Positions 1-64,000 of a DNA stretch of 64,000 nt are shown piece by piece. The notes below the pieces were generated by a model. It was not told the DNA's origin and searched no databases. It worked only from the letters and a program-made list of their open reading frames with translations. The stretch comes from Massilia sp. Leaf139 (GTDB lineage: Bacteria > Pseudomonadota > Gammaproteobacteria > Burkholderiales > Burkholderiaceae_D), in assembly GCF_001424165.1 (NCBI RefSeq), contig NZ_LMOJ01000028.1:62001-126000 (forward strand). Reading direction: 5' to 3'. Numbering within the stretch: the first letter of the stretch is position 1; the number at the start of each line of letters is the position of its first letter. The position numbers were made by a program, and so were the translations under genes.

Positions 1-811
1 GGCGCCAGTACGGCAGCAGCCGGTAGGCCTCGCCCGCCGCCCAGCGCCAGCCGACGCCGGCCGTCTCCGAGCTGCCGTAGACCTGCAGCAGGCGCAGGCC
101 GTCCGCCGCCAGCGCCAGCGCCGTGGCGTCCGGACAAGGCGCGCCCGAGCTGACGCCGATCACGTCCTGCGGGAAGCGCGGCCCCAGCGCCGCCACCTGC
201 CCCCAGAAGTCGGGATGGGCCACCACCAGGTCACCCGCGCCGAGCAGGCCGGCCAGGGCCGCGGGCGACGTGCCGCGCAATTCCAGCACCGGCAGCGGCG
301 CCGCGCCGGACTGCGGCAGCAGCACGGTGAACAGGAAGCCGTAGATGTGATGCGCCGGCACGGCAGAGAACACGCGGCGGCGTCCGGGCGTCAGCTCGGC
401 CAGCGCGTCGACCTCCTCCCACAGGCGCGCCAGCGGATGGGCGCAGCGCTTGGGCGCACCAGAACTCCCGGAGGTGCGGAAGGTCAGCAGGCTGTCGTCG
501 ATCGCCAGGCTGGCCCGCGCCGCGCCGATCCAGTCGCCGAGCCGGGGTTGGGCCAGCAGCGCGTCTTCCCTGCCCGCGCGGGCAAAGCAGAGCAGGTCGG
601 CCAGGCTGGTGGCAGCGCCCATCAGATCCAGCGAGTCGGCGCCGAAGTCGGCCACCAGGTCGGCGTCGAACGGCCAGGCGGACGGCGGCGCCAGCGCCCG
701 GCCCGGCCGTGCGGCCGTCAATTCCGCGGCCACCAAATCGCGCACGACGCGCGCCAAAGCCGGGCCGTGCTGCCACCATTGCGGATGCCGAGGCTGATCC
801 ATTGTTTTCAT
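1..811 (-). CDS. ACP-like / AMP-ligase fusion (acyl- or aryl-acid activating enzyme), 3' end cut off by the window
   Basis: Reading the minus strand from the ATG at 811 (a second ATG lies at 802) gives about 270 codons without a stop, running off the window edge. Residues 20-80 resemble an acyl carrier domain: the motif GADSLDLM puts a serine at residue 60 where phosphopantetheine would attach. The adenylate-forming P-loop TSGSSGAPK follows at 113-121, and the A5-like motif YGSSET lies near residue 245. The ANL N-terminal subdomain is shorter than usual, as if the carrier-like segment replaced part of it. Similar ligases occur in aryl polyene/xanthomonadin-type clusters, and the same superfamily includes 4-coumarate:CoA ligases. 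The gene diverges from the PYP-like operon, so it could supply an activated hydroxycinnamate or prime a polyene. Substrate is unknown. Confidence 0.72.
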   Translation of the reverse strand, partial: MKTMDQPRHPQWWQHGPALARVVRDLVAAELTAARPGRALAPPSAWPFDADLVADFGADSLDLMGAATSLADLLCFARAGREDALLAQPRLGDWIGAARASLAIDDSLLTFRTSGSSGAPKRCAHPLARLWEEVDALAELTPGRRRVFSAVPAHHIYGFLFTVLLPQSGAAPLPVLELRGTSPAALAGLLGAGDLVVAHPDFWGQVAALGPRFPQDVIGVSSGAPCPDATALALAADGLRLLQVYGSSETAGVGWRWAAGEAYRLLPYWR

Positions 812-855
812 TTCGCTAAATTAAGGCTGGCGATGGTGCGGCCGGCGCTTTATTC

Positions 856-929
856 TGTCAACAGCCCGCGATTTATTGTGACTACCGGTGGCGCGCACGA
901 TTGACACTTGCGCTGGCACATGCCAACAT
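856..929. promoter_or_regulatory. divergent promoter region between the ligase and the PYP-like operon
   Basis: The 167-bp gap carries a perfect TTGACA on each strand: 901-906 on plus and 861-856 on minus. On plus, the hexamer 17 bp downstream is CAACAT, a poor -10. No good -10 was found on the minus side either. Both could be -35 elements of activator-dependent promoters. This is an inference from motif reading only. Confidence 0.35.
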
Positions 930-978
930 TTGTTTCTGTAAATCAACCAACTGACATCCGACAAGGCGGGAACCTCTA

Positions 979-1365
979 ATGATGAGTGAAACGATGACTT
1001 TCGATGCGCGCGGCCTGGCCGAAACCCTCGACGCAAGCAGCCAGGAACAGCTCGACACGCTCGATTACGGCGTGATCGGTTTCGACGCCGAATCCGTTGT
1101 CCAGCGCTATAACGCCTTCGAGTCGCAGGCCGCCGGCCTGTCGCCCCAGCGCGTGCTCGGCGAGCCGCTGTTCACCAATGTCGCGCCCTGCCTCAACAAT
1201 TTTCTGGTCGCACAGCGTTTCGAAGACGCCTTCGACGAGGGCAGCGAACTCGACGACACGATCGACTACGTCCTGACCCTGCGCATGCGTCCGGTCAAGG
1301 TCAAGCTGCGCCTGCTGGCAAGCGCCGGCAGCGCCATCCGCTACGTCCTGGTGCAGCGCCGGTGA
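979..1365 (+). CDS. photoactive yellow protein (PYP)-family PAS protein
   Basis: A 128-residue single-domain protein, against 125 for Halorhodospira halophila PYP. From the start through the chromophore site it aligns to PYP with a constant +2 offset and no gap. Tyr44 matches Tyr42 and Glu48 matches Glu46, both within RYNAFE. Cys71, within NVAPC, matches the p-coumaroyl attachment residue Cys69. The RMRP segment keeps the Met equivalent to Met100. Thr50 and Arg52 are replaced by Ala and Leu, so colour tuning or kinetics may differ, or the pocket may bind something else. It is probably a cytoplasmic blue-light sensor. It is first in an operon with two c-di-GMP enzymes, and its stop overlaps the next start (GTGA). 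A purine-rich GGCGGGAA precedes the start; ATG at 982 or 994 are alternatives. Chromophore binding is not proven. Confidence 0.82.
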   Translation: MMSETMTFDARGLAETLDASSQEQLDTLDYGVIGFDAESVVQRYNAFESQAAGLSPQRVLGEPLFTNVAPCLNNFLVAQRFEDAFDEGSELDDTIDYVLTLRMRPVKVKLRLLASAGSAIRYVLVQRR

Positions 1366-2717
1366 TTCCAGTCGACGACAGCGTGGAGAGCCTGCGCGCC
1401 GAGCACGAAGCCCTGATGCAGTTCCTGTACCTGGCCCCGGTGGGCCTGGTGCAGGCAGATCTCGACGGCGAGATCGTGATGATCAATCCGATTTCTGCCC
1501 AGCTCCTGATGCCGCTGTCGCCCGACGGCTGCCTGACCAACCTCTTTGCCGCGCTCGAAGGCGTGGCGCCCGACCTGCGCCTGCAGTGCCGCGAGTACCC
1601 GCGCGCGAACGGCATGGTCTTCGAAGGCCTGCACATCCACCTGCGCCCGCAGGGCCTGCGCAAGGCCACGCCGCAGATCCTGTCGCTCACGCTCCTGAAG
1701 CTCGACGAGGCGCGCGTCATGGCCGTGATCCAGGACGTGACGGCCGAAGTGCGGCGCGAACGCCAGCTGCGCCAGAGCGACGCCTGGCTCAACGCCATCC
1801 TGACCCGCATCAGCGACTATGCGCTGGCCGCGCTCGACCGCCAGGGCCGCCTGTGCGACTGGAACGAGAGCATCGCCCGCGTCACCGGCTTCGACGAGCA
1901 CATCGTCGGTTCGCCCTATTCCATCTTCTACCCGCGCGACGCGATGACGGACGAGCACCTTCTCGACCGCCTTCGCGAAGCGGATCACAACGGCTGGAGC
2001 ATGGACGAAGGCCTGCGCCTGCGCGCCGACGGCAGCCAGTTCTGGTGCAGCGCCCTGATCGCGCCGCTGCCCGATCGCGAAGCCTTCGGCGACGATCCAA
2101 ACGCGCCGGCCTTTTGCCTGATCCTGCGCGACATCAGCGACAAGCGCGCCGCCACCGAGAAGCGGCGCCAGGCCGCCTTCTGCGATCACCTGACCGAGCT
2201 GGCCAACCGGCGCGCCTTTTTCGAAGCGGCCGAGCTCGAACTCGACCGCGCCGCCCATACCCCGCGCTCGCTGGCGCTGATCGTCTTCGACGCCGACCAC
2301 TTCAAGCACATCAACGACCGCTACGGCCACCCGGCCGGCGACCGCGTCCTGTGCGACCTCGCCAACGTGTTGCGCGACACCTTCCGCGCGGTCGACACCG
2401 TGGCGCGCCTGGGCGGCGAGGAATTCGCCGTGCTGCTCCCCTCGACCGGCATCGAGCAGGCCCTGGCCAGCGCCGAGCGCCTGCGCGCCCAGGTGGCGAC
2501 GCGCCTGGTGGCGGCCGACGGCTTCGAGATCGCCTACACTGTCAGCGCCGGCGTCGCCGTGCTGAACGACGAAGGCCTCGGCATCGATGCCCTCGTCAAA
2601 CGCGCCGATCAGGCGCTGTACTTCGCCAAATCGCAGGGACGTAACCGCGTCTCCCCCTGGAACCCGGAGCTAGCCACGCATGAAAACCCTCCACCACGAA
2701 GCCGCCATGCAGGTTGA
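1362..2717 (+). CDS. PAS-PAS-GGDEF diguanylate cyclase
   Basis: A 451-residue cytoplasmic protein with no membrane segment. Residues about 10-130 form a PAS-like domain that closely resembles the N-terminus of the next gene product (shared FLYLAPVGLVQ/FLYRAPIGLVQ-type opening and LFA.LEGVAP). Residues about 135-265 form a second PAS domain (WNESIARVTGF), and a GGDEF domain ends the protein. The active site is GGEEF near residue 352. An RAVD inhibitory I-site lies exactly five residues before it, so the enzyme should make c-di-GMP and be product-inhibited. The start is GTG at 1362, overlapping the PYP-like gene's TGA, which implies translational coupling. The input signal probably comes through the PAS domains, perhaps by contact with the PYP-like protein (inference). 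Confidence 0.9.
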   Translation: MIPVDDSVESLRAEHEALMQFLYLAPVGLVQADLDGEIVMINPISAQLLMPLSPDGCLTNLFAALEGVAPDLRLQCREYPRANGMVFEGLHIHLRPQGLRKATPQILSLTLLKLDEARVMAVIQDVTAEVRRERQLRQSDAWLNAILTRISDYALAALDRQGRLCDWNESIARVTGFDEHIVGSPYSIFYPRDAMTDEHLLDRLREADHNGWSMDEGLRLRADGSQFWCSALIAPLPDREAFGDDPNAPAFCLILRDISDKRAATEKRRQAAFCDHLTELANRRAFFEAAELELDRAAHTPRSLALIVFDADHFKHINDRYGHPAGDRVLCDLANVLRDTFRAVDTVARLGGEEFAVLLPSTGIEQALASAERLRAQVATRLVAADGFEIAYTVSAGVAVLNDEGLGIDALVKRADQALYFAKSQGRNRVSPWNPELATHENPPPRSRHAG

Positions 2718-4491
2718 GCAGATCGACGCCTACGAGGCGCTCGTCCAGTTCCTCTACCGCGCACCGATCGGCCTCGTGCAGACGAAGCTCGACGGTGGGG
2801 TGGAGATGCTCAACCCGATGGCGTCGAATCTGCTGATGCCGCTCGCCAGCGACGGCGGCCTCGATAATCTCTTCGCCGTGCTCGAAGGCGTGGCGCCGCA
2901 GCTGCAGCAGATGGCCGATGCCTTCGAACAGCCCTCGGGCGTGGTCTGCGAAGCCCTGCGCGTGCCGCTGCGCGAAGGCCGCAGCGCGCCGGGCGCGCCG
3001 CAGGTGCTGTCGATCAGCCTCATGAAGCTCGACCCCGAGCGCCTGATGGCGGCCATCACCGACGCCACCCTGGAAATGCAGCGCGAGCAGGAAAACCTGC
3101 GCCGGCGCCTGCGCAGCGCCGCGCGCACCGATGCCCTGACCCGGCTGCCGAACCGCGCCGCGGCGCGCGACCAGCTGCAAAGCCTGCTCGACCGCCAGGG
3201 CGTAGACGACCGCTTTGCGCTCCTGTTCCTCAATTGCGACCGCTTCCGCCAGGTGAACGACACGCTCGGCCAGGCCGGCGGCGACCAGTTGCTGACCGCC
3301 GTCGGCGACCGTCTGCTGGCGGCGCTGGCCGACCGCATGCGCGCGGCAGGCCTGCCGGCCGACGGCCGCATCGATCCGGCCGCCGGCGGCGCCGGCCTGG
3401 TGGCGCGCGTGGGCGGCGACGAATTCGTGGTGCTGCTCGACGGCCTGCGCCATCCCGACGAAGCCGAACGCCTGGCGCTGCGCCTGCTCGACGCGCTGGC
3501 GCGCCCGCATACCGTCGGCGGCCACGAGGTGGCCTGCCGCGCCAGCATCGGCGTCTACTGGGACGGCGGCGCAGGCGGCGACGCCGACGAGGCGATCCGC
3601 GACGCCGGCATCGCCATGATCGAGGCCAAGCGCGCCGGCGGCGCCCGCCATGTCGTGTTCGAAGCGTCCATGCGCGAACGCGCCGCGCGCCGCGCCGACA
3701 TCGAGGCCCAGCTGCGCACGGCCCTGCTGGAAGAACAGCTGTTCGTGGTCTACCAGCCAGTGGTCGGCCTCGCCGCGGACGGCACGGTCGACCACGCGGC
3801 CGGGGTCGAGGCCCTGGTGCGCTGGCAGCATCCGACGCGCGGCCTGGTGCCGCCCTTCGACTTCATCGGCATCGCCGAGGAATGCGGCCTGATCGACCAG
3901 ATCGGCGACTTCGTGCTGGCGCGTTCCTGCACCGACTTCATGCGCTGGCGCGCCGAACTGGGCGAACGCGCGCCGCGCTTGATGGCGGTGAACCTGTCGC
4001 GCGCCCAACTGGCCCAGCCCGACTGGACGGCCAAGGTGGCCGCCATCCTGGCGGAGACCGGCATGCCGGCCGCCAGCCTGCAGCTCGAGGTGACCGAAAG
4101 CCTGGCGGCCCAGGACGAACAGATCCAGGTGCGCCTGCACGAACTGAAGGGCCTGGGCGTGAAGCTCGCGCTGGACGATTTCGGCACCGGCTATTCCTCG
4201 CTCTCGAGCCTGCACCTGCTGCCGGTCGACACGGTCAAGATCGACCGCTCCTTCGTGTGCAAGGCCGATACCAGCCACCACCACCAGGTGCTGATCGAAG
4301 CCACCGTCAAGGTGGCGCAGAGCCTGGGCATGAACACGGTGGCCGAGGGCATCGAGACCGCCGCCCAGCTCGACGCGGTGCGCGCCCAGTCCTGCGCCAA
4401 GGGCCAAGGCTACCTGTTCAGCCGGCCGCTGGTCTCGAGCGCGCTGGTGGAATGGATCGGCGCCCGGTTCGCCGCGCCCGGCCAGGCCTGA
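2680..4491 (+). CDS. PAS-GGDEF-EAL c-di-GMP turnover protein
   Basis: A 603-residue cytoplasmic protein. The N-terminal PAS-like domain (about 10-125) is paralogous to that of the preceding cyclase. The GGDEF domain has an intact GGDEF near residue 245 but no RxxD I-site. The EAL domain starts near residue 375 and shows the catalytic signatures EALVRW, LEVTES, DDFGTGYSSL, KIDRSF and AEGIET, so phosphodiesterase activity is expected. It may be bifunctional, or the GGDEF part may act as a GTP-sensing regulator. The start at 2680 (GGAG 10 bp upstream) overlaps the previous gene by 38 bp; ATG at 2707 is an alternative. With the cyclase and the PYP-like protein it forms a make/break pair for c-di-GMP. 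Confidence 0.9.
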   Translation: MKTLHHEAAMQVEQIDAYEALVQFLYRAPIGLVQTKLDGGVEMLNPMASNLLMPLASDGGLDNLFAVLEGVAPQLQQMADAFEQPSGVVCEALRVPLREGRSAPGAPQVLSISLMKLDPERLMAAITDATLEMQREQENLRRRLRSAARTDALTRLPNRAAARDQLQSLLDRQGVDDRFALLFLNCDRFRQVNDTLGQAGGDQLLTAVGDRLLAALADRMRAAGLPADGRIDPAAGGAGLVARVGGDEFVVLLDGLRHPDEAERLALRLLDALARPHTVGGHEVACRASIGVYWDGGAGGDADEAIRDAGIAMIEAKRAGGARHVVFEASMRERAARRADIEAQLRTALLEEQLFVVYQPVVGLAADGTVDHAAGVEALVRWQHPTRGLVPPFDFIGIAEECGLIDQIGDFVLARSCTDFMRWRAELGERAPRLMAVNLSRAQLAQPDWTAKVAAILAETGMPAASLQLEVTESLAAQDEQIQVRLHELKGLGVKLALDDFGTGYSSLSSLHLLPVDTVKIDRSFVCKADTSHHHQVLIEATVKVAQSLGMNTVAEGIETAAQLDAVRAQSCAKGQGYLFSRPLVSSALVEWIGARFAAPGQA

Positions 4492-4503
4492 TCGCAGCGC
4501 CCT

Positions 4504-4601
4504 GTCCGGCCTGTCCTACAGTGCCGGCAGTCGTGTTCCTATGGCGCGCGCCCCGCGCGCGTCGCATCATGGAAACCTCTGATCAATACGGGAGATCGAA
4601 C
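4504..4601 (+). promoter_or_regulatory. duplicated promoter/leader, copy 1
   Basis: This leader upstream of the first small lipoprotein matches the leader at 4884-4983 at a constant offset of 380 bp. Shared blocks are GTCCGG, TCCTACA (4514-4520), TTCCTAT (4536-4542, start-to-start 22 bp), CGCAT (4563) and a G-rich ribosome site. The TCCTACA-N15-TTCCTAT pair may be a promoter for an alternative sigma factor or a regulator site. No assignment is possible. Confidence 0.5.
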
Positions 4602-4856
4602 ATGAAGCACACCATCACCGCATTGCTGCTGGCCGCCGGACTGGCCCTGGCCGGCTGCGCGAACACCTCCAGCGACACCATGGACAGCAGCGTCTCGGGC
4701 AGCAGCAGCGGCTCGATGACAAGCGGCAGCACCGGCAGCGCCGGCGCCACCAGCACCTCGGGCACGACCGGCGGCGTGGACGCCGCGAATGCCGACGTCA
4801 AGGGTTCCACCAGCGCCACCGGCGCCACGCCCGCCAATACAGGCGACCGCCGCTAA
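4602..4856 (+). CDS. small Ser/Gly/Thr-rich lipoprotein, copy 1
   Basis: An 84-residue predicted lipoprotein. The signal peptide (MKHTITALLLAAGLALAG) ends in a LALAGC lipobox with the lipid-bearing cysteine at residue 22. The mature part is an unstructured Ser/Gly/Thr/Ala-rich tail with no recognisable domain. A GGGAG ribosome site precedes the ATG. It is paralogous in architecture, leader and position to the next gene, so the pair arose by tandem duplication. Function is unknown; an envelope-stress or osmotic role would be a guess. Confidence 0.75.
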   Translation: MKHTITALLLAAGLALAGCANTSSDTMDSSVSGSSSGSMTSGSTGSAGATSTSGTTGGVDAANADVKGSTSATGATPANTGDRR

Positions 4857-4883
4857 AGTTCCCTTCACGATTCTTCATTAACT

Positions 4884-4983
4884 GTCCGGTATCTCCTACA
4901 TGCGCTCTCGCTGTCTTCCTATAGCGATTGCTCCAGTGCGCTCGCATGATGAAGATCTCGACAATCCACGGAGGGTAAACAAG
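4884..4983 (+). promoter_or_regulatory. duplicated promoter/leader, copy 2
   Basis: This is the second copy of the leader described at 4504-4601. It has GTCCGG (4884), TCCTACA (4894-4900), TTCCTAT (4916-4922) and CGCAT (4943), ending in a strong GGAGGG ribosome site (4970-4975). Conserved spacing with diverged intervening bases suggests the blocks are functional. Confidence 0.5.
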
Positions 4984-5346
4984 ATGAAAAGTACCGTACT
5001 GAGCGTTATCGCCGCCGCAGCCATGGGCCTGAGCCTGGCCGCCTGCCAGTCGACCGGCACCACCGACACCTCGTCGGGTACCAGCACCTCGGGCACCTCC
5101 GGCAGCGGCTCGGGCATGACCGAACGCGGCAACCCGACCACCGGCGTCACCGGCAGCACGCCGACCACCGGTTCGAGCGGCACCTCGAGCAGCTCGGGCG
5201 CCTGGGGTACGGGCGCATCGGGCACCACCGGCACCACCGGCAGCACCAACTCGATGGGGACGAGCGGCGCCACCGGCACTTCGACCACGCCACCGGCCGG
5301 CGCGACCACCACGCCACCAACCGGCAGCAGCGGCACCGGCCGTTGA
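4984..5346 (+). CDS. small Ser/Gly/Thr-rich lipoprotein, copy 2
   Basis: A 120-residue lipoprotein with signal peptide MKSTVLSVIAAAAMGLSLAA and a lipobox (LSLAAC, Cys at 21). The low-complexity tail of Gly, Ser and Thr with TTGS-type repeats and a Pro/Thr-rich end is likely disordered. It is a tandem paralogue of the gene at 4602. Its leader repeats the upstream copy at fixed spacing, so the two are probably co-regulated rather than simply co-transcribed. No function can be assigned. Confidence 0.75.
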   Translation: MKSTVLSVIAAAAMGLSLAACQSTGTTDTSSGTSTSGTSGSGSGMTERGNPTTGVTGSTPTTGSSGTSSSSGAWGTGASGTTGTTGSTNSMGTSGATGTSTTPPAGATTTPPTGSSGTGR

Positions 5347-5383
5347 TCGCGTTCCAGGCGGTACGCTTCCCCTGCGTGCCGTT

Positions 5384-5415
5384 GGGCCGGCCGGTCGGCC
5401 GGCCCGCTGTTTTTC
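5384..5415 (+). terminator. rho-independent terminator after lipoprotein copy 2
   Basis: A 9-bp GC stem (GGGCCGGCC / GGCCGGCCC) with a four-base loop is followed by GCTGTTTTTC. It lies 38 bp after the stop codon. Confidence 0.65.
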
Positions 5416-5502
5416 TCCAAGGACGACCGCGTCCATCATTCCCTCATCCATAAACTTGTCAGGTAGAATCGGACTTTCTCCCAAGGCCGAGGCTTCCCGA
5501 CG

Positions 5503-6510
5503 ATGAAACACTGGCTTGCGCGCTGGTTCGGCGGCGCCTCGAAGCAGGTTCCTTCCGCGCCGCCCGCGGCGAGGGCTGCACGCCCACTCCCGTCGGCACC
5601 CGCGGTCCCGTCCACGCCCGCAGCCGACACGCCTGGCGACCGTGCCGAGGTCGACGCCGCCTTTTTCCACATGCTGGCCGGCAGTGCCGCCGCCGACGCC
5701 CCGGAAGCCACCGAACGCCTGATCCTCGACGAACTCGCGCGCCTGGCCGTGGCGCCCGAACGGGCCGCCGCGCTGGTGCCGCGCGTGCCGGCCGTGATCC
5801 CCGCGCTGCTGCGCAGCCTGCGCGACGAGGGCGTCTCGAACGCCGACCTGTCGCGCGTGGTCGCCCAGGACGTGGTGCTGGTGGCCGAAGTCGTGCGCGA
5901 AGCGAACAGCCCCTTCTACCGGCCTCCTTCGCCGGTCAGGAATATCGAAGGCGCCCTCATGCTGCTCGGCCAGAACGGCCTGCGCATGCTGCTGGCGCGG
6001 GTGGCTTTCCGGCCCGTGATCGGCATGCAGTCGGGGCGCTTCGCCAAGCGGGTGGCGCCCCAGGTCTGGGCGCAGTCCGAGAAATGCGCGCTCGCCGCCG
6101 CCACCCTCGCGCCCCATGCCGGCGCCCAGCCCTTCGAGGCCTACCTGGCCGGCCTGGTCGGGAACGTCGGTCTGGTGGTCGCCTTTCGCGTGGTCGATCA
6201 GGTCTATGACGAAGACCTACTGCCGCGCTCGGACGCCTTCCGCACCGCCCTGTTCGCGCATGCACGCCGCCTGGCTGCGGGAATCGCGCGCGAATGGGCC
6301 TTGCCCGAGGCGGCGGCCGGCGCCATCGCCGACGCCGGCCAGTTGGACGCCGGCGCGCTGGCGCAGGTGCTGGACAATGCCGACCTGCTCGCGAAGCTGC
6401 GCCTGCTGGTGGACGCCGGCGCGCTCGCCTTCGACGACCCGCTGGTGGGGCGCATCGTCACGCCGCGCCTGCGCCCCTGTTTCGATCTCTTGCTGCCACA
6501 GGAAGCCTGA
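5503..6510 (+). CDS. HDOD domain protein
   Basis: A 335-residue cytoplasmic protein. The first 50 residues are Pro/Ala-rich and look disordered. Residues about 90-290 match the HDOD fold, an HD-related domain without the metal-binding catalytic residues: LSRVVAQDVVLVAEVVREANSPFY is followed by the IEGALMLLGQNGLRMLL helix pair. HDOD proteins act as non-catalytic signalling modules, often near c-di-GMP or chemotaxis genes. Here the gene follows c-di-GMP enzymes, but a terminator separates them. The next gene starts one base after its stop, so the two are co-transcribed. Confidence 0.85.
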   Translation: MKHWLARWFGGASKQVPSAPPAARAARPLPSAPAVPSTPAADTPGDRAEVDAAFFHMLAGSAAADAPEATERLILDELARLAVAPERAAALVPRVPAVIPALLRSLRDEGVSNADLSRVVAQDVVLVAEVVREANSPFYRPPSPVRNIEGALMLLGQNGLRMLLARVAFRPVIGMQSGRFAKRVAPQVWAQSEKCALAAATLAPHAGAQPFEAYLAGLVGNVGLVVAFRVVDQVYDEDLLPRSDAFRTALFAHARRLAAGIAREWALPEAAAGAIADAGQLDAGALAQVLDNADLLAKLRLLVDAGALAFDDPLVGRIVTPRLRPCFDLLLPQEA

Positions 6511-7488
6511 ATGCCATTTCAAATCGAAGACAAACTCGTGATCGGGATCGCCTCGAGCGCCCTGTTCGACCTGTCCGCCTCGCACCAGGTCTATCTCGAC
6601 AAGGGCCCGGAAGAATACCGGGTCTACCAGGAACGGCACCTCGACACCATCCTCGGCAAGGGCGTGGCCTTTCCCTTCATCCGCCGCGTCCTGAACATCA
6701 ACCGCTGCTTCCCGCAGGAGTCGCCGGTCGAGGTGGTGCTGTTTTCGCGGAATTCGCCGGAGACGGGGCTGCGGGTACTGCGCTCGATTGCGCATTACGG
6801 ACTCGACATCTCGCGCGCCGCCTTCATGACCGGCAAGTCGCCCTATTCCTACCTGCCCGCCTTTAATGCCTCGCTGTTCCTGAGCGCGAACGAGGAAGAC
6901 GTCAAAAGCGCCATCGCCGTGAATTACCCGGCCGGGCTGGTGCTGCCCTCGCAGATCGACGACGGCGACGAGGATCTGGAACTGCGCGTCGCCTTCGACT
7001 TCGACGGCGTACTGGCCGACGACGAATCGGAAACCGTCTTCAAGCGCGACGGCCTCGATCGCTTCCACGCCCACGAAACCCTGCACATGGAACGTCCGCA
7101 CAGCCCCGGGCCGCTGGCCAGCCTGTTCCAGAAGCTGGCGATGCTGCAGCGCCTGGAAGAACGCGCAGCGCGCCGCGATCCGGGCTACCGCCGCATCGTG
7201 CGCATCGCCATCATCACGGCGCGCAGCGCACCCTCGCACGAGCGCGTGGTGACGACCCTGAAAAGCTGGGGCGTCTCGGCCGACGAGACCTTCTTCCTGG
7301 GCGGGATGGACAAGACGCGCGTGCTGGCCGTGTTCCGGCCGCACATTTTCTTCGACGACCAGCTGACCCACTTGCGCGCCGCGCCGGGCGGGACGATCCC
7401 GATGGTGCACGTGCCCTTCGGGATCGCGAACCGGGAATCGGCGGCGCCAGCCCACACAGCGGCAAGCGAGACGCTCGCGCCCGACTAG
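6511..7488 (+). CDS. cytosolic 5'-nucleotidase (NT5C1-like family)
   Basis: A 325-residue protein of the cytosolic 5'-nucleotidase I family, which dephosphorylates nucleoside 5'-monophosphates. The HAD-like nucleophile motif is DFDGVLADDESE around residue 169, and a later FFDDQ supplies the acidic metal ligands. The N-terminal LVIGIASSALFDL and the NINRCFP and SRNSPETGLRV segments are typical of the family. It starts directly after the HDOD stop. It converges with the following minus-strand gene, overlapping it by 4 bp. Confidence 0.85.
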   Translation: MPFQIEDKLVIGIASSALFDLSASHQVYLDKGPEEYRVYQERHLDTILGKGVAFPFIRRVLNINRCFPQESPVEVVLFSRNSPETGLRVLRSIAHYGLDISRAAFMTGKSPYSYLPAFNASLFLSANEEDVKSAIAVNYPAGLVLPSQIDDGDEDLELRVAFDFDGVLADDESETVFKRDGLDRFHAHETLHMERPHSPGPLASLFQKLAMLQRLEERAARRDPGYRRIVRIAIITARSAPSHERVVTTLKSWGVSADETFFLGGMDKTRVLAVFRPHIFFDDQLTHLRAAPGGTIPMVHVPFGIANRESAAPAHTAASETLAPD

Positions 7489-8243
7489 GTAGATTTGCCC
7501 GATCCAGGCGGCCGGCGAAACGACCACTTGTCGAAGCCGTGCTGGGCGATCCGGTCTTTCTCGCTCAGCACCAGCGGCGGCGGCGCGGCCTCGGCCACGG
7601 TGCCCGACACGTACATCTCAATCTCCTGGAAGGCGAGCGTCGCATCGAAGACCTGGCCGAAGCCGAGCGGCCCCAGCGTATCGTCGACGACGACCCGGTA
7701 GGCGCCGCCCGGATAGATCCCTTTCGCTTGAGCGCCGCTGCCAATCCAGTAGCGTTCGCCCGCTTCGAAACAGGTGAGGATGACGATGCCCTCTCCGATC
7801 AGGAACTGATTTAGTTCAAGCGTCCCCTGCGCCGCCAGCCAGGCCTGCGCAAACCTGTCGGACGCCGCCCGCCGGCGCCGTTCGGGCGCACTCGCCGCAG
7901 CGATCCTGTCCTGTCCAGCCCAGGCTTCGAGCTCGTCCCAGCCGTAGAACAGGCGCACCTCGCTGTCCGCTGCCTCGCCGCGGCGCGTGTGGCGTGCGTG
8001 GATGCCGCGATGGAGCTTGCCGCAAAACGCGACCAGGAAGGGGGCGAGTTCGATCGATCCGCGGCGCGTCTCGACCGGCGCGCACGGCCAGGCGCGTGAG
8101 ACCTCCCGCATCAGGACATGCAGCGTGTCCGGCATGGGGGCCAGTTCGCGGCGCGTGCGCAGGTACTGGATGGCATCGTCCTGGCCCGGGGCCAGGGCCA
8201 GGCTGCGGTCGTAGTAGTCGCGCGCTGTCGACAGGATGCGCAT
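7485..8243 (-). CDS. hypothetical protein, last gene of a four-gene cassette
   Basis: A 252-residue soluble protein with no signal peptide or membrane segment and no domain I recognise. Notable segments are an N-terminal helix-rich part with TPR-like spacing (ARDYYDRSLALAPGQDDAIQ), a middle Gly-rich beta region (GEGIVILTCFEAGERYWIGSG) and the terminus HGFDKWSFRRPP. It begins 6 bp after the SGNH-like gene stop, so it is very likely in the same operon as the three genes before it. Confidence 0.65.
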   Translation of the reverse strand: MRILSTARDYYDRSLALAPGQDDAIQYLRTRRELAPMPDTLHVLMREVSRAWPCAPVETRRGSIELAPFLVAFCGKLHRGIHARHTRRGEAADSEVRLFYGWDELEAWAGQDRIAAASAPERRRRAASDRFAQAWLAAQGTLELNQFLIGEGIVILTCFEAGERYWIGSGAQAKGIYPGGAYRVVVDDTLGPLGFGQVFDATLAFQEIEMYVSGTVAEAAPPPLVLSEKDRIAQHGFDKWSFRRPPGSGKST

Positions 8244-8249
8244 CGGGGC

Positions 8250-8912
8250 CTACTTCTTCGGGAAGCCCGTCGCCGCGCCGTACAGCACCGCGTTCGGCGC
8301 CGCCGGGTGGTGGGTGCCGACCAGTTCCGCGATCGCCGCTGCGATGCGGGCGCCGCCCTGTGCCGAGGGTTCGATCGGCGACACCGGCGCGTAGTCGGCC
8401 GGATCGCTGCAGACCACGCGCAGATCGAGCACGGGCATCCGGCGCAGCGTGGCTTCGCGCACGATGACGTCGTTGAACACCGCCAGCGCCGTGCGCAGGC
8501 CGGGCGCCAGGCCAGGCACGCTGTCGTAAATGGTCGCCACGGCGGTGGGCTTGCCGTGCGCCAGCACGGTGTCGAGCATGCGCCGGTAGTCGCGCTGGAA
8601 ATCCGCCTGCCAGCTTGCCAGCAGTTCGGTTGCCGCCAGCACCGTCGGTACCGGACGCCCCATCTCATTGAGCAGGCCGAGGACGTCGTTGCCGCCGCAG
8701 CTGACCAGCAGCCAGGTCGCCGGCGTATCCAGATAGCCCAGGCGCGCGACCTGGCGCGCGACGTCGGCCAGCACATCGCCGTCACGCGCCAGCAAGGAGA
8801 CCTGGTGGCGCGGCCCCAGACGCGAGCGCAGTTGCGACAGCACTTCGCTGCCGGCGCTGACATAGGGCGCGTTATCGAAGATCGAGTCGCCCAGCAAGAC
8901 GATGTGTTCCAT
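8250..8912 (-). CDS. SGNH/GDSL hydrolase-like protein with altered catalytic motif
   Basis: A 220-residue cytoplasmic protein of the SGNH fold: block I GDSIFDN near residue 8, block III GGND near residue 73, and a late SPIEPSAQGG segment. In active members the C-terminal block reads DxxHP. Here Glu stands at the His position in the equivalent segment, so hydrolase activity is doubtful unless another His serves. It starts 21 bp after the upstream stop and is followed 6 bp later by the unknown gene, within a conserved-looking cassette. Confidence 0.75.
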   Translation of the reverse strand: MEHIVLLGDSIFDNAPYVSAGSEVLSQLRSRLGPRHQVSLLARDGDVLADVARQVARLGYLDTPATWLLVSCGGNDVLGLLNEMGRPVPTVLAATELLASWQADFQRDYRRMLDTVLAHGKPTAVATIYDSVPGLAPGLRTALAVFNDVIVREATLRRMPVLDLRVVCSDPADYAPVSPIEPSAQGGARIAAAIAELVGTHHPAAPNAVLYGAATGFPKK

Positions 8913-8933
8913 GCTGTCCCTTGTTTGCGATGT

Positions 8934-9689
8934 TCAGGCCGCGACGGCGTCGTCGGCCGGCCCGCGCGGGATGCCCATCCTAGCCAGCAGCTCCGCAGCC
9001 GCTCCGTACTGCGGGCCGATGCGGCCGCGCGCGACCGGATGCGGCAGCAGCAGGAACACGGTATCGGCATTGCGCGCGATGCGCGGGTAGGCCTCGCCTG
9101 CGAAGGGCGCGCCGCAGATTGCTTCCCACTGCGCCTGGTAGCCGGTGCCATAGAATACGACAGCCTGCGGCGTGTGTTGGAAAATCAGCTGACGAATCGC
9201 CGCGATGCGCTGCGGCTGCACGTGCGCGTGGTAGGCGGCCTGGGTCTGCAGGTACGGCATCGCGTCCGCATTCGTCCACTCTGCATAAGGCCAGGCGTTC
9301 AGGGCCGGTTTCGGCAGGGGCATGAGTTCGAGCAGGGCCGTGCCGCTGCCGGCCTGGCCGAAGGCATCGATCTGGTAGCGGCGCAGCGCTTCGATGTCGA
9401 CGCTTGCCGCACCTTGCAGCATCAGCATGACGCGCATGAGTTCCTTCCAGGTGCGCTGCACGGGCGCGCCTTCCACGTGGCGGGTGTGGTCGCCAAAGGC
9501 AAGGTGGAAGGCCTGCAGGTCGGCCAGCGGCGGTTGCCCCTGCGCGGCCCAGGTCGCGAGGCGGCTGGCGATCTCTTCCTCGCTGGCGCCGCCGCCCTCT
9601 TCCATGCCGATGAACCAGATGGGCGCGGCGAGATCGCCATAACCGAAAAACTCCGCGCAAAAGCGCGTCAGGGCTGCATTGTCGAGCAT
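8934..9689 (-). CDS. uracil-DNA-glycosylase-superfamily-like protein
   Basis: A 251-residue protein starting at the ATG at 9689. Near residue 25 it has WFIGMEEGGG, positioned like the GMNPG/GEAPG water-activating loop of the UDG superfamily. A core strand VVFYGTG comes later, and LLPHPVARG resembles the HPSP-type motif II. The acidic EEG in motif I and the lack of a clear iron-sulfur cluster set it apart from known families, so DNA repair activity is inferred only. It lies 35 bp after the ART/RES-like gene and 21 bp before the SGNH-like gene. Confidence 0.5.
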   Translation of the reverse strand: MLDNAALTRFCAEFFGYGDLAAPIWFIGMEEGGGASEEEIASRLATWAAQGQPPLADLQAFHLAFGDHTRHVEGAPVQRTWKELMRVMLMLQGAASVDIEALRRYQIDAFGQAGSGTALLELMPLPKPALNAWPYAEWTNADAMPYLQTQAAYHAHVQPQRIAAIRQLIFQHTPQAVVFYGTGYQAQWEAICGAPFAGEAYPRIARNADTVFLLLPHPVARGRIGPQYGAAAELLARMGIPRGPADDAVAA

Positions 9690-9724
9690 GTTCGAACCTA
9701 TAAAGTGGGGTTGCGGCTGTTCGT

Positions 9725-10297
9725 TCAGATGCGGAACAGGCGGTAAGTATTCTCGGGGGCGATCTCGAAGAAGAACTCGCCGTCGGCGGCCGCACGATCC
9801 GACCAGAGCGTGACCTGCGCTGCTGCCGCGCGTGCGAGCGCGTCGAGTGCCGGGTCGGCGTCCATGGCCGCCCGCAGCTCCTGCTTGCCGATCCCGGGCA
9901 GGAACAGCGGCGCCAGAGCGAGCTTGTCGGCCAGGGAATCGTCGGCCCGGCGGCCCAGCAGCCGGTTCACTTCGCGCTGCAGGTTGGCGACGTCGCCATG
10001 CAGGCGCGCGTCGGCCACCGACAGCTGGATCATCGGCGGCGCGGCGTCGAACTCCAGGCGGCAGACCAGGTAGTTGTCGCGCTCCGGCCCCGCGGCGCAG
10101 GCGTTCTGCAAGGCCAGCTCCGGCGTCGGGCTTGCATATACCGCGTGGCGGCGCGAAGGCAGCCCGTCGGGACGGGCCAGCTCCCACAGGTTATCGACGA
10201 GATAGGGGATATTCGCCGGCAGGCGGCGTCCGGCATGGCGCTGTTTGGTCTGGCCCTCGACATGGTCTTGTTTCGGCACTGCGCGGTAGATCGGCAT
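9725..10297 (-). CDS. ART/RES-like domain protein (tentative), first gene of the cassette
   Basis: A 190-residue soluble protein. The N-terminal YRAVP arginine, the SRRHAVYASPTPELALQNA block and later acidic residues follow the order of RES/ADP-ribosyltransferase folds (Arg, then a vYaS..pALAl core). RES proteins are NAD-degrading toxins, but the usual Xre-type antitoxin is not adjacent, so a toxin role is not supported. No obvious Shine-Dalgarno precedes the ATG. It leads an operon with UDG-like, SGNH-like and unknown genes. The fold assignment is my weakest claim here. Confidence 0.45.
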   Translation of the reverse strand: MPIYRAVPKQDHVEGQTKQRHAGRRLPANIPYLVDNLWELARPDGLPSRRHAVYASPTPELALQNACAAGPERDNYLVCRLEFDAAPPMIQLSVADARLHGDVANLQREVNRLLGRRADDSLADKLALAPLFLPGIGKQELRAAMDADPALDALARAAAAQVTLWSDRAAADGEFFFEIAPENTYRLFRI

Positions 10298-10515
10298 CGG
10301 GAATCCGTGGAAAAATCAGCCCGCCAGAATACCGGAAATTAGTTGCCGTGAAGCACTTTGTGGTTGCAATACGACGAAGCGTGCGGTTAGCCGGGTTAAC
10401 GTTGCCCCTTCAATATGGAGCGCTGCCGGCCGCGCGCGATACTGGCTGAGCTGACAGCTTGTCCGGCGCGCCCGATGCTGCTAGCGTGGTGTTTTCCACG
10501 CACCGGGAGCATTTC

Positions 10516-11952
10516 ATGGACTCACTGAAACGGCAGGACATCGAAGACGCCGAAGAATCGCCCGCCATCCCATCCGCCCTGCTCGACTTCGAGGCCGTGC
10601 GGCCCGGCGACGTGCTCCTGACCCGCGGCGACTCGCTGATGTCGGAGGGGATCGTGACCGTGACGGGCGGGCGCTTCTCGCATGCGGCCTTGTGGCTGCC
10701 CGTATCGGGTTCCGACTTCGATCCCGGCTTCGGCCTCGACGGCGTGATCCTGGCCGAGGCCGACGGCCTGGGCGTGGGCTTCACGCCGATGGTGCCGCGC
10801 GCCTTCGAGAACCCCGCCACCTTCTCGACCCTGCTCGCGTATGCCCTGCCCGGGAACCCGCGCGCCTACAAGCTGCTGCGCCATCCGGGCATCGCCGCCC
10901 TGCCGCGCGAACGGCTGCAGGCGGCCAGCCAGTCGCTGCAGGATGCGCACTTCAGCCGCGCCTATTCGCGCCTGCGGCGCCTGGTCGACGCCTCCGGCCT
11001 GCCTGCAGCCGCCCTGCCGGCCGCGCGTGGCGTCATGGGTCTGATCGACGGCCTGCGCAAGACGCGCGGCGAACCCGGTTCCTTCTGTTCGGAGCTGGTC
11101 GCGCTCTACTACGCTGAACTCGGCCTGCCGCTGTTCGCCGACAGCCGCGCGCCCGCGAATGTCTCGCCGAACGACCTCGATGCGGGCGACTGCCTGCTGG
11201 AGGAAGTGCCGGATGCCTTCGCCGACCTGCAGCAGCTCGGCGCGGGCTGGCGCGAGCGCGGTTCGCCCGCGCCGATGCTCGACCGCGGCGGCCTGCTGTC
11301 GGTGGCCATCGGCCAGAAGAGCGCCGCGGCGGCGCTCGGCCGCTTCGCCGACGCGCTGAGCGAGCCGGCCGATGCGATGGCGCAAGCGACCATGACGAGC
11401 ATGCGCACGCTGCAGCGCGGCCTGGAAGCGGCGCTGGGAGAAGCACAGCGCCAGTACACGGCCATGGACGACCTCCAGGGCGTGCAGCGCATCCAGGGCT
11501 TCGCGCTGCAGGCCAGGATGCTGGCGCACCTGCTCGACGCTATCGGTGCCGAGGACGCGCGCCAGCGTGGCGCCGGCCTGCCGGAGCACGCACTGGCGCA
11601 GTGGCGCCTGGCCAACAGCGAACTGATGCTGCACTGCCAGACCCTGCTCGGCGCGCTCCAGCATGCGCACCTGCGCGAACGGCTGCTGTTCGCGATGCGC
11701 CTGATGCGGGCGCAGCGGCGCGCGGGCGGCGGCTCGATCCTGAAGCGGCGGCGCCTGGCGCGCGAACGCAAGTCGCTGATGCGCCAATGGCTGCGCCGGC
11801 GCGGCGAGCGCGGCGACTCGGCGCGCATGCTGCATGCGCTGCGCACCCCGGCCGTGGACGGCGCCGTACTCGACCATATCGAACACGTCGTCTGCCTGAC
11901 CCTGCAGGCCGCGCAGGCGGAGCTGGACGACGCAGGGATTGTTTTAATCTGA
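10516..11952 (+). CDS. YiiX/YaeF-like permuted papain (C92/NlpC-P60 type) hydrolase
   Basis: A 478-residue protein starting at the ATG at 10516, which has GGGAG 7 bp upstream; an upstream in-frame ATG at 10459 lacks such a site. The N-terminal 250 residues show the permuted papain-like layout: RPGDVLLTRGDS, then GGRFSHAALWL with the catalytic His near residue 56, then GSFCSELVALYY with the catalytic Cys near residue 191. Such enzymes cleave amide or thioester bonds of cell-wall or lipid substrates. The C-terminal half is a long Arg/Ala/Leu-rich helical region with no recognised domain. No signal peptide is seen. Confidence 0.75.
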   Translation: MDSLKRQDIEDAEESPAIPSALLDFEAVRPGDVLLTRGDSLMSEGIVTVTGGRFSHAALWLPVSGSDFDPGFGLDGVILAEADGLGVGFTPMVPRAFENPATFSTLLAYALPGNPRAYKLLRHPGIAALPRERLQAASQSLQDAHFSRAYSRLRRLVDASGLPAAALPAARGVMGLIDGLRKTRGEPGSFCSELVALYYAELGLPLFADSRAPANVSPNDLDAGDCLLEEVPDAFADLQQLGAGWRERGSPAPMLDRGGLLSVAIGQKSAAAALGRFADALSEPADAMAQATMTSMRTLQRGLEAALGEAQRQYTAMDDLQGVQRIQGFALQARMLAHLLDAIGAEDARQRGAGLPEHALAQWRLANSELMLHCQTLLGALQHAHLRERLLFAMRLMRAQRRAGGGSILKRRRLARERKSLMRQWLRRRGERGDSARMLHALRTPAVDGAVLDHIEHVVCLTLQAAQAELDDAGIVLI

Positions 11953-11961
11953 TCGCAGCTG

Positions 11962-12457
11962 GTGCGCCCCGATCCCGACTTCAGCACCCAGGCGGCGGGG
12001 GTGGCGCCGAATTGCCAGAGCGTGGTCACCGAATGGCGGGTCAGGCGTCCCGGCAAGCGTAACAGCGCCGTGGATCCATCCAGCGCATGCGAGCTGATGC
12101 GCATCGACAAACCCGATCCTTCGCATAAGGGCGGCGCGATTGCCTTCGGCAGCGACCAGATGCTCTACATCGCGCTGGGCAACGGCGGCGGCGCTGCGCG
12201 ACCGCTATGTGTTCGGCGATTATTCCAGCCGGACGAGCGACTCCCCACAGGGCAGCCTGTTCGTGATCGGCAGGAACCTGCGCACCGAGCAGCTGGTCGC
12301 GGCCAACCGCAACCCCTTCGACCTGGCCCTGCTCGGCAATACCGGCGTGGTCATGAAGCTGGTGCGCAGCCGTTGGGGGCGCGATCTTCGAAGCGGTATT
12401 GTCGGGTTGGGAATGGTGCCTGTGCCGGCATCGGTGCCGGCCTCGGTGCCAGCTTGA
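11962..12457 (+). pseudogene. decayed PQQ-dependent sugar (sorbosone-type) dehydrogenase
   Basis: Two fragments in different frames spell parts of one known family. The first (to about 12195) contains HKGGAIAFGSDQMLYIALGN-type sequence characteristic of glucose/sorbosone dehydrogenases. The second, in another frame from about 12195, contains RYVFGDYSS and a C-terminal LLGNTGVVMKL. In intact enzymes well over a hundred residues separate these parts, and an N-terminal half precedes them. So the gene has lost its start, an internal block and the reading frame. No usable start codon context is present. Confidence 0.7.
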
Positions 12458-12605
12458 TAATGACACCTTATTACTTTGAGGCAATAACACCACAACCGGA
12501 GGCGGATTCAGCAGGCATACGAGGGGCGCGAGGCCGCGGGAACGCCGCCGCGCAGGGGCGCCGGGTATCATACGGAACCAGTCAACAGCCCTCCTTTTTC
12601 GCCCC

Positions 12606-13337
12606 ATGACCACGCAATCTTCACGCCAGGACATCACCTTCGACGACGTCGCCGCAGCCGCAGCCGGCTTGCGCGATGCCGGCAATGCCGTCACGCTCGA
12701 AGCCCTCGTCGATGCGCTCGACGCCGGCTCTCCGACGGCGGTTGCCCGCCACTTGCTCGCCTGGCGCGCCGAACATGAACCGGTACCCGAGCCGGCGCCG
12801 GCCGTCCTGCCGCCCGCCCTGGCCGCCGAGCTGGCGAAGTGGGCGCAGCAGCACGCCGAAGAAGCCGGCCTCGGTGCGCGCGCGGCCCTCGGCCGCTACG
12901 AGGCCGAGCTCGAGGCTGCCCTCGGCGAGAGCGAGCGCCTGGAGGCCGAGATCGACAGTGCGGCCGCTGCCCGCGACGCCGCCCAGGCCGCGGCCGAGGA
13001 GCGCAGTGAGGAAATCGAACGCCTGACGGCCGAGTTGCGTAATGCGCGCCAGATCGCGATGGACGCCCTGGTCGGCAAGGCCAAGGACCAGCTGGCGATC
13101 GACGGCAAGGACGCCCAGCTGGCCGACCTGCGCGCCCAGCTCGAGCGCAGCGTGGCCAGCTCGTCGGCGCAATCGGATGCGCGCCTCGCCGCCGAAATGG
13201 AACTGGTCGGCGCCACCACCGCGCGCGACAGCCTGGCGCAAGAGGTCAAGGATCTGCAGGCGCAGCTGGCCACGGCGAAGAGCGACCGCGGGGCCATGCG
13301 CATGGAACTGGATGCGTTGAAGAAGAAGGCGAAGTAG
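12606..13337 (+). CDS. KfrA-like N-terminal DNA-binding coiled-coil protein
   Basis: A 243-residue protein. Residues 8-60 resemble the KfrA N-terminal DNA-binding domain (ITFDDVAAAAAGLRDAG...VTLEALVDALDAGSPTAVARHL). The rest is a long, charged Ala/Glu/Arg coiled coil. KfrA is best known as a plasmid partition-associated autoregulator; chromosomal homologues are common in betaproteobacteria and their targets are unknown. There is no plasmid backbone nearby, so this is probably a resident nucoid-associated or regulatory protein. It is followed at short distance by the convergent Lrp gene. Confidence 0.8.
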   Translation: MTTQSSRQDITFDDVAAAAAGLRDAGNAVTLEALVDALDAGSPTAVARHLLAWRAEHEPVPEPAPAVLPPALAAELAKWAQQHAEEAGLGARAALGRYEAELEAALGESERLEAEIDSAAAARDAAQAAAEERSEEIERLTAELRNARQIAMDALVGKAKDQLAIDGKDAQLADLRAQLERSVASSSAQSDARLAAEMELVGATTARDSLAQEVKDLQAQLATAKSDRGAMRMELDALKKKAK

Positions 13338-13379
13338 CAGAGTTGCCGCGATTCGAAGAGCTGCAAAGGCGCTGGCGTC

Positions 13380-13847
13380 CTACGGCGTCACCGACACCGT
13401 CCGCTTCAGGCAGCGCAGGGTGAACGTCGAGCGCGTGTGCTTCACACCCGGCAGCTTGTACAGCTTCTGGCGCAGGAAGCGCTCGTAGCCTTCCGTGCCC
13501 GACACCGCCACCTTGATCAGGTAATCGTATTCGCCCGAGAGCAAATACGCTTCCATCACTTCCGGCAGGTCGGCCAGCGCGTCCGAGAAGGCCTGGAAGA
13601 TCTCGTCGTCGTGGCGGTCGACCGTGACTTCGATGATCACCGTGTCCGGCAAACCCAGCGTGCGCTGGTCGAGCACGGCGACATAGCCGCTGATATGACC
13701 GGCCTCTTCCAGCGCGCGCACCCGGTGCCAGCAAGGCGTGGGCGAGAGGTTCACGGTCTCGGCCAGCTTCTGGTTACTGATGCGCCCGTCGCGGCTCAGC
13801 GTGCGCAGGATCTTCCTGTCGATCTCGTCGAGTACGCCTTCCTTCAT
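13380..13847 (-). CDS. Lrp/AsnC family transcriptional regulator
   Basis: A 155-residue regulator. The N-terminal winged helix-turn-helix (residues about 8-55, DRKILRTLSRDGRISNQKLAETVNLSPTP) is followed by the RAM ligand-binding/oligomerisation domain (about 70-145, with GEYDYLIKV). Members sense amino acids and often control a divergent exporter. Here a DMT permease lies divergently across a 227-bp gap, making it the most likely target. Confidence 0.92.
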   Translation of the reverse strand: MKEGVLDEIDRKILRTLSRDGRISNQKLAETVNLSPTPCWHRVRALEEAGHISGYVAVLDQRTLGLPDTVIIEVTVDRHDDEIFQAFSDALADLPEVMEAYLLSGEYDYLIKVAVSGTEGYERFLRQKLYKLPGVKHTRSTFTLRCLKRTVSVTP

Positions 13848-14074
13848 ACAGCTCCTCCTGTCTATACCAATGCGTATGGATAATTCTTCTTCATTTTAGT
13901 CCATAGAGAGAAGAACCATCCATGCCTGCACCTAATCCGCCGGGTGAACGAAAGAAAATTTTTTGTGCGCCGCAGTAAAATCCTGGTTCGCCATCTTCGC
14001 TGGAGAAACAAGCGGATTCTCACTATCCGGACAGCCCTTCTCCCGCAACGCAGCAATCGGAATTCGGAGTTTTT

Positions 14075-15007
14075 GTGTCAGAAGCAGTTTCACGCGCAGG
14101 ATCGGGCTACCGGGATGATTCCCTCAATGCCGAACTGCCGCTCATGTTGATCACCCCCGCCCTGTTCGCCGCCAACCTGCTGGTCGCACGCTGGGCTGAG
14201 AGCGCAGCGCTGCCGCCGCTGTTCCTCGCCTTCGGGCGCTGGGCGCTCGCCTTTGCGATCCTGCTGCCGGCCGTCGGCCCGCGCCTGTGGGCGCTGCGCC
14301 ACGTGATCATGGCGAACTTCCCGCGCCTGATCCTGCTGGCCGGCCTCGGCATGGGCCTGGCCGTCGGGCCTCAGTACATCGGCGCGCGCCAGACCAGTGC
14401 GGCCAACATCGCCATCATCTTCGCCGCCTGTCCGGCGCTGGTGATGCTGCTCGAAACCCTGATCTGGAAGGCGCCACTGCCGCGCAAGCAGGCCGGCGGC
14501 ATGCTGCTGGCCGTGCTCGGCGTGCTGGTCGTGCTGACCAAGGGCGACGTGGCGGCCCTGGGCGGCCTCGCCTTCGGCACGGGCGACCTGTGGGTGGTGC
14601 TGGCCGCCTGCGGCTGGGCCTTGTACACGGTGCTGGGCAAACGCCTGCCGCTGCCGCACCTGCCGAGCACCGTCAAACTGGCCGCGCTGATCGGCGGCGG
14701 CGCGCTGGTGCTGGCGCCGTTCGCGGTGCTCGAAGCCTCGCTCGGGAACGTCGCCAATTTCAACGATCCGCGCCTGTACTTCGCGCTGGCCTTCCTGGCC
14801 GTCGTGCCCAGCCTGGGCGCCTACTTCTGCTTCGACCGCCTTGTGGCGATCGCCGGCCCGGCGCGCGCCAGCCTGTCGGTCTACCTGATCCCGCTGTTCG
14901 CGACCCTGGCCGCCTGGCCGCTGCTGGGCGAAGCGCCGCGCCTCTACCACGCGGCCGGTTTCGGCATCATCCTCGGTGGCGTGCTGCTGGCCGCACGGGG
15001 TCGCTGA
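14075..15007 (+). CDS. DMT-superfamily (EamA) transporter
   Basis: A 310-residue inner-membrane protein with about ten hydrophobic segments in two EamA repeats, the drug/metabolite exporter architecture. The start is GTG at 14075 with GGAG 6 bp upstream; ATG at 14144 is possible. It is divergent from an Lrp-type regulator, which suggests efflux of an amino acid or a related metabolite under that regulator (inference from arrangement). Confidence 0.85.
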   Translation: MSEAVSRAGSGYRDDSLNAELPLMLITPALFAANLLVARWAESAALPPLFLAFGRWALAFAILLPAVGPRLWALRHVIMANFPRLILLAGLGMGLAVGPQYIGARQTSAANIAIIFAACPALVMLLETLIWKAPLPRKQAGGMLLAVLGVLVVLTKGDVAALGGLAFGTGDLWVVLAACGWALYTVLGKRLPLPHLPSTVKLAALIGGGALVLAPFAVLEASLGNVANFNDPRLYFALAFLAVVPSLGAYFCFDRLVAIAGPARASLSVYLIPLFATLAAWPLLGEAPRLYHAAGFGIILGGVLLAARGR

Positions 15008-15101
15008 GCGCCGCTGAGCCACGCACCGCGTGCGGGGCGTGGCCGTGTGGGTTCGTCTATAATGAACGACCCAACGGCCAGAATCCAGAGCGCACGTCTG
15101 C

Positions 15102-18100
15102 ATGCCTTTCGACCTCAAAAAGCACCTCCCGAAACCCGGTACCCGTTTCGTCCTGCCCGCCCTGGCGGGTTCGTCCGACGCCTATGCGCTGGCGGTCGCC
15201 GGCCTTGCCTTCAAAGCTGAAAAACGCATCCTGACCGTCGTCGTGGCCAATGCCAGCGACGGCCAGCGCCTGCTCGACGAAATCGCCTGGTTCGCCGACG
15301 GCAAGCTAGCCTGCCACCTGCTGCCGGACTGGGAAACCCTGCCCTACGACGCCTTCTCGCCGCACCAGGATCTGGTGTCCGAGCGCCTGGCGACGCTGCA
15401 CGAGATCCGCAACGGCCAGTGCGACGTGCTGGTGGTGCCGGCGACGACCGCGCTGGTGCGCCTGGCGCCGCCATCTTTCCTGGCCGCGTACACCTTCTTC
15501 TTCCGCCAGGGCGAGCACCTCGACGAAGCGAAGCTGAAGGCCCAGCTGACCCTGGCCGGCTACTCGCACGTGTCGCAGGTGATGTCGCCCGGCGAATACT
15601 CGGTGCGCGGCGGCCTGATCGACCTGTTCCCGATGGGCTCGGCCCTGCCCTACCGCCTCGACCTGTTCGGCGACGAGATCGAGACCATCCGCACGTTTGA
15701 CGCCGACACCCAGCGTTCGCTGTATCCGGTGCGCGAAGTGCGCCTGCTGCCGGGCCGCGAATTCCCGATGGACGAAGCGGCGCGCACGAGCTTCCGCAGC
15801 CGCTGGCGCGAGCGCTTCGAAGGCGACCCGTCGAGGTCTCCGGTGTACAAGGACATCGGCAGCGGCATCGCCTCGGCCGGCATCGAATACTACCTGCCGC
15901 TGTTCTTCGAAGAGACGGCGACCCTGTTCGATTACCTGCCCGAGGACAGCCCGCTGGCCCTGGTGGGCGACATCGACGCGGCCATCGCGCGCTTCTGGAC
16001 GGACACCGAATCGCGCTACCGCTTCCTGAAGAGCGACCGCGAACGCCCGCTGCTGGAGCCGCGCGAACTGTTCCTGTCGAGCGAGCAGTTCTTCACCTGC
16101 GCCAAGCCGCACGGGCGCTGGAACATCGCGCGCGACGCCAATGCGCCGGCCTCCGAGCTGTCGGCGCCGATTCCCGACGTCGCCGTCAACCGCCGCCTGG
16201 AAGACCCGCTGGCGCCGCTGCGCGCATTCATCGCCCGTACCGGCTGCCGCGTGATGATCTGCGCGGAGTCGAACGGCCGCCGCGAGACCCTGCAGCAGTA
16301 CTTCAACGAATACCATTTCGACGTCACGCCGGTCGAAGGCTTCGAAGGCATGCGCGCCAGCGATGCCAAACTGGCGCTGGGCGTGGCGCCGCTGCAGGCC
16401 GGCTTCGAGCTGCTGGAAGAATCGAGCGGCTGCATCGCCTTCATCACCGAGACCGAGCTGTATGCCGGCTCGGGCCGGCGCGCCGGCAAGAAGAAGCAGG
16501 AAGCCTCCAGCCAGGTCGAGTCGATGGTGCGCGACCTGTCGGAGCTGAAGATCGGCGACCCGGTGGTGCACATCAATCACGGCATCGGCCGGTACATGGG
16601 CCTGATCTCGATGGACTTGGGCGAAGGCGAGATGGAGTTCCTGCATCTCGAGTACGCCAAGGACACCAAGCTGTATGTGCCAGTCTCGCAGCTGCACGTG
16701 ATTTCGCGCTACTCCGGCACCTCGCCCGAAGACGCACCGCTGCACTCGCTCGGCTCCGGCCAGTGGGACAAGGCGAAACGCAAGGCCGCCGAGCAGGTGC
16801 GCGACACCGCGGCCGAACTGCTCAACCTGTACGCGCGGCGCGCGGCGCGCACCGGCCACTCCTTCGAATATTCCGCCACCGACTACGAGAATTTCGCCCA
16901 GAGCTTCGGCTTCGACGAGACGCCGGATCAGGCCGAAGCGATCGCCAACGTCATCAAGGACATGACCTCGGGCCGGCCGATGGATCGCCTGGTCTGCGGC
17001 GACGTCGGCTTCGGCAAGACCGAGGTCGCCCTGCGCGCCGCCTTCATCGCCGTCATGGGCGGCAAGCAGGTCGCCATCCTGGCGCCGACCACGCTGCTGG
17101 CCGAGCAGCACGCGCAAACCTTCGCCGACCGCTTCGCCGACTGGCCGGTGAAGATCGCCGAGCTCTCGCGCTTCCGTACCGGGAAGGAGATCAACAACGC
17201 GATCAAGGGCATGGCCGACGGCACGCTCGACATCGTGATCGGCACCCACAAACTGCTGTCGCCGGATGTGAAGTTCACGCGCCTGGGGCTGGTCATCATC
17301 GACGAGGAACACCGCTTCGGCGTGCGCCAGAAAGAGGCGCTGAAAGCCCTGCGCGCCGAAGTCGACGTGCTGACCCTGACCGCGACGCCGATTCCGCGCA
17401 CGCTGGGCATGGCTTTAGAGGGCCTGCGCGACTTTTCCATCATCGCCACCGCGCCGCAAAAGCGCCTGGCGATCAAGACCTTCGTTCGCAGCGAGGACGG
17501 CTCCGTCATCCGCGAGGCCTGCCTGCGCGAGCTGAAACGCGGCGGCCAGATCTACTTCCTGCACAACGAAGTCGACACCATCGAGAACCGCCTGTCGATG
17601 CTGAGGGAACTCTTGCCGGAAGCGCGCATCGGCGTCGCCCACGGCCAGATGCACGAGCGCGACCTGGAAAAGGTGATGCGCGATTTCGTGGCCCAGCGCT
17701 TCAACATCCTGCTGTGCACGACCATCATCGAGACCGGCATCGATGTGCCGACCGCGAACACGATCATCATGCACCGCGCCGACAAGTTCGGCCTCGCCCA
17801 GCTGCACCAGCTGCGCGGGCGCGTCGGCCGTTCGCACCACCAGGCCTATGCCTATCTGCTGGTGAACGACGTGTCGAACCTGACCAAGCAGGCGCAGCGC
17901 CGGCTCGATGCGATCCAGGCGATGGAGGAACTGGGCAGCGGCTTCTATCTCGCCATGCACGACCTCGAGATTCGCGGCGCCGGCGAAGTGCTGGGCGAGA
18001 ACCAGTCCGGCGAGATGCTGGAGATCGGCTTCCAGCTGTATTCCGACATGCTCAACGAGGCGGTGCGCGCGCTCAAGGCCGGCAAGGAGCCGGACCTGGC

Positions 18101-18548
18101 GGCGCCGCTGTCCTCGACCACCGAGATCAACCTGCACGTCCCGGCCCTGCTGCCGGCCGACTTCTGCGGCGACGTCCATGAGCGCCTGTCGATCTACAAA
18201 CGCCTGGCCAATTGCGAAAGCCAGGGCAAGATCGACGACATGCAGGAAGAGCTGATCGACCGCTTCGGCAAGCTGCCCGAGCAGGTCAAGGCGCTGATCG
18301 AAACGCACCGCCTGCGCATCGCGGCCAAGACCGTCGGCATCGTCAAGATCGACGCCCACGGCGAGGCCGCCAACCTGCAGTTCATGGAGAAGCCGCCGAT
18401 CGACCCGATCAAGATCATCACCCTGATCCAGAAGAACCGCCACATCAAGCTGGCCGGCCAGGACAAGCTGCGCATCACGGCCGCCATGCCCGACCTGGCG
18501 GCGCGCGTGCTGCAGGTGAAGCAAACGATCAAGCAACTGCTGGCATGA
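15102..18548 (+). CDS. mfd: transcription-repair coupling factor
   Basis: A 1148-residue full-length Mfd. The N-terminal UvrB-homology region is followed by the RNA polymerase-interacting domain around residues 480-560 (GDPVVHINHGIGRY). The DNA translocase module follows with Walker A GDVGFGKTE near residue 630 and DEEHRFG near 735, then helicase motifs including TATPIPRTL, and a C-terminal TRCF domain. It displaces stalled RNA polymerase and recruits UvrA. A TATAAT box lies at 15058-15063 with no clear -35. The stop overlaps the serB reading region, so both are probably co-transcribed. Confidence 0.97.
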   Translation: MPFDLKKHLPKPGTRFVLPALAGSSDAYALAVAGLAFKAEKRILTVVVANASDGQRLLDEIAWFADGKLACHLLPDWETLPYDAFSPHQDLVSERLATLHEIRNGQCDVLVVPATTALVRLAPPSFLAAYTFFFRQGEHLDEAKLKAQLTLAGYSHVSQVMSPGEYSVRGGLIDLFPMGSALPYRLDLFGDEIETIRTFDADTQRSLYPVREVRLLPGREFPMDEAARTSFRSRWRERFEGDPSRSPVYKDIGSGIASAGIEYYLPLFFEETATLFDYLPEDSPLALVGDIDAAIARFWTDTESRYRFLKSDRERPLLEPRELFLSSEQFFTCAKPHGRWNIARDANAPASELSAPIPDVAVNRRLEDPLAPLRAFIARTGCRVMICAESNGRRETLQQYFNEYHFDVTPVEGFEGMRASDAKLALGVAPLQAGFELLEESSGCIAFITETELYAGSGRRAGKKKQEASSQVESMVRDLSELKIGDPVVHINHGIGRYMGLISMDLGEGEMEFLHLEYAKDTKLYVPVSQLHVISRYSGTSPEDAPLHSLGSGQWDKAKRKAAEQVRDTAAELLNLYARRAARTGHSFEYSATDYENFAQSFGFDETPDQAEAIANVIKDMTSGRPMDRLVCGDVGFGKTEVALRAAFIAVMGGKQVAILAPTTLLAEQHAQTFADRFADWPVKIAELSRFRTGKEINNAIKGMADGTLDIVIGTHKLLSPDVKFTRLGLVIIDEEHRFGVRQKEALKALRAEVDVLTLTATPIPRTLGMALEGLRDFSIIATAPQKRLAIKTFVRSEDGSVIREACLRELKRGGQIYFLHNEVDTIENRLSMLRELLPEARIGVAHGQMHERDLEKVMRDFVAQRFNILLCTTIIETGIDVPTANTIIMHRADKFGLAQLHQLRGRVGRSHHQAYAYLLVNDVSNLTKQAQRRLDAIQAMEELGSGFYLAMHDLEIRGAGEVLGENQSGEMLEIGFQLYSDMLNEAVRALKAGKEPDLAAPLSSTTEINLHVPALLPADFCGDVHERLSIYKRLANCESQGKIDDMQEELIDRFGKLPEQVKALIETHRLRIAAKTVGIVKIDAHGEAANLQFMEKPPIDPIKIITLIQKNRHIKLAGQDKLRITAAMPDLAARVLQVKQTIKQLLA

Positions 18549-18568
18549 GCGAAGATGGGAACAAGGGA

Positions 18569-19414
18569 ATGAACCTGATATTACAAGGGCCGCACGCGGC
18601 GGCCGACGACCTGCATGCGCTGGCCGCCCTGGCGGGTGCCGAACGTATTTCCCCGCTCTCCCCGGCCGCTCTGCGCGCGGAAGGCGTCGCCGCCACGCCG
18701 GACGTCGTCGCGGCCGTGCAGGCGGCCGCGCTGGCCGCGCAGGTGGACGCGACCTTCATCGCGCCCGGACGCACGCTGGCCGATTTTTCCCTGGTGGCGA
18801 TGGACATGGATTCGACCCTGATCACGATCGAATGCATCGACGAGATCGCGGACATGCAGGGGTTGAAGGCGCAGGTCTCGGAGATCACGGAAGCGGCCAT
18901 GCGCGGCGAACTCGATTTCGCCGCCAGCCTGACGCGCCGCGTCGCCCTGCTCGCCGGTCTGGAAGCGGCGGCGCTCGAACGCGTCTACGAAGAACGCCTG
19001 CGCCTGTCGCCGGGGGCCGAGCGCATGCTCGCCGCGGTGCAGGCGGCCGGATTGAAAACGCTGCTGGTGTCGGGCGGCTTCACCTTCTTCACCGACCGCC
19101 TGAATACCCGCCTGGGCCTCGACTACACGCACGCCAACGTGCTCGAAGTCGAGGACGGCCGCCTGACCGGACGCGTGGTGGGCGGCATCGTCGATGCCGA
19201 GGAAAAGATGCGCACCGTGCAGCGCGTCTGCGCCGAGCTGGGCGTGCCGACTGCGCGGGCGATCGTGATGGGCGACGGCGCCAACGACCTCAAGATGATG
19301 TCCGTGGGCGGGCTGTCGGTCGCCTTCCGCGCCAAGCCGGTGGTGCGGACGCAGGCGGATGTGGCGCTCAATTTCAGCGGGCTGGATGGGGTGCTGGCGG
19401 TGCTGGCGACTTGA
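18569..19414 (+). CDS. serB: phosphoserine phosphatase
   Basis: About 281 residues. The HAD nucleophile motif is DMDSTLITIECIDE, followed by the SGGFTFF motif II and the GDGANDLKMM motif IV, all standard for SerB, which performs the last step of serine synthesis. An N-terminal regulatory segment of about 75 residues precedes the HAD domain. I chose the ATG at 18569 for its GGGA 9 bp upstream; an ATG at 18545 overlaps the mfd stop (ATGA) and would add eight residues. Confidence 0.93.
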   Translation: MNLILQGPHAAADDLHALAALAGAERISPLSPAALRAEGVAATPDVVAAVQAAALAAQVDATFIAPGRTLADFSLVAMDMDSTLITIECIDEIADMQGLKAQVSEITEAAMRGELDFAASLTRRVALLAGLEAAALERVYEERLRLSPGAERMLAAVQAAGLKTLLVSGGFTFFTDRLNTRLGLDYTHANVLEVEDGRLTGRVVGGIVDAEEKMRTVQRVCAELGVPTARAIVMGDGANDLKMMSVGGLSVAFRAKPVVRTQADVALNFSGLDGVLAVLAT

Positions 19415-19440
19415 ATACCACCATCGTATGCAGCAGGCCA

Positions 19441-19470
19441 TAGGGTGGGCGGGAGACCCGCCCACCCTAT
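19441..19470. repeat. REP-like inverted repeat downstream of serB
   Basis: A perfect 13-bp stem (TAGGGTGGGCGGG and its complement) with a 3-base loop. The core matches the repeat family at about 21.0, 33.5, 46.5 and 63.6 kb. With no T-run it may slow or stabilise the serB transcript end rather than act as a classical terminator. Confidence 0.7.
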
Positions 19471-19678
19471 ATCCAACCGCAAGCAATCGCGCCATGATCT
19501 CGCGGACTCGCACTTGATGCCCCACGCGCATTGAATCAAACAAACAATTGCTGAACCGCAAGCGAATTCTCATCAATATCTGCGCAAACGCAAACCCTCT
19601 AATGTGCATCCCTTGAGTCGACCGCCCTCCCAGGGCTAGATTGGATTGATATTCAATTCCTTCCCTGGAGCGTCGATC

Positions 19679-20977
19679 ATGAAACAGGTTTTACCGGCCG
19701 CGTCAGCCGATGGGGCCCCACGCCGTCGCCATTTCCTGAAGGCGGGCCCCTTGCTGGCAGCCTCGCTCGCGGTGCCGGCCTTGCCGGTGCGCGCCCAGAC
19801 GGGCGGCGGCATCCGCTGGTGCGGCACCTGGGGCGCGGCCCCGGCCGGGCCGCCGCCGTCGGGCAGCATCCAGACCTATGCGAGCCAGACCCTGCGCCTG
19901 ATCGTGCGCACCAGCATCGGCGGCAGCCGGGTGCGCATCCGCGTGTCCAACGAGATGGGATCGGCGCCGCTGCGCATCGGCCGCGCCAGCATCGCCCTCC
20001 GTTCCAGCGGCGCGGCCGTGAACCAGTCCAGCCTGCGCGAATTGCGCTTCGGCGGCGCGACCTCGGTGACGATTCCGGCGCGGGCGCCGGCCGTCTCCGA
20101 CCCGCTCGACTTCGTCGTGCCGGCCCAGGCCGACCTGGCGATCAGCCTGTATCTGTCCGGCAGTGTGCAAGGCACGACGCTGCACAACGCGGCGCTGCAG
20201 ATCAGCTATGTGTCGCCCGGCGGCGACTATACCTCCAGCGTCTCGATGCCGGTCTCGCGCACGCTGTCGTCCTGGCCCTTCCTCACCGAGGTCGACGTGA
20301 ATACCGCCGTGCCTTGCCTGGTGGCCCTGGGCGACTCGATCACCGACGGCCAGGGCAGCACCAGCAACGCCAACCGGCGCTGGCCCGACTACCTGGCGCG
20401 GCGCCTGCAATCCTCCCTGGGCAGCGCCGGGCGCATCGGCGTCGTCAACCGGGGGATCAGCGGCAACTCCATGCTCACCGACTACCCGAATGCCCTGCTC
20501 GCCGGTTATGCCACGCTCGAGCGCTTCGACCGCGACGTGCTGGCCACCAGCGGCGTGCGCTACCTCATTACGCTCATCGGCATCAATGACATCTGCTATA
20601 GCTCTGGCTCGAACCCGATCCCGGCCGACGAGCTCATCGCCGGCTACCGCCAGCTGATCTCGCGCGCCCAGGCGCGGGACATCACCATCATCGGGGCGAC
20701 GCTGCCGCCCTTCGAGGGCTTCGTCTACTACACGACGGCGCGCGAACGGGTGCGGCGCGCCGTCAACGACTGGATGCGCGCCAGCGGTGAATTCGACGCC
20801 TTGCTCGACGTCGAGGCGGCCCTGCGCGACCCGGCGCGGCCGACGCGCGTCCTGGCTGCCTACGACAGTGGCGACCATCTGCACCCGAGCGACGCCGGCT
20901 ACCAGGCGATCGCCAATGCCGTGCCGCTGGCGCCTTTCCTGTCCACGAATACCACTGCCGCCGAAGAGACCAGCTAA
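19679..20977 (+). CDS. Tat-exported SGNH/GDSL hydrolase
   Basis: A 432-residue secreted hydrolase. The ATG at 19679 has TGGAG 8 bp upstream. The N-terminus carries a twin-arginine motif RRHFLKA followed by a hydrophobic stretch and ALPVRAQ, indicating export of a folded enzyme by the Tat system. Residues about 45-210 form a beta-rich N-terminal domain. The SGNH domain has LGDSITDGQGS, NRGISGN, GINDI and DHLHPSD, so all four catalytic blocks are intact. Related proteins are esterases or rhamnogalacturonan-acetylesterase-like enzymes; the substrate here is unknown. Confidence 0.88.
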   Translation: MKQVLPAASADGAPRRRHFLKAGPLLAASLAVPALPVRAQTGGGIRWCGTWGAAPAGPPPSGSIQTYASQTLRLIVRTSIGGSRVRIRVSNEMGSAPLRIGRASIALRSSGAAVNQSSLRELRFGGATSVTIPARAPAVSDPLDFVVPAQADLAISLYLSGSVQGTTLHNAALQISYVSPGGDYTSSVSMPVSRTLSSWPFLTEVDVNTAVPCLVALGDSITDGQGSTSNANRRWPDYLARRLQSSLGSAGRIGVVNRGISGNSMLTDYPNALLAGYATLERFDRDVLATSGVRYLITLIGINDICYSSGSNPIPADELIAGYRQLISRAQARDITIIGATLPPFEGFVYYTTARERVRRAVNDWMRASGEFDALLDVEAALRDPARPTRVLAAYDSGDHLHPSDAGYQAIANAVPLAPFLSTNTTAAEETS

Positions 20978-20990
20978 GCTGCGCCGGGAT

Positions 20991-21235
20991 GTAGGGTGGG
21001 CGCCCTGTGCCCACGCGTAAGGGCTGCACCGTGTTGGCGTGGTCTTTCTTAGACTAAGAGCGCCTAACAAAACCGTCAGGGCAAGGCGCAGCGCCGAAGA
21101 CAGTACGAGGGTACGGCGAGGCGGTGCAACGCGGCCATGGCGGCGGTCGCAAAGCGAGCGTCGCTTTGTTTTGTCAGGCGCTCTAAAGCCAATGCGGTGC
21201 GGCGTTCATGCGTGGGCACGGGGCGCCCACCCTAC
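20991..21235. repeat. nested repeat: REP-like pair flanking a MITE-like element
   Basis: The outer arms 20991-21018 and 21208-21235 are inverted copies of the GTAGGGTGGGC...GCCCACGC repeat. Between them, 21057-21184 (128 bp) is bounded by 17-bp terminal inverted repeats beginning AGAGCGCCTAACAAAAC with one mismatch, and contains a GGCGCAGCGCCGAAGACAG-type segment. No transposase is encoded. This accounts for most of the 361-bp gap, in which I see no gene. Confidence 0.7.
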
Positions 21236-21338
21236 GCATCCTTGCCCGATCGTTTCGGTATGCCAGGTGTAACAAGCTGTAATTCCGCACCAAACATGGA
21301 CAGGAGCAAATTATCATGGGGTCATCAGGAGAACCGCC

Positions 21339-21758
21339 ATGAAAAAACTCATTCTTGTTCTTGCGTCGCTGGCCACGCTGGCTGGCTGCGCCACGCCAGG
21401 CCCCGGCCCGGCGAATTACGGCTCGCGCGCCTACGCCCAGCCGGCCGATCCGAACGGCTGGCAGGTCGTCTCGGTGACCCCGGTACCGCTCGGTACCGGC
21501 GAGCGTGCCGGCGATGCCGGCGTCGTCACCAGCTCCAATGTGGCCGTCAATCCGGCCCCGGTCGTCCCTGGCCGGCCGGTCTACGGTGCCGCGCCGCCGT
21601 ATGGACAGACGGTGTATGGGCCGCCGATCTATGCGCCGGCGCCCGTGATCGTGCAGGATCCGTACTGGTATCCGCCGGTCTCGATCGGCCTGGGCTTCAG
21701 CTTCGGCAAGAGCTGGGGCGGACACCGCTATCACCACCGCGGCTACCGCCGCCGCTGA
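21339..21758 (+). CDS. hypothetical lipoprotein with Pro/Tyr-rich tail
   Basis: A 139-residue predicted lipoprotein with signal peptide MKKLILVLASLATLAG and lipobox cysteine at residue 17. The mature chain is rich in Pro, Gly and Tyr, ending in a basic, His/Arg-rich stretch (HRYHHRGYRRR). No domain is recognised. An AGGAG ribosome site precedes the ATG and a strong terminator follows, so it is a single-gene unit. Confidence 0.8.
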   Translation: MKKLILVLASLATLAGCATPGPGPANYGSRAYAQPADPNGWQVVSVTPVPLGTGERAGDAGVVTSSNVAVNPAPVVPGRPVYGAAPPYGQTVYGPPIYAPAPVIVQDPYWYPPVSIGLGFSFGKSWGGHRYHHRGYRRR

Positions 21759-21816
21759 GCCGTAAGCGGCATGGCAGCGGCGTCATCGCCCTGCCGCAAA
21801 CATGCAACAAAACAGG

Positions 21817-21842
21817 AAGGCCGCACATGTGCGGCCTTTTTT
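21817..21842 (+). terminator. rho-independent terminator after the lipoprotein gene
   Basis: A self-complementary stem of AAGGCCGCACA and TGTGCGGCCTT is followed by a T-run. It lies about 60 bp after the stop codon. Confidence 0.85.
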
Positions 21843-21928
21843 AATGTGCGCTTTATACGCGTGTTTCCTTACCGTTTTCTTACGTTTTATTATCTGTTGT
21901 ACATGGTGCAATGCGTCATAGCAATCGT

Positions 21929-21957
21929 TTGCTGCGGATCAATTGCTAATCTACAAT
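21929..21957 (+). promoter_or_regulatory. sigma70 promoter of the liv operon
   Basis: A TTGCTG -35 (21929-21934), a 17-bp spacer and a TACAAT -10 (21952-21957) lie about 85 bp before the livK start in locally AT-rich DNA. Confidence 0.6.
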
Positions 21958-22041
21958 CGATTGGTCGATGGGTACCCAGGTGGCATTTTTCCACCGCTGC
22001 CCGGCGTACGGCACGACCAAAAACACACTACGGAGACGGCA

Positions 22042-23199
22042 ATGAATTTCAAGTTGAAGGCATTGGTTGCAGGGGTAGCACTGGGTTTTTCGATGTCCGG
22101 CATGGCGCAGGAGCCGATCAAGATCGGCGTCTCGGGCCCCTTCACGGGCGGTTCGGCGCCAATGGGCGTGTCGATGCGTGACGGCGTCAAACTGGCCGTC
22201 AACGAAATCAACGCCACCGGCGGCGTCCTCGGCCGCAAGATCCAGCTGATCGAACGCGACGACGAGGCGAAGAACGAACGCGGCGTGCAGATCGCCCAGG
22301 AGCTGATCAACAAGGAACGTGTCGTCGCTACCGTCGGCTACATCAACACCGGCGTCGCGCAAGCTTCGCAGCGCTTCTACCAGCAAGCGCAGATCCCCGT
22401 CATCAACAACGTCGCCACGGGTTCCATCATCACCCAGCAATTCGCCACCCAGCCGACGAACTTCGTCTTCCGCAATTCCGCCAGCGACCAGATCCAGTCG
22501 CAAATGATCGTCGACGAGGCGATCGGCCGCCGCGGCTTCAAGAAGGTCGCCATCCTGGCCGACTCGACCAACTACGGCCAGCTCGGCCGCGCCGACCTGG
22601 AAAAGGCGCTCGACAAGAAAGGCATCAAGCCGGTCGCGATCGAGAAATACAACCTGCAGGACGTCGACATGACCTCGCAGCTGCTGAAGGCCAAGCAGGC
22701 CGGCGCCGAGGCCGTGCTCACCTACGGCATCGGCCCCGAGCTGGCGCAAATCGCCAACGGCATGGAGAAGCTGGGCTGGAAGGTGCCGATGATCGGCAGC
22801 TGGACGCTGGCCATGGCCAACTTCGTCGACAACGCCGGCAAGAACGGCGAAGGCACGCGCATGCCGCAGACCTTCATCCAGGATCCGAACACGCCCAAGC
22901 GCAAGGCCTTCATCGACGCCTACGTCAAGGCCTACAACCCGCCGGGCGGCCGCATGCCGTCGGCGGTGTCGGCAGCCCAGGGCTACGACTCGATCCTGCT
23001 GCTGGCCGCGGCCATCAAGCAGGCCGGTTCGACCGAAGGCCCGAAGATCGTCGCCGCACTCGAGAACCTCAATACCAAGGTCGATGGCGTCGTCACCACC
23101 TACGACAAGCCGTACACCAAGACCGACCACGAAGCCATCAACTTCAACAACACGGTGTTCGGCGAAGTGCGCGGCGGCCGCGTGATCCACGCCAAGTAA
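22042..23199 (+). CDS. livK: branched-chain amino acid ABC transporter, periplasmic binding protein
   Basis: A 385-residue binding protein with a Sec signal peptide ending SMSGMAQ (about 23 residues) and a type I periplasmic-binding fold starting IKIGVSGPFTGGSAPMG. It captures Leu/Ile/Val or a related amino acid in the periplasm for the downstream permease genes. The start at 22042 has a GGAG-type site. A 115-bp gap with a hairpin separates it from livH, a common arrangement giving more binding protein than membrane components. Confidence 0.92.
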   Translation: MNFKLKALVAGVALGFSMSGMAQEPIKIGVSGPFTGGSAPMGVSMRDGVKLAVNEINATGGVLGRKIQLIERDDEAKNERGVQIAQELINKERVVATVGYINTGVAQASQRFYQQAQIPVINNVATGSIITQQFATQPTNFVFRNSASDQIQSQMIVDEAIGRRGFKKVAILADSTNYGQLGRADLEKALDKKGIKPVAIEKYNLQDVDMTSQLLKAKQAGAEAVLTYGIGPELAQIANGMEKLGWKVPMIGSWTLAMANFVDNAGKNGEGTRMPQTFIQDPNTPKRKAFIDAYVKAYNPPGGRMPSAVSAAQGYDSILLLAAAIKQAGSTEGPKIVAALENLNTKVDGVVTTYDKPYTKTDHEAINFNNTVFGEVRGGRVIHAK

Positions 23200-23224
23200 G
23201 GCAGCGCCAGCATCGTATCGATCG

Positions 23225-23258
23225 TGGCCAGCCTGGTAACGCCCAGCTGGCCATTTTC
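23225..23258 (+). terminator. livK-livH intercistronic hairpin (possible partial terminator)
   Basis: The arms TGGCCAGC and GCTGGCCA with a 13-base loop are followed by TTTTCTTG. It probably reduces read-through or protects the livK message. Confidence 0.4.
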
Positions 23259-23314
23259 TTGTTGACCGGACGCGTCGCGCATCAGCGTGCGCCTCCCAAA
23301 GGTGGAACCCCAAG

Positions 23315-24205
23315 ATGGATATCCTTCTGCAGCTCGTCTTCAGCGGAATCGCGCTCGGCATGATCTATGCCGTCGTCGCCTTCGGCTATCAGCTTACCTT
23401 CGCCACATCCGGCACCCTCAATTTCGGCCAGGGCGAAGCCCTCATGCTGGGCGCACTGGTCGGCCTCTCCTTCGTGGGCGGCATCCACGGCGGCCCTTAC
23501 CTAAGCTACTGGGTCATGATCCCGCTGGTGATCATGTTCGGCGCGCTGCAGGGCATGTTCGTCGAATGGATCGGCGTGCGTCCGGCCATCAAGATCAAGT
23601 CCGAATTCGGCTGGATCATGTCGACTATCGCGCTGGCCATCATCTTCAAGAACGTCGCCGAGAACATCTGGGGCAAGGACGTGCTGCCCTTCCCGTCGCC
23701 GCTCTCCTCGGCGCCTTTCGAATTCATGGGCGCCAACGTGCAGCCGATGCAGGTGGCCGTCATCGTCGGCGCGCTGGCCATCATGCTGGCGGTCGAGCTC
23801 TTCAACCGCAAGTCGATCTACGGCAAGGCGGTGGTCGCCACCTCGAACGACCGCGACGCGGCCGGCCTGATGGGCATTAACACGGGCCGCGTGATCACCT
23901 TCTCGTACGCGCTGTCCTCGGCCACGGCGGCATTCGCCGGCGCCCTGATCGCGCCGCTCACGCTCACCAGCGCCACCATGGGCGCCTCGCTCGGCCTGAA
24001 GGCCTTCGCGGTCGCCATCATCGGCGGCTTGACCTCGGGCCTGGGCGCCATCGTCGGCGGCCTGATCCTGGGCATCGCGGAAGTCGCGACCGGCTACTAC
24101 ATCTCGACCGGCTACAAGGAAGTGCCGGGGCTGATCCTGCTGCTGCTGGTGCTGGCGATCAAACCGTCGGGCCTGTTCGGCAAGGCCGCGATCAAAAAGG
24201 TATGA
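23315..24205 (+). CDS. livH: branched-chain amino acid ABC permease
   Basis: A 296-residue integral membrane protein with about eight hydrophobic segments and the family hallmarks TLNFGQGEALMLGAL and AVAIIGGLTSGLGAIVGGL. It forms the inner-membrane channel with LivM. The stop overlaps the next ATG by four bases (ATGA), so the two are translationally coupled. Confidence 0.93.
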   Translation: MDILLQLVFSGIALGMIYAVVAFGYQLTFATSGTLNFGQGEALMLGALVGLSFVGGIHGGPYLSYWVMIPLVIMFGALQGMFVEWIGVRPAIKIKSEFGWIMSTIALAIIFKNVAENIWGKDVLPFPSPLSSAPFEFMGANVQPMQVAVIVGALAIMLAVELFNRKSIYGKAVVATSNDRDAAGLMGINTGRVITFSYALSSATAAFAGALIAPLTLTSATMGASLGLKAFAVAIIGGLTSGLGAIVGGLILGIAEVATGYYISTGYKEVPGLILLLLVLAIKPSGLFGKAAIKKV

Positions 24206-26166
24206 CCATGATGAAATCGAAACCGCTCCTGATTGCCAGCGTGCTGGGCCTGGTCGTACTGGCCGCGTTCCCGCACGTCTTCACCAATCCGTATTACATC
24301 CACCTGGCCGAAACCATCCTGATCTACGCGATCCTGCTGTTCGGCCTGGACATCGTGGTCGGCTACACCGGGCAGGTCTCGCTCGGCCACGCCGGCCTGT
24401 TCGGGGTCGGCTCGTATGTCACCGGCGTGCTGGTGATGAAGCTGGGCGCGCCCTGGTTCCTGGCCGTCCCGGCCAGCATCGGCATCACAGCGCTGTTCGG
24501 TGCAATCCTGGCGCTGCCGGCGCTGCGCGTGACCGGGCCTTACCTGGCCATGGTGACGCTCGCCTTCGGCACCATCGTCCAGATCCTGATCAACGAGATG
24601 ACCTTCCTCACTGAAGGGCCGATGGGCATCACCGTGCCCAAGCCGCACGTGCTGGGTGCGGAACTGACCGAGACCCAGTACTACTACATGGTCGCCGCGT
24701 TCATGCTGCTGTCCCTGGTGCTGGTGCACCGCCTGCTGAAATCGAACATCGGGCGCGCCTTCGAGGCGCTGCGCGACAGCCCGATCGCCTCTGACTGCAT
24801 GGGCGTCTCGGTCTACCGCTACAAGGTATATGCCTTCGTGATCAGCGCCGGCTTCGCCGGTCTGGCGGGCAGCCTGTACGCGTATTCGGAGCAGTACATC
24901 TCGCCGAACACCTACAACTTCGAACTGACCATCCTGTTCCTGCTGGCCGTGATCATGGGCGGACGCAAGACCCGCACCGGCGTCATCCTCGGCGCGATCA
25001 TCGTCGTCATGCTTCCGAGCCTGCTGTCGGACATCGCCCTGTTCCGCAAGATCGCCGTCGCCGCCGCGGTACTCGGCGTGATCGGCGCGGCCCTGGCCCT
25101 GGCCAAGGGCCGCAGCACGCCGCGCAAGGTGCTGGTGCCGGTGGTGGCCACCATCGCGCTCGCCGTCTGGTCGTACCGGATCGAGAACATGGTCGACTGG
25201 CGCCTCACCATCTTTGGCCTGATGACCCTGTTCGTCGTCTATTACCTGCAGGATGGCATCGTCGGCTTCTTCCGCCAGCTGCTGGGACGGCGCGTGGCCC
25301 ACGTGCGCGCGGTCGGTGCGGATTCGGTGGCCGACGCCTTCGAGGGCGTGGCCAAGTCGGGCGCCGGCGGTGACCTGCTGCGCGCCGAAAAAATCCTGAT
25401 GCAGTTCGGCGGCCTGAAGGCGCTGAACCAGGTCGACCTGAACGTGGCCACCGGTTCGGTGCACGGCCTGATCGGGCCGAACGGCTCGGGCAAGAGCACG
25501 ATGATGAACGTCCTGACCGGCATCTACAAGCCGACCGCGGGCGGCGTCGTCTTCGCCGGCCAGCCGATCACGGGGCGCACACCGTCCGAGATCGCGCTGG
25601 GCGGCGTGGCGCGCACCTTCCAGAACGTGCAGCTCTTCGGCGAGATGACGGCGACCGAGAACGTGCTGGTCGGCCTGCACCACACCTTCCGCTCGACCGT
25701 GTTCGATGCGATGGTCGCCACGCCGCGCCAGCGCCGCGAGGAAGCGGCAGCCAGGAAGCGCGCCGCGGCCATCCTCGAATTCGTCGGGCTGTCGGATCTG
25801 GCCGACGAGGAGGCGCGCAACCTCCCCTACGGCAAGCAGCGCCTGCTGGAGATCGGCCGCGCCCTGGGCCTCAATCCCCGCCTGCTGCTGCTGGACGAAC
25901 CGGCCGCGGGCCTGACCGCGCCCGACATCCGCGAGCTGATGGCCATCATCCGCAAGATCCGCGACCACGGCATCACCATCATCCTGATCGAGCACCACAT
26001 GGACGTCGTGATGTCGATCTCGGATACGGTCACCGTGCTCGACTTCGGCCAGAAGATCGCCGAAGGGGTACCCGCCAAGGTGCAGGCCGATCCGAAGGTG
26101 ATCGAGGCCTATCTCGGCGGCGCCAGCGACACGCCCGCTTCCACCCAGGCCACGGCCATTGTCTAA
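24202..26166 (+). CDS. LivM-LivG fusion: branched-chain amino acid permease fused to ATPase
   Basis: A 654-residue protein. Residues 1 to about 310 are a LivM-type permease (GYTGQVSLGHAGLFG, ALRDSPIASDCMG). Residues about 310-380 are extra hydrophobic segments and a linker. From about 390 comes a LivG-type ATPase with Walker A GPNGSGKST, signature LPYGKQRLLE and Walker B LLLLDEPAAGL. In most bacteria these are separate genes, so the fusion fixes their stoichiometry; it appears genuine, since no stop or start context interrupts the frame. It overlaps livH by four bases, and livF follows after 9 bp. Confidence 0.92.
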   Translation: MTMMKSKPLLIASVLGLVVLAAFPHVFTNPYYIHLAETILIYAILLFGLDIVVGYTGQVSLGHAGLFGVGSYVTGVLVMKLGAPWFLAVPASIGITALFGAILALPALRVTGPYLAMVTLAFGTIVQILINEMTFLTEGPMGITVPKPHVLGAELTETQYYYMVAAFMLLSLVLVHRLLKSNIGRAFEALRDSPIASDCMGVSVYRYKVYAFVISAGFAGLAGSLYAYSEQYISPNTYNFELTILFLLAVIMGGRKTRTGVILGAIIVVMLPSLLSDIALFRKIAVAAAVLGVIGAALALAKGRSTPRKVLVPVVATIALAVWSYRIENMVDWRLTIFGLMTLFVVYYLQDGIVGFFRQLLGRRVAHVRAVGADSVADAFEGVAKSGAGGDLLRAEKILMQFGGLKALNQVDLNVATGSVHGLIGPNGSGKSTMMNVLTGIYKPTAGGVVFAGQPITGRTPSEIALGGVARTFQNVQLFGEMTATENVLVGLHHTFRSTVFDAMVATPRQRREEAAARKRAAAILEFVGLSDLADEEARNLPYGKQRLLEIGRALGLNPRLLLLDEPAAGLTAPDIRELMAIIRKIRDHGITIILIEHHMDVVMSISDTVTVLDFGQKIAEGVPAKVQADPKVIEAYLGGASDTPASTQATAIV

Positions 26167-26175
26167 GGAGACCCC

Positions 26176-26904
<729 letters not shown>

Positions 26905-26919
26905 CAGAGAGACAGGCCA

Positions 26920-27828
26920 ATGAGCGACGAGGGCGCACTCGAAGGCCGCGACTACGTGGCCGCCCTGTGCGTCGTTGTCGTGTGGGGCACCAACTTCGTG
27001 GCCATGAAGCTCGGCCTGCGCGAGGTGACGCCCTTCCAGCTCGGCGCCGGGCGCTACCTCTTCGCGCTGCTGCCGCTGCTGCTGTTCGTACGTCCGCCGC
27101 AACTGGCGCCGCGCTGGGTCGTGCTGTATGGCCTGTTCCAGGGCGTCGGCCAATTCGGTTTGCTGTTCCTGGCGCTGCGCGAAGGGATGTCGGCCTCGCT
27201 GGCGCCGGTGATGCTGCAGATGCAGGTGTTCTTCACCGCCCTCTTCGCCTGGCTGATCCTGAAGGAGCCGGTCGGGCGCCGGCTGCAGGCAGCGATGGGT
27301 ATCGCCGCGCTGGGTCTGGCTTGCCTCTGCGTCGACGCCCTCGGACGTGGATCACAGGTCACGCTTGCCGGCTTCCTGCTCAGCATTGCCTCGGCCGCCA
27401 TGTGGGCGGCCTCGAACATCGTCGTGCGCATCGCCCAGCGCAGCACGCCGCGCTTCGACGTGCTGCCCTTCATGGTGTGGAGTTCGATGGTGCCGATCCT
27501 GCCCTTCATCCTGCTCTCGCTCGCCTTCGATCCGCCCGCGACGCGCTGGGACTGGCGCGCGGTCTCGGGCACCGCCTGGGGCGCGATGGCCTATCTCGGC
27601 TGGTTCGCCACCATCCTCGGTTATGCCATGTGGACGGGCCTCCTGAAGCGCCATCCGGCCAACCGCGTCGCGCCGTTTTCGCTGGCGGTGCCGCCGGTCG
27701 GCATCGCGGCCGGGATGCTGGCGCTGGACGAAACCGTCACGGCCTGGCAGTGGGCCGGCATCGTGCTGGTGGTGGCGTCGCTGGCGCTGGTCATGCTCAA
27801 GCCGCGAGCCGGCGTCGCGCACCGGTAG
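26920..27828 (+). CDS. DMT-superfamily (EamA) transporter
   Basis: A 302-residue inner-membrane protein with two EamA repeats (about ten hydrophobic helices; WGTNFVAMKLGL at the start). It lies 15 bp after livF, so it may export an amino acid or derivative alongside uptake by the Liv system. The sequence does not show the substrate. Confidence 0.87.
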   Translation: MSDEGALEGRDYVAALCVVVVWGTNFVAMKLGLREVTPFQLGAGRYLFALLPLLLFVRPPQLAPRWVVLYGLFQGVGQFGLLFLALREGMSASLAPVMLQMQVFFTALFAWLILKEPVGRRLQAAMGIAALGLACLCVDALGRGSQVTLAGFLLSIASAAMWAASNIVVRIAQRSTPRFDVLPFMVWSSMVPILPFILLSLAFDPPATRWDWRAVSGTAWGAMAYLGWFATILGYAMWTGLLKRHPANRVAPFSLAVPPVGIAAGMLALDETVTAWQWAGIVLVVASLALVMLKPRAGVAHR

Positions 27829-27868
27829 CCGGCGCCGCTATAATGCGGTTTTCACAGCCCGCCTCTCC

Positions 27869-28189
27869 ATGGACACGACCAAATTCTCGCGCTACCCCGG
27901 CTCCCGCATCTTCTGGTTCCTGTTCGGGACGATCCTCGGCAGCGCCGGGGTTTGGAGCGGCATGAAGCAGGGCCTGATGGGCGAGACCCTGATCGGCCTG
28001 GGCCTGATCACGCTTGGCATCCAGGGCCTGCTGCGCCCGGTCGTGCTGACCCGCGTCGCCAAGATCAGCAAGGAAGAAATGACGCGCGAGGTGTCGGTCG
28101 GCTCGGACGCCCTGCACGGCGCACTGTCGCTGGCGATGGCGGGTCTGCTGATCGCCGGCTTCGTGCTGAAATATCTGGTCAAGACCTGA
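27869..28189 (+). CDS. small hypothetical membrane protein
   Basis: A 106-residue protein with three hydrophobic segments (about 13-33, 36-52 and 83-103) and no known motif. A TATAAT box at 27839-27844 lies 25 bp upstream without a clear -35. It stands alone between the DMT gene and the PEP-CTERM gene. Function is unknown. Confidence 0.7.
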   Translation: MDTTKFSRYPGSRIFWFLFGTILGSAGVWSGMKQGLMGETLIGLGLITLGIQGLLRPVVLTRVAKISKEEMTREVSVGSDALHGALSLAMAGLLIAGFVLKYLVKT

Positions 28190-28249
28190 GCAGATATCCA
28201 GGTCGCATAGCCGATAAACAACACAAAATGACGATTCCGCCGATGGGAG

Positions 28250-29389
28250 ATGGCTTTACCATTGGCAATGGCATACCATGTAGGACTGCTCCTACTAGTG
28301 ACCGCCATGGATCGTGTTTATCCGTACGCCCTGCGCCGCCAACGACGCAACCGCCTTCGCCAACGCGTCGCCGCGGTCATCGCAGCCAGTCTCGCCGTGA
28401 CGGCGCTGGCCTTTGCCTTCAAGCCCGATAGCGCTCCGTACGCACCAGTAGCGCCGGCAGCGCCGCTGGCGGCCGCGCCGGTGTCGGCACCGAGTCCGGC
28501 CCCCGGCCGGCAGCATGCGGCACGCCATATCTACCCGTATTCGATCGTGCCCGGCGGCGTCGCCATCCAGGCCGAATTGGCGCAGGTCGTCCGCACCGAC
28601 CAGGTGGTCGCCGCCCACTACGCCGACTTCGACGTCAGCAAGGCCCGTGCCGTGACCGTCACCGCGCCGCGCGCCGTCTACGTCTCCTATCGCAAGGGCG
28701 ACAAGGTCTACTGGACGGCCAAAAAGCTGATGCTGAAGGTCGGCGAGACCCTGTTCACCGACGGCCGCAACGAAATGCGTGCGCGCTGCGCCAACCGGAT
28801 CTCCGACGTGCCGCGCTTCCCGGTCGAAGCGAATGGGCCGGGCCCGGAAGAGCTCGATACCCCGGCCGAGGAAACGGAAGGCGGCCTGGCCCTCGTCTCC
28901 ATCGAGGAGCCCGAAGCACCCGGCGACATCCCGCGTCCGACCGGCCTATGGTTCCAGCCGACGACGCTCGCGGGCGGGAAGGATCCTGCGCCGCGAGGCC
29001 CGCTGGACGCGAACACGCCGCCCCTCGGCTGGGACGGCATCCCGTACTCGCCGCTGCGCGGCCTGCGCACGGCGGGCGTCTCCGGCTCCGCGCCGCCGAC
29101 GCTGGTCGGGATCGACGTGCAGCCGCCCGTGGATGCATCTGCTCCGCCCCGATCCGGGAACACGGACGTCGCCGACAGCGCGCCGCCGCTGGCGGACAAC
29201 ACGCCGGCCCAGCCTGGCAATCCCGATCCGCGACCCTTCGTTCCGGAGCCCGACCTGACCCGGCCGCCGCCGCCGCTCATCGTCCTCGACCAGCCCAAGC
29301 CGGCCGACGTGCCGGAACCTGCTGCGGCCTGGCTGATGGGAGTCGCACTGATGGCGATGTTCGCCGTACGCGGGAAGCGCCGGAAATAG
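28250..29389 (+). CDS. PEP-CTERM anchored exported protein
   Basis: A 379-residue protein. A hydrophobic segment around residues 42-60 follows a basic stretch and could act as an export signal. Next is a conserved domain starting IYPYSIVPGGVAIQAELAQ and including AVYVSYRKGDKVYWTAKK, which I recall from other exosortase-substrate proteins. A Pro-rich low-complexity region precedes the C-terminus, which has VPEPAAAW, a transmembrane helix and the basic end RGKRRK: a typical PEP-CTERM sorting signal cut by exosortase. No exosortase gene is in the window. The true start could be 28268 or 28308. Confidence 0.8.
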   Translation: MALPLAMAYHVGLLLLVTAMDRVYPYALRRQRRNRLRQRVAAVIAASLAVTALAFAFKPDSAPYAPVAPAAPLAAAPVSAPSPAPGRQHAARHIYPYSIVPGGVAIQAELAQVVRTDQVVAAHYADFDVSKARAVTVTAPRAVYVSYRKGDKVYWTAKKLMLKVGETLFTDGRNEMRARCANRISDVPRFPVEANGPGPEELDTPAEETEGGLALVSIEEPEAPGDIPRPTGLWFQPTTLAGGKDPAPRGPLDANTPPLGWDGIPYSPLRGLRTAGVSGSAPPTLVGIDVQPPVDASAPPRSGNTDVADSAPPLADNTPAQPGNPDPRPFVPEPDLTRPPPPLIVLDQPKPADVPEPAAAWLMGVALMAMFAVRGKRRK

Positions 29390-29412
29390 GCTCGCCGACC
29401 TAGCGGCTGCCG

Positions 29413-29829
29413 TCAGGGAGTCCCGAAGAGATTGCCCGCGTCGAGGATGGCGTAGGCGATCTCCGGCTTTTCCTGCAGGCGCTTGCGCACGGCCGCCGGC
29501 ACCGACTGGCGCACCTTCTTGCACAGCCCCGGCTTTTCCTCGAGCACGATGATGATGCCGCGCAGCGTGCGTACCTCGTTCGGCCCCGGCGTGATGCGCA
29601 GCTCGGCGCCGATGTTCTTGCGGATCAGTTCCTGCACGTGGCGCAGGTCGGCATAGCTATCGATCCGCTCGATGCGTTCGATGAGTTTCTGTTCCTGCTT
29701 GCGGTCGATCGCGAGCGGACGCACGTCGGCATCCGGATCGAGCATCAGGCGCTCGCGCTCGCACACGCAGGCGCCGGGCGGGCACTCGGCGCGGATCGGG
29801 AACGACAGCAGGGGCAGGGAAACGGTCAC
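29413..29829 (-). CDS. hypothetical protein with N-terminal Cys cluster
   Basis: A 138-residue soluble protein. Near the N-terminus is CPPGACVCERE, a tight cysteine cluster that might bind metal. The rest is helical and charged (KQEQKLIERIERIDSYADL), with a conserved-looking GLCKKVRQSVPAAVRKRL segment. It overlaps the Mut7-C gene stop by four bases (ATGA), so the two are co-translated. I do not recognise the family. Confidence 0.65.
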   Translation of the reverse strand: MTVSLPLLSFPIRAECPPGACVCERERLMLDPDADVRPLAIDRKQEQKLIERIERIDSYADLRHVQELIRKNIGAELRITPGPNEVRTLRGIIIVLEEKPGLCKKVRQSVPAAVRKRLQEKPEIAYAILDAGNLFGTP

Positions 29830-30566
29830 GCGTTTTCGCTCGCTGAGGGAGATGACGGGGATTTTAGCCCAATCGCGTCGCCCAGCATGGCCAGCATCCG
29901 CCTGTGGTGCGAGCCTTTCCAGAACACGCGGTCGCAGTTGTCGCAGGTGGTGAATTCGCTGTGCGTCTGGCGCACCGATTCCGGCAAGCGCTCGCGCACC
30001 GCGTCCTTCGCGACGGGCCGCAGCGGCAGGTTGCAGTGCAGGCAGAGCGTGAACGGGCGCGCATGCAGCGCCAGCGTCAGCCGTTCGAACAGCTCGCGCA
30101 GCTGTGCCTCGGGCCGGATCGTGTGCAGGTAGCAGCCGCGGCCGAGCTCGCGCCGCTTGAGCAGTTCGCGGTCGCGCGTGAGCACGGTGCGGCCTTCGCG
30201 GCCGGCGATGGCGGCCAGCGCCTCGTCCTGCCAGGAATTGTCGTAGAGCGTGTCGAAGCCGGCCATGCGCAGCAGGCGCGCCAGACCGCCGAGATGGGCG
30301 TCGGCAATGAAGCGGATGCCGGGCTCCGTGTCTTCGCGCTGCGGACGAACCTCGACCGCATCGCCCTCCTCCAGCAGCCGCTCGAACCTGGCGGGCACGC
30401 CATTCACCAGCACCTGTCCGGCCTCGGTATGCGGCACGCCCAGCGCCTCGATCATGTGCTTGACCGTGGCGGCGCGGGCGCAGCCCGTGGTGAAGGCCGC
30501 GCCGCGCCGCGTGCGCGGCAGGAAATCATTCAGCTCGCCGAAGAAGCGGAAGCGCGCCGTGACCAT
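29826..30566 (-). CDS. Mut7-C ubiquitin/RNase domain protein
   Basis: A 246-residue protein. Residues 1-80 form the Mut7-C ubiquitin-like domain (MVTARFRFFGELNDFLP). Residues about 90-235 form the Mut7-C RNase domain, a PIN-related fold: RFIADAHLGGLARLLRMAGFD holds the first catalytic Asp, TRDRELL holds another, and a zinc ribbon (CLHC...CDNC) follows. A role in RNA processing or degradation is inferred. The ATG at 30566 was chosen as the domain start. It is followed by the Cys-cluster gene with a 4-bp overlap. Confidence 0.85.
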   Translation of the reverse strand: MVTARFRFFGELNDFLPRTRRGAAFTTGCARAATVKHMIEALGVPHTEAGQVLVNGVPARFERLLEEGDAVEVRPQREDTEPGIRFIADAHLGGLARLLRMAGFDTLYDNSWQDEALAAIAGREGRTVLTRDRELLKRRELGRGCYLHTIRPEAQLRELFERLTLALHARPFTLCLHCNLPLRPVAKDAVRERLPESVRQTHSEFTTCDNCDRVFWKGSHHRRMLAMLGDAIGLKSPSSPSASENA

Positions 30567-30579
30567 GGCGTGCGTATTC

Positions 30580-31338
30580 TCAAGCCGCCGCGGGAACGCC
30601 GCCGCAGGCGCGCAGCACGTCGAGCGCGTTCGGCACCGCCTCACCGGCCGCCGTGTTATCGAAGATGCACCAGACCTTGCGGCCGGCCGCGCTGTGCACG
30701 CCCAGGTCGGCCACCAGCGCGTCCAGGTAGTCCTGCGAATAGGAGGAATAATAAATGCGCGGCGCGCCGTGCAGGCGCACGTACAGGTCGTTCGTGGTGG
30801 GCACGTGCGGGCCCGGCTGGCCGGCGGCCGGATCGGCGATCACGCGCGTCACGCCGCGCTCGCGCAGCACTTCGGTGGCGATCTCGCTGAACCAGCTCGG
30901 GTGGCGCCCTTCGCAGGCGACCATGCAGCCGAAGGTGTCCTGCAGTTTCATGAAGAAGTCGCGCGCGGTTTCGTCGTGGAAACCGAGCTTGGGCGGATAC
31001 TGCACCAGCAGGCAGCCGAGCTTGTCTCCCAGCTCGCCGACCTCGTGTGCGAAGCGGGCCAACAGCGCGTCGATGTCGCGCATCTGCGCGTCGTGGGTGA
31101 TGGCGCGCGGCACCTTCACGGAAAAACGGAAATCGTCGGGCACGCTCTCGGCCCAACGCGCATAGGTCTTGGGCTGGTGCGGCTTGTAGAAGGACGTGTT
31201 GATCTCCACCGCGGGAAACACGGCGGCATAGCGCTCGAGATGGCTGCCCGCCACGGGGAAGCCGGCGGCGGCCTCCTTGGGAATGTTCCAGCCGGCGCAA
31301 CCGATCAGCGGGGCTGCGGCATCGTGTGGTTTCTTCAT
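30580..31338 (-). CDS. DUF72 family protein
   Basis: A 252-residue TIM-barrel-like protein of the DUF72 (YecE) family. Conserved segments include IGCAGWNIPKE, VEINTSFYKPHQPKTYARWAE, KVPRAITHD, LVQYPPKLGF, EGRHPSW, YVRLHGAPRIYYSSYSQ and WCIFDNTAAGEAV. The biochemical function of the family is not established. It lies 13 bp before the Mut7-C start and is likely in the same operon. Confidence 0.9.
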   Translation of the reverse strand: MKKPHDAAAPLIGCAGWNIPKEAAAGFPVAGSHLERYAAVFPAVEINTSFYKPHQPKTYARWAESVPDDFRFSVKVPRAITHDAQMRDIDALLARFAHEVGELGDKLGCLLVQYPPKLGFHDETARDFFMKLQDTFGCMVACEGRHPSWFSEIATEVLRERGVTRVIADPAAGQPGPHVPTTNDLYVRLHGAPRIYYSSYSQDYLDALVADLGVHSAAGRKVWCIFDNTAAGEAVPNALDVLRACGGVPAAA

Positions 31339-31476
31339 TGACGGTATTGCAAGGGTAATGGGGCGATTGTACGCGGGCGGCGTTTCCGTCGGCGCATGCT
31401 TGAGCAGCGGTGCGCCGCGTCCCGCGCCCGATCGCCTTAGAATACCGGCAACGCTGATTTTCAAGGAGGAGTACCC

Positions 31477-31911
31477 GTGACCGACGCCATCCACATCGTC
31501 TGCCCCGCCTGCGACGCCGTCAACCGCCTGGCCCCGGCGCGCCTGGCCGACAATCCCGTCTGCGGCAAATGCGCCGCTCCGCTCTTTTCCGGCCGCCCGC
31601 TCGACGTCGACGCGGCGCGTTTCAACAAGCACGTGGCGCGCAACGACATCCCGGTGCTGGTCGACTTTTGGGCCGAGTGGTGCGGGCCCTGCAAGATGAT
31701 GGCGCCGGCCTATGCCCAGGCGGCAAGCCGGCTGGAGCCGCGCGTGCGCCTGCTCAAGGTCGATACCGAACGCGCCCAGCAGCTTTCCAGCCAGTTCGGC
31801 ATCCGCAGCATTCCGACCCTGGCCCTGTTCCGCGGCGGGCGCGAGGTGGCGCGCCAGCCCGGCGCGATGGATACCGGTAACATCGTCGCCTGGGTACAGT
31901 CCAAACTCTAG
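31477..31911 (+). CDS. trxC: thioredoxin 2
   Basis: A 144-residue TrxC. The N-terminal zinc-binding extension has CPAC (near residue 9) and CGKC (near 29). The thioredoxin domain has the redox-active WCGPC near residue 68 and the cis-Pro loop SIPTL. It reduces cytoplasmic disulfides, often under oxidative stress. The start is GTG at 31477, supported by AAGGAGGAG just upstream. Confidence 0.95.
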   Translation: MTDAIHIVCPACDAVNRLAPARLADNPVCGKCAAPLFSGRPLDVDAARFNKHVARNDIPVLVDFWAEWCGPCKMMAPAYAQAASRLEPRVRLLKVDTERAQQLSSQFGIRSIPTLALFRGGREVARQPGAMDTGNIVAWVQSKL

Positions 31912-32000
31912 GCTGGCACACACGCTTGCAAGCTTGGCGAAAATGCCACGAAGCGCTGCTACAATGGGGCGAAGCGGGGTCGTCCCGTAAGGAGCCATTC

Positions 32001-32363
32001 ATGTCGCAACAACTCGTGCTGGACAGCGGAACCGAAGATGCCAAGCAGATGGCGCGCATCCTCTACCTGGTTCACGCCGCCACTTTCTTCTTCTCGCTGG
32101 GGCTGCTCTCCTTCCTGCCCCTGTTCGTCAACTACATCAAGCGCCCCGATACGACCGGCACCATCGTCTACAGCCACCACAGCTGGATGATCCGTTCGTT
32201 CTGGTACTACATGATCTGGATGGTGATCGGCGGCATCCTGTTCGTCACCCTGATCGGCATCCCGGTGGCCTGGCTGATCTGGACGGTGGCGTGGTTGTGG
32301 AAGGCGTATCGTCTAATTCGTGGCTTTTTGGATCTGAACAGCAACAAATCCATGCCGAACTGA
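32001..32363 (+). CDS. DUF4870-like small membrane protein
   Basis: A 120-residue protein with an N-terminal soluble segment and three hydrophobic helices, ending TLIGIPVAWLIWTVAWLWKAYRLIRG in the style of DUF4870/YidH-type membrane proteins. AAGGAG precedes the ATG. Role unknown. Confidence 0.8.
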   Translation: MSQQLVLDSGTEDAKQMARILYLVHAATFFFSLGLLSFLPLFVNYIKRPDTTGTIVYSHHSWMIRSFWYYMIWMVIGGILFVTLIGIPVAWLIWTVAWLWKAYRLIRGFLDLNSNKSMPN

Positions 32364-32451
32364 CGATTGTTTTGCGCTTTTCGGCATTTTCGCGGCTAAA
32401 ATACTTTCCTGATGGCACCATCTCCGGCAGCACAACTATTCAGGACGAAAT

Positions 32452-33411
32452 ATGAAATCGGTTCAGCAGGAAGTCGACGAGCGCAGCAATCTGACGGGCA
32501 CCAACAAATTCGAGCTGCTGCTGTTCCGGCTCGGCGGCGATGACAATGGCGAGCGCAGCGAGCTGTTCGGCATCAACGTCTTCAAGATCCGCGAGATCGT
32601 GGCGATGCCGCAGATCACCGCGGTCGCCGGTTCGCCGGCCCATGTGCTGGGCGTGGTCAACCTGCGCGGCCAGATCATCCAGGTGCTCGACCTGCCGGCC
32701 ATCGCCGGCGTCAAGCCGAAAACCGGCCTGAACATCATGCTGGTCACCGAGTTCGCCCGCACTACCCAGGCCTTCGCCGTCGAGAGCGTCGAGGAAATCG
32801 TGCGCCTGGACTGGAGCCAGGTGATGTCGGCTGAAAAGAGCGCCGGCAGCGGCATGGTCACCAGCATCGCCCGCCTCGAAGGCGAGAACGGCGAACCGGG
32901 CCGCCTGGCCCAGGTGCTCGACGTCGAGACCATCCTGCGCAACATGAACCCGGATTCCGCGCCCGAGATCAGCCCGCAGACGGTGGGCGCCAAGATCCAC
33001 CTGAAGCCGGGTTCGGTCATCCTCGCCGCCGACGATTCGGTCGTCGCCCGCGCCCTGATCGAACAGGGCCTGGACGCGATGGGCCTGCCCTTCATCATGA
33101 CCAAGAGCGGCAAGGAGTGCTGGGAGCAGCTGAACACGATCGCCAACGCGGCCGACACTGAAGGCAAGAGCGTCTACGACCGCGTCGCCCTGGTGCTGAC
33201 CGACCTCGAGATGCCTGAGATGGACGGCTTCACGCTGACCCGCAACATCAAGAAGAATGCGCGCTTCGCCAACATGCCGGTGGTGATCCACTCCTCGCTG
33301 TCGGGCACGACGAACGAGGAACACGTCAAGAACGTGGGCGCGGATGCGTATGTCGCGAAGTTTTCGGCGGAGGATTTGTCGTCGACCTTGCGGCGGGTGT
33401 TGAAGCAGTAA
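32452..33411 (+). CDS. cheV: chemotaxis coupling protein CheV
   Basis: A 319-residue CheW-REC fusion. Residues about 15-165 form the CheW-like coupling domain (FGINVFKIREIV, HVLGVVNLRGQIIQVLDL). Residues about 185-315 form a receiver domain with the acidic pair AADD, the phosphoacceptor Asp in LTDLEMPEMDG, and a late Lys in AKFSAEDL. It links chemoreceptors to CheA and adapts by phosphorylation. No other che genes flank it; a chemoreceptor lies 3 kb away. A terminator follows. Confidence 0.94.
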   Translation: MKSVQQEVDERSNLTGTNKFELLLFRLGGDDNGERSELFGINVFKIREIVAMPQITAVAGSPAHVLGVVNLRGQIIQVLDLPAIAGVKPKTGLNIMLVTEFARTTQAFAVESVEEIVRLDWSQVMSAEKSAGSGMVTSIARLEGENGEPGRLAQVLDVETILRNMNPDSAPEISPQTVGAKIHLKPGSVILAADDSVVARALIEQGLDAMGLPFIMTKSGKECWEQLNTIANAADTEGKSVYDRVALVLTDLEMPEMDGFTLTRNIKKNARFANMPVVIHSSLSGTTNEEHVKNVGADAYVAKFSAEDLSSTLRRVLKQ

Positions 33412-33431
33412 GGTTCTTCGGGATGCGAGAG

Positions 33432-33456
33432 CGCCGCGATAATTCGCGGCGTTTTT
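33432..33456 (+). terminator. cheV terminator
   Basis: An 8-bp stem CGCCGCGA/TCGCGGCG with loop TAAT is followed directly by TTTTT, 20 bp after the stop. Confidence 0.85.
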
Positions 33457-33496
33457 GTTTGTGGGTTCGAATTTGTGTTGGCGGATTTGGGGACGC

Positions 33497-33607
33497 GCGT
33501 AACGCGTGGGCACGGGTGCCCACCCTACGTTACACCGATGTCAGTAGCAAGTTCACGGAGCGGTGGCGTAACGTAGGGTGGGCTCCCCGAGCCCACGCGT
33601 TACGTGC
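33497..33607. repeat. REP-like inverted pair between cheV and the lyase gene
   Basis: Two units in opposite orientation, each with a GTAGGGTGGGC-type arm and a GCCCACGCGTTAC-type arm, separated by about 35 bp. They lie between two terminators, so outside the expected transcripts. Confidence 0.7.
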
Positions 33608-33637
33608 GCGTTGCACCTTCGGGATCGAATGCGAATG

Positions 33638-33670
33638 CGAAAACGCCGCGATTATGTCGCGGCGTTTTCG
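33638..33670 (-). terminator. bidirectional terminator downstream of the lyase gene
   Basis: A 14-bp perfect stem CGAAAACGCCGCGA with a 5-base loop, having A-runs and T-runs on both sides. It shares the CGCCGCGA core with the cheV terminator. Confidence 0.75.
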
Positions 33671-33707
33671 TTTGTCGGGTGGATAAACGTGACCGAGTCC
33701 GGATCGG

Positions 33708-33803
33708 CACGTAACGCGGGCATGCCCGCCCTACGGTGCACCACGGTCTCGATTTAATTCGTTGGCCGTCGCGTAACGTAGGGCGGGCATGCCCGCGTGC
33801 GAC
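33708..33803. repeat. second REP-like inverted pair, GGGCGGGCATGCCCGC variant
   Basis: Two oppositely oriented units with core GTAGGGCGGGCATGCCCGCG, a sequence variant of the pair at 33497. The right unit ends about 8 bp before the lyase stop codon. Together with the first pair and two terminators it fills the 399-bp gap; no gene is seen. Confidence 0.65.
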
Positions 33804-33810
33804 GTCCGCA

Positions 33811-34974
33811 TCACAACCTGCCCAAGCCCTGCTCGATATCCGCAATCAGATCGTCCGTGTCTTCCAGCCCGATATTGAAGCGCACCAGCAAGCCCTTGCC
33901 CTGCCAGTCGCGCCGGATCGTCGTTATCCGGTATGGCATCACCAGGCTGTTGGCCCCGCCCCAGCTGTACCCGAGCCCGAACAGCGCCAGCGAATCGACG
34001 AAGCGGTCGATCTGTTCTTCCGTATAGCGCTCGTCGAAGATCACCGAAAACAGCCCGCCGGCGCCGGAGAAATCGCGCTGCCAGGTGGCGTGGCCGGGGC
34101 AATCGGCAAAGGCCGGATGCAGCACGCGCGTGATTTCGGGACGATCCTTCAGCCAGGCGGCAACGGTGCGCGCGGCCTTGTCGTGGGCCTCGAAGCGCAG
34201 CTTCATGCTCGGCAGGCCGCGCATTACAAGATAGGCGTCGTCGGCGCTGACGCCCTGCCCGAGGCGCATGTGGGCCGTGGTCAGCTTGTCGTGGACGGCG
34301 CGCTCGCGCGTGATGACGGCGCCCATCAGCACGTCGGAGCCCCCCGACTGGTATTTGGTCAGCGCTTGCATGACGATGTCGACGCCCAGATCGAAGGCGC
34401 GCAGGGCCAGGCCGGCCGACCAGGTGTTGTCGAGCGCGACGGGCACACCGCGCGCCTTGGCGGCAGCGCAGATGGCCGGCAAGTCCGGCACTTCCATCGA
34501 CACCGAACCGGGCGCTTCCGTCCAGATCAGCTTCGTGTTCGGCTGGATCAGTTCCGCGATGCCGGCCCCGATCAGCGGGTCATAGTAGCGCGCGGTGATG
34601 CCGAAGTCGTTCGTCAGCCAGCGGCCAAGTTCGCGGTTCGGGTTGTAGACGTTATCCGGCAGCAGGACGTCGTCGCCCGTCTTGAGGAAGGCGAAGTCCA
34701 CCATCGCGATCGCGGCCAGGCCCGAAGGCGCCAGCAGGCAATGCGTGCCGCCCTCGATCTCGGCCAGGCGCGCCTCTAAGGTAAACGTGGTCGGCGTGCC
34801 GTGCAGGCCGTAGGTATAGGCGTTCTTCTCTTTCCACTCGCCCGAGCGCATGGCGGCGACGTTCTTGAACAGCACCGTCGAGGCGTGGTGGATCGCCGGC
34901 GGAAAGGCGTCGAAGCCCTCCGGCGCCGTGTAATCCGTGTGGATCAGCGTGGTCTGGAGGGACTTCTTCGTCAT
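33811..34974 (-). CDS. metC: cystathionine beta-lyase (trans-sulfuration PLP enzyme)
   Basis: A 387-residue enzyme of the Cys/Met metabolism PLP family. YTYGLHGTPTTFTLEARLAEIEGG near residue 53 and the PLP lysine in ALTKYQSGGSD near residue 208 are as expected, with the LDNTWSAG strand before it. It cleaves cystathionine to homocysteine, pyruvate and ammonia. The family also includes gamma-lyases, so substrate choice is inferred. It begins 19 bp after the rimO stop on the same strand. Confidence 0.85.
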   Translation of the reverse strand: MTKKSLQTTLIHTDYTAPEGFDAFPPAIHHASTVLFKNVAAMRSGEWKEKNAYTYGLHGTPTTFTLEARLAEIEGGTHCLLAPSGLAAIAMVDFAFLKTGDDVLLPDNVYNPNRELGRWLTNDFGITARYYDPLIGAGIAELIQPNTKLIWTEAPGSVSMEVPDLPAICAAAKARGVPVALDNTWSAGLALRAFDLGVDIVMQALTKYQSGGSDVLMGAVITRERAVHDKLTTAHMRLGQGVSADDAYLVMRGLPSMKLRFEAHDKAARTVAAWLKDRPEITRVLHPAFADCPGHATWQRDFSGAGGLFSVIFDERYTEEQIDRFVDSLALFGLGYSWGGANSLVMPYRITTIRRDWQGKGLLVRFNIGLEDTDDLIADIEQGLGRL

Positions 34975-34993
34975 GCGCCGGTTCCTTCTGTTT

Positions 34994-36409
34994 TTATGCC
35001 AGGGTGGCCCACAGGTCGTGGGCGTCGGCCTTGGTGACCACGACGTCGGCGAACTGGCCGACGGCCAGCTTGGCCTTGGCGCCCATCAGCGGACGCTTGA
35101 TGTGGACGACGCCGTCGATCTCGGGCGCGTCCGCGGCGCTGCGGCCGATGGCTTCGCGCGGGCCGACTTCGTCGACCAGCACGCGGATGGTCTTGCCGAC
35201 CTTGGCCTGCAGGCGCTTCATCGAGATCTCTTCCTGCAGCAGCATTACGCGCGCGCGGCGTTCCTCGCGCACTTCCTGCGGCACCGGATTGGCCAGCTCG
35301 TTGGCGGTCGCGCCTTCGACCGGCGAGTAGGCGAAGCAGCCCAGGCGGTCGATCTGCGCTTCGCGCAGGAAGTCGAGCAGGTATTCGAACTCGGCCTCGG
35401 TCTCGCCGGGGAAGCCGGCAATGAAGGTCGAGCGGATCGTCAGATCCGGGTTCATCTTGCGCCAGGCCAGGATGCGGTCCAGGTTTTTCTCGCCCGAGGC
35501 CGGACGCTTCATGCGCTTCAACACGTCCGGGTGGGCGTGCTGCATCGGGATGTCGAGGTAAGGCAGCACGTGGCCGTCGCCCATCAGCGGGATCACCTGG
35601 TCGACGTGCGGATACGGGTAGACGTAGTGCAGGCGCACCCAGGCATCGTACTGGCGCGCCAGTTGTCCCAGCGCTTCGGTCAGCTGGGTCATATGGGTCT
35701 TGACCGGGCGGCCGTTCCAGAAGCCGGTGCGGAACTTGACGTCGACGCCGTAGGCGCTGGTGTCCTGCGAAATGACCAGCAGTTCCTTCACGCCGGCCTT
35801 GAACAGGTTCTCGGCTTCGACCAGCACTTCATGGATCGGGCGCGAGACCAGGTCGCCGCGCATCGACGGGATGATGCAGAAGCTGCAGCGGTGGTTGCAG
35901 CCCTCGGAAATCTTCAGGTAGGCGTAGTGCTTGGGCGTGAGCTTGACGCCGTGGTCGGGCATCAGGTCGATGAAGGGATCGTGCGGCTTGGGCAGGTGCA
36001 GGTGCACCGACTCCATCACCTCGGCCATCGCATGCGGGCCGGTCACGGCCAGCACCTTCGGATGCACCTTGGTGATGATGTCGTCGCCCGCCGCATCCTT
36101 CTTCGCGCCCAGGCAGCCGGTGACGATCACTTTCCCGTTCTCGGCCAGGGCTTCGCCGATGGCGTCGAGCGACTCCTGCACGGCGGCGTCGATGAAGCCG
36201 CAGGTGTTGACGATGACGAGGTCGGCGCCGGCGTAGGACTTGGCGGTTTCATACCCTTCCGCGCGCAGCTGGGTCAGGATCTGCTCCGAGTCGACCAGCG
36301 CCTTGGGGCAGCCGAGCGAGACGAAACCGACCTTCGGCGCGGCGGCCGGTGCGGCGGCGGCGACTTCAGGATTGGCGGCGGGGACAGGATTGCGGCGGAG
36401 TTCGAGCAT
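34994..36409 (-). CDS. rimO: ribosomal protein S12 methylthiotransferase
   Basis: A 471-residue radical-SAM methylthiotransferase. The N-terminal UPF0004 domain has cysteines in [18 protein letters not shown] and TGCLG. The radical-SAM cluster is CNHRCSFC (CxxxCxxC), and a C-terminal TRAM domain follows. It modifies Asp in ribosomal protein S12. The start at 36409 (MLELRRN) fits the family; no strong ribosome site is visible. metC follows closely and may be co-transcribed. Confidence 0.94.
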
Positions 36410-36609
36410 GGAGTGAGAGCGACAAAGAAGCTGGGCAATCCGCGATTGTACCTGAACGCGCAGTCGGGGAACACCGGGTGCCCGGTTACCGGGCTCGGGC
36501 ACGCCCTCTTTCGCCACATTGTCGCATTCTGGAAACCATCAAAACTTTCCGCATGGATATACTTCGGGAATTGCCGTTTTCCTCAATTCCACTATCTTTC
36601 CAATTCAAC

Positions 36610-38232
36610 ATGAACCTCGACAAGCTCAGTGTCGGCCGGCGCCTCACCCTCGCCTTTTCCCTTCTCCTGGCCATCATGGTTGTCCTCGCCCTGCTCGGCC
36701 TGGCGAAGATGAACACCATCCAGGACAAGCTCGACCGCATCGTCAGCCATGACAACGTCCAGGTACGCATGATCAACGAGATGCGCCAGTCGGTGATGAA
36801 CGCCATCCTGAACGGCCGCAACATCGCCCTGATGAGCGACGCCGCCGAGATCGAGGCCGAGAACAAGCGCCTAGCCGCCAACCGCGCCGTCTACTCAGAG
36901 ACCTTCAAGCGCCTGGAAGCGCAGCTCGAAACGCCGGAGGAAAAGGCGGCGCTCGAGAAGATCACGGCCACCCGCGCCGCCGCCGTCGACGTGGTGACCA
37001 AGATGACCAACCTGGTCAAGGCGGGCGACCGTGAAGGCTCGAACCGCGTGCTGCTGAACGAACTGCAGCCGCTGCAGGCCAAGACCATCGAGGCGATGGA
37101 TGCCATGGTGGCGCTCGAGGAAAGCGATGTCGCCGCAGCCGCCCGCGATGCCCACGCCGCCCACGCGGCCGCGCGCCTGCAGACGGCGCTGATCACCCTG
37201 GCCGCCCTGGCCATCGGCGCCCTGCTGGCCTGGAGCATCACGCGCCGCCTGCTGCGCCAGCTGGGCGGCGAGCCGCTGTATGCGGCCACCATCGCCGAGC
37301 AGATCGCCAGGGGCGCGCTGAACGTGCCGATCGCCACGTGCGAGAACGACAGCACGAGCCTGCTGTTCGCCCTGCGCACGATGCGCGACAACCTGGCCAG
37401 CCTGGTCGGCCAGGTGCGCGTCGCCACCGACAGCATCACCCAGGCGTCCGGCGAAGTCGCGGGCGGCAGCGCCGACCTGTCGAGCCGCACCGAAGCCCAG
37501 GCCGGCACGCTGGAAGAGACGGCCTCATCGATGGAAGAACTGACCGCGACCGTCAAGCACAATGCCGACAACGCGCAGGAGGCCAACACCCTGGCGCGCA
37601 GCGCCTCGGACGTCGCCGAACGCGGCGGGAGCGTGGTGGCGGAAGTGGTCGGCACGATGGGCGCGATCAACGATTCGTCGAAGAAGATCGTCGACATCAT
37701 CGGCGTCATCGACGGCATCGCCTTCCAGACGAATATCCTGGCGCTGAACGCGGCGGTGGAGGCGGCGCGCGCCGGCGAACAGGGCCGCGGCTTCGCGGTC
37801 GTGGCAAGCGAGGTGCGCAACCTGGCGCAGCGCTCGGCGCAGGCGGCCAGGGAGATCAAGGGCCTGATCGCGGACTCGGTCGACAAGGTCGACGCGGGCA
37901 GCAAGCTGGTCGACGAGGCCGGCAGCACGATGCAGGAAGTGGTCGACAGCATTCGCCAGGTGGCCAGCCTGATGCAGGGCATCACCGTCGCCAGCCAGGA
38001 GCAGACGCGCGGCATCGAACAGGTGAACGTGGCGCTGATCGAGATGGACGGCGTGACCCAGCAGAACGCGGCGCTGGTCGAAGAAGCGGCCGCGGCGGCG
38101 CAGGCCATGCAGCAGCAGGCGGCGCAACTGGCGCAGCTGGTCAGTGTGTTCCAGCTGGAAGAGGAAAAGCCGGCGCTCGGACGGGCCGGGTCAGGGCAGC
38201 GACAATTGGCGCTAGCAGGTATGCCAGCCTGA
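36610..38232 (+). CDS. methyl-accepting chemotaxis protein
   Basis: About 540 residues from the ATG at 36610 ([12 protein letters not shown], a common MCP start); an in-frame ATG at 36553 would add 19 residues. TM1 is near residues 12-33. A helical periplasmic domain of about 150 residues (four-helix-bundle type, ligand unknown) and TM2 near 195-212 follow. A HAMP-like segment and the signalling domain end the protein, the latter with the conserved hairpin tip [20 protein letters not shown]. No CheR-binding pentapeptide ends the protein. Confidence 0.92.
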
Positions 38233-38268
38233 CCAACAAATGTTTTAAATGAACAAACAATTGTTGAA

Positions 38269-38319
38269 CGCGTGGACGGTGGAAAACAGTCCAGTGGACT
38301 GTTTTCCACCGTCCACGCG
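38269..38319. terminator. long palindrome between the chemoreceptor and phaR
   Basis: A perfect inverted repeat with 25-bp arms (left arm begins CGCGTGGACGGTGGAAAACA) and a single central base. It sits between convergent genes and probably ends both transcripts. It is much longer than an ordinary terminator and lacks a clear T-run. Confidence 0.6.
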
Positions 38320-38327
38320 CGCACTGC

Positions 38328-38888
38328 TTACTTCTTGTCCGTCGGCGTCGTCGGCGGGAACGGGAAGGCGCTGAACAGCACCTTGCTTTGGTTCTGCATC
38401 TGCTCCTGCATCTGCATGAACAGGTTCTTGCTCTGGTCGATGTAGTTGTTCATCATGCCCTGCATCATCGGGCCCTGGACGTTCATGAACTGCGTCCACA
38501 TCTCCGGGCTGAAGGGCTTGCCCTCGAGGGCGCCGGCGGCGTTGCTGGTGAACTTGTTCTGGATGTCGGTGAATGCCTGGACATTCTTTTCCAGGTAAGA
38601 ACCCATCATGCCCTGCATCGCATGGCCGTAGTAGCGGATGATCTGGGCCAGCACGGCGCTCGAGAACATCGGCGCGCCGTTTGCTTCCTCTTCCAGGATG
38701 ATCTGCAGCAGGATGCTGCGCGTCAGGTCTTCATTGGTCTTGGCGTCGACCACCGTGAACTCGTCGGCGTCGAGCACCAGTTGCTTCACGTCCGTCAAGG
38801 TGATGTAGGAACTGGTCTGGGTGTCGTAGAGACGACGGTTCGGGTATTTCTTGATCAGGCGTTCAGTACTGTTTTTTGCACTACTCAT
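38328..38888 (-). CDS. phaR: polyhydroxyalkanoate synthesis repressor
   Basis: A 186-residue PhaR. The N-terminal PHB/PHA accumulation DNA-binding domain has KKYPNRRLYDTQTSSYITL at residues 14-35, followed by the regulatory domain (LLQIILEEE, MFSSAVLAQIIRYYG) and a Met/Gln-rich C-terminus. It represses phasin and other PHA genes until it binds the polymer. An alternative ATG at 38900 adds four residues. It follows phaC on the same strand after 234 bp, in which TGC-rich stretches may be autoregulatory sites (inference). Confidence 0.93.
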   Translation of the reverse strand: MSSAKNSTERLIKKYPNRRLYDTQTSSYITLTDVKQLVLDADEFTVVDAKTNEDLTRSILLQIILEEEANGAPMFSSAVLAQIIRYYGHAMQGMMGSYLEKNVQAFTDIQNKFTSNAAGALEGKPFSPEMWTQFMNVQGPMMQGMMNNYIDQSKNLFMQMQEQMQNQSKVLFSAFPFPPTTPTDKK

Positions 38889-39122
38889 CTCAAGTTCCAT
38901 TGTTGCGCCGGCCTTGTGGGTGGCGCGCTGCGAAATTGTTCAAAATGCCCGCGGCTCGCGCCTCGGCTAGCCGGCGTCGCTCGGTGACGGCCTGCCCAGA
39001 TGTTTCCGGGCAGGACAAACCGGGTAAAAATACCACGTTCGATGCGCAGGTGCAGCAATTATCGCTTTTGCCACTGAATTTATTTCCAAGCAAGATGCAT
39101 AAGCACCCTCCTCCGCCAGCCT

Positions 39123-40895
39123 TCAGTCGGCGCGCGCCTTGACGTAACGGCCCGGCGCCGGCTCGCTCTGCTGGTATTGGGCATTGCCCGGCTGAGTCGG
39201 CGCCGGGATCTCTTCGCCGCCGTTCTCCTGCAGGAAGCGCGCCCATTCCGGCCACCAGCTGCCCTTGTTTTCGGTCGCGCCGGCGAACCATTCGTCGGCC
39301 GAGCGCGGGCCCCTGGACGCTTCCGTCTTTCTGCCTTTCTTCTCGGCAGTGCTGTCGTTCACCCAGTAGCTGCGCTTGCCCTTCGAGGTCGGGTTGATGA
39401 CGCCGGCGATATGGCCGGAAGCGCCCAGTACGAAGCGGTTGGCCTTGGGCTTCTTCGGGTTCAACAGGTTCACCGAAGCGAAAGCCGCCGGCCACGGCAC
39501 GATGTGGTCTTCCTTCGAACCGTAGACGAAGACCGGGCAATCGATGCGGCCGAGGTCGACAGGCACGCCGCAGACGGTCAGCTGGCCCGGCACCTTCAGC
39601 TTGTTCTCGAGATAGGTGTTGCGCAGGTACCAGCAGAACATCGGGCCCGGCAGATTCGTGCTGTCGGCATTCCAGTACAGCAGGTCGAAGGCCGGCGGCA
39701 CCTTGCCCTTCAGGTAGTTTTGCTGGACATAGTTCCAGACCAGGTCGTTCGGGCGCAGGGCCGAGAAGGTGGTGGCCAGATCGCGCCCCGGCATGATGCC
39801 GCCCTTGGCCAGCGCTGCTTCGCGCAGCGCCACCTGGGCTTCGTCGATGAAGACTTCGAGGACGCCGGTATCGGAAAAGTCGAGCAGCGTCGTCAGCAGC
39901 GACAGGCTGGCCGCCGGCTGCTGGCCGCGTGCGGCGAGCACCGCCAGCGCGCTGGCCGCGATCGTGCCGCCGACGCAGAAGCCGAACACGTGTACCTTGT
40001 CCTGGCCGGAAATCTCGCGCGCGACCCGGATCGACTCGATCGCGCCGCGCTCGACGTAGTCGTCCCAGCTCAGGTTCGCCATCGATTTGTCCGGGTTGCG
40101 CCAGGACACCATGAATACGGTATTGCCCTGCTCGACCACATAGCGCACCAGCGAGTTTTCCGGCTGCAGGTCGAGAATGTAGAACTTGTTGATGCAGGGC
40201 GGGATCATCAGGAGCGGCACCGATCGTACGGTCGGGGTCGCCGGGCTGTACTGGATCAACTGGAACAGGTCGTTCTCGAAGACGACGTGGCCCTGGGTCG
40301 TGCCGACGTTCACGCCGACCTCGAAGGCCGACTCGTCGGTCTGCGAAATGCGGCCCTTGCGCAGGTCTTCCAGCATGTTCTGCAGGCCCTTGGTGAGACT
40401 TTCGCCTTTGGTCTCGATCAGCTTGGCCTGGGCTTCGGGATTGGTCGCCAGGAAGTTAGCCGGCGACATGGCGTCGACCATCTGCTGCACCGTGAAACGG
40501 ATCTTCTGACGCTCGCGCGGGCCGGCCTCGACCGCATCGGCCAGGGCCAGCATGAACTCGCCGTTGAGCAGGTAAGAAGCGGCGGTGAAGGCGGCGAAGG
40601 GGGTGGCGCTCCATTCGGAACCCGAGAAGCGCTTGTCGTGCAGGGCCGGCGTCTTGCCGGACATGAAGTCCTGCCACAGCTGGCCGACCTTCTGCAGATA
40701 ATCCTGGCGCAGTGTATCGAGGCGCGCCGGGGAGATGCTGACGTTGAAATCCTTGAATACGCCCGCCAGCGGATTCGCCTGCGGCATACCCGTTGCGCCC
40801 GCCGCCGGCATCTTCATCCATCCCTGCCAGGCCGTGGGATCGGTCAGCTGGTTCATCCAGGTGGCGGCGAAAGCTTGAGGGTCGGGCATATTCAT
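39123..40895 (-). CDS. phaC: class I poly(3-hydroxyalkanoate) synthase
   Basis: A 590-residue PhaC. The lipase-like box FGFCVGG carries the catalytic Cys near residue 307. The N-terminal PhaC domain and the alpha/beta hydrolase core (MVSWRNPDKSMANLSWDDYV, VYGSKEDHIVPW, ASGHIAGVINP) are complete, including the catalytic Asp and His. It polymerises hydroxyacyl-CoA at the granule surface. Unlike many clusters, phaA and phaB are not between phaC and phaR. Only 44 bp separate it from a divergent small membrane-protein gene. Confidence 0.95.
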   Translation of the reverse strand: MNMPDPQAFAATWMNQLTDPTAWQGWMKMPAAGATGMPQANPLAGVFKDFNVSISPARLDTLRQDYLQKVGQLWQDFMSGKTPALHDKRFSGSEWSATPFAAFTAASYLLNGEFMLALADAVEAGPRERQKIRFTVQQMVDAMSPANFLATNPEAQAKLIETKGESLTKGLQNMLEDLRKGRISQTDESAFEVGVNVGTTQGHVVFENDLFQLIQYSPATPTVRSVPLLMIPPCINKFYILDLQPENSLVRYVVEQGNTVFMVSWRNPDKSMANLSWDDYVERGAIESIRVAREISGQDKVHVFGFCVGGTIAASALAVLAARGQQPAASLSLLTTLLDFSDTGVLEVFIDEAQVALREAALAKGGIMPGRDLATTFSALRPNDLVWNYVQQNYLKGKVPPAFDLLYWNADSTNLPGPMFCWYLRNTYLENKLKVPGQLTVCGVPVDLGRIDCPVFVYGSKEDHIVPWPAAFASVNLLNPKKPKANRFVLGASGHIAGVINPTSKGKRSYWVNDSTAEKKGRKTEASRGPRSADEWFAGATENKGSWWPEWARFLQENGGEEIPAPTQPGNAQYQQSEPAPGRYVKARAD

Positions 40896-40939
40896 GTCGG
40901 CGTCCGTTAGAATCGGTTTATTAACTGGAGAAATAAAAC

Positions 40940-41245
40940 ATGTGGATCGTTGCAATCGGCTGGAGCTATGTCGTCATCCTGATGGCGGCGACCGAGACCT
41001 CGTTCGTCGCGGGCGTGATGACTTTTCTCGTGTACTGCATGATACCCCTGTCTATACTTTTTTACCTCACCGGTGGCAAGCGGCGCCGGGCGCGGCGTGA
41101 AGCGAAGGCGGCTGGAATCGAAGCGCCGGGCTTGTTTTCGCTGCCCCAGCATGGTGTGGCAAAAAACAAACAAACGGCCGATGGGGGCGGCAGCTTCCCT
41201 GCCTGCGATGGCGCTGACGGAGGCTGCGGGGGCGGTGGCGACTGA
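40940..41245 (+). CDS. small hypothetical membrane protein
   Basis: A 101-residue protein with two hydrophobic helices (about 2-18 and 22-43), then a basic segment GGKRRRARREAKAAG and a Gly/Cys-rich low-complexity end. A TGGAG ribosome site precedes the ATG. It diverges from phaC. Similar small proteins next to phaC occur in related bacteria (my recollection). Function unknown. Confidence 0.7.
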   Translation: MWIVAIGWSYVVILMAATETSFVAGVMTFLVYCMIPLSILFYLTGGKRRRARREAKAAGIEAPGLFSLPQHGVAKNKQTADGGGSFPACDGADGGCGGGGD

Positions 41246-41270
41246 AAAGTATTGATGAAGCCGGAAAGCC

Positions 41271-42047
41271 CTACTTGAGCCAGATCAAACTCGCCTGGCG
41301 TCCGGTCACCCCATCGCGGCGGTAGGAATAGAAACGCGTGCGCTCGGTATGGGTGCAGTATTCCCCACCGGCGACACTGTGCACGCCATCGCGCGCCAGC
41401 ATCAGGCGCGCCAGCGCGTAGATGTCGGCGAAGTACTTGCCTACGGCTTCAGGCCGCGCCGCAAAGGCGAAGCCGACGTCGATCCCCGGCAAGGCTGCCG
41501 CGAAACTGTCGAACACGTCCTGCCCGACCTCGAAGGCCGACGGCCCGATCGCCGGTCCCATCCAGGCCGTGATCTCGTCGGCGCCTGTCGCACGCATGGC
41601 GGCGATCGTCTGGCCCAGCACGCCGCCGGCCAGGCCGCGCCAGCCGGCATGGGCCGCACCGACCGTTTTGCCCGCGCGGTCGGCGAACAGCACCGGCAGG
41701 CAATCGGCCGTCAAGATCGCGCAGACCACGCCGGGACGCGTGGCGATGCTGGCGTCGCCCACCCGCACCGGCTGGTCTTGTCCGACGGTGGCGGCGTCGA
41801 CCACGTCGGCGCCGTGCACCTGCGCGATCCAGGCCGGACGGCCGGGCAGCAGCGCCTGCAGGCGGGCGCGGTTCTGCGCGACGGCGTCGGCGGCGTCGCC
41901 CACGTGCAGACCGAGGTTGAAGCCCCCGCCGCCGGCGCCGTCGTCGTAGGGTTCCTGCGAAACACCGCCGAGGCGCGTCGTGGCCAGCGCGCCGATGTTG
42001 CCCGGTGCGTCCGGCCAGGCCGGCACCAGGATGCCGTTCGACTCCAT
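41271..42047 (-). CDS. pgeF: purine nucleoside phosphorylase/laccase-domain protein (YfiH family)
   Basis: A 258-residue multicopper-oxidase-like (Cu-oxidase_4) family protein. It has the conserved motifs NLGLHVGD, QVHGADVV, TADCLPVLFAD, AAHAGWRGLAGGV and GPAIGPSAFEVG, and the late TERTRFYSYRRDG. Family members act on purine nucleosides or edit peptidoglycan precursors. The ATG overlaps the rluD stop by one base (TGATG), so they are co-translated, as is usual in proteobacteria. Confidence 0.92.
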   Translation of the reverse strand: MESNGILVPAWPDAPGNIGALATTRLGGVSQEPYDDGAGGGGFNLGLHVGDAADAVAQNRARLQALLPGRPAWIAQVHGADVVDAATVGQDQPVRVGDASIATRPGVVCAILTADCLPVLFADRAGKTVGAAHAGWRGLAGGVLGQTIAAMRATGADEITAWMGPAIGPSAFEVGQDVFDSFAAALPGIDVGFAFAARPEAVGKYFADIYALARLMLARDGVHSVAGGEYCTHTERTRFYSYRRDGVTGRQASLIWLK

Positions 42048-43081
42048 CAGAGTGCGTCCGGCTCGGCGATGCCGGCGCGCGCGATCAGCTCGGCGAAGTC
42101 CTCGGCCAGCGGCACGACCCATTCGCACTGCTCGCCGGTGGCCGGATGCACCAGGCCCAGGCGGCGCGCCTGCAGCGCCTGGCGGTGGAACACGGGCGAC
42201 AGGTGCGTCTTGCCGTAGACCGAATCGCCCACCAGGCCGAAGCCGATCGAGAGCATGTGGACGCGGATCTGGTGGGTGCGGCCGGTCTCCAGGCGGCACT
42301 GCACCAGGCTGACCGGACGGCGATCGAGCATGCCTTCGGCCACCCGCGTGTAATGGGTGATCGCGGGCTTCGCGCCCAGGCTGGTCGAGACGGCCATCTT
42401 GACGCGGTCTTTCGGATGGCGTCCCATCGGCGCGTCGATCGTGCCCGACAATTGCGGCGTGCCCCACACGAGCGCGAAGTACTCGCGCTTGACGGTGCGC
42501 GCCTGCAGCTGGCGCACGAGATCGGTCTGCGCGGCCAGGGTCTTGCCGACCACCATCAGGCCGCTCGTGTCCTTGTCCAGGCGGTGCACGATGCCGGCGC
42601 GCGGCACCGAGCCCAGTTGCGGCGCGTGGTGCAGCAGGCCGTTGAGCAGCGTGCCCGACCAGTTGCCGGCGCCCGGATGCACGACCAGGCCGGCCGGCTT
42701 GTTGATGACGAGGATGTGCTCGTCCTCGTAGACGATGTTCAGGTCGATCTGTTCGGGTGCGAAGGCGGTGTCCTCGGGCGCCGGCTGCGGAAGCACTTCG
42801 ATGGTCTCGTCGCCATAGGCCGTACCCTTGCCCTTGGCGGGCTTGCCGTCGACCAGCACGTGGCCGCCGTCGAACCAGAGCTGCAGGCGGCTGCGCGAGA
42901 ACTGCGGCACCAGGCCCGCCACGACTTTGTCGAGGCGCTGGCCGCAGGCGGACTCGTCCAGGTGGAGGGTGATCGGGGAGAGGTCGATGCCGCTCGGGAG
43001 GGCAAACTCGACATCGGTTTCGTCGTCGAAGTCGGCGTCGGGAGGCAATTCGGCCGAAATCGGCGCAGGAGTTAATATCAC
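42047..43081 (-). CDS. rluD: 23S rRNA pseudouridine synthase
   Basis: A 344-residue RluD/RluA-family enzyme. The N-terminal S4 RNA-binding domain is near residues 35-85. The catalytic domain has the catalytic Asp in HRLDKDTSGLMVV, followed by TGRTHQIRVHM. It makes pseudouridines in helix 69 of 23S rRNA. The N-terminal tail is acidic. It diverges from bamD, the standard arrangement in betaproteobacteria. Confidence 0.94.
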   Translation of the reverse strand: MILTPAPISAELPPDADFDDETDVEFALPSGIDLSPITLHLDESACGQRLDKVVAGLVPQFSRSRLQLWFDGGHVLVDGKPAKGKGTAYGDETIEVLPQPAPEDTAFAPEQIDLNIVYEDEHILVINKPAGLVVHPGAGNWSGTLLNGLLHHAPQLGSVPRAGIVHRLDKDTSGLMVVGKTLAAQTDLVRQLQARTVKREYFALVWGTPQLSGTIDAPMGRHPKDRVKMAVSTSLGAKPAITHYTRVAEGMLDRRPVSLVQCRLETGRTHQIRVHMLSIGFGLVGDSVYGKTHLSPVFHRQALQARRLGLVHPATGEQCEWVVPLAEDFAELIARAGIAEPDAL

Positions 43082-43096
43082 GTTAGTTCCATCGGC

Positions 43097-43102
43097 TATA
43101 AT
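43097..43102 (+). promoter_or_regulatory. -10 element upstream of bamD
   Basis: A perfect TATAAT 44 bp before the bamD start, without a convincing -35 hexamer. Confidence 0.35.
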
Positions 43103-43145
43103 CAGCCGTCTGTTGAATCTCGGTAAAACTTTTCTGCAAAAAGCT

Positions 43146-43985
43146 ATGCAAAAAAAACTGTTGGTGGTGGTTGCTACGAGTGTCCTGTTAGGTCTGTCGG
43201 GCTGCGGGCTGTTGCCTGAGAAGACCGATGAGACCGAAAAGTGGTCAGCGGAGAAATTATACGCTGAGGCACGCGAAGAGATGGCAGGCGCCCACTACGA
43301 GGCCGCGATCAAGTTGTTCCAGCGCCTCGAAGCGAACTATCCGTTCGGCACCTACGCCGCCCAGGCGCAGATGGAAATCGCCTATGCGCACTACAAGGCC
43401 CAGGATCAGCCGGAAGCGCTGGCCGCGGTCGAGCGCTTCATCAAGCTGCACCCGAACCATCCGCAGGTCGACTACATGTACTACCTGCGCGGCCTGATCA
43501 ACTTCAACGACCAGATCGGCTTCCTGAGCGTGATCTATTCGCAGGATCCGACCGAACGCGACCCGAAGGCGACGCGCGAAGCCTTCGCCGCCTTCAAGGT
43601 GCTGGTCGACCGCTTCCCGAACAGCAAGTATGCGCCCGACGCGATCGCGCGCATGAACTACCTGATCAACGCGATGGCGTCCTATGAAGTGCACGTGGCG
43701 AACTATTACTATCGCCGCGGCGCCTACCTGGCCGCCGTCAACCGTGCCCAGAATGCCGTCGCCGACTATCCGGGCGCCTCGGCGCGCGAGGAAGCGCTGT
43801 TCATCATGGTGCGCGGCTACGACAAGCTCGGCATGCTGCCGCTGCGCGACGACGCCCAGCGCGTGCTGACCCTGAACTACCCGAACAGCAGCTTCCTGAA
43901 CCCGAACGCCAAGGGCGACGCGGCCTGGTGGCAGTTCTGGGCCAAGTCGGGCGCGAAGCCGGCGCCGAAGGATGCCCTGAAGTAA
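43146..43985 (+). CDS. bamD: outer membrane assembly lipoprotein BamD
   Basis: A 279-residue lipoprotein with signal peptide MQKKLLVVVATSVLLGLSG and lipobox cysteine at residue 20. TPR repeats follow (about 35-240; AAIKLFQRLEANYPFGTYAAQAQ, GRLINFNDQ-type and FPNSKYAPDA segments). It is an essential partner of BamA in outer-membrane beta-barrel insertion. A strong terminator lies right after the stop. Confidence 0.95.
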   Translation: MQKKLLVVVATSVLLGLSGCGLLPEKTDETEKWSAEKLYAEAREEMAGAHYEAAIKLFQRLEANYPFGTYAAQAQMEIAYAHYKAQDQPEALAAVERFIKLHPNHPQVDYMYYLRGLINFNDQIGFLSVIYSQDPTERDPKATREAFAAFKVLVDRFPNSKYAPDAIARMNYLINAMASYEVHVANYYYRRGAYLAAVNRAQNAVADYPGASAREEALFIMVRGYDKLGMLPLRDDAQRVLTLNYPNSSFLNPNAKGDAAWWQFWAKSGAKPAPKDALK

Positions 43986-44003
43986 AGCTGAGCGGCAGGA
44001 TCG

Positions 44004-44039
44004 ACTGGGGTGGACGCGGGCGTCCACCCCAGTTTTTTT
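44004..44039. terminator. terminator between convergent bamD and yaaA
   Basis: A 13-bp perfect stem beginning ACTGGGGTGGACG with a 4-base loop is followed by seven Ts. The T-run runs into the yaaA stop codon on the other strand. Confidence 0.9.
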
Positions 44040-44808
44040 ATGCCGCTTCCTTTCGGCGGAACAGCCAGCTCTTCTCGCTCGATCCTTCCGCGATGAAGGC
44101 ATAGCCGTCGACATCGAAGGCCTTCAGGTCTTCCGGCTCCGTGATGCCCTTCCCGATCGCATAGCGCGCCATCATCCCGCGCGCACGCTTGGCGTAGAAC
44201 GAGATGATCTTGTACTTGCCGTTCTTCCAGTCCTCGAACACGGGCGTGATCACCGGCGCGGCGAGCAGCTTCGGCTTGACCGACTTGAAGTATTCTTCGG
44301 AGGCGAGGTTGACCAGGGCCGTCGCACCCGTCGCGGCCAGCTGGGCATTGAGCGCCGCGGTGATCGTCTCGCCCCAGAAGGCGTACAGATCCTTGCCGCC
44401 GGGGGTGGCGAGTTTGGTGCCCATCTCCAGGCGATACGGATGGATCAGGTCGAGCGGACGCAGCAAGCCGTACAGGCCCGACAGGATGCGCAAATGGCGC
44501 TGGGCGAAGGCCAGCGATTTGGCGTCGAGGCTGCGCGCATCGAGCCCCGTGTACACGTCGCCGTTGAATGCCATCATGGCCTGGTGACCGTCGGCGTGAT
44601 CCGGCGTCCAGGTCGCGTAGCGCGCCACGTTCAGGGTCGCGAGCTGGTCGGAAATGTGCATCAGGTCGCCGACCTGGCCGGGCGACAGGTCGCGCAGCAC
44701 GCCGATCAGCTGGGCGGCGCGGGCGGTGAAATCAGGAAGCGTGTGTTCCGAAGTGGGCGAAGGCGTGTCGAGGTCGAGGGATTTGGCGGGCGATAAAACA
44801 ATCAGCAT
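44038..44808 (-). CDS. yaaA: peroxide stress protein YaaA
   Basis: A 256-residue YaaA/DUF328 protein. Conserved segments are [59 protein letters not shown] and the C-terminal [14 protein letters not shown]. Known members lower free iron and protect DNA during peroxide stress. It diverges from the PIN gene, with 38 bp between them. Confidence 0.94.
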
Positions 44809-44846
44809 AAAAACTCAAAGCAGTTGAACCAAGTAAAATTTCCCAC

Positions 44847-45302
44847 ATGATACCCGCTTCCGCCCCACCCATCGTCCTCGACACCAATGTCTGCCTCGAC
44901 CTGTTCGTGTTCCACGACCCGCGCTGGGCGCCGCTGCTCAGCGCGCTCGAACGCGGCGAACTGCGGGCCGTGACGCGCGCCGACTGCCGCGACGAATACC
45001 GCATCGTGCTGCACTATCCGCACCTGCCGCTCGACGACGACACGCGCGAGGCCGCCGCCGAACGCTTCGATGCCCTGGTGACGGTGGTCGCCCCCGACAG
45101 CAAGCCGGTGCGCCTGCCGGTGTGCACCGACCGCGACGACCAGAAATTCCTGGAACTGGCGCGCGACAGCGGCGCGGCGATCCTGGTCACCAAGGACAAG
45201 GCGCTGTTGAAACTCAATCGCAAGACGACGCAGGCCGGCATGTTCCGGATCATGCTGCCCGAGGCCTGGGTGAAACTGCATGCCGCCGCCGCGCTAGAAT
45301 AA
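44847..45302 (+). CDS. PIN-domain protein (putative toxin component)
   Basis: A 151-residue PIN-domain ribonuclease-like protein: the first Asp in VLDTNVCLDLF, then RADCRDEYRIVL, DRDDQKFLELA and LVTKDKALL supply the acidic site. This resembles the 'putative toxin-antitoxin system toxin component, PIN family' group, but no antitoxin ORF precedes or follows it. It lies 25 bp before the aminotransferase gene and may be co-transcribed. Confidence 0.85.
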   Translation: MIPASAPPIVLDTNVCLDLFVFHDPRWAPLLSALERGELRAVTRADCRDEYRIVLHYPHLPLDDDTREAAAERFDALVTVVAPDSKPVRLPVCTDRDDQKFLELARDSGAAILVTKDKALLKLNRKTTQAGMFRIMLPEAWVKLHAAAALE

Positions 45303-45327
45303 ATCACCGCAACTCACCCACTCCGCC

Positions 45328-46485
45328 ATGAGCACCCCTGCCCTGCAATCGCGCCTGCCCCAGGTCGGCACCACCGTGTTTTCCACCATGTCGGCATTGG
45401 CCGTCCAGCATGGCGCCGTCAACCTCGGCCAGGGTTTCCCCGACTTCGGCTGCGATCCGCGCCTGGTCGACGCCGTGGGCGCGGCCATGCGCGCCGGCCA
45501 CAACCAGTACCCCCTGATGACCGGCGTGCCCGCCCTGCGCGAGGCCATCGCGGCCAAGATCGCGCGGCTCTACGGGCGTGCCTACGATGCCGCGACCGAA
45601 ATCACGGTGACCGCCGGCGCCACCCAGGCGCTGACCACGGCCATCCTGTGCTGCATCCATCCAGGGGACGAAGCCATCGTCATCGAGCCGGCCTACGACA
45701 GCTATGCGCCGGCCGTCGCGCTGGCCGGCGGCGTGGTCGTACCGCTGGAAATGGAAGTCGGCGAAGACGGCTACAGCCTGCCCTGGCAGAAGCTCGCGGC
45801 CGCCGTCACGCCGCGCACGCGCCTCATCGTGATCAACTCGCCGCACAACCCGACCGGCTCGATCCTGCGCCGCGCCGATCTCGAGCAGCTGGCGCAGATC
45901 GTCGAAGGCACGGACATCCTGATCCTGTCGGACGAAGTCTACGAACACATGGTCTACGACGGCGAGCGGCACGTCTCGGTCGCCAGCCTGCCGGCACTGG
46001 CCGAGCGCGCCTTTGTCGTCTCGAGTTTCGGCAAGACCTACCACGTCACCGGCTGGAAGGTCGGCTATGTGGCGGCGCCGGCGGCGCTGATGGCGGAATT
46101 TCGCAAGGTACACCAGTACAACGTGTTCACGGTGAACACGCCGATGCAGCACGGGCTGGCCGCGTACATGGCCGACCCGCAACCATACCTCGGCCTGCCG
46201 GACTTCTACCAGCGCAAGCGCGACCTGTTCCGCGAAGGCCTGGCCGGCACCCGCCTGCGCCTGCTGCCGGCCGATGGCACCTATTTCCAGTGCGTCGACT
46301 ACCGCGCCGTCTCGAGCATGCCGGAGGCGCAATTCGCGCAGTGGCTGACAAGCGAGTTGAAGGTGGCGGCGATTCCGGTGTCGGCCTTTTACAGCAGCGG
46401 CAAGGAGTCGGGGGTCGTGCGCTTCTGTTTTGCGAAAGAGGATGCGACCTTGCGGGTGGCGCTCGAGCGGCTCGCGAAGATTTGA
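45328..46485 (+). CDS. PLP-dependent methionine/aromatic aminotransferase (YbdL-like)
   Basis: A 385-residue fold-type I aminotransferase. NLGQGFPDF, TAGATQAL, NSPHNPTG, SDEVYEHMVYDG and the PLP lysine in SSFGKTYHVTGWKVGY (near residue 236) match the methionine-preferring YbdL/KAT-like group. The probable reaction is transamination of methionine or aromatic amino acids with a 2-oxo acid. Exact substrate is inferred. Confidence 0.88.
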   Translation: MSTPALQSRLPQVGTTVFSTMSALAVQHGAVNLGQGFPDFGCDPRLVDAVGAAMRAGHNQYPLMTGVPALREAIAAKIARLYGRAYDAATEITVTAGATQALTTAILCCIHPGDEAIVIEPAYDSYAPAVALAGGVVVPLEMEVGEDGYSLPWQKLAAAVTPRTRLIVINSPHNPTGSILRRADLEQLAQIVEGTDILILSDEVYEHMVYDGERHVSVASLPALAERAFVVSSFGKTYHVTGWKVGYVAAPAALMAEFRKVHQYNVFTVNTPMQHGLAAYMADPQPYLGLPDFYQRKRDLFREGLAGTRLRLLPADGTYFQCVDYRAVSSMPEAQFAQWLTSELKVAAIPVSAFYSSGKESGVVRFCFAKEDATLRVALERLAKI

Positions 46486-46535
46486 TTGTCGGTAGCGAGC
46501 GATCCGGCGCCGTCGCGGCCAAAAGGAGAGGTACA

Positions 46536-46617
46536 TACGGCGTGGGCACGGAGCGCCCACCCTACAAAACCGGCGCCTCAGCCTTGTAGGGTGGGCGCTC
46601 CCGCGCCCACGCAGTAC
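46536..46617. repeat. REP-like inverted pair between the aminotransferase and mshN
   Basis: Left unit 46536-46565 and right unit 46586-46617 are inverted copies of the GTAGGGTGGGCGCTC...GCCCACGC repeat, separated by 20 bp. They lie between convergent genes. Confidence 0.7.
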
Positions 46618-46714
46618 GAACGTGTGCGTTCAACGATGACCGTGAGAAGTCGCTCGCACAAGCCGCAGCACAAACGCGCTTAAGTGCGTATGCGTTCGCT
46701 GACAGCCGTGAACA

Positions 46715-48097
46715 TCAGCGCGCCACCTGCGCCAGCCTGCGTTCCACAAAAGCCTGCAACTCCGGCGACAAGGTATTGAGCGCCCGCGCCTGGCGGAAGG
46801 CGTCGGCCGCTTCCGCGTTGCGCTTCTCGCCCTGCAGCGCGATGCCGAGCCCCATCCACCACACCGCATTGTTCGGCGCCGTGCGCAGCGCCGTTTCGTA
46901 CTGCTCGGCCGCTTCGCGCAGGCGGCCCTGGCGTTGCAGGGCGCCGCCGAGGAAGGCGTGGTATTCGCCATTGCCGGCCGCATAGGGCAAGGTGCGCAGC
47001 AGCACCTCGATGCCGGTCTTGCCGCGCTCGATCTGCAGGCGCGCCAGCAGCATCGCCAGCGCCGGCTGGCGCGGATCGAGCGTCAGGGCTTGCTGCAGCT
47101 GGGCTATGGCCTCGTCGCCGCGATTGTGTTCGATCAGCAGGCTGACCAGGGTCTGGCGCGCCGCCTCGTGGCGCGGATTGGCGCGCAAGGCGCCCTGCAG
47201 GCCGCTGACCGCGTCGCCGACGCGTCCGTCCTGCAGGCTGGCGAGCGCGCGCCGGTAGGCATTTTCGGCGCCCTGGGTGTTGGTTTCGACGCGGCCCTGG
47301 CCACTCGCCGGGGCGCGCGCCGCGGGCGCCGTATCGGCAGGGACGCCGCCGGCGGCTTCCCTGCGCTTAAGCGCGGCCAGCCAGGTTGCTTCGGTCTTCG
47401 CCCTGGCGGCGGCACGCGCCTGCTCCTCGCGCAGCTTGCGCTGCGCCGCGCGCCGCTCGGCCTGCGGCAGCGCGGCGATGCGCGTTTCCTCGGCCTTCCA
47501 GCGTTTGGCCAGGCGATCCTGTTCGGCGCGCGCGCGTTCGCTGGCGACGGCCCAGGAGGTGGTCGAACCCTGCGACGGCGGTGCAGCAAGGGCGTCGGCC
47601 GGCGCCGCGGGCCGCGCACGCTCGGGGGCTGCCGCGCGCACCGGTTCGGCCTTCTTCTCGACTGCCGGCGCAGGGGCTTTTTCGCGCACTGCGGGCGCGG
47701 GCGCCGGCGGCGCCGTTTCTTGCACCGTTTCTTGCACCGTTTCCTGCACCGCTTCCTGCACCGGTTCGGACGGCGCGGCCGCGGCGGGCGCCGGCGTTTC
47801 CACCGGCTTCACCGGCGCTGGCGCCACCTCGGCGACGGTAACCGGTTTCTGCTCGACGGGAGCCGCCGCCTGCTCCGCCGGCTGCACCTCGTAGGTGTAC
47901 CCCTTGCGCGGAATCTTCAGCCAGGCAAACGCGCCGGCGGCCACGGCGAACAGGACAAGGACGGCGATGACGGCGATGCGGCGCAGCGGCAGGCGCCGCG
48001 CGCCGCCGCCGACCGTCTTGATTTCGGGAGGAACGCCCTCGGCCCGCGTGGTGCCGCGGGCGTCGAGGTCTTGCAGCATCTTGTTGATCAAGCTCAT
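46715..48097 (-). CDS. mshN: MSHA biogenesis protein MshN (TPR)
   Basis: A 460-residue protein starting at the ATG at 48097 (MSLINKMLQDLDAR, the MshN/GspB-like start). A membrane helix at about 42-60 is followed by a long Ala/Pro/Glu-rich region with an in-frame 12-bp tandem repeat (VQET units), a coiled-coil-like stretch and C-terminal TPR repeats (about 265-455). It belongs to the inner-membrane scaffold of the MSHA pilus. It ends the I-N block, 10 bp after mshM. Confidence 0.88.
   Translation of the reverse strand: MSLINKMLQDLDARGTTRAEGVPPEIKTVGGGARRLPLRRIAVIAVLVLFAVAAGAFAWLKIPRKGYTYEVQPAEQAAAPVEQKPVTVAEVAPAPVKPVETPAPAAAAPSEPVQEAVQETVQETVQETAPPAPAPAVREKAPAPAVEKKAEPVRAAAPERARPAAPADALAAPPSQGSTTSWAVASERARAEQDRLAKRWKAEETRIAALPQAERRAAQRKLREEQARAAARAKTEATWLAALKRREAAGGVPADTAPAARAPASGQGRVETNTQGAENAYRRALASLQDGRVGDAVSGLQGALRANPRHEAARQTLVSLLIEHNRGDEAIAQLQQALTLDPRQPALAMLLARLQIERGKTGIEVLLRTLPYAAGNGEYHAFLGGALQRQGRLREAAEQYETALRTAPNNAVWWMGLGIALQGEKRNAEAADAFRQARALNTLSPELQAFVERRLAQVAR
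47713..47760. repeat. 12-bp tandem repeat inside mshN
   Basis: Four copies of CCGTTTCTTGCA (the last two with single-base changes). On the coding strand they encode repeated VQET/VQEA. The unit length keeps the frame, so copy-number change would alter linker length only. Confidence 0.75.
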
Positions 48098-48107
48098 GAA
48101 TTCAGGC

Positions 48108-48998
48108 TCATCGTGCGAATGTCCATGCAAGTCCGGCCGCCATCCCGGCGAGCGCGCCGGCGCCAGCAATATAGGGCCAAAGCCGGCGCTTCGGCACGAC
48201 CGTGTCGCGCGCGGCGCCGTTGACGTGGGCGGCGCTCACTTCCTGCTTGCCCTCACCGTAGCACAGCATCAGCGCCTTGTGCGCCATGATGTTGACCAGG
48301 CGTGGAATGCCGCCGCTGGCGCGGTACAGGCGCCCCACCGCCGCCGGCGAGAACAGCCGCGCGCCGGTATAGCCGGCCACGCGCAGCCGGTGCGCGAGGT
48401 AGAAATCGATGTCGTCGCGCGACAGCGGCCCGAGATGATAATGAAAGGTGATGCGCTGCGCCAGCTGGCGGATCGCATCGAGTTCGAGCTTGCGGTTCAG
48501 CTCCGGCTGGCCGAAGAGGACGATCTGCAGCAGCTTCCTCTTCTCGGTCTCCAGGTTGGTCAGCAGGCGTAGCGCCTCCATGCTCTCGACGGGAATCGCC
48601 TGCGCTTCGTCGATGCACAGCAGCACGCGCTTGCCCTGGCGCGCCAGGTCGAGCAGGCGGTGCATGATCGATTTCAGCAGCCGGTGCTGGTCGACGTCGC
48701 GCTCGAGCGGCAGTTCGAGTTCGTCGGCCAGCGCCAGCATCAGGGTGCGCGGCTCCAGGAAGGGATTCGGGATGTAGGCGGTGACGAAGTTCTCGCCCAG
48801 GGTCGCCATGAACTTGCGGCACAGGAGGGTCTTGCCAGTGCCGACTTCGCCCGTGATCTTGATGAAGCCTTCGCCGCTGCGCGCGGCGATCAGCAAGGTG
48901 TTGAGCGCTTCCTGCGAGCGCGGACTGCCGAAGAAAAAGCTCGTGTCCGGGGTGATCCCGAACGGCAGTTCGCGCAAGCCGAAATGCGCTGCGTACAT
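48108..48998 (-). CDS. mshM: MSHA biogenesis ATPase MshM (ExeA-like)
   Basis: A 296-residue AAA ATPase related to ExeA/GspA. FGLRELPFGITPDTSFFF opens the protein; Walker A is GEVGTGKTL near residue 50 and Walker B VLLCIDEAQ. A C-terminal membrane helix (about 275-293) anchors it. It probably helps secretin assembly through the cell wall. Its ATG overlaps the mshL stop by one base. Confidence 0.9.
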   Translation of the reverse strand: MYAAHFGLRELPFGITPDTSFFFGSPRSQEALNTLLIAARSGEGFIKITGEVGTGKTLLCRKFMATLGENFVTAYIPNPFLEPRTLMLALADELELPLERDVDQHRLLKSIMHRLLDLARQGKRVLLCIDEAQAIPVESMEALRLLTNLETEKRKLLQIVLFGQPELNRKLELDAIRQLAQRITFHYHLGPLSRDDIDFYLAHRLRVAGYTGARLFSPAAVGRLYRASGGIPRLVNIMAHKALMLCYGEGKQEVSAAHVNGAARDTVVPKRRLWPYIAGAGALAGMAAGLAWTFAR

Positions 48999-50776
48999 TA
49001 CTTGCGCTCCAGGGTGCGCGGATCGAGCCCCTCGATGCGGCGCGTGGTGTCGAGCAGATCCTGGCTCCAGTTGCTGGCGCTGTCGACGATGGTCGGCTTG
49101 ATCAGCACCACCAGCTCGCGCTTTTGCGCCACCTTGTTCTTGTTGCGGAACAGCGCGCCCAGCACCGGCACCCTGCCGGCGCCCGGCAGCTGGCTGGTGT
49201 CGTCGGTCGAAGCCTGGCGCATCAGGCCGCCCACGGCCACCACCTGGCCGTCCTGGCCGCGGACAATACTGTCCAGTTCCGAGGTCGAGGAGGCCGCCAG
49301 CGGCAGCGTCAGCGAACCGGCCGAACCGAGATCGATGCCCTTGGTGATGGTCGTCACCTGGCTCACCGACGGATGCACGTGCAGCAGGATGTTGCCCTTG
49401 TCGTCGATCTGCGGCGTCACGTCCAGCACCACGCCCGAGAAGAAGGGCTGCAGGGTGACGCTCGGCGTCACCGTATTGCCGGTGGTGCTGGTGTTGGTCG
49501 TGGTCGTCACGCCGGTGACGAAGAATTCGTCGGTGCCGATCTTGAGCACCGCCTTCTGGTTGTTGACGGCGGCCACGCGCGGGCTGGACAGCACGTGCAC
49601 GGTGCCCTGCTGTTCCAGCAATGAGATCAGCGCCGCGAAGCTGTTGGTCTGGAAGGCGAAGCCGAACAGCGAACCGGCCGCATTGGCCGCGTTCGAGAGC
49701 GAGAAGCCGGTGCTGGCCGACAGCCCGTTGCCGTTGTTGATGGCCGGCGGCTGGCCGCCGTTGAAGGGCAGCGGCGCCAGGTTCGCGCCCGGCGAGATGA
49801 TGCCGGTGGCGGCGCGGTTGCTGCGCGAATTGCCGATCGCCGAGAAGCTGGCCCAGTTGATCCCGCTCTGGAACTGCTCGTTGAGTTCCACCTCGAGGAT
49901 TTTCGCTTCCAGGATCACCTGGCGGTCGACCGACAGCTGGGTCGCCTTCAGGTAGGCGTCGACGTTGCGCAGTTCTTCCGGCATGGCGCGGATCACCAGC
50001 ACGCCCGACTGCGGGCTGACGACGACGCTGCGTCCGCCTTCCTTCGAGCCGACGATGGCGTCGATGGCGGACTTCAGGTCGACCCAGAAGTCGCTGTTCG
50101 ACAGCATGTTGACGTCGGTGCTGGCCACCTGTGTCATGTTGCCGCCATTCTGATTCGGGTTGTTGCCGTTCTGGTTGTTCTGGTTCGGCTGGTTGCCGGT
50201 CTGGCCCTGGTTGTTGTTGCTGTTGCCGTTGTTGCCGACGTTCGACACCGAGGTCGAGGTCACGCGCAGGTTGGACGAACCACGGCGGCTGCCGACCAGG
50301 TAGTTCACATGGAACATCCGGGTCTGCATGGTGAGCGGCCGGATCGTGATGCGGGTGCCGTCGATCTTGTAGTCGTAGCCGTACATCTCGCGCACCGCTT
50401 CCAGCGTTTCGGCCAGGGTCACGTCCTTCAGATTCGCGCTGATGTTGCCGCTCACCTCGGGATGCACCAGCATGTTGTAGCGGGTGCCGGCCACGATCGA
50501 GCGGAAGAACTGCTGGGCGGGGACATTGTTGAAGGCGACGTTGAAGCGCTCTTCCAGCGCCGGCCTGGCCTTGGGCAGCTCGCGCGCGAGCGCGGCCGCC
50601 GGCGGCAGCAAGGCGTTGGCGACGGCGTCCTCGGTCGGCGCCGGGGCGCGGTTCGACGCGCTGGCGCGGGCGACTTCGCCCTTGATGGTGTCGTAGGTCT
50701 GGTGCGGCGGCGTGCTCGAGCAGCCGGCCAGCAGGGCACCCGTGCCAAGCAGGGCCAGGAGGGGAAGATGTCGCAT
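48998..50776 (-). CDS. mshL: MSHA secretin MshL
   Basis: A 592-residue outer-membrane secretin. The start at 50776 gives a lipoprotein signal with lipobox LLAGC (Cys near 18). The STN/N0 domain (VSGNISANLKDVTLAETLEAV) is followed by an Asn/Gln/Gly low-complexity linker near residues 190-225, and the secretin domain has VHVLSSPRVAAVNNQKAVLKIG and ends RELVVLIKPTIV. It forms the pilus exit pore. mshK lies 41 bp upstream. Confidence 0.92.
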   Translation of the reverse strand: MRHLPLLALLGTGALLAGCSSTPPHQTYDTIKGEVARASASNRAPAPTEDAVANALLPPAAALARELPKARPALEERFNVAFNNVPAQQFFRSIVAGTRYNMLVHPEVSGNISANLKDVTLAETLEAVREMYGYDYKIDGTRITIRPLTMQTRMFHVNYLVGSRRGSSNLRVTSTSVSNVGNNGNSNNNQGQTGNQPNQNNQNGNNPNQNGGNMTQVASTDVNMLSNSDFWVDLKSAIDAIVGSKEGGRSVVVSPQSGVLVIRAMPEELRNVDAYLKATQLSVDRQVILEAKILEVELNEQFQSGINWASFSAIGNSRSNRAATGIISPGANLAPLPFNGGQPPAINNGNGLSASTGFSLSNAANAAGSLFGFAFQTNSFAALISLLEQQGTVHVLSSPRVAAVNNQKAVLKIGTDEFFVTGVTTTTNTSTTGNTVTPSVTLQPFFSGVVLDVTPQIDDKGNILLHVHPSVSQVTTITKGIDLGSAGSLTLPLAASSTSELDSIVRGQDGQVVAVGGLMRQASTDDTSQLPGAGRVPVLGALFRNKNKVAQKRELVVLIKPTIVDSASNWSQDLLDTTRRIEGLDPRTLERK

Positions 50777-50817
50777 GGATGTCCTGTCGGTCATTCGGTG
50801 TCGGTCATTCGTGTCGG

Positions 50818-51198
50818 TCACGGCGTTCGTACTCGCTCGATCGCCCCGGCGTTCGCCGCGGCGCCGTTCAATTTCAGGATCTGGCGCGCGTTCCCGCGCT
50901 GCAGTTCCACTTCGTCCTGCTCGATGCGCGCGACGCGCGCACCCTTGTAGGTATCGCCCAGGCGCAGCGTTTCGCCGTCGATCACGGCGACGTGGCGCCC
51001 GCCCGGCTGGCGCGCGATCAGCACCGATTGCAGGCGCGGCGCCTGGTTGGCGGCAGCGGCGGCGGCCTTGGCGGCATTTCCGTCTCCCGCGATCAGGGCC
51101 GCCGGCGGCTTGGTCGGATCCTGCAGCGCCTGCGCGCCCGCCAGGTTCACGCAGCAGGATAACAGCGTGGCGAGGGACAGGGCGACGGCGCGCTTCAC
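50818..51198 (-). CDS. mshK: MSHA biogenesis protein MshK
   Basis: A 126-residue exported protein (GTG at 51198 overlapping the mshJ stop as GTGA; an ATG at 51210 is an alternative). The signal peptide ends AGAQA. The mature part has DPTKPPAAL followed by a small beta domain (VLIARQPGGRHVAVIDGETLRLGDTY) like PilP/GspC-type pilotin or connector modules. Confidence 0.82.
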   Translation of the reverse strand: MKRAVALSLATLLSCCVNLAGAQALQDPTKPPAALIAGDGNAAKAAAAAANQAPRLQSVLIARQPGGRHVAVIDGETLRLGDTYKGARVARIEQDEVELQRGNARQILKLNGAAANAGAIERVRTP

Positions 51199-51902
51199 AG
51201 TTTCATCCATTTCGCGTCCAGGCTCAGGGTGTACAGGGTCAGGGTCAGGCGCGAGCTCGGCCAGGTCTCGGCCTCGAGCTGGGCCTTGCCCCAGAACAGC
51301 TGGGTCGGCATCGCTTCCAGCGCCGCCATGTAGCCGATCATGTCGAGGTAGTTGCCGCGCACCGTGACTTCGACGCCGTGGCGGTACAGCAGCGGCGCGG
51401 CGGGAGCGAGCGCGGGCGCCGTCTCTGGCGCAGTGGCGGCCGCGGGCGCCGGCGCAGCGGCGGCCTGCGCCCCGCCCATCAGCGGCTCGACCGGCAGCGT
51501 GCGCATCGACACCAACTGCAGGCGGTTGTTCGAACGCAGGATGGTTTCCACCAGCGGCGCCATGCGCTCGGGCGGCACCAGCCCGTTCTGCATCGCGCGC
51601 AGGGTCGTGGCCAGGGCCTCGGTCTGCCCGCGCACCTCGTCGATGCGCTTGCGCGTCGGCGCGTCCGGGTCGACCTGGGCCGCCGCCACCTTGGCGCCGA
51701 TCTCGGCGTCGATGCCTTCCAGGTTGTTCTGCTGCTGGACGATCTGGGTGCGCAGCTGGGCCTGTTTCGCATACATCGGCCCCAGGCCGAAGAAATGCAC
51801 GAGGAAGACGAAGCCGGCCGCGATCGCCGCGAACAGCATGACGCGCTCGCGCAGCGTCAGGGCGTCGATGCGGGCGGCAAGCCTGAGGAGTTGTTCCTTC
51901 AC
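51195..51902 (-). CDS. mshJ: MSHA biogenesis protein MshJ (GspM/PilO-like)
   Basis: A 235-residue bitopic inner-membrane protein. A cytoplasmic start is followed by a membrane helix at about 22-40, a coiled coil (about 45-110), an Ala/Pro-rich linker and a C-terminal ferredoxin-like domain (RHGVEVTVRGNYLDMIGYMAALE). It pairs with the PilN-like protein as part of the assembly platform. It overlaps both neighbours by 4 bp. Confidence 0.88.
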   Translation of the reverse strand: MKEQLLRLAARIDALTLRERVMLFAAIAAGFVFLVHFFGLGPMYAKQAQLRTQIVQQQNNLEGIDAEIGAKVAAAQVDPDAPTRKRIDEVRGQTEALATTLRAMQNGLVPPERMAPLVETILRSNNRLQLVSMRTLPVEPLMGGAQAAAAPAPAAATAPETAPALAPAAPLLYRHGVEVTVRGNYLDMIGYMAALEAMPTQLFWGKAQLEAETWPSSRLTLTLYTLSLDAKWMKL

Positions 51903-52522
51903 GGCTTGCTCCCTTCCGGCGTCGACAGCAGGCTGAATTCGACATAGGGCGCGGGCGCGCCCTGGCTGGCGGCCGCGCCCTGGCTGATCTGCAGGCTGCC
52001 GAAGGCCTTGCCGCGCATGATGGGTTCGACGGTCAGGCGGTTCAGGTAACCCGGCACCCGCTGCGGATCGAGGGCGCGGCCGCGCACCGCGATGTCGAGG
52101 CCGGCGCCGGTGATGCTGACGCCGGTCAGCCAGAGGCCGTCGGCATGCTGGCGCGCCAGCGCGCGGAAGTATTCGGCATAGCCCTGCGTGTTGCCCAGCT
52201 CGCCGCGTGACAGCACGCCGGACACGTCGCGCAGCGCGGCCAGCTGGCGTTCGGCTTCGAGCAGTTCGGCATCGGCCGCGGCGCTTTTCTGGCGCGGCGT
52301 GAATTCCTTGCTCACGCTCTCCAGGCGCGCCTGCTTCTGCGTCAGCTGGGCGGCGCCGGCGTCGGCCTCGCGCTGCAGGGCCTGCACGCGCATGTTGCCG
52401 TAGAACTGGAGGGCGGCCACGCCCAGCACCAGCACCAGGAGCGCGCTGCCCATGGTGCGCGCCGAAAAGATCTTCTTCTGCTGCAGGAAGACCGGATTGA
52501 ACAGGTTGATCTGCTGGCTCAC
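51899..52522 (-). CDS. MSHA biogenesis protein MshI2 (PilN-like)
   Basis: A 207-residue bitopic protein. INLFNPVFLQQKK at the N-terminus is the PilN-type segment that docks on a PilM-like partner. A membrane helix at about 24-43, a coiled coil and a PilN C-terminal domain follow. It starts 4 bp inside the end of mshI, so the two are co-translated. I leave the symbol blank because naming varies (mshI2 or pilN-like). Confidence 0.85.
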   Translation of the reverse strand: MSQQINLFNPVFLQQKKIFSARTMGSALLVLVLGVAALQFYGNMRVQALQREADAGAAQLTQKQARLESVSKEFTPRQKSAAADAELLEAERQLAALRDVSGVLSRGELGNTQGYAEYFRALARQHADGLWLTGVSITGAGLDIAVRGRALDPQRVPGYLNRLTVEPIMRGKAFGSLQISQGAAASQGAPAPYVEFSLLSTPEGSKP

Positions 52523-53460
52523 AGCACCGTCTCCTCGTGGCGCAGGGCGGCGCCGAGCGCCACCAGGAAACGCTGCTGCAGCAGGCGGTCGCTCAATTCG
52601 GGCGCGCGCTCGACGTCGAACACGGTGGCCAGGTCGAGCGTATCGACCGGCATGTAGAGGTTACTCGACAGGTATTCTTCCAGCCCGCTCACCGCGGAGG
52701 GGGCCAGCACCAGCTTGGCCACACTGATGAAGGAATACTGGCGCTCGAAGTTGTCGAGCGAACGCTGCAGCTCCAGGGTGACGCGGTCGAAACTGGCATT
52801 GCGGCGGTCGATGTCCTCATCCATCAGCTGCTCGAGCGGCAGGTCGATGCGGCGCGTCAGGTACAGCTCGCCGCGGTAGGAGACGGTCAGCAAGCCGCCC
52901 TCGCTGCCGAAGGACAGCATGGCCACACCGCGCCCGGCGGGTTCGACCAGGGCCGAGATGTTGCGCTGCGCGGTTTCGGGGATGTCGATCACGGCCAGCT
53001 CGACCTTGGCCTTGGTGAACAGCTGCTGGCGCGATTCGATCACGCTGTTGCGCGCGGCGATGGCGAACATGGAATGCTGGGCGCGCATGCCGGCATTCGG
53101 ATCGACCGGGAGGTCGAGCACGTCGATGGTGGCGTCGTCCACATGGAAGTCGAGCATGTCCTTCAGGCGCCAGCGCACGGCCGTCTTGAGTTCGTCGGGG
53201 GCCACGTTGGGCGCGTCGACCGAGAGGATCTGGTATTCGCCATGCGACAGCACCGTGATCGAGCGGTAGGCATGGGCATGCAGCTCGCGCCCGGCCTTTT
53301 CCAGCAGCTCGGCGTGGCTCTTGCCCGGATAGAAGACGGCCTGGCGCACCTGGGGCTTGATGTCGGGCGCGATCTGCATGCTGACGGCGCACAAGCCATC
53401 GCCCTGGAGCACGATGGCGAGCCACCCTTCCCTTTTCTTTGCTTTTCTAAAAAAACGCAT
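52519..53460 (-). CDS. mshI: MSHA biogenesis protein MshI (PilM-like)
   Basis: A 313-residue actin-like (PilM/GspL cytoplasmic) protein without a membrane segment; it starts MRFFRKAKKREGW. Its core includes VLSHGEYQILSVDAPNVA and LSFGSEGGLLTVSYRGELYLTRRID, as in the nucleotide-binding fold. It opens the second MSHA block, with its own putative promoter 54 bp upstream. Confidence 0.85.
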   Translation of the reverse strand: MRFFRKAKKREGWLAIVLQGDGLCAVSMQIAPDIKPQVRQAVFYPGKSHAELLEKAGRELHAHAYRSITVLSHGEYQILSVDAPNVAPDELKTAVRWRLKDMLDFHVDDATIDVLDLPVDPNAGMRAQHSMFAIAARNSVIESRQQLFTKAKVELAVIDIPETAQRNISALVEPAGRGVAMLSFGSEGGLLTVSYRGELYLTRRIDLPLEQLMDEDIDRRNASFDRVTLELQRSLDNFERQYSFISVAKLVLAPSAVSGLEEYLSSNLYMPVDTLDLATVFDVERAPELSDRLLQQRFLVALGAALRHEETVL

Positions 53461-53513
53461 GCGAACCGTTATCGAGGTGGAGCGATGTCTGATGTTTTGA
53501 CAATAGAAGCTTG

Positions 53514-53542
53514 ATTATATTCAAGAACGTCTTGAACATCGA
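53514..53542 (-). promoter_or_regulatory. putative mshI promoter with a palindrome filling the spacer
   Basis: On the minus strand a TATAAT -10 (53519-53514) is separated by exactly 17 bp from a weak TCGATG -35 (53542-53537). The whole spacer (53520-53536) is the perfect inverted repeat TTCAAGA-N3-TCTTGAA. An operator at this position would allow tight repression or promoter remodelling. It separates expression of the I-N block from the E-Q block. Confidence 0.5.
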
Positions 53543-53604
53543 AATAAATCGACACGGCGCCGCCCCGATTCCCGGGCGAGCGGTGGCCTCGTCAACGGCG
53601 CGCG

Positions 53605-56600
53605 TCAAAAATACATCTCGCGCACGTAGATCACCGGGCTGCGGTGGCTGCCGTAGCTGACCCGCCCTGTCGTGCCCGGCAGCCAGTCCGGGCCCTTGTA
53701 GCGCACGCTGAAACCGCCGCGGCGCGTCCCGCCGCCCGCCTTCTTGCCGGGCGCGCGCAGCCAGAGCGCGGCCGCTCCCGCCTTGGTGACGATGCTGGTG
53801 CGCCCCGGCGCCAGGCCGAGCAGGGTCGTATTGCAGACATCCACGTTGTTCGTCCTCAGGACGAAGTCGAGCCTGCACCCCTTGTCCTCGAAGACGAGGT
53901 CGGTACCGGCGACCGTTCGGGTGTCCTCGTAGCGCGTGTTGACCAGCCAGCCGGCGCTCGGCCCGGCCCAGTACTCGGGGCGCATCGTCAGCGGGGTCGG
54001 CAGCAGGTCGCTGCCCAGCGCGTTCGGCAGCTTCATGCGGCCGTTCAGCACCAGGATGCTGCCTTCGTCCGAGACCACGCCGCTGCGTTTCGACGAGATC
54101 GTCACGCTGCCGGCCAGGGTCGTCTCAGGCGATTCGGCGCGCACGTAGACCGTGGTCGGCGGGGTCAGGTCGACGGCGCGCGGCTTGGTATCGTCGTAGC
54201 CGACCGGCAAGCGATAGGAGGCCGTCGTCGTGCCGTTGCTGGTCTTGTCCATCGTGGTCGCGGTGGCGCCCGCCGGCGGCGTCAGGTTGACGGCCAGTGC
54301 CGGGCCACCGTCGGCGCCGGCGGCGGACAGGGTGACGGTCTTGAACCAGTCGCCGGTGTAGTTCTGCACCCGCGCATTGAGCGCGTTATAGGCTTCGAGC
54401 GTGACGGTGAACGGCTGCCGCGAATAGACCGCGCCGTTGATGGCGCCGTCGATGTCGCGCGGGCAGGTATAGACTTCGGCCGGATTCCGGGTGGCGCCGA
54501 CCTGGGGCAGGTTCTTCGGGCAGTTGAAGGGGCCGGTGACGTCGGTGGCGAAAAAGGCCGGATAGAAGCGGCCCACGGCCGCGGTGTCGCCGCCGATCGG
54601 CTCGCCGAAATAGCGGTTCGCGGCATTGCTGGTCATTCCCGGATCGTCGGCGCGCACCGTGAAATTGACAGCGCCGACTTCGCTCCACGAAGCCTGCGTA
54701 CCGAGGATGCCGTTCGCCCACTTGCGCTTGACGGCGTCCTCGACCAGGGAGCCCTGGCTGACCAGGCTGGCCACGGCGACCGACTTGTCGAGCACGATGA
54801 TCGGCGTCAGGCGCTCCTTGCCGAAGTTCGGCGCATAACCACCTTCGCCCCCCATCAGCGCGCCGACCTCGATCGTCAAGGGAGCGCCCGCCGCGGCGAA
54901 GCCGTTGCCGCCGCTGGTGATGTTGCCCGGGTTGTCGTGGGTGCCGTTGCTGATGCGCCTGAAAGCGATCCTTGCCGGCTTGCTGACGAAGACCTCGGTG
55001 CGTGCGGTGGTCGCGCCTACTTTCAGGTTGAGCGCGACCTTGCCGACGTCGCGGTAGACGAAGGGCAGCTCGACCGAGGACGTGCCTTTCGTGAACGTGA
55101 CGGTGACGGCGTTCGACCACTGGGCCAGCGTGCCCGGGGGCGCGCACACCGGGAGATCCTGCTCCGCATACTTCGCCTGCCTGGTGCCGGACGCCGGATC
55201 GATACACTCGAACATGAACTGGACCGAAGGCTTGGTATCGGCCCCGCTGTTGGGCGTGGCGACCACCCCGTTGGCGGTCGAGGTGATGAAGATCTTGCCG
55301 GTCGCGCCGGCGGTGACCGCGGTGCCGTAGGCTTTGCAGTTCGAGGCCGCCGTGCCGATCGCGTAGCCCGCGGTGCATTTGGCATCGGTGAACTGGTAGA
55401 CCGCCGCGACGGCGGTGCCGGTGGAGCCGTCGGCATTCGTCGCCGCGCCGCTGTCCGAGGCCGTGTTGTTGGCCATGTTGTCGTCCGCCGTGGTGCCCTT
55501 GACGACGACCGTGTTGGTCTTGTCGCCGAGCGTGGTCACGCGCGCGCGCACGGTCAGCACGGGCGCGGTGGCGCCCGGCGCGAGGTCGCCGTCGTAGTAG
55601 CAGGTACCGCTGGTCGAGGAGGCCGTGCACGACCAGCCGGCCACATTGCCCGACACGTAGTACATCCCGGGCGGCAGCGTATTGGTGACGGTGATCCTGC
55701 CGGTCTCCGTCACCGGCCCGTTGTTGGTGACGGTCACCGTGTATTCGACGTCGGTGTTGATCTTGAGCGCGCCGGCGCGCGAGATCTTGATCGCCAGATC
55801 CGACACCTGCATGGTCGGCACCAGCAGGATCTCGGCGTTCAGCAGTACCAGATCCTGGCCGGTGCTGTAGCCGGTCGTGACGACCGGCTCGTCGGCGCTC
55901 GAGATCACGACCGTCGTGTCGTAGACGTCGAAGTCGATGCCGTGCGAATTCTTGTCGTTGTTGACGTTACTGACCGAATTGAACTGGTTGCCGGCCGTGT
56001 TGTTGGCGTCGACGAGGGCCTTGCCCTCGAAGGTCAGGTTCTCGCCGTTCTGCGCCAGGGTCGGGTCGCCTTCCCAGGTGATGTGGCCGACGCGCGCCTT
56101 TTCCTCGACCGACTGCAGCGTGCGGTTCCAGCGGAAGTTGTTGGCGCTGACCACCAGGCCGCTGTTCTGCAGATACTGGAAGCCTTCGTAAATGTTCAGC
56201 ACGCGCAGCGGTTCCGTCGACAGGCGGTAGACCACCAGCAGCGAGAAGCCGCCGAGCACGCCCTGCGAGCCGCACCAGGGCGCGCCGTTCGACACCGTCA
56301 GGCCGGAAAAATTATAGGTGCCGCCGGTCTTGACGAGATGGGTGACGTCGGCCGCGCCGCCGAAATAATCGAAGCCGTTGCCGACGCTGCTGGACGTGAA
56401 CTTGCGGGTCGCCGTGATCTCGTTGCCCTGGAAGGTCACGGTATTGTCCGGCGTGCCGGAACCGGCCCAGTACAACTGGGCGGAGACGACGACGGAATTG
56501 GCCGGCAGCGTCAGGGTCGCGCTGCGGATGGTGCTCGGCGCCGTGACCGTGCACGGACTGCCGCTGCCGTTGGAAGCCGTGCGCAGCGTGGCCTGGATGC

Positions 56601-56730
56601 CGGTGAAATTGACCCTGCCGTCGATCGTTTTCCAGAGTGCGATCGGCGTGTCGGCGCGCGCGGGGGCGGCGCCGGCCAAGACGGCCAGCAGCGCCAGCAG
56701 GCGCAACAGGATTTGGCGCAGGCGCATCAT
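53605..56730 (-). CDS. mshQ: MshQ-like large MSHA adhesin protein
   Basis: A 1041-residue secreted protein. The signal peptide ends GAAPARA (about 26 residues). The N-terminal beta domain (about 27-300) holds TLTLPANSVVVSAQLYWAG and AADVTHLV. Residues about 308-430 form a DUF11-type repeat (DVEYTVTVTNNGP..., typical of surface proteins). The C-terminal half (about 440-1041) matches MshQ (DUF6701 in family databases, as I recall it), ending in SYGSHRSPVIYVREMYF. It probably sits at the pilus tip or as a minor pilus-associated adhesin. Its ATG overlaps the mshP stop (ATGA). Confidence 0.85.
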   Translation of the reverse strand: MMRLRQILLRLLALLAVLAGAAPARADTPIALWKTIDGRVNFTGIQATLRTASNGSGSPCTVTAPSTIRSATLTLPANSVVVSAQLYWAGSGTPDNTVTFQGNEITATRKFTSSSVGNGFDYFGGAADVTHLVKTGGTYNFSGLTVSNGAPWCGSQGVLGGFSLLVVYRLSTEPLRVLNIYEGFQYLQNSGLVVSANNFRWNRTLQSVEEKARVGHITWEGDPTLAQNGENLTFEGKALVDANNTAGNQFNSVSNVNNDKNSHGIDFDVYDTTVVISSADEPVVTTGYSTGQDLVLLNAEILLVPTMQVSDLAIKISRAGALKINTDVEYTVTVTNNGPVTETGRITVTNTLPPGMYYVSGNVAGWSCTASSTSGTCYYDGDLAPGATAPVLTVRARVTTLGDKTNTVVVKGTTADDNMANNTASDSGAATNADGSTGTAVAAVYQFTDAKCTAGYAIGTAASNCKAYGTAVTAGATGKIFITSTANGVVATPNSGADTKPSVQFMFECIDPASGTRQAKYAEQDLPVCAPPGTLAQWSNAVTVTFTKGTSSVELPFVYRDVGKVALNLKVGATTARTEVFVSKPARIAFRRISNGTHDNPGNITSGGNGFAAAGAPLTIEVGALMGGEGGYAPNFGKERLTPIIVLDKSVAVASLVSQGSLVEDAVKRKWANGILGTQASWSEVGAVNFTVRADDPGMTSNAANRYFGEPIGGDTAAVGRFYPAFFATDVTGPFNCPKNLPQVGATRNPAEVYTCPRDIDGAINGAVYSRQPFTVTLEAYNALNARVQNYTGDWFKTVTLSAAGADGGPALAVNLTPPAGATATTMDKTSNGTTTASYRLPVGYDDTKPRAVDLTPPTTVYVRAESPETTLAGSVTISSKRSGVVSDEGSILVLNGRMKLPNALGSDLLPTPLTMRPEYWAGPSAGWLVNTRYEDTRTVAGTDLVFEDKGCRLDFVLRTNNVDVCNTTLLGLAPGRTSIVTKAGAAALWLRAPGKKAGGGTRRGGFSVRYKGPDWLPGTTGRVSYGSHRSPVIYVREMYF

Positions 56731-57206
56731 ATCTGCACCTCGATCACGCGCCGCACGTAGTCGGGATTGTTCCAGCTCGCCGGGCAGGCGTCGTCCTTCG
56801 CCGGTGCGCAGGCGACGGCGCGGATCGTCCAGCGCTCGAGCGGCGGCGCGCCCTCCTCCACCGCCGGCCCTTCGGTGCGGGTGCAGCTGACGTGGAGGGT
56901 GAACTTGTCCAGCACGTCGCCTCCGAGCGCGACCTGGGTCGTGCTGCCGTCGGCGCAGCGTCCGCCCGCCGGGGCCGCCCGCAGGCGCTGGAACAGCCCC
57001 CATTCGATGCCGGCGCGCGCGGCCTGGTGCGCACGCACGCCCTGCTCGTCGAGCAGGATGGCCTGGCGCTGGTTGACGAACACGGTGACCAGCGCCACGC
57101 CCAGGCCGGCCAGGACGACCAGCAGGAAAATGGCGGTGACGATGCCGACGCCGCGGCTCCTGCGGCGGCGGCTGGCGATGGCGATGGAGTAAGAAGCACG
57201 TTTCAT
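56727..57206 (-). CDS. mshP: MSHA biogenesis protein MshP (PilX-like minor pilin)
   Basis: A 159-residue membrane protein. A basic leader (ASRRRRSRG) precedes a hydrophobic helix GIVTAIFLLVVLAGLGVALV like PilX-type proteins, without the Glu5 of true prepilins. A Cys-containing C-terminal domain (CADGS, SCTRTE, VACAPAKDDAC) follows. It overlaps mshO and mshQ by 4 bp each. Confidence 0.85.
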   Translation of the reverse strand: MKRASYSIAIASRRRRSRGVGIVTAIFLLVVLAGLGVALVTVFVNQRQAILLDEQGVRAHQAARAGIEWGLFQRLRAAPAGGRCADGSTTQVALGGDVLDKFTLHVSCTRTEGPAVEEGAPPLERWTIRAVACAPAKDDACPASWNNPDYVRRVIEVQI

Positions 57207-58108
57207 GGCGTATTGTCGACGTGAACCTGGTGTACCAGACGCACCGCGCCGCCGCCGGTGTCGCCGCTCGTGTCGCCGGAAACGCGCGCATGCACGCCGA
57301 GCGAGAGCAGCACCAGCGCGCTGCGGCGCAGCTCGGCGTCGGCGCTGCCGTAGCTGAACAGGCCCGCGCAGCTGGCCAGGCGGCGCGCCAGTACCGACGC
57401 TTGCGTCGTACCGGTACGGGTGTCGCCGATGGCGGCGCGTATGTCGTAGCCGGCGTAGCGGGTCAGCACCAGCTGGCCTCCCTTGGTCTCGCACTGGAAG
57501 GTAACGGGCGTGCTGACCACGTGGAAGCGGCGTCCCGGCGAGGGCATGGCGTCGTCGCGCGCGAACGGGTTGCCGCCCGCCAGCTTGATCGTGCCACCTC
57601 CGAGCGCCACCGGTTCGGCGACGCGGGCGATGTTGCGCGCGCTGCCGGGCCTGGCGAAAGCGTAGGCATCGGCCGGTTCCATGCCGGGGCCCAGGTTGTA
57701 GACGACGATGTAGTCGCTCGTCTTGAGCGGCGCGCGCAGGCCGCCGACGACGGTGAAGCTGGTCACGGCAGGGTTGGCGAAGTCGAGCGGCGTGCCTTCG
57801 GTGGCGCCGTCCTCGGCCGCCAGGTAGCGCCCGCCCGTTTTCGTCAGCAGGAATTCGATGGCGTCGCCGTCCGCGCTCACGCGCACGCTGTTGGGCAGCG
57901 CCAGGCGGATTTCGCGCGCCATGCGGCGCAGCGCCAGGTCGGCTTCGTCGCTCGCTTCGGCGCGCGCGACCGTGTCGACATAGCCCTGGATCGGCGCGCG
58001 GATGAAGACCGCGACCACCGCGCCCAGGATGCCGATGATGACGATCGCGACGATCGCCTCGACCAGGGTGAAGCCGCGCTGCAGGCGGCGAAGACGGGAC
58101 GCGTTCAT
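57203..58108 (-). CDS. mshO: MSHA minor prepilin MshO
   Basis: A 301-residue prepilin with leader MNASRLRRLQRG, cleavage before FTLVEA (Phe1, Glu5), a hydrophobic alpha1 helix and a large C-terminal globular domain with cysteines (FQCETKG, LASCAG). A minor pilin that primes or caps the pilus. ATG overlaps mshD stop by 4 bp. Confidence 0.9.
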   Translation of the reverse strand: MNASRLRRLQRGFTLVEAIVAIVIIGILGAVVAVFIRAPIQGYVDTVARAEASDEADLALRRMAREIRLALPNSVRVSADGDAIEFLLTKTGGRYLAAEDGATEGTPLDFANPAVTSFTVVGGLRAPLKTSDYIVVYNLGPGMEPADAYAFARPGSARNIARVAEPVALGGGTIKLAGGNPFARDDAMPSPGRRFHVVSTPVTFQCETKGGQLVLTRYAGYDIRAAIGDTRTGTTQASVLARRLASCAGLFSYGSADAELRRSALVLLSLGVHARVSGDTSGDTGGGAVRLVHQVHVDNTP

Positions 58109-58701
58109 TGGCCGCCCTGTCGCGGCAGGTAGCGCGCACGGTAGCCGTCGAGGACGACGGGATCGTCGCCGGCGTAGCTGACCTCGATGCGGATGCGCAG
58201 CGCCTCGCTGTCGGCGCTCGTGCCGGCGTTGATCTCGCCCAGCTTGTCCGGGGTGATCGCAACCGTCGCGCTGTAGTCCGCCAGGTTCATCGAGCGCCCG
58301 AGCGCATCGACCAGGCCGCTCGCGCCGCTGCCGAAAGGCGTGGCGGCCGTGCCGGAGGCAGTCACGTAATCGTTGACGTTGTCGAAGGGCCGCACGAAGA
58401 CGGTACCGGCAGGCCCCTCGTTGCCCCAGGCTTCCTTGAGCGTGCAGGCCGCCGTATTCACGGCCTCGTCCGCATTGGCCGAGCGCGGGTCGCAATAGGT
58501 GAAATCGGCCTGGCGCACTTCTTCCAGCAGCGCCTCGGCGATCATCAGCGCCTGCTTGCGGCGCAGCGGGTCGGCGGAATTGGCGGTGGTGAAGCGCATG
58601 ACCTGGATGATGCCGGCCAGGGCGACCGAGATGATCACGATAAACATGATCAGTTCGACCAGGGTGACGCCCGTTTGGCGCGCACGCGGATTACTGGACA
58701 T
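58105..58701 (-). CDS. mshD: MSHA minor prepilin MshD
   Basis: A 198-residue prepilin: leader MSSNPRARQTG, mature start VTLVELIMFIVIISVALAG with Glu5, a globular domain with DFTYCDPRSANADEAVNTAAC and an end ARYLPRQGGQ. Overlaps mshC by 11 bp and mshO by 4 bp. Confidence 0.9.
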   Translation of the reverse strand: MSSNPRARQTGVTLVELIMFIVIISVALAGIIQVMRFTTANSADPLRRKQALMIAEALLEEVRQADFTYCDPRSANADEAVNTAACTLKEAWGNEGPAGTVFVRPFDNVNDYVTASGTAATPFGSGASGLVDALGRSMNLADYSATVAITPDKLGEINAGTSADSEALRIRIEVSYAGDDPVVLDGYRARYLPRQGGQ

Positions 58702-59260
58702 AACCCGACTCCGGATCGATCAGCACCACGGCCGTGACACCATCGCCCACGATGTCGAGCCGGCCGCCGAAGCCGCCGCTCATGCTTGCCCGGCCCAGGC
58801 CGTCGAAGGCGACGCTGCCGGTCGCGGCGGCGTCCACGCCGGGCAGCGTCATGGTGACGCCATTCGGGCGGCCTTCGCACATCCAGCTGCTCGAGGCGCA
58901 GGCGTCGCGTGTCGCTTTCGATCCGCTGTTGGCGCCGCCGGGGGCGAGCACGCGCTTGTCGGCATCCGCGCAGGCGGTATCGTCGCTCAGGCAAATGGCG
59001 ACGCGCTGGCGGGTCATGTGGACGAAGACGGGGGTGTTTTGTGCGATCGCGACCTTCTGCGCGTAGCGCAGCGTGGCCTTGACCTGTTCGGCCCAGGCGA
59101 CGGTATCGAAGCTGCCACGGTCCATGAAGCGGCCGACGGCGATGGTGCCGAGGATGCCGACGAGGACGATGACGATGATGAGTTCCACCATGGTGAACCC
59201 ATGGTGGAGAGTGCCGTGGCCGGGTATGCGACGCGGGGGTCGGAGGTGCGGGCCGGCCAC
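58691..59260 (-). CDS. mshC: MSHA minor prepilin MshC
   Basis: A 189-residue prepilin. The leader from the ATG at 59260 is about 21 residues, ending HHG before FTMVELIIVIVLVGILGTIAV (Glu5 present), then a GspH-type domain (VAWAEQVKATLRYAQKVAIAQ) with Cys pairs. It lies 34 bp downstream of the mshA stop. The long Arg/Pro-rich leader is slightly unusual. Confidence 0.88.
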   Translation of the reverse strand: MAGPHLRPPRRIPGHGTLHHGFTMVELIIVIVLVGILGTIAVGRFMDRGSFDTVAWAEQVKATLRYAQKVAIAQNTPVFVHMTRQRVAICLSDDTACADADKRVLAPGGANSGSKATRDACASSSWMCEGRPNGVTMTLPGVDAAATGSVAFDGLGRASMSGGFGGRLDIVGDGVTAVVLIDPESGYVQ

Positions 59261-59294
59261 GGGCTAAGAAACGCTTGGAGCGCTCGGAATGCGA

Positions 59295-59825
59295 TTACTC
59301 GCAGTCGGCCACGGCGGCAACGCTGGTGCCGGTGGTGACGACTGGCGGCGGCAGGTCTTTGGTGCCGGCGCTGAACAGGACGAAGCACTTGGCGGCGGTC
59401 GCGGTGCCGACGATGCTGTTCGGGACGACGGCGAACTTGCCGCTGCCGGCGGTCAGGGCCGGGGCAGTGGTGCCGTTGCCGGCGGTCAGGACGGTGTAGT
59501 CGCCGGTCGACAGGCCAGCGGCGGTAGCGATGGTCTGGGCCGAAGCGTCGGTCACGGCTGGGTAGCCGGTCGTGGTGTCCATCGTAACTTCGGTGCCTTC
59601 GACCTTGATCTTGGCGCTTGGCGACACGAGGTACTTGCCGTGCACCATGGCCGAGGTCGCGGTCAGCGCGCCCTTGGCGGCGTTCAGGCTGGCCAGGCGG
59701 GCTTCGCCGCTCAGGCTGGCGAACTTCGGCAGCGCGGTCGCAGCCAGGATGCCAAGGATGACGATCACGACGATCAGTTCGATCAGGGTGAAACCGCCTT
59801 GCGACGCTTTGATGCTTTTGTTCAT
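59295..59825 (-). CDS. mshA: MSHA major pilin
   Basis: A 176-residue type IV pilin: leader MNKSIKASQGG, mature FTLIELIVVIVILGILAATALPKF, and a small beta domain with a C-terminal disulfide loop (AAKCFVLF ... VADCE). It forms the pilus shaft. The start overlaps the mshB-like stop by 4 bp. Tight packing with no gap before it suggests expression within the whole operon, though the major pilin is normally made in excess. Confidence 0.92.
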   Translation of the reverse strand: MNKSIKASQGGFTLIELIVVIVILGILAATALPKFASLSGEARLASLNAAKGALTATSAMVHGKYLVSPSAKIKVEGTEVTMDTTTGYPAVTDASAQTIATAAGLSTGDYTVLTAGNGTTAPALTAGSGKFAVVPNSIVGTATAAKCFVLFSAGTKDLPPPVVTTGTSVAAVADCE

Positions 59826-60397
59826 TGCTTTTTCTCCGAGAGAGGTGGACGCGGGCCAAATCCCGCTACTGTGTTAGTGGCGACCGCCTGGTCGCTGATC
59901 TGATCGATGACCAGGCCTGTGCTGCCCTTCGTTTGTCCAACTGCTTTGACCGAACCGGACACGCGAACCAATTTTACCTTGAAGGTCATTACTTTTTGTG
60001 TCCCTGCGGAAAAAGATTTCTCAGCAGCAGGTAAATAAACGAGATGATGCGCGGCACGGTCGAAGTACCAATTCCCCCTCGGTAGCATGCTTTTGTTAGG
60101 AGAATAGTATTCACCGAGGTAGTTTTTGGGCGTTTCTTGCAACCATGTCATCGGATTCTGATGTGCAATTGCTATCAAACCGCCCTCGCCCGTTGTCGAA
60201 ATGATCTTGGCAGACTGCACGGCGAGCGCGGTGCGCAGCGAACCGACCAGTTGTTTTGCGGCGACTTGCTCGCTTTGCCCCTGGTAGCTGATGAGGCATT
60301 GCAACAACACTCCGGCCAGCACGGCGCCGAAAGCGGCGCTCACGGCCACCTCGAGCCGCGTTGCCCCGCCCTGCCGGCCTGTGCCCGGGTGCCTCAT
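59822..60397 (-). CDS. MshB-like minor pilin with atypical cleavage site
   Basis: A 191-residue protein in the mshB position. Its leader MRHPGTGRQGG is followed by ATRLEVAVSAAFGAVLAG, which keeps Glu5 but has Ala rather than Phe at +1 and a less hydrophobic helix. The C-terminal part (NPMTWLQETPKNYLGEYY, GNWYFD, KVMTFKVKLVRV) resembles a small pilin head without cysteines. The coding sequence looks more AT-rich than its neighbours. ATG overlaps the mshG stop by one base (TGATG). Confidence 0.75.
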   Translation of the reverse strand: MRHPGTGRQGGATRLEVAVSAAFGAVLAGVLLQCLISYQGQSEQVAAKQLVGSLRTALAVQSAKIISTTGEGGLIAIAHQNPMTWLQETPKNYLGEYYSPNKSMLPRGNWYFDRAAHHLVYLPAAEKSFSAGTQKVMTFKVKLVRVSGSVKAVGQTKGSTGLVIDQISDQAVATNTVAGFGPRPPLSEKKQ

Positions 60398-61641
60398 CAC
60401 CGGTGCAGGGCCGCCCGGCCCAGATCCCAGATCGGCAGGAAGATACCGAGCGCCATCACCAGCACCATGATGCCGAGGAAGGTGATCAGGATCGGTTCGA
60501 TCTGGCTCGACAGGGTCTTCAGTTCGTAATCGACTTCGCGCTCGTACATCAGCGCGATCTCGTCCATCAGGTCGTCGAGCGAACCGGTTTCCTCGCCCAC
60601 CGCGATCATCTGCAGCACGATGGGGGTGAAGACGTTGGCGGCCGTGGAGGTGCGCAGGATGCTCTCGCCGCGCTCGACGCCGTCGCGCATCTGCTCGATG
60701 CGCGCGGCGAGATAGGCGTTGTCGGCGGTCTGGGCCACGACGGTCAGGGCCTGCACCACCGGTACGCCGCTGCGCATGGAGAGCGCGAAGCTGCGCGCGA
60801 AGCGGGCCATGGTCGCCTTGAGCAGGATCTTGCCGGCGATCGGGAAGCGCAGCTTGTGCCTGTCCCAGTTGTAGCGCCCGGCCGTCGTCCCGAGCCACGA
60901 ACGGAAGCCGATATACGCGGCCACCGTGGCGCCGGCCAGCAGCGGCCAGTACTCGACCGTGAAGCGCGAGGTCGCCATCAGGATGCGCGTCATCAAAGGC
61001 AGGGTGGCGTGGAAACTGTCGAAGACCTTGGCGAACTGCGGGATCACGAACATGTTCACGATCACCATCGCCACCGCCATCGCGATCATGACGAAGCTCG
61101 GGTAGCGCAGCGCGGTCTTGACGCGGTCGCGCATGTCGCGGTCGAATTCGAGGTGGTCGAACAGGCGCAGGAAGACTTCTTCCAGGCGCCCCGTCATCTC
61201 GCCCACGCGCACCATCGACAGGTAGAAGTTGGAGAAGCATTCCGGGTGGCGGCGCATGGCGGCGGACAGTTCGCGGCCGGCGTCGAGCGACTCGCGCACG
61301 TCCTTGATCACGCGGGCGAAGGCGGGACTGGTGCTCGATTCCTGCAGGCCGCCCAGGCCGCGCATGATGGGCACGCCGGATTTCAGCAACGTGTGCATCT
61401 GGCGCGAGAACAGCTGCACGTCCATCGAGCTGACTTTCTTCTCGCGCAGGCGGCGCCAGGTTTCGGCCAGGCCGCCGCTGCCGCCGCTGCTGGTCACACC
61501 CCGCGAGGTGACCACGATCTCGACCGGCGTGACGCCGGTGCCGAATAGCTGGTCGGCAATCGCCCCGCTGTCGGCGCCTTCCAGCACGCCCTGCATCAGT
61601 TCGCCGCGCGCGTTGCGGCCTTTGTACGCGAAAAAGGGCAT
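60397..61641 (-). CDS. mshG: MSHA assembly platform protein MshG (GspF/PilC family)
   Basis: A 414-residue inner-membrane protein with two GspF repeats (about 70-195 and 275-400) and three membrane helices. The SRQMHTLLKSGVPIMRGLGGL and FALSMRSGVPVVQAL motifs are typical. It transmits ATPase motion to the pilus base. It lies 35 bp after mshE. Confidence 0.93.
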   Translation of the reverse strand: MPFFAYKGRNARGELMQGVLEGADSGAIADQLFGTGVTPVEIVVTSRGVTSSGGSGGLAETWRRLREKKVSSMDVQLFSRQMHTLLKSGVPIMRGLGGLQESSTSPAFARVIKDVRESLDAGRELSAAMRRHPECFSNFYLSMVRVGEMTGRLEEVFLRLFDHLEFDRDMRDRVKTALRYPSFVMIAMAVAMVIVNMFVIPQFAKVFDSFHATLPLMTRILMATSRFTVEYWPLLAGATVAAYIGFRSWLGTTAGRYNWDRHKLRFPIAGKILLKATMARFARSFALSMRSGVPVVQALTVVAQTADNAYLAARIEQMRDGVERGESILRTSTAANVFTPIVLQMIAVGEETGSLDDLMDEIALMYEREVDYELKTLSSQIEPILITFLGIMVLVMALGIFLPIWDLGRAALHR

Positions 61642-61676
61642 CGTTCAGTCGTCCGTCTGCTTAGTCATCGGTCTGC

Positions 61677-63380
61677 TCAGTCATCGGTTTGATTACTGAT
61701 GCGCATGGCTTCGCCGATGGTCGTGCGTCCCTGCACAGCCAGCTGCACGCCGTGGCGGCGCAGGGTCTCGCCGCCCATCTCGGCCTGGGCCACCTTCAGG
61801 AAGTGGGCCGGATCGGGGTGGTTGGCGGCGTCGGTCACGGAGCGCGTCATCTCCAGCAGCTCATAGACACCGGTACGGCCGCGGTAGCCGGTGCCGTTGC
61901 AATGCGAGCAGCCTTTCCCGTGGAAGAACTGGGCCTGCTCGACGAAGTTGCCGAGTTCGGCGCGCAACCAGGTCTGTTCCGGCGGCGTCGGCTGGTAAGT
62001 GGTGGAGCAGCTTTCGCAGATCACGCGCACCAGGCGCTGGGCCAGCACGGCCTGGAGCGAACCGCCCACCATGTAGCGCGGCACGCCCATGTCCATCAGG
62101 CGCAGCGGCGTGCTCGCCGCATCGTTGGTGTGCAGGGTCGAGAGCACCAGGTGGCCCGTCATGGCGGCGCGCAGGCCGATCTGCGCCGTTTCCTGGTCGC
62201 GCATCTCGCCCACCAGCACGATGTCCGGATCCTGGCGCAGCGCGGAGCGCAGCACGCGCGCGAACGACAATTCGATCTTCTCGTTCACCTGCACCTGGTT
62301 GATGCCCTGCAGGCGGTACTCGACCGGGTCTTCGACGGTGATCAGCTTCTTCTCGACCGAGTTCAGTTCGGCCAGCGCGCTGTAGAGGGTCGTGGTCTTG
62401 CCGCTACCCGTGGGGCCGGTCACCAGCACCAGGCCGTTCGGGCGCTGGACGATGGCGCGGAAGCGCTCCAGCATCTTTCGGGGCATGCCGATCGACTCCA
62501 GGCGCAGCGTGTTGCCGGCCTGGTTCAGGAGTCGCATGACGACCGATTCGCCGAACTGGGTCGGCATGGTCGAGATACGCACGTCGATGCGCTGGTTCTT
62601 CACCTTCATGGCGAAGCGGCCGTCCTGCGGCAGGCGCTTTTCCGAGATGTCGAGATCGGCCATCAGCTTCAGGCGCAACGCCAGCGGTGTGGCGATCTTG
62701 ATGTCGGCCTCGGTCTGCAGGTGCAGCACGCCGTCGATGCGGAAGCGGATCTGCAGGCGCCCTTCCTGCGGCTCGATGTGGATGTCCGAGGCGCGTACCT
62801 GGGCGGCGTCGTCGAACACCGACTGCAGGAGCTTCACCACCGGCGCTTCTTCCAGGCCTGGATTGGCGGTCATGGCGCCGAAGTCGACGAAAGCATCGCC
62901 GATGTCGGCCTCGACCTCTTTCGCGAAGTCGGTGATGTCGCCGGTGCGGCGGTAGATGCGGTCGATCGTGTGCAGCACCTCGGTCTCGTTGACCACGGCC
63001 AGCTCGACGTTCTTCTTCAGCAGGCGCGCGATCTCGTCGTAGGCGAACAGGTCGGTCGGATCGGACACGCCGACCAGCAAGCCGCCCTGGCGCTCTTCCA
63101 GCACCAGCGCGCGGAAGCGGCGCGCGGCCGTTTCCGGCAACAGGCGCACCAGCGCATCGCTGATGTTGTAGAACTTGAGGTTGATGTAGGGGATGTTCAG
63201 CTGGCGCGCTAGGGCGCCGGAGATCTGCTCTTCGGTGACGAACCCGTTCTCGACAAACACGCGCCCGAGCTTGCGCCCCGTGCGCTTCTGGTCGCTCAAC
63301 GCCTGGTTCAGCTGCTCCTCGGACAGCAGTTTTTGCTGCACCAGGATTTCACCGAGCCTGACTTTTTCTGGCCTTGCCAT
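61677..63380 (-). CDS. mshE: MSHA pilus extension ATPase MshE, c-di-GMP-binding type
   Basis: A 567-residue GspE/PilB ATPase. Residues about 5-60 hold two MshEN motifs (RLGEILVQQKLLSEEQLNQAL and KLGRVFVENGFVTEEQ...ARQ), which in known MshE bind c-di-GMP. Further features are Walker A GPTGSGKTT near residue 330, Asp and His boxes, Walker B DIVLVGEMRD and a zinc-type CxxC...CxxC cluster near 470-505. It powers pilus extension. AAGGGG precedes the ATG. It is the first gene of the locus. Confidence 0.94.
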   Translation of the reverse strand: MARPEKVRLGEILVQQKLLSEEQLNQALSDQKRTGRKLGRVFVENGFVTEEQISGALARQLNIPYINLKFYNISDALVRLLPETAARRFRALVLEERQGGLLVGVSDPTDLFAYDEIARLLKKNVELAVVNETEVLHTIDRIYRRTGDITDFAKEVEADIGDAFVDFGAMTANPGLEEAPVVKLLQSVFDDAAQVRASDIHIEPQEGRLQIRFRIDGVLHLQTEADIKIATPLALRLKLMADLDISEKRLPQDGRFAMKVKNQRIDVRISTMPTQFGESVVMRLLNQAGNTLRLESIGMPRKMLERFRAIVQRPNGLVLVTGPTGSGKTTTLYSALAELNSVEKKLITVEDPVEYRLQGINQVQVNEKIELSFARVLRSALRQDPDIVLVGEMRDQETAQIGLRAAMTGHLVLSTLHTNDAASTPLRLMDMGVPRYMVGGSLQAVLAQRLVRVICESCSTTYQPTPPEQTWLRAELGNFVEQAQFFHGKGCSHCNGTGYRGRTGVYELLEMTRSVTDAANHPDPAHFLKVAQAEMGGETLRRHGVQLAVQGRTTIGEAMRISNQTDD

Positions 63381-63546
63381 ACCGCCCCTTGGAATGCTCT
63401 AAAAATGGGAAATCATTTTAAGGCAGAACGGGGCAATATTGACCGTTGGAATTAGTTTTGTGGTGGAAAGGCAGCGCTCAGCAGTGGTGGGCGTGTAAGA
63501 TAAATAAGATTAAAGCGTCGATTAACAGAACGTTTCTGTCATACAC

Positions 63547-63681
63547 GTAGGGTGGGCGACTCGTAAAACAGGCCCCCGGCCTGATTTACCCCACGCGGCG
63601 ATAGTTGGCAGCGAGATCATCGAGCACGATTACGGAGCCGATAACGATCACCGCGTGGGTGGGGAACCCGCCCACCCTACA
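63547..63681. repeat. REP-like inverted pair upstream of the histidine phosphatase gene
   Basis: The left arm starts GTAGGGTGGGC at 63547 and runs to CCCCACGCGG; the right arm 63651-63681 is the inverse (CCGCGTGGGTGGGG...GCCCACCCTAC). About 55 bp of unrelated sequence lie between them. It occupies much of the 329-bp gap between mshE and the phosphatase. I see no gene there. Confidence 0.65.
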
Positions 63682-63709
63682 TCCCTCCGATCAATCCTAG
63701 AGGAGAAGC

Positions 63710-64000
63710 ATGCGACACCAACCCAGCGCCCGCCGCCGTATTTTCCTGATGCGCCACGGCAGCGTCACCTACTTCGACGCCGCCGGCCGCCCCGTCCTTC
63801 CCGAACAAGTCCCCCTCAACGAGCTCGGCCGCAGCCAGGCCGACGCCGCCGGCCGTGCCTTCAAACAGGCCGGCATCGCCTTCGACCGCGTCATCGTCTC
63901 GGGCCTGCCGCGCACCGTCGAAACCGCCGCGCGCGTGCTGGCCGTCACGGAGCAGCCGATCGAACCCGAAGTCTGGCCAGAGCTGCACGAGATTCGCGGC
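63710..64000 (+). CDS. histidine phosphatase family protein (3' end cut off)
   Basis: The first 97 codons of a phosphoglycerate-mutase-like phosphatase. The nucleophile motif is LMRHGSV near residue 15. ELGRSQADAAG and VSGLPRTVETAARVL follow, and the frame is open at the window end. AGGAG lies 5 bp before the ATG. Substrate cannot be told from this part. Confidence 0.85.
   Translation, partial: MRHQPSARRRIFLMRHGSVTYFDAAGRPVLPEQVPLNELGRSQADAAGRAFKQAGIAFDRVIVSGLPRTVETAARVLAVTEQPIEPEVWPELHEIRG

Follow-up and report, generated by a model that had tools for sequence, protein, structure and literature searches.

A PAS-like domain shared by two c-di-GMP enzymes as candidate receiver for a clade-C-like photoactive yellow protein in Massilia sp. 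Leaf139

In the 64,000-nucleotide stretch of Massilia sp. Leaf139 DNA analyzed here (the window), a homologue of photoactive yellow protein (PYP), a diguanylate cyclase, and a GGDEF-EAL protein are encoded in one operon. The two enzymes have an N-terminal PAS-like domain in common, called PASN herein, and this domain is what stays constant next to clade-C PYP, whichever output domain follows it. Since PASN almost always occurs together with a clade-C PYP in the genomes that were checked, it is a candidate, open to testing, for the domain that receives the light signal. In the most likely reading, PYP controls both the cyclase and the phosphodiesterase by way of PASN, whereby the light sensing, the binding, and the direction of the response are what we infer.

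Organization of the locus

The features of the locus are as follows:

1-811, minus strand: p-coumarate:CoA-ligase-like gene, N-terminal part (410 aa in total, running past the left edge of the window; divergent from pyp)
901-929, plus strand: putative pyp promoter, TTGACA-17 nt-CAACAT
979-1365, plus strand: PYP homologue, clade-C-like, 128 aa, with Y44, E48, and C71 as equivalents of Tyr42, Glu46, and Cys69
1362-2717, plus strand: diguanylate cyclase, PASN-PAS-GGDEF, 451 aa (GTG start; GGEEF and RxxD present)
1386-1763, plus strand: PASN domain of the cyclase, candidate PYP receiver, without Pfam match
2680-4491, plus strand: PASN-GGDEF-EAL protein, 603 aa, likely phosphodiesterase (alternative start at 2707; EAL motif intact)
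2716-3087, plus strand: PASN domain of the GGDEF-EAL protein, without Pfam match

All three open reading frames of the operon lie where the earlier note had placed them, and the overlaps that it described are present as well. The pyp stop codon TGA (1363-1365) overlaps the GTG start of the cyclase gene at 1362, and the cyclase and GGDEF-EAL genes share 38 or 11 nt, depending on whether the latter starts at ATG 2680 or ATG 2707. The order pyp, cyclase, GGDEF-EAL protein recurs across many genera. Upstream of pyp, ATTGACAC and TGCCAACAT of the putative promoter are invariant in an alignment of seven sequences (the window and six relatives). A consensus scan for promoters and terminators called no promoter, the putative one at 901-929 included, and returned three terminator-like sites against 1.8 expected.

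The PYP homologue

Judged from its sequence, the gene at 979-1365 encodes a PYP homologue with a complete chromophore triad. Y44, E48, and C71 align with Tyr42, Glu46, and Cys69 at a constant offset of +2, as had been claimed; the alignment is ungapped up to the cysteine, but there is one extra residue near residue 89. In a phmmer search of the PDB, R. centenum Ppr comes first with its PYP domain (1mzu, 6e-18), followed by H. halophila PYP and its variants (from 1.1e-14). Of the 34 matches at E<=1, all but RpfR (0.71) are PYP or PYP-derived. A PYP fold is predicted by AlphaFold (pLDDT 84.3), and the 40 best Foldseek hits of this model are again PYP or PYP-derived, with TM values up to 0.86 by query length. 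As a homologue with a conserved Cys69, the protein belongs to the PYP family as defined by Xing et al. 2022. Its score with the NCBIfam equivalog TIGR02373 (photo_yellow) is 76.8 bits, below the cut-off of 143.05; the model has been reported to account for 20% of the PYP homologues detected with BLAST (Xing et al. 2022, PMC9664959).

The assignment to clade C is based on residues and neighboring genes rather than on tree placement. Clade C is described as not keeping Phe92, Phe96, and Trp119, keeping Met100, and having a GGDEF neighbor (Xing et al. 2022, PMC9664959), and the window protein has I, L, and Y at the equivalents of 92, 96, and 119, M at 100, and the cyclase gene next to it. The triad is conserved in 60/60 aligned clade-C proteins, and the motifs around its three residues are retained in all 80 named loci (the best 80 of 203 relatives). 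The replacement of Thr50 by Ala and of Arg52 by Leu had been read correctly but is not the oddity that it had been taken for, because Ala50/Leu52 is the published family consensus (PMC12826048, section 5).

Chromophore supply

Next to pyp lies a gene that does not appear in the earlier note. It scores 331.7 bits with TIGR02372, 3 short of the cut-off of 334.7 (the next family reaches 65.3), and is therefore named ligase-like. A search of the genome gave no tyrosine ammonia lyase: the single PF00221 match at E<=0.001 is a histidine ammonia-lyase (679.2 for hutH against a cut-off of 539.15) that sits among the genes of a hut operon. The cell would consequently need an external source of p-coumarate. 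Of a route to hydroxycinnamoyl thioesters, on which the earlier reading had been said to hinge, the genome has the ligase-like gene adjoining pyp, with no tyrosine ammonia lyase found.

Among relatives, the ligase lies within the fetched stretch in 39 of the 80 named loci (best 80 of 203), in 25 of 62 family loci, and in 8 of the 11 clade-C loci that were fetched from plasmids. It is absent from the stretch in 41 named and 37 family loci, some of the stretches being short. From the genomes behind these 37, leaving out those seen with a canonical PYP, 12 whole genomes were searched with TIGR02372; four gave no match at 1e-20 and eight gave weak matches (best 119.6 bits). In several loci a canonical pyp adjoins the same ligase, and at the Indioceanicola locus the genes in a row are canonical pyp, pcl, aromatic ammonia-lyase, clade-C pyp, and PASN cyclase.

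Two alternatives to a light-driven PYP have to be weighed here. The protein might be loaded with its chromophore and yet serve mainly to report, by its apo or holo state, the supply of plant-derived hydroxycinnamoyl-CoA, light being secondary. The need for external p-coumarate and the divergent ligase-like gene next door would suit such a role, as would the joint change of residues surrounding the pocket (F62L, F92I, F96L, D97T, and Y98L). On the other hand, two participants in the PYP photocycle, Tyr42 and Glu46 (PMC9664959, PMC12826048), are among the residues invariant in 60/60 proteins, and the same ligase also accompanies canonical pyp genes, so that we regard this sensor role as improbable. 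Even less credit goes to the idea that clade-C PYP has ceased to be a p-coumarate photoreceptor and uses its cysteine for redox sensing or for another thioester. It is the invariant triad that argues against it, together with the ligase adjacent in nearly half of the named loci and the Indioceanicola locus with both ligase and ammonia-lyase; set against these are the TIGR02373 score below cut-off, the lack of a close TIGR02372 ligase in 12/12 searched genomes without an adjacent one, and the statement that no clade-C protein had been characterized (Xing et al. 2022, PMC9664959). We hold this second alternative to be very improbable.

The partner enzymes and their PASN domain

For the partner enzymes, the domain labels given earlier are sound as far as GGDEF (154 bits), EAL (226.8 bits), and the second PAS of the cyclase (PAS_9 in Pfam) are concerned, whereas the N-terminal PAS of both enzymes has no Pfam match even at E<=0.1, any Pfam PAS model included. 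For the cyclase PASN, an ordinary PAS-like fold is predicted by an AlphaFold model, and for that of the GGDEF-EAL protein the fold is deduced from homology to the former. Both enzymes keep their catalytic motifs: the cyclase has GGEEF (conforming to GG[DE]EF) and keeps the RxxD inhibitory-site motif, and the GGDEF-EAL protein contains EAL, NLS, DDFGTG, and KID, as expected of a phosphodiesterase. In alignment counts among relatives, GGEEF occurs in 64/65 cyclases and EAL in 72/72 phosphodiesterases, 49 of which also have an intact GGDEF of their own (two of the 72 rows are incomplete).

PASN is found with more than one kind of output. Within the pyp gene run of four genomes, it is carried by a HisKA-HATPase histidine kinase, and it persists where PAS-GGDEF or GGDEF is lost; L077, with PASN-PAS and GGDEF in separate open reading frames, and L198, which ends at a contig edge, were not counted as losses. 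In the EAL and kinase partners, PASN was detected but the second PAS was not. In two species the two partner genes are fused. In the PASN tree, the PASN domains of the EAL proteins and those of the kinases each form one side of a branch (99 and 95, respectively), with two rows belonging to no group and one 58-bit PASN (L246) left out. As to its origin, a decayed duplicate of PYP was ruled out by profile-profile comparison (probability 0.7%).

Co-occurrence of PASN and PYP

PASN closely follows clade-C PYP at every level that was searched, in genome sets that overlap. At the family level (294 genomes), clade-C PYP is present in 59 and PASN in 60, i.e., the same 59 and G072, which has an intact PASN-PAS-GGDEF gene and no PYP that was found. 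At the order level, PASN occurs in 8/300 genomes, exactly those with a clade-C PYP, and not in G415 with its four distant PYPs. At the phylum level it occurs in 2/398 genomes, both with clade-C PYP, and is absent from three with distant PYP matches (41-72 bits) and from one with a marginal match (28.5 bits). Of 72,556 plasmid records, 13 have a PYP match, and the 11 that contain PASN all belong to these.

The weakest PASN match listed in the family search (limit 1e-8) is 6.1e-40, and that in the order and phylum searches (limit 1e-5) is 3.9e-20. A generic PAS as explanation of the co-occurrence was rejected on these match strengths, every order- and phylum-level match being in a genome with clade-C PYP, although scoring was confined to the top 11-15 candidates of each genome and very divergent PASN copies could be missed.

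The two genes are also direct neighbors. PASN lies immediately downstream of pyp in 62/62 fetched family loci (63 clade-C matches minus G086:C832 at a contig edge), with 33-91 bp between the domains, and in 80/80 named loci (best 80 of 203 relatives), with 21-105 bp; these sets overlap, several named loci being on the same contigs as family loci. The same holds for 11/12 clade-C plasmid records, where H13 was left out for having a canonical PYP and H10 was counted as clade C with adjacent PASN by identity and coordinates. The exception, L266 on a Comamonadaceae plasmid, carries N43G and P68V in its clade-C PYP, and the search found no PASN on the plasmid. PASN genes away from pyp occur in six PYP-bearing genomes (G015, G055, G078, G096, G097, and G453), four of which belong to one genus; a second PASN of G074 on a 4.2 kb contig (L248) was not counted as unlinked.

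Critically speaking, the co-occurrence mostly follows from operon linkage and shared ancestry. PASN might track PYP by inheritance of the operon as a block, while sensing a ligand of its own, with PYP acting elsewhere (on the second PAS or a catalytic domain) or being merely co-expressed. Rate covariation with PYP over 55 loci does not single out PASN and speaks against rather than for it: with GGDEF and EAL controlled for, the partial r is 0.23 for the cyclase PASN, 0.30 for the second PAS, and 0.12 for the PASN of the EAL protein, and with GGDEF as sole control the values are 0.41, 0.42, and 0.36. The slight preference for the second PAS, the PASN-PAS-GGDEF gene kept in G072 without PYP, and the ordinary PAS-like fold of the PASN model all agree with such a reading. 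Yet the EAL and kinase partners, with PASN detected and the second PAS not, the survival of PASN beyond its catalytic domain, and the unlinked PASN genes (though mostly from one genus) point the other way, and we consider this alternative unlikely.

Proposed mechanism

In the preferred reading, with PASN as receiver, the ligase-like enzyme would make p-coumaroyl-CoA, from which C71 of PYP would be loaded. By analogy with studied PYPs, blue light would isomerize the chromophore and alter the PYP surface. In one of its states, PYP may then dock on the PASN common to the cyclase and the GGDEF-EAL phosphodiesterase and set the balance between the two, so that one diffusible sensor would steer both synthesis and breakdown of c-di-GMP.

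On balance, the locus is probably such a blue-light-to-c-di-GMP switch, working in trans through PASN. The proposal of a light-to-c-di-GMP switch in the earlier note is partly supported, namely by the triad, the operon, GGEEF and RxxD, the intact EAL, and a gene order seen in many genera, but neither the arrangement nor Thr50/Arg52 is novel or unusual. Its further idea that PYP acts on the PAS domains of both enzymes finds circumstantial evidence for the shared N-terminal PAS only. A wider generalization, which we put forward tentatively and deem somewhat less probable than the switch itself, is that PASN is a dedicated, portable receiver and clade-C PYP a light-switched effector for any PASN enzyme, be it a cyclase, phosphodiesterase, or histidine kinase. 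PASN-only remnants would then serve as adaptors, by which a single PYP could keep the two enzymes together in a complex.

Being tied to one PYP clade and found on two opposite c-di-GMP enzymes as well as on a kinase, PASN offers a named and testable receiver. If the reading is true, the locus would provide a c-di-GMP module of two parts under light control, with a small and separate photoreceptor acting on an enzyme via a tag-like domain. To our knowledge, no receiver domain for a free-standing PYP has been identified before; PASN would be the first.

Comparison with known systems

What PYP homologues signal to, and with what output, has been called poorly understood (Xing et al. 2022, PMC9664959), and the PYP signal transduction chain an important knowledge gap (Dohmen et al. 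2025). Clade-C PYPs are often neighbors of GGDEF/EAL genes (Xing, Gumerov and Zhulin 2022, PMC9664959), and the bare pyp-GGDEF neighborhood is therefore not new, nor is the pyp-GGDEF/EAL arrangement a discovery in itself, contrary to what the earlier note had implied. A literature search returned no publication joining PYP with Massilia. Neither the literature searches as a whole nor the text of PMC9664959 and PMC12826048, figures and supplements aside, yielded a PASN-like receiver for PYP. What looks new is a PASN common to both enzymes and tied to clade-C PYP.

The closest likeness is to the clade-C PYPs of PMC9664959, i.e., free-standing PYPs of Burkholderiales type that do not keep Phe92, Phe96, and Trp119, keep Met100, and stand beside GGDEF and EAL genes; light control of biofilm has been proposed for them. 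The main text of that paper, as distinct from its figures and data sets, does not mention a shared or dedicated partner PAS, a kinase version, or a fused version. The pyp-pcl-tal operon of H. halophila (PMC12826048, section 8) likewise has a ligase next to pyp, whereas the ligase-like gene of the window is divergent, no tal was found, and the operon contains c-di-GMP enzymes. Idiomarina loihiensis has a single-domain PYP for which a neighboring GGDEF protein has been proposed as target, in connection with biofilm (cited in PMC9664959 and PMC12826048), but this PYP belongs to clade A according to Xing et al. (PMC9664959), while the window PYP is clade-C-like. Finally, Ppd of Thermochromatium tepidum and Ppr of R. 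centenum use PYP as input to a GGDEF/EAL or histidine kinase output (PMC9664959, PMC12826048). In these proteins PYP is fused in cis as a PYP-phytochrome, whereas the window PYP is separate and would act in trans via PASN.

Operon and PYP Class

An earlier note on this DNA had proposed a photoactive yellow protein (PYP) gene in an overlapping operon with two c-di-GMP enzymes, and the triad, PDB matches, overlaps, and GGDEF/EAL motifs all bear this out. It had overlooked the ligase-like gene that heads the following list.

1-811, minus strand: start portion of a gene resembling those for p-coumarate:CoA ligase, transcribed away from pyp across a 167 bp gap
979-1365, plus strand: pyp, encoding a PYP homologue of 128 residues
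1362-2717, plus strand: predicted diguanylate cyclase with GGEEF and RxxD, its GTG start (1362) lying within the pyp stop
2680-4491 (alternative start 2707), plus strand: GGDEF-EAL protein with a complete EAL signature as well as a GGDEF motif, its gene overlapping the cyclase gene by 38 or 11 nt

Just 3' of the operon (4602-5346) lie two short open reading frames that, by eye, have lipoprotein-like starts and Ser/Thr/Gly-rich tails. An HDOD-domain gene (5503-6510; Pfam, 102.3 bits) is directly followed by a 5'-nucleotidase gene (6511-7488; 416.8 bits).

The PDB sequence matches of the first operon protein are PYPs (best 6e-18), the Tyr42/Glu46/Cys69 triad is present as Y44/E48/C71, and the 40 best Foldseek matches of its model (pLDDT 84.3) are all PYPs or PYP-derived proteins. 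It is the single clear PYP in a genome of 5.39 Mb in 28 contigs (window at G000:C28:62001-126000), the next-ranked match having an E-value of 0.459; the closest named PYP loci, among the best 80 of 203 relatives, come from Massilia. The NCBIfam PYP model gives the protein 76.8, below its cut-off of 143.05; this model reaches 20% of PYP homologues, according to Xing et al. 2022 (PMC9664959). The same paper describes clade C as uncharacterized and mostly proteobacterial (above all Burkholderiales), with Met100 highly conserved, Phe92, Phe96, and Trp119 not conserved, and GGDEF genes often adjoining pyp. By its residues and neighboring genes, the window PYP fits this description. Among 60 aligned clade-C PYPs, Y42, E46, and C69 are retained in 60/60; almost uniform changes relative to Halorhodospira halophila PYP are F62L (51/60), T70M/L (60/60), F75V (58/60), F92I (58/60), F96L (59/60), D97T (58/60), Y98L (57/60), and W119Y/F (60/60). 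The changes at Thr50 and Arg52, once flagged as unusual, lose that standing, since the consensus of the family has Ala50 and Leu52 at these positions (PMC12826048).

Chromophore Supply

The ligase-like gene scores 331.7 bits on the PYP-linked ligase model, 3 below its cut-off, with the next model at 65.3. Between it and pyp lies TTGACA-17-CAACAT, whose core is invariant across the window and six relatives and on which a consensus promoter scan made no call. Because the genome's sole aromatic ammonia lyase match is HutH, within the hut operon, p-coumarate is probably of outside origin, e.g., from plants. Past the window's left edge are a REC-PAS-GGDEF-EAL protein, a multi-PAS hybrid kinase, and a GGDEF protein whose N-terminus, judged by eye, is apparently membrane-bound.

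The ligase is absent from the fetched stretch, sometimes a short one, in 41 of the 80 named loci (the best 80 of 203 relatives), and likewise in 37 of 62 family loci. When 12 genomes with no adjoining ligase were searched in full, a close one was found in 0/12: four gave no match at 1e-20 and eight gave weak matches (best 119.6 bits). At such loci, either loading falls to a general CoA ligase or PYP is put to another use. An Indioceanicola profundi plasmid (locus L270, 1477-6622) carries in a row a canonical pyp, pcl, an aromatic ammonia-lyase gene, a clade-C pyp, and a PASN-PAS-GGDEF gene, i.e., one chromophore pathway adjoined by two kinds of PYP.

PASN, a Domain Shared by the Partner Enzymes

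The first ~125 residues of the cyclase and the GGDEF-EAL protein are homologous (49% identity), and we name this domain PASN. Neither copy has a Pfam match at E<=0.1. Its model (pLDDT 86.2) is PAS-like and weakly resembles numerous PAS domains (best E 9.7e-5, best Z 10.1). Derivation from PYP was considered and set aside, the comparison revealing no recognizable descent.

PASN closely tracks clade-C PYP (11-15 best candidates scored per genome). In the family set (294 genomes), 59 have PYP, each with a best E of 7.8e-26 or below, and 60 have PASN, namely those 59 plus G072. PASN occurs in 8 of 300 genomes of the order, exactly the clade-C carriers, and in 2 of 398 of the phylum, each with a clade-C PYP. 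It was not found in one order genome (G415) with four distant PYPs, nor in four further phylum genomes with PYP matches, three distant (41-72 bits) and one marginal (28.5 bits). Among 72,556 plasmid records (PYP E<=1e-10, PASN E<=1e-5), 13 have PYP matches and 11 PASN, all 11 within the 13; 12 of the 13 PYPs are clade C, Alphaproteobacteria included, and PASN adjoins pyp in 11 of those 12. PASN also adjoins pyp in 62/62 fetched family loci (33-91 bp between domains) and in 80/80 named loci, the best 80 of 203 relatives (21-105 bp). These counts are not independent, given overlapping sets, related genomes, and linked genes. PASN genes apart from pyp occur in six genomes, all with a clade-C PYP (G015, G055, G078, and G097, of one genus, plus G096 and G453). 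The G415 cluster (L247, G415:C1:128000-143000) holds four PYP-like stretches, 0/4 clade C, and a weak ligase-like match (138 bits).

Two cases depart from this pattern. G072 has an intact PASN-PAS-GGDEF gene (L234, 7488-8879) with a TetR-like reading frame upstream (by eye), and no PYP was found in its genome. Comamonadaceae plasmid CP099603.1 (L266, 5001-10063) carries a clade-C PYP with N43G and P68V, and PASN was not found on that plasmid; a CheB-CheR-PAS-kinase gene faces this PYP from the opposite strand, and a BLUF gene is also there. This PYP is annotated 'phosphonate transporter', a label shared by several clade-C PYPs of plasmid records.

Output Domains Behind PASN

Among the named loci (best 80 of 203 relatives), PASN-PAS-GGDEF followed by PASN-GGDEF-EAL is found in 47/80, either gene alone in 7/80 each, and other variants, some ended by contig ends, in 19/80. 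In one of the 80 (L231, 2449-6873), a very long frame without stops carries GGDEF upstream of PASN-GGDEF-EAL. HisKA and HATPase_c are found on a PASN gene in four genomes, directly 3' of pyp (G540, G453) or after the PASN-GGDEF-EAL gene (G321, G569). GGDEF is lost and PASN-PAS kept in M. timonae (L180), Massilia sp. HP4 (L177), and G286 (L057), and in Telluria antibiotica (L222) PASN remains on its own, 5' of the PASN-GGDEF-EAL gene. The two partner genes are fused, with the first GGDEF missing, in Pseudoduganella flava and M. eurypsychrophila. Judging by the remnants with PASN only and by the fusion, the partner enzymes may also contact each other.

A quick tree built from 120 columns of 167 PASN domains places the 79 EAL-linked ones together on one side of a branch (support 99) and the four kinase-linked ones on one side of another (support 95); it came with a long-branch warning that includes two kinase rows. 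Tree and outputs fit a single duplication, after which new outputs were captured.

Proposed Mechanism and Comparison with Known Systems

Most likely, the ligase would load PYP with p-coumarate, the loaded PYP would bind PASN in a light-dependent manner, and PASN-bound PYP would set both cyclase and phosphodiesterase. Against this reading, rate covariation over 55 loci did not favor PASN over the second PAS domain, many loci have no ligase in the fetched stretch, and G072 and L266 break the pairing of PYP with PASN.

The bare arrangement, pyp beside GGDEF/EAL genes, is of a known kind. In the available parts of the literature searched, we found no description of a dedicated, shared PASN, of its extension to a kinase, or of its survival where the catalytic domain is gone. 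Through these features, the identity of PYP's partner becomes directly testable by binding.
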